A stretch of DNA of 38,071 nucleotides, taken from IMG/VR virus record IMGVR_UViG_3300042882_000131, positions 1 to 38,071 of that record; one strand, given 5' to 3'. The position numbers were made by a program, and so were the translations under genes. The notes beneath the pieces were generated by a model. That model did no database searches. It saw only the letters and a program-made list of their open reading frames with translations, and was not told where the DNA came from. Origin of the DNA: a virus. The first letter of the stretch is position 1. Each line of letters starts with the position of its first letter. This document shows, in pieces, positions 1 through 38,071 of this stretch.

Positions 1-1077
1 AGCAAAGCCTTAGAAGCCACTCAAGGAAAACACAGAAGCGGGTTAGCATTGGCCACCGGAGTTGGTAAGACTCTGGTTGGTCTATTGCATCTTGAAAGAG
101 AGTTTAGCCCACTGAAGAATATTCTTATAGTAGCTCCAAAGAAATCAATTATTGAAGAATGGAAGGTTCAGGCTGTTAAGTTTAGTAAAGAAGATTTGTT
201 AACTAATGTAACCTTCAGTACTTATCTAAGCTTGAATAAGAAGAATCCACAGGATTATGACATTGTCTATCTTGATGAGTGTCACAACTTATTAGATAAC
301 CATAGAGAATTCTTGGATAACTATTCAGGAATGATTCTAGGTCTTACCGGTACTCCACCCAAGAGAGAAGATTCTGATAAGGGTAGAATGGTCAGTGAAT
401 TCTGTCCAATGGTACATACCTATGTTACTGATGATGCTGTAGAAGCCAAGATTCTTAATGATTATAAGATTATTGTGCATGAACTGTATCTCAGTAATGA
501 TAAGAATGTGGCCGTAAAAACTAAAAGTGGTTCTTTTTTTACCTCTGAGAAAGCCAATTATCAATATTGGTGTGGAAGAGTAGAGAATGCGTCACCCGGT
601 AAATCTGTACAGATTGCCAGAATTATGCGTATGAAGGCTCTCATGGAGTATCCAACAAAAGAGAAATACACTAAGAGACTTCTTGATAGCATTAAGTCTA
701 AGTGTATCATTTTTGCTAATACCCAAGAGCAAGCAGATAGACTGTCTCAGCACAGTTATCATAGCACTAACCCTGAGTCTGCTACAAATTTAGAAGACTT
801 TAAGGTTGGTTCTATTACAAAACTATCTTGTGTACTACAGTTGAGTGAGGGTGTAAATATCCCAAACTTACGCCAAGGTATCATACTGCATGCATATGGT
901 AATGAAAGAAAGGCAGCACAGAGAATTGGCCGGCTATTGCGTCTGAACCCAGATGAGACTGCTACAGTACATATCTTATGTTATGTGGATACTGTAGATG
1001 ACAAATGGGTAAAAGAGGCTCTAGATGGCTATGATCAATCTAAAATTACATGGGTTGACTACAAAATTGCTCTGTGA
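1..1077 (+). CDS. SF2 DNA/RNA helicase, 5' end cut by the window edge
   Basis: Superfamily 2 ATP-dependent helicase, probably acting on phage DNA during replication, repair or recombination (UvsW/Ssl2-like Res-subunit type). The frame is open from base 1, so the true start lies outside the window; 358 codons are visible. Counting from base 1, Walker A (ATGVGKT) is at codons 18-24, preceded by a Q-motif-like stretch. The DEAD-box-type motif is DECH at about codons 92-95, followed by motif III-like GLTGTPP. The second RecA lobe shows a motif V-like stretch (LSEGVNIPNLRQG) and a motif VI with the arginine pattern QRIGRLLR. All core motifs are intact. Few residues appear to be missing, because Walker A normally lies near the N-terminus of the helicase core. 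The next gene follows after a 31-base AT-rich gap on the same strand. The helicase class is clear; its job in this phage is inferred. Confidence 0.9.
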   Translation, partial: SKALEATQGKHRSGLALATGVGKTLVGLLHLEREFSPLKNILIVAPKKSIIEEWKVQAVKFSKEDLLTNVTFSTYLSLNKKNPQDYDIVYLDECHNLLDNHREFLDNYSGMILGLTGTPPKREDSDKGRMVSEFCPMVHTYVTDDAVEAKILNDYKIIVHELYLSNDKNVAVKTKSGSFFTSEKANYQYWCGRVENASPGKSVQIARIMRMKALMEYPTKEKYTKRLLDSIKSKCIIFANTQEQADRLSQHSYHSTNPESATNLEDFKVGSITKLSCVLQLSEGVNIPNLRQGIILHAYGNERKAAQRIGRLLRLNPDETATVHILCYVDTVDDKWVKEALDGYDQSKITWVDYKIAL

Positions 1078-1108
1078 ATTATTAATTTTTGTAATTTGAG
1101 CACAAATT

Positions 1109-1363
1109 ATGGTTTTGGAAAAAACGCACAAACTCATATTACTCAATGACAGTGAGAATTCATATCTTTATGTTATGGCTTGTCTTGTCAAGGTATGTGG
1201 TCATGACTCTGTACAAGCAGAGCAATGTGCATTAATAACACATAATAAAGGTAAATGTCAAATAAAGTCTGGAGACTTTCTCAACATGTTTGAGATGAAA
1301 GCCTATCTCCAGGACTTAAGTCTTAAAGTAGAATTGGAAGATTATGTTAGTGATTTGTATTAA
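1109..1363 (+). CDS. ClpS-like adaptor protein
   Basis: Small 84-residue protein matching the ClpS core fold, the adaptor that brings N-degron substrates to the ClpA/ClpC unfoldase. The core begins with KLILLND (residues 8-14) like the KVILVNDD stretch of bacterial ClpS. It continues through a helix and the conserved HNKGK segment (45-49), and ends with a helix and a beta strand (LKVELE). Pocket residues Asn13, Asp14 and His45 match the substrate-binding Asn, Asp and His of ClpS. Only about 7 residues precede the core, whereas E. coli ClpS (106 residues) has an extension of roughly 25 that is needed to deliver substrates. It could therefore act as a competitor as easily as a working adaptor; that is inference. 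The gene overlaps the next one by 20 bases. Identification rests on motif pattern only. Confidence 0.75.
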   Translation: MVLEKTHKLILLNDSENSYLYVMACLVKVCGHDSVQAEQCALITHNKGKCQIKSGDFLNMFEMKAYLQDLSLKVELEDYVSDLY

Positions 1364-1601
1364 TGATGGTAACAGACCTAAACAGGTACCTGCTGAGAAG
1401 TGGATTGTTAAAGGTCAGATGTATACAGTAATTGGTACAACACAGATGAATCTACAAAGGAATAAAATTGGTCTTAAACTCAAGGAAATTGAGTTAGACC
1501 ATTCTTGTTTTCCCTATGAATACTTTGATGCTGATAGGTTCAAGATAGTTCAACCTGAGATTTCTGTTGCTAAACAAGAAACTGAAGAGTTTGCTATTTA
1601 A
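1344..1601 (+). CDS. Conserved small phage protein, unknown function
   Basis: An 85-residue protein without a recognised catalytic motif. The first 70 residues are mostly beta-strand in character: a short CINDGNRP start, a GQMYTVIG strand, and a LKEIEL strand followed by an aromatic patch (CFPYEYFDADRF). This suggests a small beta-barrel (SH3-like) fold. The last 15 residues are polar and probably disordered. The start overlaps the end of the ClpS-like gene by 20 bases, which implies coupled translation. I recall proteins of this general pattern in Bacteroidota phages and prophages but know no function. It could be a nucleic-acid or protein-binding accessory factor; nothing in the sequence decides this. 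Confidence 0.7.
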   Translation: MLVICINDGNRPKQVPAEKWIVKGQMYTVIGTTQMNLQRNKIGLKLKEIELDHSCFPYEYFDADRFKIVQPEISVAKQETEEFAI

Positions 1602-1632
1602 ACCACAAAAGTTTAAACTTTAAATCAAATAT

Positions 1633-1830
1633 ATGAATGATGACACAAAAGGTAGCATAATTGCTATCAGCATTGTTGTGCTAATTGGTTATGGTTGGTT
1701 TGCTAACTTGTATAAGTTAAGCCAATACAACTTTGATAGACCCTACAGAGCAGAAGTTCTAAGAGGTGTGGGAGCCGTAGTATTTCCTGTAGGTGTAGTA
1801 ATGGGTTATTTCACAATTGAAGATGATTAA
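1633..1830 (+). CDS. Small membrane protein with two predicted helices
   Basis: A 65-residue protein with two hydrophobic stretches, about residues 8-26 (rich in I, V, L and G) and 45-62 (VGAVVFPVGVVMGYF). A polar loop of roughly 18 residues with several basic residues (RPYRAEVLR) joins them, and the C-terminus is acidic (EDD). The arrangement fits a hairpin in the host inner membrane. An AT-rich 31-base leader precedes the ATG. Its stop codon shares one base with the next start (TAATG). No family is recognised. Position among other small membrane and exported proteins suggests a role at the cell envelope, such as superinfection exclusion, but this is inference. Confidence 0.7.
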   Translation: MNDDTKGSIIAISIVVLIGYGWFANLYKLSQYNFDRPYRAEVLRGVGAVVFPVGVVMGYFTIEDD

Positions 1831-2162
1831 TGTATAAAAGACAATACGTAAACAGAATCCTAAATTCTTTACCTACTAAGACGCTTATCAATATTAAAGT
1901 AGCCATAAGATCTGGCCATAATGTTGATACACTTATGAAGGATTTTCCAATTCTTAAAACGTATCAGGCTAGATTTTTGTATTTCTATTATAAAGAGATG
2001 GACTTTAGTACAAGAGCAGCTAAGTTAGGTCACAAGGATGAACCGTATTTTGAAGGAGACTTTCCTATAATACCAAAGTACAGACTTGAAGACCTCACTG
2101 GAGAAGAGAAGATGATTGCCAAAAATGGACCTAAAGCAAAACTTATTGTATGGGAAAAATGA
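1830..2162 (+). CDS. Hypothetical helical protein
   Basis: A 110-residue, mostly alpha-helical, basic protein that I do not recognise. Residues about 14-55 form helices that could build a helix-turn-helix-like bundle (residues 20-43 alternate hydrophobic and charged residues, then a Tyr/Phe-rich helix). The C-terminal third contains IPKYRLEDLTGEEKMI and ends in a strand. The start codon overlaps the preceding stop by one base (TAATG) and the stop overlaps the next gene, so it belongs to a tightly packed operon. A nucleic-acid-binding role is possible from its charge, but there is no specific motif. Confidence 0.65.
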   Translation: MYKRQYVNRILNSLPTKTLINIKVAIRSGHNVDTLMKDFPILKTYQARFLYFYYKEMDFSTRAAKLGHKDEPYFEGDFPIIPKYRLEDLTGEEKMIAKNGPKAKLIVWEK

Positions 2163-2368
2163 AGCAAGTCTACATGGATTTGTGGGAACAGCAAGGTGGA
2201 GATATTCCACCAGACTATGATCTTGCAGGTTATTTAGCAAAACAAAAAACAGAGTATGAACTTGAACTCAGGAAAGACGCAGAAGCACTTGAGGCTTTTG
2301 AGAGAGAAACGGATCAGCAAAATGATGATTCAGTACATGACAATGGTAGTAGCAAGCCGGAAGCATGA
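2159..2368 (+). CDS. Hypothetical small acidic protein
   Basis: A 69-residue protein if translation starts at the ATG at 2159, which overlaps the preceding stop as ATGA, the usual coupling arrangement in this operon. An in-frame ATG at 2150 would add three residues. The N-terminal third is aromatic and hydrophobic (VYMDLWEQQ, then DYDLAGYLAKQ). The rest is a charged helix rich in Glu and Lys, followed by a polar, probably disordered tail. No domain is recognised. About 64 bases without a gene follow before the next start. Confidence 0.6.
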   Translation: MKQVYMDLWEQQGGDIPPDYDLAGYLAKQKTEYELELRKDAEALEAFERETDQQNDDSVHDNGSSKPEA

Positions 2369-2432
2369 CGGGGTGTTATCCCCAGACATAGTAAAAACCA
2401 AAAACCCAGAGGAAGGGTGTTAAAAGCAGAGT

Positions 2433-2948
2433 ATGAAAAAATTAATGTTAGGAGCTCTACTACTATTGAGCATTACAACTAGTGTTTACTCACAAGACTA
2501 CAGTCTTAAAGACAATGTATTTACAGTTAGTATTCAAAGTGGAGTTGGTGTTAAAATTAAAGTCAACTTTAATATTGATCAAAAAACAGTTGATACTTTG
2601 ATGAAGTATCCTGATTTTATTAATTGGGATACATCTATGTATAACAATCCTGTAAAAAATGCAGATTACATAGCAAGTCATAAAAACCATAGTCATTTTG
2701 AAAATTATCTAAATGGACTTACTCTTATGGCAAGTATATGGGCTCAGCTGGATCTTAAAAATGGTAGAAGTTATACACCAATTCTTGATTCTTATGGTAC
2801 AATTAGAATGACTAAGGAAGGTGAACTTTCTATAACACATTCTTTTCAAGCACAAAATGGATATGGTAATGCTGTTACTTTAACAGGATTCTATTTTATT
2901 AAGTGGGTTGATGGTAAAGAAGAAAGTAGACACTTTGTATATCAATGA
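2433..2948 (+). CDS. Exported protein with signal peptide, unknown function
   Basis: A 171-residue protein with a clear Sec signal peptide: a Lys pair after the start Met, a hydrophobic core (LMLGALLLLSI), and a probable signal peptidase I site near VYS|QD at residues 20/21. There is no lipobox cysteine, so it should be a soluble periplasmic or secreted protein rather than a lipoprotein. The mature part is rich in beta strand, with repeated polar/hydrophobic alternation, and contains no cysteine. The next gene overlaps the stop (ATGA). No family is recognised. An exported product within an early-type operon is unusual for a replication region and points to action at the host envelope. Confidence 0.7.
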   Translation: MKKLMLGALLLLSITTSVYSQDYSLKDNVFTVSIQSGVGVKIKVNFNIDQKTVDTLMKYPDFINWDTSMYNNPVKNADYIASHKNHSHFENYLNGLTLMASIWAQLDLKNGRSYTPILDSYGTIRMTKEGELSITHSFQAQNGYGNAVTLTGFYFIKWVDGKEESRHFVYQ

Positions 2949-3160
2949 AACATTTCCTCAAATATCTAGTGGTATGGATAAGTCAAAACTTATCTATGCC
3001 GTTCTGGGTAGTAGGACATATACACTTGAGTGTTAATGTCTATGAGGATATTTATGAAATACTGGCTTCTATAGGAATGAATCTTATAGTGGCCATAGGA
3101 TTTGTAATTGATTATATAGAAACAAGAAAATCAAAACAAGATGAAAGAACAAAAGATTAA
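2945..3160 (+). CDS. Small membrane protein
   Basis: A 71-residue protein with two hydrophobic segments, about residues 4-25 (including YLVVWI and PFWVVGHI) and 39-58 (ILASIGMNLIVAIGFVIDYI). A charged C-terminal tail rich in Lys, Arg, Asp and Glu follows and should face the cytoplasm. The start overlaps the stop of the exported-protein gene as ATGA, so the two are probably co-translated and may act together at the membrane. The C-terminal coding region overlaps the next gene by 20 bases. No family is recognised. Confidence 0.65.
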   Translation: MKHFLKYLVVWISQNLSMPFWVVGHIHLSVNVYEDIYEILASIGMNLIVAIGFVIDYIETRKSKQDERTKD

Positions 3161-3632
3161 GTACCAGTCATGGTCAAAAGAAGAGATGGCATTATTAGCA
3201 CATCTTATGAGTACTGCATTTAATGCAGGCAAAAATCAATCAGAGGCAGCAGAGTTTGCTTCAACTAAATTAGGTAGATCTAAGGGAGCATGTATGGGCA
3301 TGTATCATAATAAGATGCGTGGGAAACCATTATCAATATGGTCATTACTGCCTGAACCAGGAGAGCTAGACACTCCAATAGACTTAGGATCAGACACAGA
3401 TATTGACAAAGAACCTGATTATACAAAAAGTTTTAGCTTTGTAGATGATCTTATGCATAAGATGCAAAATCCAGAAGGATACACATCTATGTTTGAGTAT
3501 GATGAAATACAGGAGCCTATGAAGATTACTGTTCATGATGGTGAAACTACAGCAGAAGCTGAAATCCTGATTGACAAGAATGATTTGATAGTTGCAAAAG
3601 TTAAGGGTTTAATTATCACAATAGAATTATAA
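3141..3632 (+). CDS. Myb/SANT-like putative DNA-binding protein
   Basis: A 163-residue protein whose first 60 residues resemble a Myb/SANT-type helix-turn-helix: WSKEEMALLAHLM, a central helix (SEAAEFASTKLGRS), and a third helix ending in MYHNKMR. The spacing of the Trp, the acidic pair and the third helix with basic residues fits the fold, which is common in phage regulators. Residues 70-120 are acidic linker. The last 45 residues look like a small beta domain (MKITVHDGETTAEAEILI ... KVKGLIITIEL). It may be a regulator of the local genes or a DNA-binding accessory factor. It is the last gene before the tRNA region. Confidence 0.6.
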   Translation: MKEQKIKYQSWSKEEMALLAHLMSTAFNAGKNQSEAAEFASTKLGRSKGACMGMYHNKMRGKPLSIWSLLPEPGELDTPIDLGSDTDIDKEPDYTKSFSFVDDLMHKMQNPEGYTSMFEYDEIQEPMKITVHDGETTAEAEILIDKNDLIVAKVKGLIITIEL

Positions 3633-3658
3633 TATCTGTCTGCAACCCCAGATAGGTT

Positions 3659-3734
3659 ACTCATGTAGCAAAATGGTGCTAAGATAGCGGACTCTAAGGA
3701 GCGTCTATCACAGGTTCAAGTCCTGTCATGAGTA
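3659..3734 (+). tRNA. tRNA-like element with non-canonical anticodon arm
   Basis: A 76-base element with a perfect 7-bp acceptor stem (ACTCATG at 3659-3665 with CATGAGT at 3727-3733; T3658-A3734 extends it). The T arm is canonical: stem 3710-3714/3722-3726 and loop TTCAAGT. The D arm (AGCA/TGCT around a loop containing GG) is plausible. The middle does not fold into a normal 5-bp stem with a 7-base loop. The best pairing I find is a longer hairpin, GATAG (3683-3687) with CTATC (3705-3709), CG/CG inside it, and CTC/GAG around TAAG. A loop read as CTCTAAG (3692-3698) would present anticodon CUA, but its stem does not pair. No CCA is encoded. It could be a degenerate tRNA, a tRNA mimic, or an unusual suppressor tRNA. 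Confidence 0.45.
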
Positions 3735-3784
3735 CTGCTTATTTCATAAGCGCGTATAAATAGTTTAGTTAGGTAGGTAAGGTG

Positions 3785-3802
3785 GTCACTACGTCTAGTG
3801 AC
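3785..3802 (+). other. Perfect hairpin upstream of tRNA-Arg
   Basis: A 7-bp perfect inverted repeat (GTCACTA/TAGTGAC) around the 4-base loop CGTC, ending five bases before tRNA-Arg. There is no T-tract, so it is not a classical terminator. It could be a processing or stability element for the tRNA precursor. A weaker 6-bp hairpin (GCTTAT/ATAAGC, 3737-3751) follows the upstream tRNA-like element. Confidence 0.5.
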
Positions 3803-3806
3803 ACAT

Positions 3807-3880
3807 GGTTCCATAGCTCAATTGGATAGAGCACTGCCCTTCTAAGGCAGGGGTTATAGGTTCGACTCCTATTGGGATCA
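3807..3880 (+). tRNA. tRNA-Arg (anticodon UCU)
   Basis: A 74-base canonical cloverleaf. Acceptor: GGTTCCA (3807-3813) pairs with TGGGATC (3873-3879), using two G-U pairs. D arm: GCTC/GAGC with AATTGGATA loop. Anticodon arm: CTGCC/GGCAG around CTTCTAA, anticodon TCT. Variable GGGTT. T arm: ATAGG/CCTAT around TTCGACT. Discriminator A3880; the CCA end is not encoded. It decodes AGA (and AGG). AGA is visibly the dominant arginine codon in the surrounding phage genes, so the tRNA probably supports phage translation in the host. Confidence 0.95.
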
Positions 3881-3894
3881 CTAAATAAATAAGT

Positions 3895-3999
3895 ATGAGA
3901 GTAAGAGACAGATTTTGGGAAGGCTTCTATGTAGGAGTATCAGTTGGCATCATAGTATGTTGTATGAGTATAGTTATTGTTTTACAATTAGTTTATTGA
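3895..3999 (+). CDS. Very small membrane protein (34 residues)
   Basis: A short frame from ATG 3895 to TGA 3997-3999 encoding 34 residues. It starts with a basic segment (MRVRDRF) followed by a single hydrophobic helix from about residue 12 to the end, rich in V, I, C and L. Positive residues before the helix predict an N-in orientation. It lies between tRNA-Arg and the exported-protein gene, two bases before the latter's ATG at 4002. That spacing, an AT-rich leader and the single-pass character support a real gene, but its small size makes chance possible. Function unknown. Confidence 0.45.
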   Translation: MRVRDRFWEGFYVGVSVGIIVCCMSIVIVLQLVY

Positions 4000-4001
4000 T
4001 T

Positions 4002-4424
4002 ATGAAAAGAGGATTAGCATTATTGAGTTTACTGTGGATGTTTAATGCATCAGCACAGATTGAGGTTTCCAGCAAAAAGCAAGAAACTGTATTTTGTACA
4101 AACATGGGTTTGCACTGTATTGTAAATGTTACTGTAGATACAGTATCTACCTATTGGCTATCATTCCGTGATGCTGCCTATAAGCATATTGAGGTACAGA
4201 AGAACCTGAGATTTTCAAGTAAAGAAGATCTTATGACCTTCTATACGTATATTGTAGCTTGTATTGGTAGTGAAGAGAGCCAAGTTCTTTCATTTAATGA
4301 CCAGACTGTTGGTCTTAATTATGAGATGAATCTGATTAAAGTGACATTTGAAGAAGGTTACTTCTATGTAACCAGCAAACAGGCTTTAAAGTGTATTGAT
4401 GCATTGAAAAGCTATAAAAACTAA
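4002..4424 (+). CDS. Exported protein with signal peptide, unknown function
   Basis: A 140-residue protein beginning with MKRGLALLSLLWMFNASAQ, a typical signal peptide with a probable cleavage site after ASA (residue 18). I chose ATG 4002 because it places the signal peptide at the N-terminus. The frame could be extended upstream from a TTG at 3915, but that would add 29 residues and bury the signal sequence. The mature protein has about four cysteines (positions near 32, 39, 87 and 131), which could form disulfides in the periplasm. It is the second exported protein in this region; it shows no obvious similarity to the one at 2433-2948. No family recognised. Confidence 0.65.
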   Translation: MKRGLALLSLLWMFNASAQIEVSSKKQETVFCTNMGLHCIVNVTVDTVSTYWLSFRDAAYKHIEVQKNLRFSSKEDLMTFYTYIVACIGSEESQVLSFNDQTVGLNYEMNLIKVTFEEGYFYVTSKQALKCIDALKSYKN

Positions 4425-4428
4425 GATT

Positions 4429-4650
4429 ATGAAAGTAGAGATTTTAATGAATGGAACAACTAAGATTGTTCTTATTCCAGAAACTGATATTGAGATTGCC
4501 ATCCTTGCTGCTGTAGCTAAAGGAGGTGTAGAATCAGTGTTAATCACCCAGCACACACAGATTTTAGATAAGATCATCTTAGATGGTCTTGTAATTATGC
4601 CTAAAGTAGAACGCAAAGAAGGCATGAAAGTTATTGAAGTTGAAGAATAA
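4429..4650 (+). CDS. Hypothetical small protein
   Basis: A 73-residue soluble protein of alternating strand-helix-strand character: a beta strand (KVEILMNGTTKIVLIP), a helix (DIEIAILAAVAKGG), another strand (VESVLITQH), and a C-terminal strand ending in KVIEVEE. It starts four bases after the preceding stop and ends eleven bases before the next start, so it is part of the same transcription unit. No motif or family is recognised. The compact alpha/beta pattern suggests a small folded domain rather than a random frame. Confidence 0.6.
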   Translation: MKVEILMNGTTKIVLIPETDIEIAILAAVAKGGVESVLITQHTQILDKIILDGLVIMPKVERKEGMKVIEVEE

Positions 4651-4661
4651 ACCATTAGTAT

Positions 4662-5108
4662 ATGATTTCAGAAAATGATTTTGCAGTAGAAAAACCAGGT
4701 AATAAAACTGTCCAGTTGCGTAATAAATTATGCAAGAAAATTATAGAAGAGCATTTCAATATGACTTCTGCAGTGGACAGAAATTTTAATTATCTTTGGT
4801 ATATGTACCACAGAGGTACTAAACAAGGGAACTACAAAGCCTTTATGTTGGCTTTTGAGATGAACTTGTTGGTTGCATTACAACAGATTACTGAAGAGGA
4901 AAGAGAGAACATTGCTAAAATGTGTAGCTCTGAAGATGAAGACAATCTTTATATAGGTTTACTAGCTATTGATAACTTTAGAAAGCAAAGAATCAAGCAA
5001 CACGGTCAGTGGAAACCTTATGGTGAAGATGTATCTCCAGAATTCAGAGAAGTCATTAGCAAATATCCAACTCTCATAGTCAAAGGTGAAAAACTTGATA
5101 AATTATGA
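4662..5108 (+). CDS. Conserved hypothetical protein with SEDxDN motif
   Basis: A 148-residue helical protein. Residues 83-103 contain NIAKMCSSEDEDNLYIGLLAID. The same pattern (S-E/G-D-x-D-N then a hydrophobic helix) recurs in the proteins at 12894-13286 and 15794-16939, which suggests a shared small helical module. The N-terminal half is basic with Asn- and aromatic-rich helices (NFNYLWYMYHRG). The C-terminal part carries a PEFREVISKYP helix. It overlaps the next gene by four bases (ATGA). Function unknown; the motif implies a family spread within this phage. Confidence 0.65.
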   Translation: MISENDFAVEKPGNKTVQLRNKLCKKIIEEHFNMTSAVDRNFNYLWYMYHRGTKQGNYKAFMLAFEMNLLVALQQITEEERENIAKMCSSEDEDNLYIGLLAIDNFRKQRIKQHGQWKPYGEDVSPEFREVISKYPTLIVKGEKLDKL

Positions 5109-5362
5109 AAGAACAAGAACTTATAGCTGAAGGTTTTGAAAGAATAGACCAACCTGTAGAAGAAACAGGAGATCAAACTGACTATTACTTCTATCAACTT
5201 GAATTCAATCCTGACTTTGTCCTGATGAGTGACGCAAGTGATGAGATTAACAATGATCAGTGGAAAGTTTACTGCTATGAGTCTGGTATAGTTATCAAGG
5301 ACTTGGCAGATGTGCAGATGTTAATTGCACTCTTTGGAAAGTGGGATAAACAGAAAAAGTAA
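5105..5362 (+). CDS. Hypothetical small acidic protein
   Basis: An 85-residue acidic protein starting in an ATGA overlap with the preceding gene. It has the layout of a common Bacteroidota phage small protein: AEGFERIDQPVEE, a DYYFYQLEF strand, a polar loop, then a strand (WKVYCYESG) and a terminal helix (DVQMLIALFGKW). No catalytic motif is visible. The alternating strands suggest a small beta-sheet domain. It lies between a conserved hypothetical gene and a possible recombination gene. Function unknown. Confidence 0.65.
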   Translation: MKEQELIAEGFERIDQPVEETGDQTDYYFYQLEFNPDFVLMSDASDEINNDQWKVYCYESGIVIKDLADVQMLIALFGKWDKQKK

Positions 5363-5367
5363 TCAGT

Positions 5368-5754
5368 ATGTTTATAGGAACATTAGTGAAGAGTAATTCT
5401 AAGTTGAGTTACTCTAATGGGAAAGATAAGCTCTTATATGATCAGTTCATTGCTAAGATCAAGGACGGTGAAGAAGTAGAGATTTTTGTATGTCTTAAGG
5501 GTAGGGGAACATCTCCTGCCCAAATAAGTAAAGTTCATGCCTGTATAAGAGAAATAGCAGGAGAACTTGGGTTTCCATTTGATGACATGAAATTGATCAT
5601 CAAAGAGAAGGCTGGATTATGCTATGAAGTAGAAGATGAAGGTGAAAGAAAGATAGTATGCAAATCATTTGCTGATTGCAGTTTACTAGAAATAACCTTG
5701 GCTATTGAAGCTTGTAAAGATGTAGCTAGACAGAATGATATTATTCTTGAGTAG
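5368..5754 (+). CDS. Possible NinB-like recombination accessory protein
   Basis: A 128-residue alpha/beta protein. The middle (ISKVHACIREIAGELGF) and the C-terminal half (KSFADCSLLEITLAIEACK) resemble, in general layout, phage NinB/Orf-type recombination accessory proteins. Those have an N-terminal helix followed by a conserved S-x-x-D/T and a long terminal helix selecting for a dimer. The match is weak. The gene ends with TAG and its last 14 bases overlap the end of the minus-strand gene at 5741-6055, so the two converge. The neighbours downstream are repair and replication genes, which fits a recombination role, but the function is inferred. Confidence 0.6.
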   Translation: MFIGTLVKSNSKLSYSNGKDKLLYDQFIAKIKDGEEVEIFVCLKGRGTSPAQISKVHACIREIAGELGFPFDDMKLIIKEKAGLCYEVEDEGERKIVCKSFADCSLLEITLAIEACKDVARQNDIILE

Positions 5755-6055
5755 GAGCCTCATATCCTTCATCCCCTGGTTGAAGAAGTTCTTTCTCATC
5801 ATAAAGAGCATTCTCTTTAGCAACTTTTTCAATTTCTGCTAACAAAACAGTAATTGTATAAAAGCTACGCTCAAGATCATTCATTTCTTCATATTTCCCT
5901 CCCATTATTTTCTTAAGAGATTCATCTCTTTTGACAGGGTCAGGAACTTGATTGAATAGATAGAAGAGTACATGCTTAAGCATCTTATAGAAGTTATTAT
6001 TGACCTTTACATCAATAATAGTGTCTTGTTTGAGTTCTTTTACTTTAACCGCCAT
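5741..6055 (-). CDS. Lone minus-strand gene, unknown function
   Basis: A 104-residue protein on the strand opposite to everything around it within the first 22 kb. It begins MAVKVKELKQDTIIDVKVN, a strand-rich start, followed by amphipathic helices (FYKMLKHVLFYLFNQV; RSFYTITVLLAEIEKVAKEN) and an acidic tail (GDEGYEAPTQE). Amino-acid composition and length look like a real protein, and no competing plus-strand gene fills 5755-6073. It overlaps the convergent gene at 5368-5754 by 14 bases. Only 18 bases separate its start from the plus-strand glycosylase start, leaving little room for two promoters. No family is recognised. Confidence 0.75.
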   Translation of the reverse strand: MAVKVKELKQDTIIDVKVNNNFYKMLKHVLFYLFNQVPDPVKRDESLKKIMGGKYEEMNDLERSFYTITVLLAEIEKVAKENALYDEKELLQPGDEGYEAPTQE

Positions 6056-6073
6056 AACACAAATATAGAAAAT

Positions 6074-6787
6074 ATGAATCAGAAACTAGACATTGAGGAA
6101 ATAAAAGAAAAAATATTGGCTAAACTTGAACCATCAGGTTGGGCTAGAGTATTGAAGAGTTTTATCTATAGCAGTGACTTTGATAACATTATAGTAGAGC
6201 TTGCTAAACAAGCAAAAGATGGTAAGAGATTTACCCCTACTATGAAGAACTGGTTCCGGGCATTTGAAGAGTGCCCATACAGTGAGCTTAGGGTGGTAGT
6301 CATTGGCCAAGATCCATACCCTGGATTAGGACATGCTGATGGGATATCATTTAGTCTGAGTCAAACAGAAGATATGCAACCAAGTTTAAAGTACTTGTTA
6401 AATGCAGTCAACAAGTCCGTATATAATAGTGCACCAGTTTCCGTAGATAAAGATCTTACAAGATGGGCAAACCAAGGTGTACTAATGTTTAATACGGCTT
6501 TGACAACTAATGTAGGTAAGATAGGTCAGCATTATCTGATTTGGAAGCCATTCTCTGCATACCTGTTTGATTGGCTTACCTGGCACAACAGTGGAATCAT
6601 TTACGTGTACTTAGGTAAGAAAGCAGAAGAATGGGCATCATGTGTAAATGATAATAACTACAAGTTCTTTGTAACGCACCCAGCAGCCGCCAGCTATACT
6701 GGCCATAAAGAATGGGATAGCAAGAATGTATTTGTAGAGATTAAAGATTTACTCAAGAAGAATAATAATTTTGATATTGAGTGGTGA
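6074..6787 (+). CDS. ung: Uracil-DNA glycosylase, family 1
   Basis: Removes uracil from DNA by cleaving the N-glycosidic bond, starting base-excision repair. The 237-residue length fits family 1. The water-activating motif is GQDPYPG at residues 78-84, with catalytic Asp80. It carries Pro where most family 1 enzymes have His (GQDPYH), a substitution seen in some viral enzymes. The downstream stretch GHADGISFS matches the conserved GQAHGLSFS. The leucine-loop region is HPAAASYTG with catalytic His202. I chose ATG 6074; the frame could extend to 5972, but that would run across the minus-strand gene and add residues unlike the family. The stop overlaps the next start (TGATG). Phage-encoded glycosylase is common in crAss-like replication modules. 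Confidence 0.93.
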   Translation: MNQKLDIEEIKEKILAKLEPSGWARVLKSFIYSSDFDNIIVELAKQAKDGKRFTPTMKNWFRAFEECPYSELRVVVIGQDPYPGLGHADGISFSLSQTEDMQPSLKYLLNAVNKSVYNSAPVSVDKDLTRWANQGVLMFNTALTTNVGKIGQHYLIWKPFSAYLFDWLTWHNSGIIYVYLGKKAEEWASCVNDNNYKFFVTHPAAASYTGHKEWDSKNVFVEIKDLLKKNNNFDIEW

Positions 6788-7377
6788 TGGAAGAAATTTT
6801 CAACAAATTAATAAAGAACGGCTTGTCTCCAAACCAGTTCTATTTACTGTGGTGTAAGAAGAACAGTATTGTACCATCATTTAACACCAACTATTCTGTA
6901 GAGCTAATGCGTCTCAAGAATGGTGGATGGTTGAATGATGATGATACAATCACAAGTCCTTCTCTCATACTTTTACAAGAAATAGAATCTTACTTTAAGA
7001 ACAGTAAGAAAAAGACTTCTAAAGACGTTATGGGTGAAAATTTCATGGTAAACATTGAGGCTTATTTGGAACTTTTTCCTAAATTTAAGCTTCCCAGCGG
7101 TAAATATGCAAGAGCAGACAAGACAAACCTTGAAGGTAACTTCAGGTGGTTCTTTGAGAGTCACAAGTACTCTTGGGAAACAGTATTTAACGCAACAAAG
7201 TTGTATTTAGATCAGTATGAAAGACAAGGTTACAAATACATGAGAACTTCTCAGTACTTTATCCGCAAACAGAATCCTGATAAGACATATGATTCAGAGC
7301 TAGCAAATTATTGTGATATGATTACAAATGGAGAAACAGGAATTGATGACACACATTTTAGTGAGAAAGTATTTTGA
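6787..7377 (+). CDS. Conserved protein upstream of helicase, possible replication accessory or loader
   Basis: A 196-residue protein starting at ATG 6787, which shares a base with the glycosylase stop (TGATG); a GTG at 6781 would add two residues. The N-terminal 60 residues look like a winged-helix domain (SPNQFYLLWCKKNS, ELMRLKNGGWL). The C-terminal half is helical with a conserved-looking aromatic stretch (NFRWFFESHKYSWETVFNATK ... YMRTSQYFIRKQ). Related proteins are frequent next to replication helicase genes in Bacteroidota phages as far as I recall. A winged helix plus helical C-terminal domain immediately upstream of a DnaB-like gene suggests helicase loading or origin binding, but there is no ATPase motif and the function is inferred. 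Confidence 0.65.
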   Translation: MEEIFNKLIKNGLSPNQFYLLWCKKNSIVPSFNTNYSVELMRLKNGGWLNDDDTITSPSLILLQEIESYFKNSKKKTSKDVMGENFMVNIEAYLELFPKFKLPSGKYARADKTNLEGNFRWFFESHKYSWETVFNATKLYLDQYERQGYKYMRTSQYFIRKQNPDKTYDSELANYCDMITNGETGIDDTHFSEKVF

Positions 7378-7553
7378 TAGACTACAAATTAAAGATCTTC
7401 ATTATAGCATTAATGGGATCACTCATTGGGTACAAAGTAGTTGATCTATTTATAATCCCAGTGACCTTTTGGCAATACTTCAGTATTGAAGTTGTCATAA
7501 CAGTATTACATGTACTCTATGACATTGTCAAGCAGAAGGAAATAAACAGGTAA
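7374..7553 (+). CDS. Small membrane protein (59 residues), TTG start
   Basis: A short open frame from TTG 7374 (overlapping the preceding stop as TTGA) to TAA 7551-7553. It encodes 59 residues; an internal ATG at 7413 would give 46. It has a short basic start (IDYKLK), a hydrophobic helix from about residue 7 to 31, an aromatic turn (TFWQYF), and a second hydrophobic stretch (VVITVLHVLYDIV). A basic tail (KQKEINR) follows. This otherwise empty 178-base interval between two replication genes is fully covered by the frame, which ends two bases before the next ATG. The tight packing and hydrophobic pattern support a real gene; the start codon is uncertain. Function unknown. Confidence 0.5.
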   Translation: MIDYKLKIFIIALMGSLIGYKVVDLFIIPVTFWQYFSIEVVITVLHVLYDIVKQKEINR

Positions 7554-7555
7554 AT

Positions 7556-8566
7556 ATGGATAACAAAGAAAAGGCTGGTCCAAAGAAAAAGTGGAACAGC
7601 CAACGTGAAGGTTTTCAGGAATCTCTGAGATATCTACAGGGTAGAATGAAAGGTGAGATTAAAAGTCTCAGAACACCATGGGCAAAGTTTAATAATGCAA
7701 CTACAGATGGATTAGAGTGGAATACCTTCACTGTGATTGCCGGTAGGCCTGCCAGTGGTAAGACTCTTATTGCAGAACAAATTGTAAGAGAGTCCTTTCC
7801 TCTTAACCCCGGTGAGAACTTTAGAGTCCTGCAATTCCAATTTGAGATGCTAGCAAGAACTTCTGCAATACGTGAGTATTCCAGTGTGATTGGTAGATCT
7901 TACAAGTACTTATGTAGTGCTGACGGAAAACTTTCAGGTGATGATTTACAAAAATGTTATGATTACGCAAAAGCCAAAATAAAGTATCCCATAGACGTAG
8001 TAGAAAGGCCTTGTACCGTAGAAGAGTTCAAGCAAATTATAGGGGAATACATGATGGACCATGCACACTATGATTCTGATGATAATCTGATTTTTACAAA
8101 AGCTCTGATTACTATAGATCACTCTGTACTATTTAAGAACGGACCTACGGAAAAGTCTAAGCAGGACATGCTAGCAAACCTAGGTGAAGCAATTACATCT
8201 CTTAAAAGACAGTGGCCGGTAGCATTTGTACTCTTGAGTCAGCTCAATAGAAATATTGACAACCCTGAGAGAAGTGAAGATGGTAAATATGGTAATTACG
8301 TGCTTGAGTCTGATATATTTGGTTCTGATGCAATTCTGCAGCATGCTGATACTGTCATAGGAATTAATAGACCTGGTAAACAGAAAATTAGATTCTATGG
8401 ACCTGATAGGTATGTGATTGATGATGACAAGATCTTAGTACTACACTTTCTTAAATCAAGAAATGGTGAGACTGGATTATGTTTCTTCAAGGCTGAATTT
8501 GAAAAGATGATGATTGCAGAGATGATTACACCTCCACAACAGGAGAAAAGACTAACAACAAAATAG
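7556..8566 (+). CDS. DnaB-like replicative helicase (RecA-fold domain)
   Basis: Hexameric SF4 replicative helicase of the DnaB C-terminal type, expected to unwind DNA ahead of the phage polymerase. Walker A is GRPASGKT (residues 63-70), a typical DnaB form. Walker B is ALITIDH (183-189), and LLSQLNR (226-232) matches the conserved glutamine/arginine motif. The C-terminal HFLKSRNGETG segment is typical of DnaB. At 336 residues it lacks the N-terminal primase-interacting domain of bacterial DnaB (about 450-470 residues), having only about 55 residues before the core. The gene ends in tandem TAG-TAA stops. Position between a possible loader and Sak4/SSB genes supports the assignment. Confidence 0.9.
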   Translation: MDNKEKAGPKKKWNSQREGFQESLRYLQGRMKGEIKSLRTPWAKFNNATTDGLEWNTFTVIAGRPASGKTLIAEQIVRESFPLNPGENFRVLQFQFEMLARTSAIREYSSVIGRSYKYLCSADGKLSGDDLQKCYDYAKAKIKYPIDVVERPCTVEEFKQIIGEYMMDHAHYDSDDNLIFTKALITIDHSVLFKNGPTEKSKQDMLANLGEAITSLKRQWPVAFVLLSQLNRNIDNPERSEDGKYGNYVLESDIFGSDAILQHADTVIGINRPGKQKIRFYGPDRYVIDDDKILVLHFLKSRNGETGLCFFKAEFEKMMIAEMITPPQQEKRLTTK

Positions 8567-8572
8567 TAAATT

Positions 8573-9097
8573 ATGAGTTTAACAACAAAACCTACAATCA
8601 ACAGGCAAGAAAAGACTGAGGAACTGTATGCGTTTCATGAATGGAAATTCAAGTTACTAGGTGAAGACAACCCAGTATTCATCCCCAAGTGTGCTTATGT
8701 GCCTAAATTTATGTCAGAGCAGCATATTGGATTCTTTCTTAGTGAACTTAAGAAAGGCAAGGATATCTATACTGAGTTTACAAGTATTGACCTAGACCCT
8801 GAAGATCCTACCAGAACTCTTTACAAGTGGAGATTCAATCCCCATTATGAAGAAGAGTATGAGAAGACTGAACCAGCAGCTAATGGTCATTTCAGATATC
8901 TTGTCCCTGTATCAGAGTTGATTAAGATTGAAATGGAACAAGCAGTAGAGGTAAGTGAGTTCCCAGACTTTGATGAGATCATGGATCCAGATCTAGATGC
9001 TCCGTTGAGTCAAATTACAATGAGAGATCTTGCAGCTATCATGCTTAAAAAGCCGGTAAGTAACAAGAAATGGTTAAATGACATCATTAATTCTTAA
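8573..9097 (+). CDS. Conserved phage protein of the replication module
   Basis: A 174-residue acidic protein of unknown function. The N-terminal 100 residues include an aromatic-rich region (ELYAFHEWKFKLLG; TLYKWRFNPHYEEEY) and conserved prolines. The C-terminal 50 residues are acidic, with DFDEIMDPDLDAPL and a short helix (TMRDLAAIMLKK). It lies seven bases after the helicase and four bases before the Sak4-like ATPase, so it is surely co-expressed with them. It has no nucleotide-binding or nuclease motif. An adaptor role in the replisome is possible. I have no family to offer. Confidence 0.65.
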   Translation: MSLTTKPTINRQEKTEELYAFHEWKFKLLGEDNPVFIPKCAYVPKFMSEQHIGFFLSELKKGKDIYTEFTSIDLDPEDPTRTLYKWRFNPHYEEEYEKTEPAANGHFRYLVPVSELIKIEMEQAVEVSEFPDFDEIMDPDLDAPLSQITMRDLAAIMLKKPVSNKKWLNDIINS

Positions 9098-9100
9098 GTC

Positions 9101-9826
9101 ATGGGAATAACATTGCCAACTGTAAAAATTAAGGGGGACAGAGTGAACCCTAAGAGAATATTAATTTATTCTAAGCCAAAGACTGGTAAAACCACAGCGT
9201 ATGCTGGTCTTGATAACAATCTGATTTTTGATTTAGAAAACGGAACTGATTACATTGATGCTCTTAAGATTAAGATCACTACTCTTCAAGAACTGCTAGA
9301 TGCCGGTAAAGCTATTAAGGAAGCAGGAAGACCATATGATTATGTTACCATAGATACTGTAACTGCATTAGAGGAAATGATTATGCCATTGGCTATCAAA
9401 CTCTACAGACAGACTCCAATGGGTAAGAACTTTGATGGTGACACTGTAGTTACTTTAGCTAATGGTGCAGGATATTTATATATCCGTCAAGCATTCTTCC
9501 AAGTATTGGATTTTATTGATACATTAGCGCCCACAATTATCTTATCAGGTCATATCAAAGACAAACAAGTTGATGATAAAGGTGAACTAGTTATGTCTGC
9601 CAACATTGACTTAACTGGTAAGATTAAATCAATGATTTGTGCACAGGCTGATGCTATTGGTTATATGTATAGAAAAGGTAATAAGACCATTCTTACATTC
9701 AAAACCAATGATGAAGTCACTTGTGGTGCAAGACCAGAGCATCTTAGAAATGAGGAGATAGTAATAACAGAGATGATTGACGGAGTCCTTAAGACAACTT
9801 GGGACAAGGTATTTATTAACAAATAA
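9101..9826 (+). CDS. Sak4-like RecA-fold ATPase (AAA_24 type)
   Basis: Phage recombination ATPase of the Sak4 type, a short RecA-like protein that helps single-strand annealing together with an SSB. The 241 residues carry Walker A SKPKTGKT (24-31) directly after a strand (RILIYS), a metal-coordinating LIFDLENGTD stretch, and a Walker B-like YVTIDTVTALE. A later strand IILSGHIKD and an ending typical of the family (ITEMIDGVLKTTWDKVF) follow. The gene is followed after 11 bases by a probable ssDNA-binding protein; pairing of Sak4 and SSB genes is a known arrangement. Walker motifs are clear; the exact subfamily is judged from length and context. Confidence 0.8.
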   Translation: MGITLPTVKIKGDRVNPKRILIYSKPKTGKTTAYAGLDNNLIFDLENGTDYIDALKIKITTLQELLDAGKAIKEAGRPYDYVTIDTVTALEEMIMPLAIKLYRQTPMGKNFDGDTVVTLANGAGYLYIRQAFFQVLDFIDTLAPTIILSGHIKDKQVDDKGELVMSANIDLTGKIKSMICAQADAIGYMYRKGNKTILTFKTNDEVTCGARPEHLRNEEIVITEMIDGVLKTTWDKVFINK

Positions 9827-9837
9827 AACAAAGAAAG

Positions 9838-10515
9838 ATGGCTTTAAGCACAACAGATTTGGGCAAAGAAGGTGGAGGACTACCTAAAACATTTGCACCG
9901 GGAAACCACGCACTACAAATTAACAGTGTGTATTTAGAAGATTTCAAATTCATTCCAGATGCAGTGCATCTCATGATGAACATGGAGACTGAACCTATTG
10001 AAGGGTTTGAAGGATTTATGATTGACAAAGATGATGCAAGCAAGGGTCACTATGCAGGTCAGATTGGTAGAGTTAAGGCTAGCCAATATGCATTTGCTGA
10101 TGGTGAGACTAAGTCAGGTATCAAGATTCAGAGAGATAGATCTATCATGATGTTCTTGCAGAACTTATGTAAGACTTTGGGAATCAATGATTGGTTCTTG
10201 GCCCAGGATAATAAGCATGACACAATCCAGGAGTTTGTAAATGCATTCAACACCACAGCTCCTTTTAAAGATAAGTATCTTGAGTTCTGTATTGCTGGTA
10301 AAGAATATGAAGGTAAAACTGGTTACACTAATTACGATATGTGGTTGCCAAAAGGTTCTAAAGATGGTTATGCCTATGCAGCTAAAGGCTCTAAGGTAGT
10401 GCCTTACAATGAGGCAGATCATCTTAAGAAACTAGAAGTAAAACCCGTTGTGGGATTCGGTGATGATGATTTGGATATTCCAACTAGATCATCTTCAGAC
10501 TTCAGTCTTGACTAA
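9838..10515 (+). CDS. Probable single-stranded DNA-binding protein
   Basis: A 225-residue protein likely to coat single-stranded DNA during replication and annealing. The N-terminal two thirds are rich in strands and aromatic residues (NHALQINSVYLEDF; GHYAGQIGRVKASQYAF) in the style of an OB fold. The C-terminus is acidic (GDDDLDIPT ... SSSDFSLD), as in SSBs, where the tail recruits partner proteins. It sits 11 bases after the Sak4-like ATPase and directly before a terminator. The length exceeds bacterial SSB (about 170). Assignment rests on layout, tail and neighbour, not on a specific motif. Confidence 0.7.
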   Translation: MALSTTDLGKEGGGLPKTFAPGNHALQINSVYLEDFKFIPDAVHLMMNMETEPIEGFEGFMIDKDDASKGHYAGQIGRVKASQYAFADGETKSGIKIQRDRSIMMFLQNLCKTLGINDWFLAQDNKHDTIQEFVNAFNTTAPFKDKYLEFCIAGKEYEGKTGYTNYDMWLPKGSKDGYAYAAKGSKVVPYNEADHLKKLEVKPVVGFGDDDLDIPTRSSSDFSLD

Positions 10516-10533
10516 GCATAGCAGCTTATAGTT

Positions 10534-10560
10534 AAAGGGGAGTCTAAGGGTTCCCCTTTT
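10534..10560 (+). terminator. Rho-independent terminator
   Basis: An 8-bp stem (AAAGGGGA, 10534-10541, with TCCCCTTT, 10552-10559) around a 10-base loop, ending in TTTT. It follows the SSB gene by about 18 bases. The next ATG is only 18 bases downstream. Confidence 0.85.
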
Positions 10561-10578
10561 CTATTAAATTTACAAATT

Positions 10579-11574
10579 ATGATATCTACAAGAACAATTA
10601 TCGGGGGTATAGAAGATGTACCAAGAGAATGGATATTTGAATACTATCTCAATCTCAAGGAAAGACTAACAGGTCAAGATGTAAAGATTTTATCTGCATT
10701 TAATTCTAGTGATAAAGTACCATCCATGTTTGTCTATTTTGACACCATGAGTGGACAGTACAAGTTCAAAGATTTCTCTTCAGGTCATCAGGGTGATGCA
10801 ATTCATTTAGTAACATCCTTGTTTAATCTTGGAACATTTGCTCATACAGTCAATAAAATTGTGGCTGATTATGCTGCCTATCTCAAGGATAATAACATTA
10901 CTGCAACTACAGAGCATCAGTTTCATGATAAGTTTAAGGTTACTGACTATGAGATCAGACACTGGACTAATCTAGATGAGGCCTATTGGATGGGTTACAA
11001 GATAGGTTCTAAGTTATTAGAGCACTACAATGTTGCTCCGTTAGAGTTCTTCACTATGGAGAAGACAGAACTAGATGGTACTGTAACTTCTATGACCTTT
11101 AATAGAAAGTATGTCTATGGTTATTTCCGGAAAGATGGTTCTTTATACAAGATCTACATGCCCAAGAATCCAGAGAAGAAGTTTATCAAAGTTGAGAATT
11201 ATACACAGGGTTCTGATCAGTTAACCTCTAGCAGTTGTGATGCTTTGATTATTACTTCATCTCTCAAAGATTTAATGGCATTTAGGAAACTTGGAATAAA
11301 AGGTTATCAATCAATTGCTCCTGACAGTGAGAACAGTATGATTACTAAAACTGGTATGCACATATTGAAGCAAAGATTTGGTAAGGTGATCGTCTTGTTT
11401 GACAATGATGAACCGGGTATAGCAGCAGCTAAGAAGTATCAGGAAAACTATGGAGTTAGCTATGTAGTGCTTGATATGGAGAAGGATTTATCTGATTCAG
11501 TCAAGGCTCATGGTCTTATTAAAGTCAAGGAAAAATTAGTATCTTTATTAGATGAGTTGGACATTTCAAGGTAA
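10579..11574 (+). CDS. DnaG-like primase with degenerate zinc and TOPRIM sites
   Basis: A 331-residue protein with the layout of a phage DnaG primase, which makes RNA primers for replication. Residues 37-80 align with the CHC2 zinc-ribbon region (FNSSDKVPSMFVY ... FKDFSSGHQGDAIHLV), including the GD pair before the helix, but the zinc-binding Cys/His residues are absent. A TOPRIM-like domain follows at about 220-300. It has a strand-helix unit (DALIITSSLKDLMAFRKLG) and the acidic motif VIVLFDNDEPG (270-280). The TOPRIM glutamate normally found in the first strand-loop is replaced (ITSSLKD). Either the catalytic residues are supplied differently or activity has diverged. It overlaps the next gene by 23 bases. 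Confidence 0.8.
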   Translation: MISTRTIIGGIEDVPREWIFEYYLNLKERLTGQDVKILSAFNSSDKVPSMFVYFDTMSGQYKFKDFSSGHQGDAIHLVTSLFNLGTFAHTVNKIVADYAAYLKDNNITATTEHQFHDKFKVTDYEIRHWTNLDEAYWMGYKIGSKLLEHYNVAPLEFFTMEKTELDGTVTSMTFNRKYVYGYFRKDGSLYKIYMPKNPEKKFIKVENYTQGSDQLTSSSCDALIITSSLKDLMAFRKLGIKGYQSIAPDSENSMITKTGMHILKQRFGKVIVLFDNDEPGIAAAKKYQENYGVSYVVLDMEKDLSDSVKAHGLIKVKEKLVSLLDELDISR

Positions 11575-11977
11575 AGAGTTTGATGAATTCTGCATCCCAG
11601 ATGGTGGTGTAGGTTTTATCTACATGATGACTGCCATTATAGATGGTAAGTCAATTGCATATATTGGTAAGAAGAACTTCTTTGCTAATATCAAGAGGAA
11701 AATGGGTAAGAAAGCATTAGCTATGAGCACTGATAAAAGGCTCAAGAAGTATACGCGGGAACTTAAACCAGATTTCATGAGATATTACAGCAGTAATAAG
11801 ATTCTCAAAGATGCTCACAAAGCAGAAGTACAAATCAAGAGAGAGATTCTCAGGATATGCTATTCAGCCACAGAGCTTACATACCAGGAAGTAAAGCACC
11901 AGTTTCAATATGAAGTGCTTGAGAAAGAAGAATTCCTAAATGGGAATATCTTAGGTAGGTTTTATAAAACAAAGTAA
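11552..11977 (+). CDS. GIY-YIG endonuclease, SegE-like
   Basis: A 141-residue protein of the Seg-like GIY-YIG endonuclease type. The two signature strands appear as FIY (22-24) and YIG (37-39, in AYIGKK). Downstream are the conserved pattern MRYYSSNKIL (similar to YYGSS in the family), a helix-rich region (REILRICYSATELTYQEVKHQF) containing the likely catalytic Glu, and the C-terminal NGNILGRFY. T4-like Seg proteins are free-standing homing endonucleases; others act in phage recombination. Its start lies 23 bases inside the primase gene, unusual for an invading homing gene and more like an integrated operon member. Confidence 0.75.
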   Translation: MSWTFQGKEFDEFCIPDGGVGFIYMMTAIIDGKSIAYIGKKNFFANIKRKMGKKALAMSTDKRLKKYTRELKPDFMRYYSSNKILKDAHKAEVQIKREILRICYSATELTYQEVKHQFQYEVLEKEEFLNGNILGRFYKTK

Positions 11978-11978
11978 T

Positions 11979-12149
11979 ATGCGTTCAAAAGAAAAAGCAG
12001 ATGAATTGTATAACAATTCACTAAAACTTTACGGCCAAGAAAAAGCTAAGAAAGAAGCATTGAACTCTGCTCATGCTGCTAAAGCTCTTGCCCCTATGGA
12101 CCGTTGGGAATATTGGGGAAGAGTTGTAAATCACATAATTTCAAGATAA
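11979..12149 (+). CDS. Small conserved helical protein (56 residues)
   Basis: A short frame from ATG 11979 to TAA 12147-12149, filling the space between the GIY-YIG gene and the DUF6878-like gene. It encodes 56 residues, highly charged and helical: KADELYNNSLKLYGQEKAK, then AHAAKAL and a terminal WEYWGRVVNHIIS. Similar small proteins with an opening KA-x-EL helix and a YW-x-x-V ending are frequent in Bacteroidota phages as I recall. Spacing is two bases after the upstream stop's last base and two bases before the next ATG. Function unknown. Confidence 0.6.
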   Translation: MRSKEKADELYNNSLKLYGQEKAKKEALNSAHAAKALAPMDRWEYWGRVVNHIISR

Positions 12150-12151
12150 GT

Positions 12152-12553
12152 ATGACAGAAATGGAAGTTACCAGCCTCTTATTGAAGCTGGCTGACCTTG
12201 GTGTGACCGGGGTTAAAGTAAGATATGAAGGTGGAGGAGACTCAGGTGCTATTGAATGGATATACTATACAACAAGTCCCTGTGAGAATCCACATGATGT
12301 AGATGACTTAGTTGATGAATGGGGAGGTGATTCTGCAGATTTGAGAAGCTTGACTTCTGAATTATGTGATGATTTAGAATCTTTTGCCAATAATAGAATT
12401 TTAGATGATCTTGAAGATTGGTGGAATAATGATGGTGGTTATGGAGAACTATCAATCTGTGTGCCTTCAGGACAGTACAAAGTCAACAATGTTATTAGAG
12501 TAACTCAAGAGTTCTTGCATGAAGGAGATTTATTAAGTAAAGCTGATGAGTAA
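12152..12553 (+). CDS. DUF6878-like protein
   Basis: A 133-residue acidic protein. The stretch GGGDSGAIEWI (23-33) and the C-terminal DWWNNDGGYGELSI followed by a basic strand resemble the DUF6878 family, found in phages and mobile elements, of unknown function. I start it at ATG 12152. An upstream TTG in the same frame at 12104 would add 16 residues overlapping the preceding small gene. It is directly followed, in a TAATG overlap, by a DUF6915-like gene. Both have the character of conserved accessory proteins; nothing in either points to catalysis. Confidence 0.7.
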   Translation: MTEMEVTSLLLKLADLGVTGVKVRYEGGGDSGAIEWIYYTTSPCENPHDVDDLVDEWGGDSADLRSLTSELCDDLESFANNRILDDLEDWWNNDGGYGELSICVPSGQYKVNNVIRVTQEFLHEGDLLSKADE

Positions 12554-12894
12554 TGGCACATCCTTGGGAACATTCAAAATCATCAGCTAGAAAGTTTGGA
12601 GGTGTACCTGAAGATTACCATCACATTCATGAGTGGTTTGATGCTACTAAAGCATGGATAGCCCATAGTAAGCATAGGATGTTTAGACATCATGCTGAAG
12701 GTATCTTTGAATGTGAGAAGGTATTTGGTGTATCTTTTGTCAACTCTGCTGGTAAAACTGTATACACAAGATATGTTGCAGAACAGCATGTCAAGGAGGA
12801 TTGTAATAATTATATCCCTAGTGCTAAAGAATGGGTGGATAACATTAATACACCTACAGAATGGATGATTAAAACACTTAAAATAGAAGACTGA
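12553..12894 (+). CDS. DUF6915-like protein
   Basis: A 113-residue protein with a pattern I recognise as DUF6915: MAHPWEHSKSSARKFGG at the N-terminus, DYHHIHEWFDATKAWIA, the His-rich segment KHRMFRHHAEGIFECE, and the ending TRYVAEQHVKEDCNNYIPS. Conserved His residues (H43, H47, H48, H78) could bind a metal, but no function is established. It is coupled by one-base overlaps to both neighbours. The family occurs in phages and bacteria, often beside other small proteins of unknown role. Confidence 0.8.
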   Translation: MAHPWEHSKSSARKFGGVPEDYHHIHEWFDATKAWIAHSKHRMFRHHAEGIFECEKVFGVSFVNSAGKTVYTRYVAEQHVKEDCNNYIPSAKEWVDNINTPTEWMIKTLKIED

Positions 12895-13286
12895 TGATTT
12901 TAAACAGACAAGAAGCAAGTAATATCTTAAAGATGTTACAGTCAGAAGATCAAGACAACATGACTATAGCTTTCCAGGCTATTGATGCTCACACATTTAG
13001 TACAAAAGAAATTGGATATCTTATTTATTTCTACAAGTTTAGTAAATATGATAAGGCTGCTTGGGAAAATCATGCTCCGAAGTCTTACAAAATTTTGGAC
13101 AAGTTTGTAAATATGAATGAGCCTCTTACTTATGGTAAGGGTCTGACAATTATGATTGAAAAGAAAACTAAGCCTGAGATTATTGAGCTGTTCTTAGAAG
13201 GACATGTAGCTGAATTAACTCGGATGTTAGGAACTATGGGTTACCCCGTAGAGAGTTTAGAGATTAACATAAATCTAAAGAAATGA
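12894..13286 (+). CDS. Hypothetical protein with SEDxDN motif
   Basis: A 130-residue protein whose N-terminus contains NILKMLQSEDQDNMTIAFQAID (residues 10-31). It resembles the segments in the proteins at 4662-5108 and 15794-16939. The middle is aromatic and helical, and the last 40 residues form helices (KPEIIELFLEGHVAELTRML) and a strand. It starts with a one-base overlap (TGATG) and ends in an ATGA overlap with the metallopeptidase/VWA gene, so it may be functionally linked to the MoxR/VWA pair. No family recognised. Confidence 0.65.
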   Translation: MILNRQEASNILKMLQSEDQDNMTIAFQAIDAHTFSTKEIGYLIYFYKFSKYDKAAWENHAPKSYKILDKFVNMNEPLTYGKGLTIMIEKKTKPEIIELFLEGHVAELTRMLGTMGYPVESLEININLKK

Positions 13287-14509
13287 GTAAACATGATTCA
13301 CTGGGTAAAGCCAGCAAAGAGCTAATGTGGAAAGAACCCTTCTATGGTTTCTTTCTGATTATGCTAAACAAGATTTGGACTAATAGAGTTCCAACGGCAG
13401 GCGTAAGTAAGAATGGTATTAACTACCAACTTGCTATCAATGAAGATTTCTGGGAGAAATTACCAGAAGCACATCACATAGGTTTACTAAAGCATGAGTT
13501 ATTGCACATTGCTTTCTTCCACCTGAGTCAAGTATTTAAGTTTCCAGATCACAAGATGGCAAACATAGCTATGGACATGGAGATCAATCAGTACATTGAT
13601 GATGAATATTTACCTGAAGGTGGTATTGACATCAAAGACTATGATGACATGAATCTTGACCTTAAAGCTGGTTGCCGTTATTATTATGACAAGCTTAAAC
13701 AAGCTCAGGAAGAGAAAAAACAGAATGGTACATGTGGTTCTCCTAATATGGATAAACTACTGGATGGTCTAGAACAAGGACAATGTACCGTAGTTATAGG
13801 TGGTCCTGGCGGTGATAAAGAAGTAGAGATTCCAGAACATGCTACATGGGAAGAATTTGAAGATTTATCTGAAGCAGAGCAAAAGTTGATTGAACAACAA
13901 GTTCAAAGAATTCTTACTAATGCTGCAGAACAAACTGTAAAGAAGAGAGGTACTGTACCGGGTAATATCCAACAGCTACTTGACAAACTTCAAAATTTGG
14001 AAAAGCCTAAGTTTGACTGGCGTGGTTATGTCAGAAGATTCACAGGTACATCTACTAAAGTTTTTACAAAGAAGCTTAGAAGAAAAGAGAATAGAAGATA
14101 TTCTGACAATCCAGGTCTGAAGATTAAGATGAGACAACACATGTTGTTGGCCATTGATACTTCAGGTTCTGTAAGTGACACTGAACTCAAAGAGTTTATG
14201 GGTGAGATTTATCACATTCATAAGTGTGGGGTTGACGTTACTATTATCCAGTGTGATACAACAATTAAATCTATTGAACCGTTTGATCCCAAGAAAGATC
14301 TTACAGTTCATGGAAGAGGTGGGACTGAATTTGATCCCGTCCTAGAATATTATAATGCCAATCTAAGAAAGTATACAAGTCTTGTATATTTTACAGATGG
14401 TGAGTGTTACTCATCTGTGCAACCAAAAGCACCAGTATTATGGGTGCTGTCTGAACGGTCAAGTATGAATGATAGCCTTCCGGGCAAAGTGATTAAGTTA
14501 GAACTCTAA
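13283..14509 (+). CDS. DUF2201-type metallopeptidase/VWA protein
   Basis: A 408-residue two-domain protein. The N-terminal half carries the zinc-binding HELLH at residues 71-75 in a helix, followed by a His-rich, aromatic helix and conserved acidic residues (AMDMEINQYID), matching the putative metallopeptidase part of DUF2201. A charged linker (about 140-270) follows. The C-terminal part is a von Willebrand A-like domain with the MIDAS motif DTSGS (292-296), then GRGGTEFDPVL and FTDGEC, which complete the metal site. Such proteins pair with MoxR ATPases, here encoded 11 bases downstream. Together they may act as a chaperone-like or protein-remodelling machine; whether the HExxH site is active is not shown. 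Confidence 0.85.
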   Translation: MSKHDSLGKASKELMWKEPFYGFFLIMLNKIWTNRVPTAGVSKNGINYQLAINEDFWEKLPEAHHIGLLKHELLHIAFFHLSQVFKFPDHKMANIAMDMEINQYIDDEYLPEGGIDIKDYDDMNLDLKAGCRYYYDKLKQAQEEKKQNGTCGSPNMDKLLDGLEQGQCTVVIGGPGGDKEVEIPEHATWEEFEDLSEAEQKLIEQQVQRILTNAAEQTVKKRGTVPGNIQQLLDKLQNLEKPKFDWRGYVRRFTGTSTKVFTKKLRRKENRRYSDNPGLKIKMRQHMLLAIDTSGSVSDTELKEFMGEIYHIHKCGVDVTIIQCDTTIKSIEPFDPKKDLTVHGRGGTEFDPVLEYYNANLRKYTSLVYFTDGECYSSVQPKAPVLWVLSERSSMNDSLPGKVIKLEL

Positions 14510-14520
14510 AAAGAAAAGTT

Positions 14521-15696
14521 ATGAGCCAAGTACAATTGAATATTGATGAATTAAAAGGATTTTTGGGACACATGGTTAGAAATAACCAGTTCATTCAAGC
14601 TCAGGGCAAAGTTCCTGTAGCTGTAAATATTGAGGGTGATGCAGGTTTGGGTAAGACTTCTTCCCTAATGCAGCTCGCTGTTGAGATGGATATGGCTGTA
14701 ATTAAGCTAAACTTGAGCCAGATAGAAGAGTTGGGTGACCTTGTAGGTTTCCCATTCAAAGAATTTGAGATTGAGAATAAAGAAGGTGCAAAGAAATGGG
14801 TTCAAGAAACTTTACTTGAGACATATGTCAAGAATGGATTTAGACCTACTAGTCAAAGTAGAATGTCTCATGCTGCTCCTGAATGGATTCAGGGTCAACA
14901 AGAAGGTGGTTTCCTAATCCTTGATGACTACACTCGTGCAGACCAAAGATTTATGCAAGCCACTATGGAGTTAATAGACCGTCAAGAGTATATCTCTTGG
15001 AAGCTACCTAAGAACTGGCATATCGTCTTGACTACTAATCCAGACAATGGTGACTATAATGTAACTAGTCTTGACATTGCTCAGAAGACCAGATTTATCT
15101 CTACTGAGGTAAAATTCTGTGAGAAAGTGTGGGCACGTTGGGCAGAGTCTGTTGGTATTGACGGTAGATGTATCAACTTCTTGTTGATGAATCCTGAGAT
15201 AGTAACTACATCTGTTAATCCAAGAGCTATTACTACCTTCTTTAACTCTATCAGCTCTATTACTAAGTTTGAGGATGAGTTGCCAGTTATTCAAATGATT
15301 GGTGAAGGTTCTGTAGGTCCAGAAGTATCATCTTTGTTCACTATGTTCATTAATAATCAGATGGATAGAATCATTGCACCAAGTGACGTGATTAACAATC
15401 CTAATGAGGCTTATGTTATTGGTCAGTTGAACTCTGTAATTGGTACAGGAGATGATTTCCGTGCTGATATTTCTAGTGTGATGGCTACACGTTTGATCAA
15501 CTTTTGTTTGGTGCATTCACAAGATAAAGCAGTTCCAGATGCAATGATTAATCGTGTGATTAAACTACTTACAGACTGTGATTCATTCTCTGATGACTTG
15601 AAGTATTTCATGGTTAAAGAGATTGTCAATGGAAACAAAGCCAAATGGCAAAAACTAATGATGAACAGTGCGGTAGTCAAGATGGCTGTCAAGTAA
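14521..15696 (+). CDS. MoxR-type AAA+ ATPase
   Basis: A 391-residue AAA+ ATPase. Walker A is GDAGLGKT (39-46), Walker B FLILDD (131-136), and sensor 1 lies in TTNPDNGDY (171-179). Insert GDLVGFPFKEFE and segment HAAPEWI are typical of the MoxR group. A helical lid domain follows with the conserved stretch NPRAITTF. MoxR ATPases work with VWA-domain partners to fold or activate complexes; the partner gene lies directly upstream. Putative targets in a phage could be replication or host complexes, but this is inference. After the gene comes a 97-base interval containing two hairpins. Confidence 0.88.
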   Translation: MSQVQLNIDELKGFLGHMVRNNQFIQAQGKVPVAVNIEGDAGLGKTSSLMQLAVEMDMAVIKLNLSQIEELGDLVGFPFKEFEIENKEGAKKWVQETLLETYVKNGFRPTSQSRMSHAAPEWIQGQQEGGFLILDDYTRADQRFMQATMELIDRQEYISWKLPKNWHIVLTTNPDNGDYNVTSLDIAQKTRFISTEVKFCEKVWARWAESVGIDGRCINFLLMNPEIVTTSVNPRAITTFFNSISSITKFEDELPVIQMIGEGSVGPEVSSLFTMFINNQMDRIIAPSDVINNPNEAYVIGQLNSVIGTGDDFRADISSVMATRLINFCLVHSQDKAVPDAMINRVIKLLTDCDSFSDDLKYFMVKEIVNGNKAKWQKLMMNSAVVKMAVK

Positions 15697-15710
15697 AACA
15701 AGCGTAGAGC

Positions 15711-15731
15711 AGTTCCCCTCTAAAAGGAACT
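15711..15731 (+). other. Hairpin after MoxR gene
   Basis: A 6-bp stem (AGTTCC/GGAACT) around a 9-base loop, 15 bases after the MoxR stop. It is followed by TCTT but no true T-tract. It may be an mRNA stability element or a weak terminator preceding the stronger hairpin at 15753. Confidence 0.4.
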
Positions 15732-15752
15732 TCTTACTAATTCAAAACAATG

Positions 15753-15778
15753 ATAAGGCGGGGTAAAACTCGCCTTAT
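15753..15778 (+). terminator. Probable terminator hairpin
   Basis: An 8-bp perfect stem (ATAAGGCG/CGCCTTAT), extendable by a G-U and a G-C pair, around an A-rich loop. It is followed by ACAATTT rather than a clean T-tract, so it is weaker than the other terminators. The next ATG is 15 bases downstream. Confidence 0.6.
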
Positions 15779-15793
15779 ACAATTTAATAAAGT

Positions 15794-16939
15794 ATGGAAA
15801 CATTTTTAAAATTCAGTATTGATCTGGAAGATGGCAGTTTTTGGCATTCAAAGAAACATGAAGACTATAAGATTTCAGTTGGTATAGATGCTGTAGACGG
15901 TACTTATGATGGTGTTAAAAAGTTTGAGGCTAAGCGTGTATGTGATCTTCAGCAAGGTGATAAGTTATTCTTTGCTACTGGAGTTACTATACCAAGAGTA
16001 AAACTAAAGAATATCTATAATGAGTTTGGTGCTAAGTCTGTTAGAGATATAGATCAAGCTGATAAGGTTATCATTGGTCATAAGACTGATGATGCACTAT
16101 GTGATTATAGCTGGTCTTATAAAGTAACAACAGAAGGTTTCAAGAACTTCATTGAAGCCTTAGAGCCTGATGTAAATATTGATACTTATTACTTACAAAA
16201 GGTAAGAGATGCTTTAGAGTTCTACCAAAATGAATATGTTGTGATAGATAGCTACAGTTCGGCAAGGTTGCTAACTGATGCTGTAGTACCTAATTCTTTA
16301 TCTAATGAAGATTGTAAGGGTAGTAATCCTTTTTACTATATCAAAGCAGACCGTGTAGAAGAATACAAGTCTTATCAAGGTGCAGATATTTATCATGAAG
16401 ATTCTTTACTTAAGTATATCAATGGTACAGATGCTGTTACTATAGATGAGACTATGTACAATACACTCTGCGGGATGTTTAATAGCGGTGACACAGACAA
16501 TACTGTATTGGCAATGGAGATTATGGCTAACTCAAATTACTTTGAGAGTCTAGTTTATATTCTTATGTTGTTTGAAGAATATGGTAGTAGAATCAGTGAT
16601 CAAAGAAGTAGAAACCACGTCAACTTCAAGGGTCTATGTTCTTATCTAGGTATTAGTCCTAATTATATTAGTAAAGATGATGTTGTATCGGGTCTACTCC
16701 AAAAAGATGCAGTTACTATAGAGAACATGAGTATAGTAATAAAGAAGTATCATGATGAGGTTTCAAATCGTGGTGACTCAACCTACTTTAAAGTACAAGC
16801 TGTGACTTTCAATGATAAGATTTCTCAGATACTTGAGAAGCAGTTAGTCAAGAGAGTAGAAGTATTTACACTAATTAAAAAAGAAGAAGATGCCATTGAG
16901 CCTCAACACGCTGAACTCGGATCTAGTCCAGTTCTATAA
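15794..16939 (+). CDS. Conserved phage protein with SGDxDN motif
   Basis: A 381-residue protein of unknown function. The N-terminal 110 residues are strand-rich with repeated charged turns. The middle (115-220) includes DTYYLQKVRDALEFYQNE and an acidic patch. Residues about 225-247 contain LCGMFNSGDTDNTVLAMEIM, the S-E/G-D-x-D-N helical motif also seen in two smaller proteins of this window. A helical C-terminal region (QAVTFNDKISQILEKQLV) follows. The gene overlaps the nuclease gene by 50 bases, the longest overlap on the plus strand. It starts a new block after two hairpins. Family unknown. Confidence 0.7.
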   Translation: METFLKFSIDLEDGSFWHSKKHEDYKISVGIDAVDGTYDGVKKFEAKRVCDLQQGDKLFFATGVTIPRVKLKNIYNEFGAKSVRDIDQADKVIIGHKTDDALCDYSWSYKVTTEGFKNFIEALEPDVNIDTYYLQKVRDALEFYQNEYVVIDSYSSARLLTDAVVPNSLSNEDCKGSNPFYYIKADRVEEYKSYQGADIYHEDSLLKYINGTDAVTIDETMYNTLCGMFNSGDTDNTVLAMEIMANSNYFESLVYILMLFEEYGSRISDQRSRNHVNFKGLCSYLGISPNYISKDDVVSGLLQKDAVTIENMSIVIKKYHDEVSNRGDSTYFKVQAVTFNDKISQILEKQLVKRVEVFTLIKKEEDAIEPQHAELGSSPVL

Positions 16940-17912
16940 TGAGAAGTTTTATTTTAGCTACTCAGGCATAAATAAGCTTTTACAATCCCCAAAATGGTTC
17001 TACAACCATTACATTCTCAAGCAAAAAGAAGATAGTACAGATACCCACCTCATAGCAGGTAGGGTACTGCACTGTCTATTACTTGAGCCAGATAAATTTG
17101 ATGACCATTTTGTAATGATGCCCGGGAAAATTCCTACGGCAAGCAACAAAGTAATTTTAGAACATATTTTCTATCATAATTACTTGCCATTACAAAATGA
17201 ATCATTAACTTTGGAGGACTTCCCTACAGATATACTCAATCAGCTACTCTCAAACAATCTCTATCAAGCACTTAAAACAGACGCACAGAGAATTGATAAG
17301 ATACTTACAGATGATAACAAGGTATATTTTGATTTCCTCAAAGTTAAAGAACAAGGTAAAACAGTTATTGACGCTTCTGTAAAGTCAAAGGCAGAAGAAT
17401 CACTAATTAGCCTCAAAGCAAGTGACATGGCAATGGGGCTGTTACAACTAGGACATGACAACTCCAATGGTGTAACTGTTTACAATGAGGTAGCACTCAA
17501 AACAGAACTTACAGATTTTAAATTTGGTCTAAAAGGTTTTGCTGATAGTATAGTAGTGGATGAAAACACTAAGACTATCTTCATTAGTGACCTTAAGACA
17601 ACCAGCAAATCTATTCAAAGCTTCCCAGACACAGTAGACTTCTACCGCTATGATATTCAAGCGGCCATCTACTGCATTATGGGGTTCAACAATCTGATTA
17701 AAGAAAAAGCTGATGCTAATGAATGGAAAATTGTGTTTACATTTATTGTAATTGATAAGTATAACCAGGTTTATCCATTCCAAGTTTCAGAGGAAACGCT
17801 AAGTATGTGGATGGAGAGTTTTTCTGAGCTTCTTAATGTGTTGAACTATCATTATGAGCAGAAAGACTATACCTTACCTTACAACTTAGCAATTGGTAAT
17901 GTAAAATTGTAG
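16890..17912 (+). CDS. PD-(D/E)XK exonuclease, RecE-like
   Basis: A 340-residue nuclease of the PD-(D/E)XK superfamily, RecE/exonuclease VIII-like (DUF3799 type). It would resect double-stranded ends for single-strand annealing and fits functionally with the Sak4-like ATPase and the SSB. Key features are the N-terminal SYSGINKLLQSPKWFY, GRVLHCLLLEPDKF with His61, a strand-loop GLKGFADSIVV with Asp219, the catalytic DLK at 234-236, and a Q-x3-Y helix (YDIQAAIYCIM, Gln257). Despite the 50-base overlap with the upstream gene I keep ATG 16890, because the conserved N-terminal pattern begins soon after it and no later in-frame Met precedes it. The stop is TAG. Confidence 0.85.
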   Translation: MPLSLNTLNSDLVQFYNEKFYFSYSGINKLLQSPKWFYNHYILKQKEDSTDTHLIAGRVLHCLLLEPDKFDDHFVMMPGKIPTASNKVILEHIFYHNYLPLQNESLTLEDFPTDILNQLLSNNLYQALKTDAQRIDKILTDDNKVYFDFLKVKEQGKTVIDASVKSKAEESLISLKASDMAMGLLQLGHDNSNGVTVYNEVALKTELTDFKFGLKGFADSIVVDENTKTIFISDLKTTSKSIQSFPDTVDFYRYDIQAAIYCIMGFNNLIKEKADANEWKIVFTFIVIDKYNQVYPFQVSEETLSMWMESFSELLNVLNYHYEQKDYTLPYNLAIGNVKL

Positions 17913-17917
17913 AATGT

Positions 17918-18484
17918 ATGTTAATAGAAGCGCTTCATACGGAATATTTCCAAAAGTCCAAGGTGTTATTTTATCCGCTCCTTGGAATTAAAAGAGGTTG
18001 TCCTGCTATACCTGACCAGACATATTTGTCTTGGGAAGGGTATATGACACCCGAGGATAAAAAATTAATAACTGTCTATTCAAAGAGAACAGATGCTGAG
18101 TATCTGACATTTGAGAAGAATACATTACTAGGCCACAAGAGGGTCTGTGATTATATTCCTTTGCCAGATGATCAAGTTCTGATATCTTTTGACTTTTCTG
18201 ATTTAACAAATGATTGGAACCATTTTATCAATGGTCAGTACAGTAAGATGAATCCTGATTTAAAGCGCAAAATTAGAGATCACTTTAACAAAAATAGTAG
18301 CACTCATGTCTACGTAGACAGTTACATGTTTCCAGAGAAGTATTTTAGCTTGTATGCTAATCTACTTGGTGTAAATGAAGAGTTGCTAAGAGAAGTTGGT
18401 GAACTATGTAGTAAACCAGACCTAGAAAAAGAAAACCTAATGGCGGAAGTGATCAATTTGGAAAACAGAGAAATTCTAGGTTAA
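17918..18484 (+). CDS. Conserved phage protein of unknown function
   Basis: A 188-residue protein following the nuclease by five bases. The N-terminal 75 residues have an aromatic, mixed alpha/beta pattern (EYFQKSKVLFYPLLGIKRG; LSWEGYMTPEDKKLITVYSK) and a conserved-looking GHKRVCDY. The C-terminal half is helical with DLKRKIRDHFNK and a CSKPDLEKENL segment. It has no recognisable catalytic motif. Its place between a nuclease and a small conserved protein suggests a role in replication or recombination. I recall similar proteins in crAss-like genomes only in a general way. Confidence 0.65.
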   Translation: MLIEALHTEYFQKSKVLFYPLLGIKRGCPAIPDQTYLSWEGYMTPEDKKLITVYSKRTDAEYLTFEKNTLLGHKRVCDYIPLPDDQVLISFDFSDLTNDWNHFINGQYSKMNPDLKRKIRDHFNKNSSTHVYVDSYMFPEKYFSLYANLLGVNEELLREVGELCSKPDLEKENLMAEVINLENREILG

Positions 18485-18510
18485 TTTGTATTAATTAAAA
18501 AACCAACAGT

Positions 18511-18849
18511 ATGAGTAAAGTAAATGGTGGCAACATGTATGTTGTCAAATCATCATGGAATGAGGGAGAAACTTTTAGATTGATCCCTGTAACAGATGAC
18601 TGTCCCTATGTAGAATGTATTTTTGATCCAGCTACCAAGGTATTTGTTATTATCAGTAAACTTAGCAAGACAACATTGCACATGTTGCCTAAGCTAGATG
18701 AGAACGGTGATCCGTCTCCACTGAAAACTAAGAGAGCCAATGGTAGAACGGTTAAGGAAGAAAGAAAGACTATTAAGTCTTTGGTAGAGTTCTTTGCAAT
18801 TAACCACAAAGACATGGATTGGAAATCATTCCTAGAAGTTAAGAAATAG
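18511..18849 (+). CDS. Conserved small phage protein
   Basis: A 112-residue basic protein. It has a strand-rich N-terminal half (MYVVKSSWNEGETFRLIPV; CPYVECIFDPATKVFVII) and a basic middle (KTKRANGRTVKEERKTI). It ends in a helix that may contact partners (SLVEFFAINHKDMDWKSFLEV). A nucleic-acid-binding role is possible from the charge pattern. The gene ends with TAG and is followed by a strong terminator 20 bases later. No family recognised. Confidence 0.65.
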   Translation: MSKVNGGNMYVVKSSWNEGETFRLIPVTDDCPYVECIFDPATKVFVIISKLSKTTLHMLPKLDENGDPSPLKTKRANGRTVKEERKTIKSLVEFFAINHKDMDWKSFLEVKK

Positions 18850-18869
18850 CCCTGTCAGGCAGTTGATGA

Positions 18870-18903
18870 GGGGAGGTAGTTGTCAAGTTCTATCTCCCCT
18901 TTT
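18870..18903 (+). terminator. Rho-independent terminator
   Basis: A 10-bp stem (GGGGAGGTAG, 18870-18879, with CTATCTCCCC, 18890-18899, including one G-U) around a 10-base loop, followed by TTTT and CTT. The next ATG (DNA polymerase) starts 19 bases after the T-tract. Confidence 0.88.
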
Positions 18904-18922
18904 CTTATGTAAAAAATTGAGT

Positions 18923-20914
18923 ATGAGAACACATTGGGTAATGGACTATGAGACTATTAGTAATTGTTTCATTGGAGTATTTGAAAGCGTAAAAGATGAG
19001 AGCACAGAAGTATTTGTTGTGCATGATTTGCAGAATGACATAGATGAGCTTATAGTATTCTTAGAGAGAAGCATTACCCTGGATGAGTGGCATGTTAGTT
19101 TCAATGGTCTTGGCTTTGACAGTCAGATTACTGAATATATCCTGCGGAACTCTGATCAGCTTAGAGAGATGGGTGGATGTGAGATTGCTGAATGGCTCTA
19201 TGGTAAAGCACAACATATTATTCAGAGTCAAGATGAAGGTAACTTTCTAGAGTTTAGTCCTAAAGACATTCAGATAAATCAGGTAGATGTATTTAAACTG
19301 AACCATTGGGATAACCCAGCTAAAAGATCAAGCCTGAAGTGGATTCAGTATACTATGGATTGGCACAACATTGTTGATATGCCTATACACCATAGTTCTG
19401 AGATAACAACCTTTGAGCAGATAGAAGAAGTGATTCACTATTGTAAGAATGATGTTAAGTCTACTAAGGCTATCATGAAGCTTAGTAAGAAGCATATTGA
19501 GCTCCGCAAGACTTTGACAGATGAGTACAACATTAATCTGTTCTCTGCATCTGAACCAAGGATCTCTAAAGAATTGTTTCTGCATTTCCTAAGTGAGAAG
19601 ACCGGAATAAAAAAGTATGAGCTTAAACAGCTTAGAACTAAGCGTGATCAGATTATAGTCAAGGATATTATTCTGGACTATGTAAAATTTAACACTGCTA
19701 CGTTTCAGAAGCTACTTAGTAAGTTTAATGAAGCTATAGTACTTCCTGAAGAAACTAAAGATGGATTTAAGTATTCTATTCAGTACAAAGGTGTAAAAAC
19801 TGACTTTGGTCTTGGTGGTATTCATGGTGCCAGGACAGGTAAAGTTTACAAGTCTACTGAAGAGATGGTTATCATGACTTCAGATGTTGTCAGTTATTAT
19901 CCTAATCTTGCTATTAGAAATAAGTGGGCTCCTGCTCATTTACCTAAAGAAGAATTCTGTGAACAGTATGAGTGGTTCTTTGATGAGAGAAAAAAGATCA
20001 GTAAGAAAGACATCAGAAACTATGTATACAAGATCATTCTGAATTCAACCTATGGTTTGAGTAATGATGAGAATAGTTTCCTATATGATCCGGAGTTCAC
20101 TATGCGTATTACTATTAATGGTCAGTTGAGTCTGGCTATGCTATATGAGATGCTTACTGAAGGAATACCTGGTTCTATACCTCTGATGCAGAATACAGAT
20201 GGTCTTGAGACTATAATACCAAGAGGTTATGAAGAGAAGTACTATGAGATCTGTAAGCAATGGGAAGTGATTACCAATCTGCAGTTAGAGCATGATAAGT
20301 ATGATAAGATTATTCTAGGTGATGTAAATAATTATATTGCGGTAAACATGCCAAAGCAAGTTGATTATGATACTATACTTGGAATAAGAAATGACAATCC
20401 ACATTACCCTACAAAAAGAGTAATGCCTGGCGTATATGAGTACAGTGCTGTAAAGTGTAAAGGTAGATTTGAGTTTGCTGATTTGGCTCTGCATAAAAAC
20501 AAGAGTCATCTAGTTGTAGCCAGAGGTATCTTCTATTACTTTGTCCATGGTGTTGACCCTAGAGACTTCTTGCAATCTCAAACTAACATCTTTGATTTCT
20601 GTGCAGGTAAAAAGATCCGCGGGGACTGGAAGTTCATCAAAGAGCATATTGATAATGGTGAGCACAAGAAAGAAGAACTACAAAAGACTATCAGATACTA
20701 TATGTCTAATAGCGGATGTAAGATTATGAAAGAGAATTATGCAGATGGACGTAGTGCACAGACAGAAGCCGGTAAGTATTTACAGACCGTCTTTATTGAT
20801 TATGTAGAAAAAGACATCAAAGACTATGATTTAAACTATGATTACTATCTAGAAAAGATTATGAAGGAGATTCATAAACTTGAACCGTTTATAAACCAAT
20901 TAAGTTTATTCTAA
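18923..20914 (+). CDS. Family B DNA polymerase
   Basis: The replicative polymerase, 663 residues with a 3'-5' proofreading domain. Exonuclease motifs: DYE (8-10), FNGLGFD (60-66), and YCKND (173-177). Polymerase motifs: A, DVVSYYPN (321-328), carrying the first catalytic Asp; B, KIILNSTYG (370-378); C, NTDG (424-427), which keeps the second Asp but differs from the usual YGDTDS. Motif C is in a strand preceded by GSIPLMQ. I start at ATG 18923: the frame could extend to 18863, but that would include the terminator hairpin. The stop overlaps the next start (TAATG). Length fits short phage family B enzymes. Confidence 0.9.
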   Translation: MRTHWVMDYETISNCFIGVFESVKDESTEVFVVHDLQNDIDELIVFLERSITLDEWHVSFNGLGFDSQITEYILRNSDQLREMGGCEIAEWLYGKAQHIIQSQDEGNFLEFSPKDIQINQVDVFKLNHWDNPAKRSSLKWIQYTMDWHNIVDMPIHHSSEITTFEQIEEVIHYCKNDVKSTKAIMKLSKKHIELRKTLTDEYNINLFSASEPRISKELFLHFLSEKTGIKKYELKQLRTKRDQIIVKDIILDYVKFNTATFQKLLSKFNEAIVLPEETKDGFKYSIQYKGVKTDFGLGGIHGARTGKVYKSTEEMVIMTSDVVSYYPNLAIRNKWAPAHLPKEEFCEQYEWFFDERKKISKKDIRNYVYKIILNSTYGLSNDENSFLYDPEFTMRITINGQLSLAMLYEMLTEGIPGSIPLMQNTDGLETIIPRGYEEKYYEICKQWEVITNLQLEHDKYDKIILGDVNNYIAVNMPKQVDYDTILGIRNDNPHYPTKRVMPGVYEYSAVKCKGRFEFADLALHKNKSHLVVARGIFYYFVHGVDPRDFLQSQTNIFDFCAGKKIRGDWKFIKEHIDNGEHKKEELQKTIRYYMSNSGCKIMKENYADGRSAQTEAGKYLQTVFIDYVEKDIKDYDLNYDYYLEKIMKEIHKLEPFINQLSLF

Positions 20915-22041
20915 TGCCAAGAAAAATTCAAGACATCACCAGAGCTACTCTGGAAGCTGTTCCGTTGCCAGTTCACGCTGCCACTTACACAGTTATTTCA
21001 CACAAATCAATAATGGATTATGCCCTTGCAGAGATTGCTGCAATGGGTTTCACTGTACATAGTGAAGAATATAGAGCTACCCATGATGGGCAAATTGCTC
21101 AAGGTATCTACCAGCTGAATTACAATTCAGACCCGGAGATGTCCCTTATGTTTGCATGGACAAACAGTTACAATAAACAAATTAGATTTAAATGTGCCGT
21201 AGGTGGTTATGTGCACGCTAATCAAACCGTCATGTTATGTGGTGAGATTGGTACATATGCAAGAAAGCACACAGGTACTGCAGATGCAGATACAATTGCT
21301 ATGATGCAGAATCACCTGACTAATGCACAGATGTACTATGATAACCTAGTTGCTGATAAAGAAGCTATGAAAACTGTTTCTATGACTTCTAGACAGCAAG
21401 CTGAGATTCTCGGGGTACTCTTTGCAGAGTATGAGATCTTGACTACTGAGCAAGCTAGTATCATCCGTCAGCAGATGGATAAGCCAAGCTTCTTCTATAA
21501 TGGTGGTAAGGATACACTATGGTCTTTCTATAACCATGCTACCGTAGCATTGCAACAGTCTCACCCAAGAACTTGGATGGAGGATCAGCGCATGCTACAC
21601 TGGTTCATTAGTAATGAGTTCAACTTAGGTCAAGTTCTTGTAGCACCAATTACACCAGCAGTAGAGATTACTGTACCTATGGTAGATCCATTAAATGCTA
21701 TTCCTAATCAGACTAACATCTTAGACCAGATTGCTGAGATAGAATCTACGCTTATGGCTGATGATGATGTATGGTCTGAAGTGGAAGAAATAACTGATGA
21801 TATTATTGTTCCTATACAAGAACCGGATGTAATTGAATACACTGATCCTGCAGGTAATACTTTTGAAGCTATTGACTTCCACAATGCTGTAACAGCAGAA
21901 GAAGTTATAGAAGAAGAGGTAGTTGTAGTAGCACCGGAAAGAGTTAAGTTCTCAGTAGACAATACTGAAGAACCAGAACTTGATTTTGATTTGAATTTTG
22001 AAGATGACTCAGAGAATAACTCTGATCAATTCTTCTTATAA
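20914..22041 (+). CDS. DUF932-like phage protein with acidic tail
   Basis: A 375-residue protein. Residues about 20-240 resemble the DUF932 (phage/plasmid-like) family. Features are a GFTVHSEEYRA strand, a central FAWTNSYNKQIRFKCAVGGY beta segment, a helix with KHTGTAD, and the ending SFYNHATVALQQSHPRTWMED followed by a helix (LHWFISNEFNL). The remaining 130 residues are an acidic, probably disordered tail with long runs of Glu/Val and a final DFDLNFEDDSEN. The family is common next to replication genes; its role is unresolved. It is the last gene of the plus-strand block. Confidence 0.65.
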   Translation: MPRKIQDITRATLEAVPLPVHAATYTVISHKSIMDYALAEIAAMGFTVHSEEYRATHDGQIAQGIYQLNYNSDPEMSLMFAWTNSYNKQIRFKCAVGGYVHANQTVMLCGEIGTYARKHTGTADADTIAMMQNHLTNAQMYYDNLVADKEAMKTVSMTSRQQAEILGVLFAEYEILTTEQASIIRQQMDKPSFFYNGGKDTLWSFYNHATVALQQSHPRTWMEDQRMLHWFISNEFNLGQVLVAPITPAVEITVPMVDPLNAIPNQTNILDQIAEIESTLMADDDVWSEVEEITDDIIVPIQEPDVIEYTDPAGNTFEAIDFHNAVTAEEVIEEEVVVVAPERVKFSVDNTEEPELDFDLNFEDDSENNSDQFFL

Positions 22042-22047
22042 ACCTTT

Positions 22048-22091
22048 GGGGGAAAGAATGGCTAACGCTGTTCTTTCCCCCTTTTTTTTTT
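22048..22091 (+). terminator. Very strong rho-independent terminator at convergent junction
   Basis: An 11-bp perfect stem (GGGGGAAAGAA, 22048-22058, with TTCTTTCCCCC, 22071-22081) around a 12-base loop, followed by ten T (22082-22091). It starts seven bases after the DUF932-like stop. The minus-strand gene's stop is at 22093-22095. Only the plus-strand orientation has the T-tract, so minus-strand transcripts would not be strongly terminated here. Confidence 0.95.
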
Positions 22092-22092
22092 C

Positions 22093-25000
22093 TTACTGCG
22101 GTGGTCTACTACTGTATTTCTCCATGTTCTTAATTAGAGTTTCAGCGTCTCCAGTTCTACCTGACAAACCAAATGTTGCCATAAAGTGAGTAATTACTTT
22201 TGGTGCACCCTCTTGTTGCCAAGAATATGGTCCAGTATCTTTCTTATAGTAAGCACTGTCATTCCCCATAAGCATACTCGCTAAGTCATCAATAATCTTT
22301 ACATACATTTTAAGAGTAGAACCAAATGCTGGTGAAGTTACACCAATGAACTTAGCATATTCATTCAACCCTAATCCTGGTATAGGCATAAAGGTAGAGG
22401 TCTCTTGTTTCACACCCATCATCAAAAACAACATGTGGTTTACCATATAACCTCTGAGTTGGAAATCAGGAGTAAATGCTGGTCCTGATCTAGCGCGGAT
22501 CTTTTCCCATCTAGCTTCATCATCATCATCATATCCAAAGAGTAATAGAATTCCAAGTACTGCAAGTAACACAGATACTCCTTCTCCTATAGTTCTTTTA
22601 AGATCCACCTTTTCTTGGGCTGTCATATAAAGATATGCATCTGATTTATACGTGAGCATTTTCTTAAGTGCAGCAAGCGCACCTATATAATAACCGCGGG
22701 TAGGTTTTCCTAATGCCCAATCATATCTGTAACCACCTACGTTTCCTGACTTGGTATCCATACCAAATCTATTCACAAAACCTGGTGTAGCCCATTTACG
22801 CATAAAGAAAAATAATCTATAGGCTAGGTATTTGTTTCCTTCAGCTTGACCAAATGAATCATAAGCACCATATAGTCTTCTTGATACTGCTTGGAACTGG
22901 TTGCGGAATTGTTTAAACTTCATGGCTTTAGAGATAATTAACTCTTGGCCTTCTTGTAGTTGTGATGCTTCTCTGATACTGTTCTTTGCTTTAAGATCTT
23001 CTACAGACATAGAGTACTTATCTGCAATTTCTTGTAGAGTTTCTCCTGGAATATATTCATGAGTAATCTCTCTATTTCCCCATTCAGGATCAATACCCTG
23101 TTTAAGCGTGATGATACCATTCTCATCTAGCTCCCACGCATCAATGTATCTGATAGGTACTACACCGCTAGCTGTTTTCATGTCCAAGTATTTATGGTGC
23201 ATGAATCCTCCAAACAACTGCATAGCAGCTTCCATTTCCCCAAACTTTCTGAAGTCATACATCCATGATCCATCAAGTAAGTCTTTTGCCATTGTTCTTG
23301 TGATAGATCTACCGTGCTCTTCTTTAGCTTTAAAGAATGGGTCAAATCTTTGAATCAACTGAACTGATAAACTCTGACCACCTTTCGTGTAAATACCTGT
23401 AGTAGCCCACTCAATCATTGTCTTTTTTACCCACGGTTGTGCAGTAAAATAAGATTGTAAACTGACGTACTCACCTCCAGTAGATTCAATAATATTCTGC
23501 ATAACCTGACCATACCTATTCTTTAAATCTGAAGGTATGTTTACTGCTAGTGTTGCTCTACCGGCAGCTTTGGTCATACCATTAATCAGTTTATGTAACC
23601 ATGGGTTAGACTCTTCTACACCTACTACTTGTCTACCATGATAGGTTCTTTCAAACAAGGCTCTGAATTGTTCAAGTCTATTATAAGTAATACTCTTACC
23701 GGCACCCGCAGGTTTTAATTTCCCTGTAAGCTTGGCTACTTTCTTGTCAAACTTATTAGGTTGTTTCAGTGGGTTGTCTTCAAGTGTCTCAAGAATACCT
23801 TTAGCTAAGTCAACTGTATCAATTAACTTAGTTTGCATCTTAGCAGATGTCTGGTATCTCATTAGGTTATCAATGATATTTGGAGATACCTCATTGATAG
23901 GAATGTTATACAATCCTGATATAGGGATATAAGACAACTGGTTACCTTGAAGGTCAGTAGTTACAAGCTGTTGATTCACATCAAAGTTTGCATTAGACTC
24001 ATACTCATCAGCTTTAAGTTTTCTGTTTAAGATAGATTTATCTAACTGATACCTGATACTACCTCTAAGGACTTCTAAGTTATTCTTATACTTACCACCT
24101 TGTATACTTTCTAAGGTTCCACTTACACCAAATCTTGGCATATCATTCCAAAGCTTAGATCCTCTAGGTAGATCTTCCTGGTTTTTGTGATGGAACTCCT
24201 TGAGAAGCTCAATTAATTTAAACTGAGAACTGTTGGCGTTTTTCATTGCCAAGTATTCTTGGTTCACATACTTGTCACTAACAGCACTATTAGGATCATT
24301 AAGATCATACGGCCTTGGCAAGAATTGGTATTCATTGTCCACATATATGCCAACATAATCATCCCAGTTAGCGCCAAGAGGGATAGTTCTAAATTCATCT
24401 TTTACTTGGTATTTAGAGTGACGTGCATTAGGCTTACCTCTGAACTCTATATCTTTTCCAGTAATCCTATCTTTAACTTTAGTAATAACTAGATGCTCAG
24501 GGTTAGAAGGTACGGATACAGAATAAGCCATTAGTCTTTCATATACTGTAGATTGTTTAGCCTTTCTTTTACCCTTCTGTTTCTCATACTTAGTTTTAGT
24601 AACATGATTAGCAGTAAACCAGTTGCTAAACTTTTTGTCTTTCTCTAAGAGTTCTACTATCTGGTCACCATTAATAAAGTCATTAGCATCTGCAGATTTT
24701 ACTTCCGGGAGACCCATCTTAACCAAATAGTGGTTAAGTGCATCCATGTAATATTCTGTAGGTACCTTAGATGATAACTCAGATAGTCTATTAAAGATAC
24801 CTGTCATCTCTGCATGTTCAGTAGCAGTAAGTCCTCCTGATTGCATATCACTGAGCTTTACAAATCTCTTTGTTTCTGCCGGGCTCAGTTTTTCATTAGT
24901 CTCAACCTTTTCACGGTATGCTTCAAGCTCATCTAACTGTTCTCTAGTTAAACCTAACTTAGAGTTGTAACTGTTTTTAAAATCATTGATCTTTTGTTGA

Positions 25001-28000
25001 AGCTCTTTGACCATCTTTAATCTGTCAACTCCAAGTTCAGACGGCACCGGTTGGTTCTTTTCATCCTTAAATGCATATATCAATTCAAAGATATCCCCAT
25101 AGGCTTCACTAAGATTAAAAGTCTCTTTAGCAGCTACGTTTTGTTTAGCTTGAAGTACCTTAAGTCTTTCAATGTCTTTTACTTTAGCATCATAGTATTC
25201 CTGAGCATAAACAAGCATGATGTTTTGTTTATCCCACTCACTCATGCGTTTTTTCCATTCAGGGCTATCTCTCTTTACACCTTCTGCATCAAGTAGATTT
25301 GCAAATTCATTGTATGCTCTTTCTAAAGAACCCGGTACCTCTACAAACTCATAGTACTTTCTGTTCTTATCACGGTATTCACGGAGAAGCATAGCCTTAC
25401 TTAAGTCATATCTTCCTGTAGCAGGGTCATCAAACTTAGGTGTACCATCTATATAGTTAAGCTCAAAGAGTTGTTGATATCCTTTCCAAGCAGCTTGTGC
25501 TGTAGAGTAACTCTCAAATCTTTCCATCTCATTTGAGTACTTGTCCGTCTCTGCGGCAAAGTTATCTAGTGCAGTTTGTCTATCTATCCATGCTAATCTA
25601 CCTATAGGAGTATCAAAGACTTCATCAGCTTTGTATACTTCAGGTAAGAACATATCATATAGATAATCAATTGAGAGCTTTCTAAGTTCTGCTGCGCTAT
25701 CTTTAATCTTATCTCTGTCACCAGTTTCTTTGGCTTCTTCAAACTTATATGCTAGCTCTGCTCTATCAGCACGGTAACCCTTGTGCTCATTCTGCAGTGT
25801 GTAAACCTTTACTCTTTCACCTTCACCTTTTGAGTTTACATGGAATACCTCATCTTCAAATGTAGTAAGCTCAAGTATCTGCCGCGTCTTATTAGGATTG
25901 TAACCCACAGCTTTAAGTAATGGCTCAAGCTTTTGTCTAAATACTTCAGATGAATCCATCACTTCTTGCATGGCATTGGTCTCAATGTCATTTACAAATA
26001 TTGCAAAGGCACCTACTATAGGATCATTACTAGATGTGTAAGCCTCAAGCATTCTATTGAACCAAGAAGCATCTGCTTCCGTACCAGATAGTAATCCCCG
26101 GATTCTTTCTTCAGTGATTCTGTATTTTCTAAAGTGATCAATAAAAGCACCAACTCCTTGTGCACTAAGATTCTTATCTTTAAGTGCATTTATTTCCTCA
26201 TCTGTGATTGTATTACTTACAATTCTCTCATAGAGGTCATCTATCTCAGCTTCTGATAGGCGCGCGCTAAGCTGGTCAAGATTCTGTTTAAGCTCTTTAT
26301 TTACAAAGTCATTCATATACTGAGTATACTCTTTGTAGAATTCTGTAGCTCTCTCAAACTTAATCTTAGTGATTAGATTTTTAGATCTCTGAATAGTTGT
26401 ATTTGTCTGACTTAACATCTGAGCAAACGGATTGTCTGTCTTCATTGCAAAGTCACGTACAAGCAAGTCATCTGTATCTTTAATCAACTCACCATAGGCA
26501 GTAACTGTACTATTAAAGACAGCCAAGAGTTTTTCACCTTGACGGGAAGTATACTCACCACTTCTAATAAGATCATTCAAACTGTCATAGATGTTATCCA
26601 TAACATTGTTAATAACTGAGAAGCTATAGACAACAGTTGTTGCCTGTAAAGTGAGCTCCTGTAATCTTCTGATTTCTGCATCTACAGTATCATCAACTAT
26701 CTGAGCTCTACTTCTTTTTGCAGATATCTGTACGGTCTGGAACTTTCTAACACTGGCCTGAACATCTTTAATCAAACGCTGACCTTCATTCTCAAACATG
26801 GCTTTTTCCAAGACCTTGTACTGAGGACTCTTTTTACTTACTCTTTTAGCAACATCTAACACCTCTTTATTTCTAAAGAAGAAGTCATTGATTATTGCTA
26901 TCATAGCATCAGCACTAATATTTTTAGCAAGGTCCTTACTAGTATTATCTAACTTGTTGATACGGGCTTTCTCTGCTCTGGCAAACTGGGCTACCTCCTC
27001 ATCAGTCATCTTACTAGCAATCTCAAAGCTTTGGGTTAATACCTTTTGTGCTAATTGATCTAGTGTAGTATTAGCATTTATGTCAGCAACATCTACTCTA
27101 CCAAAGATACCTTTAAGGGCCTGCTTGATTGCGTACAGTAAGTTTCTAATAAATCTAGAGAAGCCGTCTGTTTCAATCTCTTGTCTTATTTGGTTGGTTG
27201 CTCTCTTACTTAATGCATGTACTAGCATCTCTTCTTTATACAGAACGCTTCCCTCTGGTAGTTCAGGATAGAGTCTAGCCATTTTCTCTTTAAGCATCTG
27301 ACCTTCATCTGTACCCATAAGTTGGTCATACAAGTTATCAAATAGCCTAGAGTTATCTCTTCTAATTGCAGCTATGAGGGGATGGGAAAATTCATGTAGT
27401 GCTGTATCTAATGTAAGACCTCCTTCTATAAAGTACACTGTACCGGCATAATAGAATGCTGGCTCACCATTATATTTGATAGGAGAATTTTTTAGAATCC
27501 TAGAAGCTTCCTCCCGGGTGATTTGTTGGTAAGGAGTCTTCATAGACTCAGATAATTTCTGAGCAAAGATAGTACCTAGTACAGCTGATCTTTCTATGTC
27601 CATGTCACTCTTGACACCCATATTCATGGGACCTTCACCATATGCATATACTAGGTCTTCATTGATGTGAGCCTGGTTATCCATAATAAGTTCCGCCCAT
27701 ACCATGTTGGTAAGTGGATCTAAAGCATCAGATACCAATGTTAAGCCATCCGCTTTAAGCGTTTCTCCTAGCTCAATCACAGCGTTCTTCAGTACCCCGC
27801 TTTTCTTATATTCATCAGGTATATTTGCAAAGTTGATTACAGCATAATTACCGCTAAGACCATATGAAATGTCCCCAACTCTGATACCGTCCACCATAAC
27901 TGGCACGCTCTCATTGTTCTCACCGTAATATTCAGTCTGACTCAAATCTATATTCTCAAATACATTAAGTCCAGTAGGGTCATTAACAAACCTTCTAAAG

Positions 28001-29094
28001 CCCTCAATATCTTGTTCTGAACCTAGTATGTGGATTTGCTCAGGTTCAAATACTAATAACTCTTTAATATTACCAAGTTGATTGTTGACACTATCATATC
28101 CAAATTTTTCATTTAAAAGATCAGAAATGGATTTTGTAATAACAGGGAAATTGTTTGCAATATCTATATACTTTCTATTAGTGTTTCTGTTTAAAGTATC
28201 ACTATCAACACCCAACATTTCTGCAACTACACTATAATAACTTGAAGGCATAAATTTTGGATCTTTTTCCTTAAGCTTCTTTACTATGTCATTATAAGTC
28301 TCTCCGTATTTTTTAAATGTTTTTTTTACGTTTACTATAACAGGTATACTATACTTTCTTGACATAGAATATCCTTGGGACTTTCTTTTAAAGTCTTTCC
28401 ATGCTTCTTCCCATTGCTCTTCAGTAAAATTACGTTCTTCCCAATTAGAATAATCTGGATCAGTTAATATGTTATTTTTATCTTCAAGAAACTCTTCTCT
28501 AAGTTCTACTATACTAACATTTTTTCTAAAATAAAAGTAAAACCCATCTCCAAGAAATAAACCATCACCTTGATTAATTCTTTCTTTAAGAAATCCTTCA
28601 GATACTATATCCCCATTGTAAGCATCATGATAAACAATATCTTTTACAGTGCTTTCAGGAAAGATACTATTTAGATAAGCAGTGTATTGTTCTTGTGTAC
28701 CTATGGTAACTAGTTCTGGATTATTATCAAAGAGTTCTTTTACACCTTCTTTAGGCTCCTCTCTCATAAAAGAAGCTATGTCATCTTCATTAGAAGCTTC
28801 TCTCTTTTGCATGAGCAACTTAGTCTCCTGCTCATCAATTAACCCGTCTAATACTGAGAAGAGCAGTTCATTAGGTTCAGCTCTATATATAACATTCCCG
28901 TTTACTTTTTTGTCAGATACACTGTATAGTAGTTCACCTGGTGTAGGTGCTAGACCATAAGTTCTTTTGGCAAACTCAGTTAGTCTAAGATTAGCATCAT
29001 CAAATCTTTGGAAGTCTTGAATTACTCTTACGTCACTAATGATGTTTTCAGCCTTAAGCATATCAAGGCTGTTCATCTTACTACTACACTCCAT
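22093..29094 (-). CDS. Giant multi-domain virion-type protein, probable ejected cargo
   Basis: A 2333-residue protein, probably packaged and ejected with the genome, as large proteins next to the polymerase are in crAss-like phages. Domains in order: about 150-360 an ADP-ribosyltransferase-like region (DIVYHDAYNG ... GDGFYFYF; then VFEPEQIHILGSEQDI). About 398-475 is a GNAT-like region (SGVLKNAVIELG ... LTLVSD ... VWAELIM). A zincin-like segment follows with HEFSH at 567-571, possible third ligand Glu near 621, and a basic amphipathic helix (RNLLYAIKQALKGIFGR, 650-666). Long coiled-coil-rich helical regions follow. About 2013-2057 is a LysM repeat (IPGETLQEIADKYSM). At 2172-2188 is a membrane helix followed by DDDDE. 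Domain calls are from patterns and differ in certainty. The start overlaps the polymerase stop (TAATG). Confidence 0.85.
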   Translation of the reverse strand: MECSSKMNSLDMLKAENIISDVRVIQDFQRFDDANLRLTEFAKRTYGLAPTPGELLYSVSDKKVNGNVIYRAEPNELLFSVLDGLIDEQETKLLMQKREASNEDDIASFMREEPKEGVKELFDNNPELVTIGTQEQYTAYLNSIFPESTVKDIVYHDAYNGDIVSEGFLKERINQGDGLFLGDGFYFYFRKNVSIVELREEFLEDKNNILTDPDYSNWEERNFTEEQWEEAWKDFKRKSQGYSMSRKYSIPVIVNVKKTFKKYGETYNDIVKKLKEKDPKFMPSSYYSVVAEMLGVDSDTLNRNTNRKYIDIANNFPVITKSISDLLNEKFGYDSVNNQLGNIKELLVFEPEQIHILGSEQDIEGFRRFVNDPTGLNVFENIDLSQTEYYGENNESVPVMVDGIRVGDISYGLSGNYAVINFANIPDEYKKSGVLKNAVIELGETLKADGLTLVSDALDPLTNMVWAELIMDNQAHINEDLVYAYGEGPMNMGVKSDMDIERSAVLGTIFAQKLSESMKTPYQQITREEASRILKNSPIKYNGEPAFYYAGTVYFIEGGLTLDTALHEFSHPLIAAIRRDNSRLFDNLYDQLMGTDEGQMLKEKMARLYPELPEGSVLYKEEMLVHALSKRATNQIRQEIETDGFSRFIRNLLYAIKQALKGIFGRVDVADINANTTLDQLAQKVLTQSFEIASKMTDEEVAQFARAEKARINKLDNTSKDLAKNISADAMIAIINDFFFRNKEVLDVAKRVSKKSPQYKVLEKAMFENEGQRLIKDVQASVRKFQTVQISAKRSRAQIVDDTVDAEIRRLQELTLQATTVVYSFSVINNVMDNIYDSLNDLIRSGEYTSRQGEKLLAVFNSTVTAYGELIKDTDDLLVRDFAMKTDNPFAQMLSQTNTTIQRSKNLITKIKFERATEFYKEYTQYMNDFVNKELKQNLDQLSARLSEAEIDDLYERIVSNTITDEEINALKDKNLSAQGVGAFIDHFRKYRITEERIRGLLSGTEADASWFNRMLEAYTSSNDPIVGAFAIFVNDIETNAMQEVMDSSEVFRQKLEPLLKAVGYNPNKTRQILELTTFEDEVFHVNSKGEGERVKVYTLQNEHKGYRADRAELAYKFEEAKETGDRDKIKDSAAELRKLSIDYLYDMFLPEVYKADEVFDTPIGRLAWIDRQTALDNFAAETDKYSNEMERFESYSTAQAAWKGYQQLFELNYIDGTPKFDDPATGRYDLSKAMLLREYRDKNRKYYEFVEVPGSLERAYNEFANLLDAEGVKRDSPEWKKRMSEWDKQNIMLVYAQEYYDAKVKDIERLKVLQAKQNVAAKETFNLSEAYGDIFELIYAFKDEKNQPVPSELGVDRLKMVKELQQKINDFKNSYNSKLGLTREQLDELEAYREKVETNEKLSPAETKRFVKLSDMQSGGLTATEHAEMTGIFNRLSELSSKVPTEYYMDALNHYLVKMGLPEVKSADANDFINGDQIVELLEKDKKFSNWFTANHVTKTKYEKQKGKRKAKQSTVYERLMAYSVSVPSNPEHLVITKVKDRITGKDIEFRGKPNARHSKYQVKDEFRTIPLGANWDDYVGIYVDNEYQFLPRPYDLNDPNSAVSDKYVNQEYLAMKNANSSQFKLIELLKEFHHKNQEDLPRGSKLWNDMPRFGVSGTLESIQGGKYKNNLEVLRGSIRYQLDKSILNRKLKADEYESNANFDVNQQLVTTDLQGNQLSYIPISGLYNIPINEVSPNIIDNLMRYQTSAKMQTKLIDTVDLAKGILETLEDNPLKQPNKFDKKVAKLTGKLKPAGAGKSITYNRLEQFRALFERTYHGRQVVGVEESNPWLHKLINGMTKAAGRATLAVNIPSDLKNRYGQVMQNIIESTGGEYVSLQSYFTAQPWVKKTMIEWATTGIYTKGGQSLSVQLIQRFDPFFKAKEEHGRSITRTMAKDLLDGSWMYDFRKFGEMEAAMQLFGGFMHHKYLDMKTASGVVPIRYIDAWELDENGIITLKQGIDPEWGNREITHEYIPGETLQEIADKYSMSVEDLKAKNSIREASQLQEGQELIISKAMKFKQFRNQFQAVSRRLYGAYDSFGQAEGNKYLAYRLFFFMRKWATPGFVNRFGMDTKSGNVGGYRYDWALGKPTRGYYIGALAALKKMLTYKSDAYLYMTAQEKVDLKRTIGEGVSVLLAVLGILLLFGYDDDDEARWEKIRARSGPAFTPDFQLRGYMVNHMLFLMMGVKQETSTFMPIPGLGLNEYAKFIGVTSPAFGSTLKMYVKIIDDLASMLMGNDSAYYKKDTGPYSWQQEGAPKVITHFMATFGLSGRTGDAETLIKNMEKYSSRPPQ

Positions 29095-32000
29095 TATATC
29101 TTACATTTAAAGGGATTATTCTCCTCATCAAAATTAAACTCTATTTCAGCATCACTGATACCTTGTTCTTCCGCTATCATCTCTACAACTTCTGCATACA
29201 TGGTAGAACCCGGATTCACATATCCAAACTCCTCATAGAGTCTTTTACTTAAATATACAAATAATTCTTTAGGCATCAAGCGTACATCACCAAATCCAGT
29301 CTTAGGGAATGCTATCTTAACACCTCTAGACAAGTCATGTTGTATCTCCTCTATAGCATCCTCAAACAATCCTTTTACTGCAAAAAACGCCTTAGATTTT
29401 ACTCCTGTAAAGTTATCATTTAATGCTAAATTAGAAGTAGGGAAAAGTATAGTCATTGACTCATCAATCTTACTCAGTCTTGATTGACCTTCAAAGATCT
29501 TTGTTTTATCTGTCATCAAAGCTCTTGGTGAGTTAGCTACAAAAACAATATCTGGATGTTTAGCAACCATCTCCTTATATTCTTCTTCTGAATCTAAATA
29601 AATATAAAGATTAGGTGTATTGGTAGCTTTTATATAGTTGCTTCTTGGCTCCTTTTTCTTCCTTGCTTCTTTTGGACGTGGGATATTCTCAAGATCATTT
29701 ACAAAGAAAAGCTCTTTAAATCTGCTCTTCTCTGAATTAAGCATGTTGTTTTGATTAATAAACAGATTAAAAAATCTATTTAGTAAAGTATCAACTTTTT
29801 CTTCATCATCAAGAATATCCATGAACATGTCACCTTGATCTCTCATGAGGTCAGTATACAATTCTAAAGGAACTACATTATTGAAGTTCATCTTAGTTTT
29901 GTTAAGTCCAGTTTGCATCAAAGACATCAATGGCATTCTTGAGAAGAAATCACTTATTAATTTGTTTTCTTCTGGATCAGCTACTTTAACTACTCCTGGA
30001 TTAGCAAGGTCAGCAAAGTTCTTATTATAAAGATTAGACAAAGAGTTGGTAAAGTCCTTCTCATTCAGATACAAGTTAAATACACTTTCTGTAGAGTTAG
30101 TATCTAGCATTAGTCTGCTAAGTACCGGATATTCTTTTTTAAGTTTTCCTCCGTACACCTCTTCATCTCTTTGCATTAACTCTTTGAATTTAACAGCATA
30201 TGCATTCTCTGGATCTTTAAACATCTTATGAGGATTGTAAGTGTTATCCAGGGCCTTCATAGCTAGTATCTTCTCATAAGCATATCTTGCTTGAGCAACT
30301 TTATCTAACTCAGGTTTAGTAATCTTTATTCCTCTTAGCTCACTGTTAAATTCAGCAGTCTTACTAATCTCTTCTGTAGAGTAAATAGATCTCAGGTATT
30401 CTCTCTCAGCTACAAAAGCATAATACTCTGCTATGTTAGTAGTTCCATTAGACTTAAAGTATGATGAATCTAGTGCGTATAAGCCTCTATCTTCATATGA
30501 ACCCTCAAACTCAGAACCTTCTTTCCATAAACCATACTCAAAGTCTTGACGCAACTGCATCTCATCAATGTAAAGAGTGTCCTGACCTTGATCATTTTTC
30601 TTTACATAAGCACCAAACTTCAAGTTGTCTACTAGATTTACAGGAATTTTTGTGCTTGTGTTGTAACCTTTGTAAGCTGGACCTAGATTAAACTTTCTCA
30701 ATGCATTCTGAAGAAGCATACTCACTAGATCATTTCTAAAGGTTCCAATCATTTGTGCAATTTTCCCTGACCCAAAAGTATTGTCTACATTGCTTTTGAA
30801 CATTTTAAGATTTGTAACAATCCATTCAGATAAATTAGGGTGATATCTTAATGGCATCAAAGGTTGCAGCAAAGCTAGTATAAGATCATTATTATACATT
30901 GCACTAGTTACCGAGTCATACCTTAAGGCTGTTCTTAAATCTTGGTCAATCTTAGTATCATCTTCAAGATCTTTTCTTGCAGACTCAGTTAATTCTACAT
31001 CAGCACCCGTTGAATCAGTTTTTGTATCAGGGTTTGAGTTTATCTTTAATTTTGTAAGACCTTCAATCTGTTGTTCTATCTCTAGGAAGTGCAAGAACAT
31101 AAGTTGAGATAATCCACTATACTTTATTTTATTGGCAGCTGTCTGAGCCTTTTTTACTAGTTTTTCTAGTTCAGCTTCTAACGGCATTCTTCCGTTTTTG
31201 TCAAAAAATTCAGCTTCAATCTTACCCTGACGCACTTGAGAATTTTTAATAAGCTCTAACATTTCTGCCTCATTGAAGTTTCTATCTTTTTCTCCAAAGT
31301 ATTTATCTGAAAGAGCACGTCTCTGAGCATAGTATTTATCACTAGTTATAGGAGTATCAAATGCTTTTTTCATTACACGGTAAGCAGCATCCTTCTTTAC
31401 ATTGCTTTTTGAATCAGATTTTTTACCAAGTGGTTCAGCAAATGTACTATTACCTTGTCTTTGTTCTTTTACATACTCTCTAACTAGTGGTTGTGAAACA
31501 AAGAAGATAGCTTCTTTTACAGGTACCCCAGCTTTAATTAGGTATAGCGTTGTTGAAGCAAGCTCATAGTTTCCTTGGATAAAGAAGATCCATGCATCTT
31601 TCTCAACATCCACCCATCCATTGATAGACTGGGAGAACAAGTCAGCTACTTTGTGTACATTATCTACATCATATCTACTAGCTATTGATATTACTTCATC
31701 ACCATCTTTATTAATTGTAGTGTGGTGTCTAAGGAGTAACTCCATCTTTCTTGGTGTCTTACTTTTACCCTGCAGGTATGTAGCCGGCATCTTAGCATCT
31801 AATGAATTCATGATTACATTAAATGTGTTTTCTATAGCTCCAAGACCAAGGGTTTTCTTACCAATCTCATTAGACTCATGCTTGTATATGTTGTATCCAG
31901 ATTCTAGAACACGCGTAGGACTAATGACCTTTTTAACTGTCTTTACTCCATTCTCATCTACGTTTTTGTAGTTTGGTGAATCAGAAGACATGTTCTTATA

Positions 32001-35000
32001 AGGGTCATACTCCATCACATATTGAGCAAGCTCATCTGCAATTGGCTTTAGAATATAAGTACCGTTTGGTCTAATCAATGAAGGGTAGTTCTGTGGAAGC
32101 TCAAGAATGTTTTTGATGTCTTCTATGAGTTCATTCTCTAATGCAGCTTTCTGAGCTTTGATAATCTCAGTGTGAGACTCTTTATTCTTTCTAGCTTCAG
32201 CTACGGCATCTTTTAGAATCTGAATGCTCTCTTCTTTAGTTTTACCTTTTTTAAGTAGTCTACCTTTTACAGTACCGTCCTCAGATATGTTGGGCATAAA
32301 CGTAGTCAACTTATCAATATCAAAGTCAGCTCCTGATTTAGCAACAATCTCAGATGGTGGTATAATAATATTCCCGGCTTCTGGTGGAAGGAAGTGATAC
32401 ACCTCCATAAATTCCATAGAGTTAAGACCCTGTACTGGAATTCTCACAGCAGCCATAGTTACTGCTTGTCTGTTAGTACCTTTATCTAACCAAGAGTCTT
32501 CTTTAATCATTTCATTGAGACGGTCAATAGTACCAATCTCTTCTCCATCATTATGCTCTAGGTTCAACAGATAGTTAAAGTCACCTTGTAAGGCAACCAT
32601 AACTTTCATAGCTGCTGTAGTACCGTCTGTTGTTGTAGTAACTTTTGGTTTTCTACCTGCAATGACATCTTTTAGATACTGTATCTCATCTCTAAGAGCT
32701 TGTTGATGGGTAGGAGTCCAATAAGCTGACTGTTCCTCTTGTATCCTTTCTTTAGTTTTTAAAGCTGCCTTTAGACTTTCCTTACTTGCATTTTTGTATA
32801 ATGCATCAAGGTCAATAATTTTTCTATGGTATGTTGGCAGGAAGTTAGACCCTTTGTATTTTTTCTTCTGTGCTTCTGTAGCATTAGTAAGATCAGCAAT
32901 AGGACTTCCAAACACTCCTTCATACATAGCAGCAGATACCTGAACCAATGGCTCACCTTTTACTTTCTGCTTGATGATTTTCTTGTTGATTACAGATAGT
33001 AACAACTTCTCAATCTTCGGTGCTTCAGGGTGTAGTGATAAGTCATTTCTCAATGAACCATCTTCAGTTACATCTATAAAGCCTTCAATCAAGTGGTCAC
33101 CCAATGTGTCATCTCTCTCAAGTTCCTGGCGAATAAGTTCAGCTAGTTTTTCTGTGCTCTTTTTATCTCTAGGTGTATAGACAAGTTTACCATCTACGGT
33201 CTTCTCATCATAACCAATCTTCTCTAGTAATTCTACTTTAAGAATATTAGTGTACTCAAAGACATTATCAATGTAGCGCTTTACTTTATCACTAGTAATC
33301 TGAGTCTCATCAGTAGACTGTATTACACCTCTCTCATAAAGACCCTCAAGGATCAACTTACGTAACTGAGTAGAGAAGATAGACTTCTCTTTATATGTAC
33401 TGTTAAGTTCTGTCTGATTCTTCAAGAACTCAGAGAATACTTTATTTACTGTAAACTTAGAGTCTTTAATTAGATCACCATTTTCATCAAAGATAGTATC
33501 ACCCTTTCCGTCTGGTGCAATGTGTCCTACTTTAGAACCTGACTGAAAGACTACATAGTCTACATTGTCCTTCATCATCTTGTCATGTAGCGCAGATAGT
33601 TTTGCTGATCCTGTTACAGAAGGAATAAGTGGGGCTAATGAGAACTTATGGAATGATGTAACAGACAAACCTTTTGTGTCTATGTTTCCAAAGTACTGTA
33701 ACTTATAAGGTGGGAAGTATTCAATGATATCTTCTACTGATAGCTTATCACCGTTTACAATTCTTTTATATAGCTCTTCTTGTTCATCAGTCCAGTTACC
33801 CTCCAAAGTCTTAAGCATGCGGTAAGACTCTAGAGTAACATGTCCCTGACCATCACCTTCTTCCATGCCTAAGTATGCCTTAGCTTCAGTTTCTGAAAGC
33901 TTCTTAGCATAGTCTTTTTTGTTCTTAATAGTCTTGTTATCCTTAAGACGGGTTAAGATATCTTGATAAAGAGTTTCTTTGTACTCATCATACATGATTG
34001 AGTTAAGCGTTTTCTCTTTAATGATAGCTGTGTGTATTCTACCATCATAGTTTCTAATGTTATACCCTTTCTTCTGAGCATAAAGTCTAGGGAAGAGTGA
34101 GCTGTTGATATAGTCTCTTGCTCTTTGGTCAGCTCTAAAACCTCTTCCTGGAGCTGTCATACCTGCATTACGCTTATGGAACTCTTCTTTCTCATGGTTA
34201 TACTGAGCTAAGTCTCCGTAAGTAAGAATCACTGACTCATAGTTATGAATCCAAGAGTTGTATGTATAGGCTTTAATTAAGATTTCATCAACTTGCTTTC
34301 TTGTCAAACCTTCTTGTGTAGCAACCTCAGTCAAAGCTGGATCAACATATCTAGCTTTACTTAAAACATCTAGATTGATTTTAGTTTGCTTGTCAAAATA
34401 GTTATCTACATCATTTTTTAAAGCTTGATACAGATCATCATTTTCATCTAAAGCCTCAAGTAAATCTCCATCTATATCATAAAGCATTTCTTTAGTGTCT
34501 TCAGTAAGAACATCATCAAATGCTGTAAATACTTCACCTGCCATTACAATAGTCCCGTCTTTCTTTCTGACTTTTCTATTGTAACCAGCCCAGTTCTTCA
34601 TCTGCAATTCTGTATCTGTGATACTATCATCTTTGAGATTAGCTTTAAATCTCTGGATTCTTTCAAGCTCACCAGCTACATAACCTTTGATAATATCAAA
34701 TGCTTCTAGTTCACCCTCACCTCTACGGGCAGGACGGAAATCAGCAATGTCTACATAAAGATAGTCTGTTTCTTTTCCTGGATTATCAAAGTTAGCAGTG
34801 TCTACTTTTCTAGCTCTGATACCTTGAGCCATAGACTTAGATGCGTGACGCATGAACTCCTGAACACCACGTAACAACATAGTATTCATTTCTTGTAGGA
34901 ACTTAGTAGTTGCATCAGCAGAACTTGTAGATACACCATCTTCTGGAGTTAAGCTACCTTCTTCTAATACCTGAGTACCCGCTACGTTGATTACTTCTAG

Positions 35001-38000
35001 CTCATTAAATCCTTCATCACTTACTCTTCTTCTCTCTCCAAACTTGCTATTCATTGGATCCATATAGAAGATAGAGTTCATATTAACACTATGCTTGATA
35101 TGTGGATTGTTTGAATCTCTCAACCAACGCATGTGTCTGAAGTCACCATCTACATCAAACTCTTGCTCATCTTCATCAATCAGATACTTAAAGCTTTTTG
35201 CCTTGTTTAGGGCACCCATTGTACGGGTAAGTGTACTGTCTAAGAAGTGTTCCCAAACACGGTTTCTCTCAGGACTAAGTACACTAAAGTTAGCATAGTT
35301 ATCAGAGAACTTAATGTTTATCTCAGCTAATTCTCTTAGTCTTGTTCTTACATCCTCTGCATTCTCAGCACTCTCTCTTAAGTCTTCAGGTAAACCATCC
35401 ATCAAGTACTTAATAGGATTACGGCTGAACTCTTTAGCAGCTGCTACTTTTTTAAGATCATCTGACTTAGCAGCTTTGTTGATCATCTTGAGCAAGCTGA
35501 AGATATAATCTACTCCATACACTTTTGCAAAACCAGACTTTTCCATCATAGCGCTGATCTCAGCACTTGTTCTATCTAAGGTAATTCCAAGAGCTTCAAG
35601 AAACTCAAATGATCTTTTAAAATCAAATTTATCACCTTTACTAAATTCAGAAATAATCAAATCAATGTCTAATATGTTTGATAACTTATCCTTGGTGATA
35701 AAATTATTAGGAGAAGGGTCAGCTAGTTGGAAGTTAGCAGACCATACTTTGAATACAGCATAAACATCAAAGTTTGCATTTACTATACTAGATGAGAACT
35801 CTGTTTTATCAGGGATACCTTCCTCTAATGAAGCTACTTGTCTTTTAGTAATGTTCAATTGTACATATGGGATTCTTGGCTTTTTAAAATCTTGCCAAAA
35901 TCTTGTTGTAGTATTGAACTCAGCTGTACTTTTATAGGATTCGCTTGATAGAGGATTATGTAACATCTCCATCAGTTGGTTAAACTCTGGATAGTTTTTT
36001 GAATATTCCATCAGCTTAACATAGATTTCCTCATCAGTGAGTGAACCGGCAAGTGTTCTTGCTAGCTTATTCCACATGATATCTTTAGACTCAAGGATAT
36101 CAAAACCTAGTTTATCCTGTACTCTAGTAAAGGTACCGTCTTTATTTTTGTCTACTTTGAAGATACTTGAGATAAGCATTAGGGTATCTTCTGAAGCTAG
36201 TTCTTTAGATGATTTAGTATTACCTTCTGTAGATGGGATAATCTGACCTACAGAATCTATAGCAGCTTCATCTTCATCTACTTCTACATAGGTATCTTTT
36301 AATACATTAAATCTTGTGTTATTAATATGGTAAGCAACAAGACCTTTCTTTTCTTTACCTTTTAGAGAAATATCTATGTCTCCAAAATTGTCTACCATTT
36401 TGCTTAAGAGCAAGACATTATCAGAAAGTACAGCTTGAGTATCTAGATCTGGAGTATCACTTTGTCTATTCTCAGAAGCTAGTTCTTTGAGTTCTCTTTG
36501 AGCTATGTCTCTTTTAAGTATTAGCCTTTCAAGTATTTTTGCATAAGTTTTTTCTCTATTTAAACCATCATTCAAAATTCTTGAAACACCAGCTGTTGTT
36601 TTAAAATACGCGTTATAGTCTAAGAAAACATCCGCCATGATACTATCCATTGCATCTACGGCTCTCTTAGAGTCATCAATGGTAAATGGACTGTAGTTTT
36701 TACTTTCAGATTTTATAACTTCAATAGCTTTAGATCTGTTGAGTACATTGAACTCAGGCATTACATTTTCTATAGCCGGAGTAAGATGGTTGATGTCACC
36801 TTTGTACAATGCATCAAAGTATCCTTTTACTTCAGCTATGTCTCTTGGTCTAGTGAGGTCTCTCTTTGTAAGCTTACCAAATAGTAATCTTATGGCTCTT
36901 GCAATTCTATCAAAGATTCTTCCAATGATACCTTTAGGCTTAGTCTTACCAAGCATGAAGTCTCTGAAGTCTTCCGCTATTGCTTCTTCTATATCTATGA
37001 ATTCTGCATTAGCCCACTTAGGAGACTTTCTCATTGCTTCATATAGTGCCGTCTTCTCATCTATACTCAAGTACAACTGAGAGAATGCATGCCATGCTTC
37101 GTGATAAAGGTCAACAGATGTACCACCATCAGCTTGATTTAATGTAATACCTGCACGTGACCATGTTGCAAATGCATCAGAGTTTAGTATCTCAGTAATT
37201 ACAGTAACAGGAATAAGCAGGTTACCCTCTTTATCTTTTGCTGTAGACAAAGGGGAATTACTCCACCAGTTGTCAGCTCTCTTTTTATCCGCTTCAGTAA
37301 CAAAGTATTTATCAAAGAAAGATGCTACACTCATTGATCTATTAAAGCCACTGAAATTAATAGCACTCTCACTTAATATTTTTCTGTCTTCCTCTGAAAG
37401 AACTTCTTTTGTTTTAGCAACCGTTTTAGCTGCAGTTTTTGATGGAGTTGCTTTAGTCTTAAATCTAGCCTTGAACTTAGTTTCCTTTGAACGTCTATCT
37501 GGGGCAGCCTTTTTACCTTTAGCAAACTTATTTACAGGCTTAGACATTTCTTTAGTCCACCAATCTTTTGGTGCTACTACTTTAGTCTCAAGACCTAATC
37601 TAGCAGCAGCTTTTGTAGCAGCTTCTTCAATACCTGTCTGACCTGTGGTAATAACATTTGTAATTTCTAATTTAAGATTACTAGATTCTACAACAGCTTT
37701 AAGAGTATTGTACATAAAATTATCTAGTACATCTTGAGTATAACCTTTTAGTGCAGTAATATCTCCACCTGTAATAGTAAGCACTCCGCCTGGGGATGCA
37801 TTAATTTGAATTACTAGATTATTAATAGCAGCTGGTGTTAATTCAAGCTTCCCACCACGTTTACTAAAGGTTTGAGGAAAGTATGGTTTACCAGTGCTAT
37901 CTACTGCATTCTGTGTAACTGTATTAGAACCACCTGTAACATTTGCAGGATTGAATGCTAGCACTAAGTCTGCCATAGCAATTACAGCTTGCTTTACTGG

Positions 38001-38071
38001 AGCATATCCTGCAGTCTTGTGCTCTGAGAAAGTAATCTTTCCAATGTTTTCCGTTACATCTTCCTCTTCTG
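29094..38071 (-). CDS. crAss-like virion RNA polymerase, giant protein, 5' end beyond the window
   Basis: A giant protein with the DFDID motif (1884-1888 counted from the first in-window Met at 37976), which binds catalytic magnesium in crAss-like phage RNA polymerases. A strand with SGSKVG near 1482 may be part of the first double-psi barrel; this is inference. The N-terminus has a SLOG-like pattern (TTGQTG, 110-115). A Lys-rich linker (about 145-190) and a zincin-like HEAWH (292-296) with a possible third Glu near 330 follow. The C-terminus (about 2855-2960) carries a conserved-looking domain (VKSKAFFAVKGLFEDA). The frame is open through the 31 codons before that Met to the window edge and reads as protein (TAGYAPVKQAVIAM), so the real start is outside. 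Likely ejected to transcribe early genes. Confidence 0.93.
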   Translation of the reverse strand, partial: EEEDVTENIGKITFSEHKTAGYAPVKQAVIAMADLVLAFNPANVTGGSNTVTQNAVDSTGKPYFPQTFSKRGGKLELTPAAINNLVIQINASPGGVLTITGGDITALKGYTQDVLDNFMYNTLKAVVESSNLKLEITNVITTGQTGIEEAATKAAARLGLETKVVAPKDWWTKEMSKPVNKFAKGKKAAPDRRSKETKFKARFKTKATPSKTAAKTVAKTKEVLSEEDRKILSESAINFSGFNRSMSVASFFDKYFVTEADKKRADNWWSNSPLSTAKDKEGNLLIPVTVITEILNSDAFATWSRAGITLNQADGGTSVDLYHEAWHAFSQLYLSIDEKTALYEAMRKSPKWANAEFIDIEEAIAEDFRDFMLGKTKPKGIIGRIFDRIARAIRLLFGKLTKRDLTRPRDIAEVKGYFDALYKGDINHLTPAIENVMPEFNVLNRSKAIEVIKSESKNYSPFTIDDSKRAVDAMDSIMADVFLDYNAYFKTTAGVSRILNDGLNREKTYAKILERLILKRDIAQRELKELASENRQSDTPDLDTQAVLSDNVLLLSKMVDNFGDIDISLKGKEKKGLVAYHINNTRFNVLKDTYVEVDEDEAAIDSVGQIIPSTEGNTKSSKELASEDTLMLISSIFKVDKNKDGTFTRVQDKLGFDILESKDIMWNKLARTLAGSLTDEEIYVKLMEYSKNYPEFNQLMEMLHNPLSSESYKSTAEFNTTTRFWQDFKKPRIPYVQLNITKRQVASLEEGIPDKTEFSSSIVNANFDVYAVFKVWSANFQLADPSPNNFITKDKLSNILDIDLIISEFSKGDKFDFKRSFEFLEALGITLDRTSAEISAMMEKSGFAKVYGVDYIFSLLKMINKAAKSDDLKKVAAAKEFSRNPIKYLMDGLPEDLRESAENAEDVRTRLRELAEINIKFSDNYANFSVLSPERNRVWEHFLDSTLTRTMGALNKAKSFKYLIDEDEQEFDVDGDFRHMRWLRDSNNPHIKHSVNMNSIFYMDPMNSKFGERRRVSDEGFNELEVINVAGTQVLEEGSLTPEDGVSTSSADATTKFLQEMNTMLLRGVQEFMRHASKSMAQGIRARKVDTANFDNPGKETDYLYVDIADFRPARRGEGELEAFDIIKGYVAGELERIQRFKANLKDDSITDTELQMKNWAGYNRKVRKKDGTIVMAGEVFTAFDDVLTEDTKEMLYDIDGDLLEALDENDDLYQALKNDVDNYFDKQTKINLDVLSKARYVDPALTEVATQEGLTRKQVDEILIKAYTYNSWIHNYESVILTYGDLAQYNHEKEEFHKRNAGMTAPGRGFRADQRARDYINSSLFPRLYAQKKGYNIRNYDGRIHTAIIKEKTLNSIMYDEYKETLYQDILTRLKDNKTIKNKKDYAKKLSETEAKAYLGMEEGDGQGHVTLESYRMLKTLEGNWTDEQEELYKRIVNGDKLSVEDIIEYFPPYKLQYFGNIDTKGLSVTSFHKFSLAPLIPSVTGSAKLSALHDKMMKDNVDYVVFQSGSKVGHIAPDGKGDTIFDENGDLIKDSKFTVNKVFSEFLKNQTELNSTYKEKSIFSTQLRKLILEGLYERGVIQSTDETQITSDKVKRYIDNVFEYTNILKVELLEKIGYDEKTVDGKLVYTPRDKKSTEKLAELIRQELERDDTLGDHLIEGFIDVTEDGSLRNDLSLHPEAPKIEKLLLSVINKKIIKQKVKGEPLVQVSAAMYEGVFGSPIADLTNATEAQKKKYKGSNFLPTYHRKIIDLDALYKNASKESLKAALKTKERIQEEQSAYWTPTHQQALRDEIQYLKDVIAGRKPKVTTTTDGTTAAMKVMVALQGDFNYLLNLEHNDGEEIGTIDRLNEMIKEDSWLDKGTNRQAVTMAAVRIPVQGLNSMEFMEVYHFLPPEAGNIIIPPSEIVAKSGADFDIDKLTTFMPNISEDGTVKGRLLKKGKTKEESIQILKDAVAEARKNKESHTEIIKAQKAALENELIEDIKNILELPQNYPSLIRPNGTYILKPIADELAQYVMEYDPYKNMSSDSPNYKNVDENGVKTVKKVISPTRVLESGYNIYKHESNEIGKKTLGLGAIENTFNVIMNSLDAKMPATYLQGKSKTPRKMELLLRHHTTINKDGDEVISIASRYDVDNVHKVADLFSQSINGWVDVEKDAWIFFIQGNYELASTTLYLIKAGVPVKEAIFFVSQPLVREYVKEQRQGNSTFAEPLGKKSDSKSNVKKDAAYRVMKKAFDTPITSDKYYAQRRALSDKYFGEKDRNFNEAEMLELIKNSQVRQGKIEAEFFDKNGRMPLEAELEKLVKKAQTAANKIKYSGLSQLMFLHFLEIEQQIEGLTKLKINSNPDTKTDSTGADVELTESARKDLEDDTKIDQDLRTALRYDSVTSAMYNNDLILALLQPLMPLRYHPNLSEWIVTNLKMFKSNVDNTFGSGKIAQMIGTFRNDLVSMLLQNALRKFNLGPAYKGYNTSTKIPVNLVDNLKFGAYVKKNDQGQDTLYIDEMQLRQDFEYGLWKEGSEFEGSYEDRGLYALDSSYFKSNGTTNIAEYYAFVAEREYLRSIYSTEEISKTAEFNSELRGIKITKPELDKVAQARYAYEKILAMKALDNTYNPHKMFKDPENAYAVKFKELMQRDEEVYGGKLKKEYPVLSRLMLDTNSTESVFNLYLNEKDFTNSLSNLYNKNFADLANPGVVKVADPEENKLISDFFSRMPLMSLMQTGLNKTKMNFNNVVPLELYTDLMRDQGDMFMDILDDEEKVDTLLNRFFNLFINQNNMLNSEKSRFKELFFVNDLENIPRPKEARKKKEPRSNYIKATNTPNLYIYLDSEEEYKEMVAKHPDIVFVANSPRALMTDKTKIFEGQSRLSKIDESMTILFPTSNLALNDNFTGVKSKAFFAVKGLFEDAIEEIQHDLSRGVKIAFPKTGFGDVRLMPKELFVYLSKRLYEEFGYVNPGSTMYAEVVEMIAEEQGISDAEIEFNFDEENNPFKCKI

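Follow-up and report, generated by a model that had tools for sequence, protein, structure and literature searches.

ClpS proteins of jumbo phages have already been described (PMC7824862, PMC6102473), and in E. coli the N-terminal extension (NTE) of ClpS enters the ClpA channel, delivery being inhibited when the NTE is blocked (PMC9663308). A small open reading frame (ORF) in the window, by which the whole analyzed stretch of 38,071 nucleotides is meant, raises the question of what a phage may do with a ClpS core that has no such extension. A ClpS-like ORF had been placed there by a first-pass annotation, and both its position and its family were right:

1109..1363, plus strand: NTE-less ClpS-like protein of 84 aa (PF02617, 45 bits; AF2 pLDDT 93; ClpS matches in the PDB)

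PF02617 (ClpS) was the sole Pfam family of the 84-aa product (E 9.5e-12, 45 bits against a cut-off of 23), while NCBIfam ClpS models matched weakly, far under their equivalog cut-offs, and a PHROG search with the protein gave no match. The AF2 model, made with a 61-sequence alignment, reached pLDDT 93.3, and its elements (strand 7-12, helices 19-30 and 34-47, strand 49-55, helix 57-69, and strand 74-78) give the predicted order E-H-H-E-H-E, which is the ClpS topology. Foldseek against the PDB at E <= 0.001 returned 38 chains, all of them ClpS entries or the Plasmodium ClpS-domain protein 4o2x, and VIA-align superposed Arabidopsis ClpS1 (AtClpS1) with Z 15.5 and rmsd 0.9 over 78 residues, so that ClpS topped both structure comparisons. 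The ClpS fold, for which the annotation had proposed structure prediction as a check, was thus obtained, and the ORF is a ClpS homolog well above chance. The core is 40-52% identical to cellular ClpS of Bacteroidota and has the C-x-H and QAEQC motifs in common with it. In the phage collection searched, the only matches of the protein were megaphage copies (LR745206, LR756502, and LR756504). In BFVD, proteins of the gut crAss-like phages cr56_1, cr50_1, cr10_1, and cr1_1 show a weak fold likeness to ClpS or to the C-terminal domain of ribosomal L7/L12 (Foldseek E from about 0.008 up to 0.1).

The absence of the extension follows from the reading frame.

1097..1099, plus strand: in-frame stop TGA that rules out a longer N terminus (read from the sequence; the 3-codon open stretch that follows it is also present in the near-identical locus L001)

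Between this stop and the ATG at 1109 lie three codons, none of them ATG, GTG, or TTG, and a longer N terminus from an upstream or non-ATG start is therefore excluded in the window. Strand 1 of the AF2 model starts at residue 7, with 6 residues ahead of it, compared to about 26 ahead of the core in E. coli ClpS, and the annotation's description of about 7 residues before the core and a missing extension was borne out. In 106 related loci with short ClpS fetched from IMG/VR, an ATG stood exactly 12 residues ahead of the pocket Asn in 104 and 11 residues ahead in one, the remaining locus having no ATG there. A second sample of 80 loci, which was fetched through the neighbor gene and partly overlaps the first, had the ATG 11-12 residues ahead of the Asn in 77. 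From this constant position, the start is fixed while the remaining protein diverges to <50% identity. No ATG, GTG, or TTG was found at least 8 codons upstream in 76 of the 106 related loci, and the upstream starts of the others seem to belong to frames that extend across the helicase gene end. In 42 loci of cellular Bacteroidota ClpS, no Met was present 8-18 residues ahead of the Asn, the nearest being at least 25 residues away where found, and in a second phage ClpS group (69 loci from terminase-bearing phages and ~640-kb megaphages) the Met was mostly 24-29 residues before it. The feature that defines the E. coli mode of action, an NTE entering the unfoldase channel, is absent from the window protein and clade-wide. 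An AT-rich motif recurs just ahead of the clpS start (window 1080-1108), reading TTTTTGTAATTTGAG here and TTTTTCGTATATTAGAAT in other loci, and is possibly a phage promoter or a leaderless start.

The surroundings of the gene tell in which phages the short form occurs.

1..1077, plus strand: SF2 DNA helicase directly upstream of clpS, cut by the window start (PHROG 16 DNA helicase, E 9e-35; ResIII/Helicase_C)
1344..1601, plus strand: 85-aa ORF overlapping the clpS 3' end by 20 nt (present in 105/107 loci, and in 80/80 in the reverse search; AF2 pLDDT 83)
29094..37976, minus strand: giant ORF related to the catalytic subunit of the crAss-like virion RNA polymerase (tblastn to phi14:2 g066 and cr108_1)

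The block of helicase, clpS, and 85-aa ORF is conserved, with the helicase in 99 and the third gene in 105 of 107 loci. The giant ORF matched phi14:2 g066 and gut crAss-like phages in partial stretches at about 23-35% identity (tblastn), and a relative of it was detected in 23 of 26 tested long records with short ClpS, a 24th match being L127, which carries a long ClpS. On the basis of this giant virion RNA polymerase (vRNAP), the window and the short ClpS are assigned to a crAss-like phage lineage. The clpS gene sits in a replication module with helicase, UDG, primase, and polymerase B genes. As the vRNAP of Crassvirales drives early and replication genes (PMC10136315), early or middle expression of clpS is likely from its position. 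The window also carries a tRNA-Arg (TCT) gene at 3807-3881 and, at 13283-15696, a DUF2201 metallopeptidase-like/VWA protein followed by an ORF (14521-15696) that by eye resembles a MoxR-type AAA ATPase.

All short forms fell into one clade of the ClpS tree (SH-aLRT 98, 78 columns). The same helicase gene lies upstream of a long ClpS in the crAss-like phages L127/L239, L242, and L245 and in the fragments L240 and L241, which also have the vRNAP relative, and there at least 24 residues precede the Asn of an intact Asn-Asp-Asp...His pocket. The helicase tree, with only three long rows, split the short-ClpS phages from the long-ClpS crAss-like phages L127, L242, and L245 (SH-aLRT 97). On these trees the simplest history would be one NTE loss at the base of the lineage, inherited with the neighbor genes and followed by pocket changes; the 78-column ClpS tree does not tell whether the short clade derives from the long crAss-like ClpS or was captured independently from a host. 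The short clpS genes had a median dN/dS of 0.25, indicating purifying selection, a value taken over whole genes, to whose purifying signal the 20-nt overlap with the next gene adds slightly. Decay of a host clpS after its capture, with no function left, would fit the lost NTE and the loss of pocket residues in many members, but a pseudogene is ruled against by this dN/dS, and length and start are near-constant in >100 loci at a conserved genome position. We regard such a relic as very improbable.

In the pocket, the substrate alpha-amino group is held in Caulobacter ClpS by Asn47, Asp49, and His79, with Asp48 among the pocket-lining residues (PMC12493166).

1145..1153, plus strand: codons of Asn13-Asp14-Ser15, corresponding to Caulobacter Asn47-Asp48-Asp49 (alignment with E. 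coli ClpS and class tallies; roles from PMC12493166)
1163..1165, plus strand: Tyr19 at the gatekeeper position, E. coli Met40 (alignment)
1241..1243, plus strand: retained His45, corresponding to Caulobacter His79 and E. coli His66 (alignment)

The residues that the annotation listed as a preserved N-degron pocket, Asn13, Asp14, and His45, are all present; its Asp14, however, occupies the Asp48 position, and the true alpha-amino contact, Asp49, is replaced by Ser15. The gatekeeper was Phe in 38 of 39 sampled Bacteroidota cellular cores. Across 70 distinct short forms, the Asn at position 47 and the Asp at position 48 were invariant (70/70), Asp was found at position 49 in 44, and Asp, Asn, or Glu stood instead of His at position 79 in 17. 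The complete Asn/Asp/His set was intact in 35/70 distinct short cores versus 31/32 long phage cores and 34/39 cellular cores. On a tree built without the two pocket columns, the short clade required a minimum of 12 changes at the Asp49 position and 5 at His79, compared to 1 and 0 in the long phage forms; these counts are a contrast and not a rate test, since the groups are unequal in sample size and depth and many branchings have weak support. Ser15, or the Asp at the His position in other members, might weaken N-terminus binding. A reading of the pocket as lost was tempered by Mycolicibacterium ClpS, which has DDP for NDD and was solved with Phe-Ala and Trp-Ser dipeptides, and by human UBR1 and UBR2, which align with Glu at the Asp49 place and Asp at the His79 place. 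As judged from the alignments, the pocket of the short ClpS is remodeled and not simply kept.

The 85-aa neighbor is a constant companion, with clpS directly upstream of it in all 80 loci fetched through the neighbor gene. Its product is small and beta-rich, weakly SH3-like with a disordered acidic C-terminal tail in the AF2 model, and has C, P, W, and RF residues that do not vary; in many relatives the tail closes with D-L-E-L-V/I. No Pfam family and no phage-collection match were found for it, and its structure matches were SH3-like and weak (Foldseek E >= 0.1; best Z 5.8, rmsd 2.3, 54 aligned), so that on the modeled structure a relationship to YccV/HspQ or ClpF is not supported. A relative of the gene also occurs in the long-ClpS crAss-like phages, there not adjacent to clpS. 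The short ClpS itself ends in a conserved tail, [S/G]-[D/N/H/Y]-[M/L]-[Y/H], which is absent from cells and whose last residues in the window protein are of low confidence in AF2. This tail was considered as a docking or degron motif replacing the NTE and set aside, as its codons are constrained by the 20-nt overlap, in 92 of 107 loci through the conserved V-I-C-I-D start of the next ORF. It is also conceivable, if quite improbable in our estimate, that ClpS core and neighbor form two halves of one adaptor, the acidic tail of the neighbor replacing the lost bait and engaging the unfoldase in trans.

A phage-borne Clp machine or Aat (Leu/Phe transferase) as the partner was rejected, as searches of the window and of 14 additional short-ClpS records, which may be incomplete, revealed neither Clp_N nor ClpP nor Aat. 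The partner is thus most likely the host's, and the short ClpS most likely acts on host machinery. Clp_N unfoldases were found in the four Bacteroidota genomes examined, and 238 of 247 sampled Bacteroidota genomes had a ClpS of their own. In the control genome of Bacteroides ihuae, ClpS was not found, and Clp_N and ClpP were present. A 94-kb IMG/VR record classed as viral (L190, 3300029822_000002) carries an NTE-bearing ClpS, a ClpA-like unfoldase close by, and ClpP; this is a phage or element equipped with a complete Clp set, or else a bacterial contig that was misclassified.

The reading we prefer, tentatively and at a little under even confidence, is that the window encodes a ClpS-type N-recognin core whose NTE disappeared in a single event at the base of one crAss-like lineage and which captures bulky N termini, docks on the host unfoldase, or both, holding its cargo without delivering it. 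The clpS product would be made alongside the replication-module genes, capture proteins with bulky N-terminal residues in its somewhat remodeled pocket, and/or dock on the Clp unfoldase (ClpC/ClpA type) of the Bacteroidota host. As the unfoldase pore could not pull on a phage ClpS that has no NTE, the cargo would be held and not handed over, and the host ClpS would be outcompeted. The phage would then probably hold or redirect host proteins rather than feed the protease. N-terminus binding, unfoldase docking, nondelivery, and stability of the short form are what we infer in this reading. In E. coli, the NTE is reported to moderate ClpA ATPase as well as ssrA selectivity, and ClpS with a truncated NTE is no longer degraded by ClpAP in vivo (PMC12974527), a fate that the phage protein, for want of an NTE, should escape as well. 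The NTE roles known in E. coli ClpAP (PMC9663308, PMC12974527), from which Bacteroidota ClpC may differ, thus predict a stable protein that does not deliver, causes little general inhibition, and competes with host ClpS; binding without delivery fits both that work (PMC9663308) and the conserved clade-wide NTE loss. The annotation had suggested that the phage may block or redirect host proteolysis. A general block is not predicted by the E. coli work, since moderation of ClpA ATPase and ssrA selectivity is credited to the NTE itself (PMC12974527), and interference from a form that lacks it should fall chiefly on the N-degron branch; redirected specificity stands, nearly as likely as blocking given the repeated pocket changes in the clade.

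Retargeted delivery, with or without bait in trans, is a serious rival, possible but somewhat less probable in our judgment than holding. Here the short ClpS would be a delivering adaptor of changed specificity that destroys chosen host proteins, either because the Bacteroidota Clp machine can do without an NTE on it or because an NTE-like bait comes in trans, from host ClpS bound to the same hexamer or from the neighbor protein. Repeated pocket changes (at least 12 at the Asp49 position and 5 at the His) under purifying selection are as expected for retargeting, and the neighbor ORF with its disordered acidic tail would be a constant partner (80/80 loci), as chloroplast ClpS1 works with a second adaptor, ClpF (PMC11371169); host-directed degradation has also been proposed for jumbo-phage ClpS (PMC7824862). 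The NTE is kept, however, in cells, megaphages, and the long-ClpS crAss-like phages, where it appears to matter for ClpS function, and in the last of these the relative of the neighbor gene is separated from clpS.

More unlikely still is a ClpS core working outside the Clp pathway, which would bind only protein N termini or peptides, for example shielding phage or host proteins, and would not dock. UBR-type ClpS domains bind N termini outside Clp systems and provide a precedent, and the lost NTE together with the invariant pocket Asn and first Asp (70/70) would suit such a binder. The E. coli ClpA-contact residues Glu79, Glu82, and Lys84 are not confidently recognizable either, the register of helix 3 relative to E. 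coli varying between alignments, so that the sequence gives docking no support, but the ClpS of Bacteroidota hosts deviates at the same residues and their absence says little.

Against known systems, the NTE-less clade stands apart in several respects. In cellular ClpS of Bacteroidota the Asn lies at least 25 residues from the Met in a mostly intact Asn/Asp/His set (34/39 cores), compared to Asn13 and Ser15 in the window. The jumbo-phage proteins (Atu_ph07, PA5oct, Phosso, and AMM43882.1) and the megaphage proteins are phage-borne like that of the window, but ClpS of Atu_ph07, PA5oct, Phosso, LR745206, LR756502, and LR756504 keeps the NTE, and the megaphage group, unlike the short clade, keeps the pocket set in 31 of 32 distinct cores. 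The ClpS-like AUS02627.1 of Vibrio phage 2.275.O is also NTE-less, with its Asn at 13, an Asp at the pocket His, and a Shine-Dalgarno-like GAGGAG just upstream of its start; it differs in its longer C terminus and in coming from an unrelated phage and host, and looks like an independent NTE-less case. Leptospira ClpS1 has natural pocket His-to-Asp and Met-to-Tyr replacements, and in vitro it binds LinClpA and inhibits its ATPase (PMC12493166); it resembles the short forms in its pocket changes and differs from the NTE-less window protein by a 22-residue N-domain. No literature linking ClpS with crAss-like phages was found in a search whose coverage left out most subscription literature. While phage ClpS as such is known, an NTE-less, pocket-variable ClpS clade with natural NTE-bearing counterparts appears to be undescribed.

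Crassvirales are widespread phages of Bacteroidota, especially in the mammalian gut (PMC10136315). If the two-part adaptor were true, the phage could time the delivery of cargo through the partner and change the specificity of the pocket freely. The crAss-like pairs with and without the NTE, in which ClpS lies downstream of the same helicase gene and is directly comparable, amount to a natural NTE-deletion experiment. Through such pairs it can be tested whether phage N-degron adaptors deliver, shield, or compete, and how important the NTE is beyond E. coli-type ClpAP.

Follow-up and report, generated by a model that had tools for sequence, protein, structure and literature searches.

An exchangeable cassette slot in a probable virion RNA polymerase partner protein of a crAss-like phage

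Results

Genomic setting

The window – positions 1 to 38,071 of the IMG/VR virus record IMGVR_UViG_3300042882_000131, and the whole stretch of DNA analysed here (38,071 nucleotides) – carries on its minus strand a single uninterrupted, ATG-started ORF for a protein of 2333 aa (Table 1), whose start codon shares one base with the stop of the gene upstream (TAATG). The product of that upstream gene matches the DNA-dependent RNA polymerase 6vr4 (phmmer E 1.1e-18) and, by tblastn, phi14:2 g066 and other Crassvirales polymerases; it also contains DFDID, which fits the DxDxD motif described for crAss-type polymerases (PMC7886860). The frame stays open up to the window end, and in the relatives L008 and L009 the stop-to-stop frame spans 3639 aa, so the start that is listed, 37976, probably lies inside the gene. 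On the plus strand next door lie replication and nucleotide-metabolism genes, as they do beside the phi14:2 polymerase block. Among the records of 15 relatives, nine matched the crAss001 major capsid protein and likewise nine the portal; the same six had neither match, several of them being short contigs. The polymerase type, the replication-gene setting and the capsid and portal matches in relatives together place the window in a crAss-like phage. Relatives of the window clade are common in metagenomes; among GTDB genomes no relative of the protein's core was confirmed.

Searches with the window protein against Pfam, PHROGs and PDB sequences gave matches below E 0.05 in the LysM region only, and tblastn of the whole protein against named phages gave none at 1e-5, with only weak rows (E >= 0.1) at a loose limit. 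Weak rows labelled 'RNA-polymerase subunit' led us to test for orthology with RNA polymerase partner proteins.

Table 1. Positions of the polymerase gene, the partner gene and the features of its product within the window.
Feature	Residues	Positions	Strand	Basis
crAss-like virion RNA polymerase, 5′ part cut by window end		29094..38069	-	phmmer, tblastn
Putative payload-carrying virion RNA polymerase (vRNAP) partner protein, whole ORF	1-2333	22093..29094	-	ORF listing and translation
Conserved N-terminal head	1-~92	28819..29094	-	homology to phi14:2 g065 N-terminus; kept across cassette types
FMR tripeptide, slot front	109-111	28762..28770	-	window copy ASFMR
ART-like cassette (H156, Y186, E350/E352)	128-371	27982..28713	-	relatives' Pfam matches
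GNAT-fold cassette, degenerate CoA motif K-K-S-G-V-L	374-500	27595..27975	-	structural matches, relatives' Pfam matches
Zincin-like metallopeptidase domain	~501-690	27025..27594	-	alignment, AlphaFold model match
HEFSH zinc-binding motif	567-571	27382..27396	-	invariant residues in alignment A3
C-terminal RNAP-partner region	~1566-2241	22372..24399	-	hhalign to phi14:2 g065, crAss001 gp49, cr128_1 QOR59700
LysM domain	2016-2054	22933..23049	-	Pfam PF01476
Single hydrophobic, possibly membrane-inserting segment	2167-2191	22522..22596	-	Kyte-Doolittle

Homology to Crassvirales RNA polymerase partners

The C-terminal region aligned to a profile of g065, gp49 and QOR59700 with an hhalign probability of 98.5 and E 1.6e-15; all nine controls (eight column-shuffled and one reversed) stayed at a probability of 0.4 or below and at E 0.14 or above. 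At the other end of the protein, BLASTP pairs the first ~90 residues with the N-terminus of phi14:2 g065 (31%, E 4e-6), as it does the head of the relative L015 (36%, E 1e-10). A profile of the N-terminal parts of 18 short relatives also aligned, at E 1.8e-5, to the N-terminal end of the g065/gp49 group, albeit with a probability of only 78; shuffled controls (n=5) gave E >= 0.3. In position, too, the gene resembles those of g065 and gp49: it follows the catalytic vRNAP gene directly, on the same strand. The C-terminal region is homologous in both partners and the head in g065 only, which suggests that the window protein is an orthologue of phi14:2 g065, the homology to gp49 being limited to the C-terminal region.

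There are differences within this family. At 2333 aa the window protein is longer than g065 (1421 aa) and gp49 (1349 aa). Like g065, which has HEIMH, it retains an intact HExxH, whereas gp49 and its cr128_1 homologue have EEFAH in that position; an intact zincin is thus not needed by all relatives. In g065 – the one of the two partners that was scanned – no ART or GNAT family was listed by Pfam at E <= 10; nor was LysM at the same limit, and the profile alignment is gapped at LysM.

The phi14:2 g065 record was annotated from virion MS/MS proteomics, as 'RNA polymerase associated protein', and gp49 was found in crAss001 virions, where the capsid cargo zone is thought to be its likely location (PMC10172136). 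Orthology with these partners points to a virion cargo protein, one that most probably travels inside the capsid and leaves it together with the polymerase. An earlier, sequence-only reading of this DNA had called the protein virion-type: the description is supported by orthology to virion-detected partners.

The conserved core

Comparison with relatives shows a protein of three blocks, namely a conserved head, a variable slot for putative payload and a conserved core. The core, which begins at residue ~500, comprises the zincin-like domain, a long middle, the RNAP-partner region, LysM and one hydrophobic segment. H567, E568, H571, E621 and E622 are invariant in the 18 members of alignment A3, which came from scans whose patterns had no HExxH; HExxH is also present in all 50 of the cluster representatives described below, a count that is biased because the pattern of the wider core scan itself contained HExxH. 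In an AlphaFold model of residues 374-720 (mean pLDDT 67.6) the zincin half matched the lethal factor protease over 150 residues (Z 8.0, rmsd 4.7); by the tool's own note, such a value can reflect a common arrangement and is borderline with those obtained for models that match nothing clearly. The lethal factor family has been linked to the zincins of polyvalent proteins (PMC5512222). The motif, the downstream Glu and the lethal-factor-type match together bear out the zincin-like assignment.

Two further elements of the sequence-only reading need relocation or trimming. The LysM domain is present (PF01476, E 5.4e-7, above gathering) and occurs in 18/18 members of A3; it is part of the conserved core and not of the payload. 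The membrane segments, given in the plural, reduce to one hydrophobic segment, with a Kyte-Doolittle mean of up to 2.27. Of the 50 cluster representatives, 46 have a peak above 1.6 within their last 260 aa.

The GNAT-fold and ART-like cassettes

The GNAT sequence of the window has no match in Pfam; the homologous cassettes of L138 and L141 pass Acetyltransf_1 (PF00583) at E 3.9e-6 and 1.7e-7, above gathering. With the model of this cassette, almost all of the Foldseek matches listed were GNATs, at a probability of ~1.00 and E 6e-3 at best. The highest structural score was to 2k5t (Z 9.2), and the second-listed match was the anti-CRISPR AcrVA5 (Z 8.8), which lies within 1 Z unit of other GNATs such as YhhK and RimL. 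The canonical acetyl-CoA motif of GNATs is [QR]xxGx[GA]. It is seen in L138, in L141 (R-R-Q-G-I-A) and in L020 (Q-R-Q-G-L-A), and the K-K-S-G-V-L of the window and of L012 departs from it. A search for more GNAT relatives returned only three loci, those of the window virus and L012. A GNAT fold is well supported; acetylation by the window copy is doubtful because its CoA motif is degenerate. The GNAT-like label given earlier is right for the fold and does not extend to the acetyltransferase motif.

For the ART-like cassette the evidence is transitive. The window sequence gave no match to Pfam ART families at E <= 1 and did not reach the gathering score of PF18760; the close relative L007 matched ART-PolyVal at E 6.2 only. 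A search of IMG/VR with a two-sequence ART alignment yielded 137 confirmed relatives, of which 80 loci were kept, and all eight relatives picked by hand match ART-PolyVal PF18760 (E 1e-10 to 8e-5; four of the eight above gathering). H156 is present in 93/94 rows, a biased figure, the residue being part of the search pattern; the position of Y186 holds Y in 46/82 rows and F in 10. Outside the search pattern lay the block EPEQIHILGS with E350/E352, and there E352 is E in 80 of 92 rows. These column counts include duplicate contigs, and the roles of the residues were assigned by position rather than by structure. The iterated profile also recruited helical segments from elsewhere in these proteins (residues 935-1146 of L007 are one case) and was for that reason used for column counts only; ART, GNAT and zincin were aligned separately, a combined alignment having misplaced the C-terminal ART block. 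The AlphaFold model of the cassette is poor (mean pLDDT 51) and matched no ART among PDB structures; PDB profile searches, one of them with this cassette, yielded no relevant match, and tblastn of the cassette alone against named phages gave none either. The cassette is in frame over ~245 codons in both the window and L007, where it is 67% identical against 53% for the cores. An ART assignment is likely: it is carried by the PF18760 matches of relatives and by the H/Y/E residues.

A variable slot between head and core

A wider scan for core relatives confirmed 111, of which 72 loci were kept and pooled with earlier loci. From 91 core ORFs we dropped two without a core start together with identical sequences (many contigs being duplicated), leaving 63; for the comparison of lengths, the 5′-open sequences and L024, L130 and L127 were also left out. 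In the remaining 55 distinct sequences, all with a complete N-terminus, the stretch that precedes the core is between 91 and 1102 aa long (sd 287), and the core itself between 1588 and 1865 aa (sd 47).

Clustering of the 79 full ORFs, repeats included, at 95% identity gave 50 clusters. In 22 of these the N-terminal part is short (<=180 aa), from which we conclude that the payload is dispensable; extra modules are present in the other 28, as A10 (9 clusters), A9 (7), GNAT (5), ART (1), ART with GNAT (1, the window virus) or other modules (5). A10 and A9 are tentatively labelled LPD-like and nucleotidyltransferase (NTase)-like from the appearance of their motifs; neither gave a database match that would bear on the label. 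ART occurs also in three incomplete sequences, L007, L024 and L128.

Close pairs are the most telling. L012 and L003, with cores 82% identical to that of the window, are without ART; L007 and L006/L024, with cores 53% identical, have ART (67% identical) and no GNAT. L014 and L016 differ at the slot by an in-frame insert of ~1.6 kb, the aligned stretches being 96-99% and the cores 99.5% identical, and L193 and L146 (cores 90.5% identical) differ by a whole in-frame cassette. One cassette type can recur in distantly related cores, and closely related cores can carry different types; the distribution of cassettes departs from the core tree. At the level of sequence, these comparisons show ART and GNAT to be accessory cassettes in a variable slot between head and core, and the turnover of the slot to consist of whole cassettes being gained and lost in frame.

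Junctions of the slot

Both L014/L016 and L193/L146 show a single P-M-[FM]-M-R where the slot is empty, and a P-x(1,2)-FM[RK] at either end of the slot where it is filled. We searched for P-x(0,2)-[FMY]M[RK] in 29 cassette-bearing N-terminal parts (the 28 cluster representatives and the 5′-open L007, related sequences that are not independent) and found 18 occurrences in 16 of them, compared with a mean of 0.37 and a maximum of 3 in 500 residue shuffles. It is also present in 4/22 short N-terminal parts; the cores (92,969 residues) yielded three occurrences, and other large ORFs (294,721 residues) 14. The strict motif is absent from 13 of the 29; these include the window's own, where ASFMR has no P and is not among the 16 with the fuller motif. 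The junction motif may be a recombination scar, a protease site, or both. As a general marker of ART an FMR-like motif was rejected, a looser form near ART domains exceeding background only slightly (8/52 against 9%).

Discussion

The placement of ART-like, GNAT-like, zincin-like and LysM domains in one ORF confirms the combination that the sequence-only reading had proposed. Its likening of the layout to polyvalent proteins is also upheld in that at least two unrelated enzyme-type domains – the ART-like domain, the GNAT fold and the zincin – lie in one mobile-element polypeptide that is probably delivered by the virion; what that reading missed is the identity of the protein as a vRNAP partner and the exchangeability of ART and GNAT. 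With the polyvalent proteins of Iyer et al. 2017 (PMC5512222) the window protein shares several unrelated enzyme domains per polypeptide, a zincin hub, and an ART of the H-Y-D type with GNAT as its usual neighbour; indeed, ART beside GNAT in one polypeptide has already been described there. The difference is that here the modules are confined to a single defined slot, the rest of the RNAP-partner protein being conserved. The main text of that paper contains no word starting 'crass'.

Two other systems invite comparison. In N4-like phages the virion RNA polymerase is accompanied by a zincin and, in some phages, by ART (PMC5512222), and N4 gp50 has HExxH (PMC12633501). The N4 enzyme is of a different, single-chain type and carries its zincin on that one chain, whereas the putative payload of the window lies in a separate gene beside a crAss-type polymerase (the match to 6vr4 and phi14:2 g066) and is not part of a vRNAP polyprotein. 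Alt and Ip1-Ip3 of T4 are carried in the capsid and enter the cell along with the DNA (PMC5512222, PMC12373910); for the window protein, delivery is proposed from orthology. Alt belongs to the R-S-E clade of ARTs (PMC5512222), unlike the H-Y-[ED] type proposed here, and the Ip proteins are separate genes with their own packaging signal and not cassettes inside a giant protein.

Taken together, the data lead us to consider it probable that the window encodes a vRNAP partner of the g065 type that is ejected along with the polymerase and consists of a head, a swappable slot (here holding ART and GNAT) and a core serving delivery, with ART acting early. The head may be a packaging or assembly signal, the core would serve delivery of the polymerase, and the protein, packaged with the RNAP, would leave ahead of the DNA, as has been proposed for the cargo of crAss001 (PMC10172136). 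Once inside, the ART cassette would modify host proteins at the expense of NAD+ during the opening minutes of infection, in the manner of T4 Alt, or might alternatively disable a defence protein. A weaker step is that the zincin might cut the payload free at the P-x-FMR junctions; release of payload by a zincin has been proposed for polyvalent proteins in general (PMC5512222). The fuller scheme, in which a cassette bounded by P-x-[FM]M[RK] is carried in frame, loaded by way of the head, co-ejected and freed by the zincin, such that entry effectors change by cassette exchange, we put forward tentatively and hold to be rather doubtful as a whole. As to the cause of turnover, payloads may track differences among hosts or their defences.

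What the cassettes do is a central issue. It is quite possible, if short of probable, that they are anti-defence modules acting at entry against restriction, CRISPR or other immunity, and not tools for host transcription, with delivery unchanged. Their presence/absence turnover between close phages resembles that of accessory genes driven by host defences; the injected Ip1-Ip3 of T4 block different GmrSD Type IV restriction enzymes (PMC12373910); AcrIF11 is a phage ART that inactivates CRISPR (PMC12421852); and AcrVA5 stands second among the structural matches listed for the GNAT model. Yet AcrVA5 all but ties with YhhK and RimL, no cassette matched a known anti-defence protein in the libraries searched (a set that excluded PADLOC), and the placement beside the vRNAP also fits a role in transcription. 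A less likely view makes the cassettes worn-down or structural passengers without an enzymatic role, tolerated between folded domains, the core alone being the RNAP partner. The degenerate GNAT motif in the window and L012, the many clusters with a short N-terminal part and the incomplete retention of Y186 would suit it; against this stand the retention of the E352 block (an unbiased measure, duplicate contigs included), an ART reading frame more conserved between the window and L007 than are their cores, the recurrence of cassette types in distant cores and the intact motifs of the L138 and L141 GNATs.

It is similarly improbable that the zincin is itself the effector, cutting host proteins, with ART and GNAT as its targeting or regulatory parts. 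HExxH is kept throughout A3, and host proteolysis has been named as one option for such domains (PMC5512222), but in the relatives examined the zincin resides in the core whatever the payload, payloads vary, and two gut relatives have Glu in place of the first His. Finally, all slot-bearing relatives are metagenomic contigs, and a junction repeat could mislead an assembler, such that differences between filled and empty sites might be artefacts of assembly or strain mixing. This we regard as very unlikely: L014/L016, L193/L146 and L193/L147 separately show the same architecture with the frame kept on both sides, and the main cassette types recur in 9, 7 and 5 of the 50 clusters. The argument from frame has a counter-case: in L006/L024 the reading frame starts within the cassette.

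Polyvalent ART/GNAT/zincin proteins (PMC5512222) and the Crassvirales RNAP partners were each known already. In the literature that we searched, coverage of which is incomplete, we found no report of an exchangeable enzyme slot in an RNAP partner. To our knowledge, little is known of what crAss-like phages deliver besides RNA polymerase. In the human gut, no other viruses are as abundant as these phages (PMC10172136). If the favoured reading is true, then a single, locatable slot would allow entry effectors to be read directly from sequence and tied to hosts or defences, and the slot would be a natural site for tests of cargo delivery in short-tailed phages. The finding would also bring the crAss-type transcription machinery within the range of polyvalent proteins, and it offers a concrete hypothesis for the processing sites of zincins in polyvalent-type proteins.

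Zincin and ART-like modules of the partner protein

In two gut relatives of the window protein, crAss001 gp49 and cr128_1 QOR59700, EEFAH stands in place of the zincin zinc-binding motif HExxH, and the zincin of both has probably lost a zinc ligand. Some slots (the variable region between head and core) may have a stretch of HExxH type of their own: on a reading of the sequence, those of relatives L143, L150 and L183 appear with an additional one (HEYQH, HEIVH, HEYAH). The slot of L164 is related to that of L150. A giant protein encoded 5′ of the virion RNA polymerase (vRNAP) in relative L010 (196-7896) matches the window protein in the LysM region (31%, E 2e-4).

The ART profile, an iterated profile built from relatives of the ART-like cassette, gave matches in tandem at residues 203-578 of L114. 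By eye, a second ART-like module can be discerned in L018 at residues ~395-560, for which Pfam returned no ART match. In L006/L024/L130 the reading frame that carries the ART cassette starts partway through it and is not in phase with a head; this may reflect either a frameshift or a true break.

The virion RNA polymerase and other window genes

Further features of the window
Feature	Position	Strand	Remark
Virion RNA polymerase frame	29094-38069	-	upstream neighbour, truncated by window end
DUF2201 putative metallopeptidase + VWA-like protein	13283-14509	+	within replication region
tRNA-Arg (TCT) gene	3807-3881	+	

An ATPase-like protein follows the DUF2201/VWA-like protein.

An HExxH motif (HEAWH) also occurs within the vRNAP frame of the window; closer to the N-terminus lies a stretch that resembles, by its motif, a SLOG/YpsA-type domain, and for which Pfam gave no match at E <= 1. 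The vRNAP counterpart in L008/L009 is a 3639-aa frame. Gaps separating BLAST segments point to an apparent insert near the C-terminus of the vRNAP ORF of L014/L016 (~residues 3377-3740), and to a similar one in L033. The apparent insert of these relatives is perhaps a second variable site.
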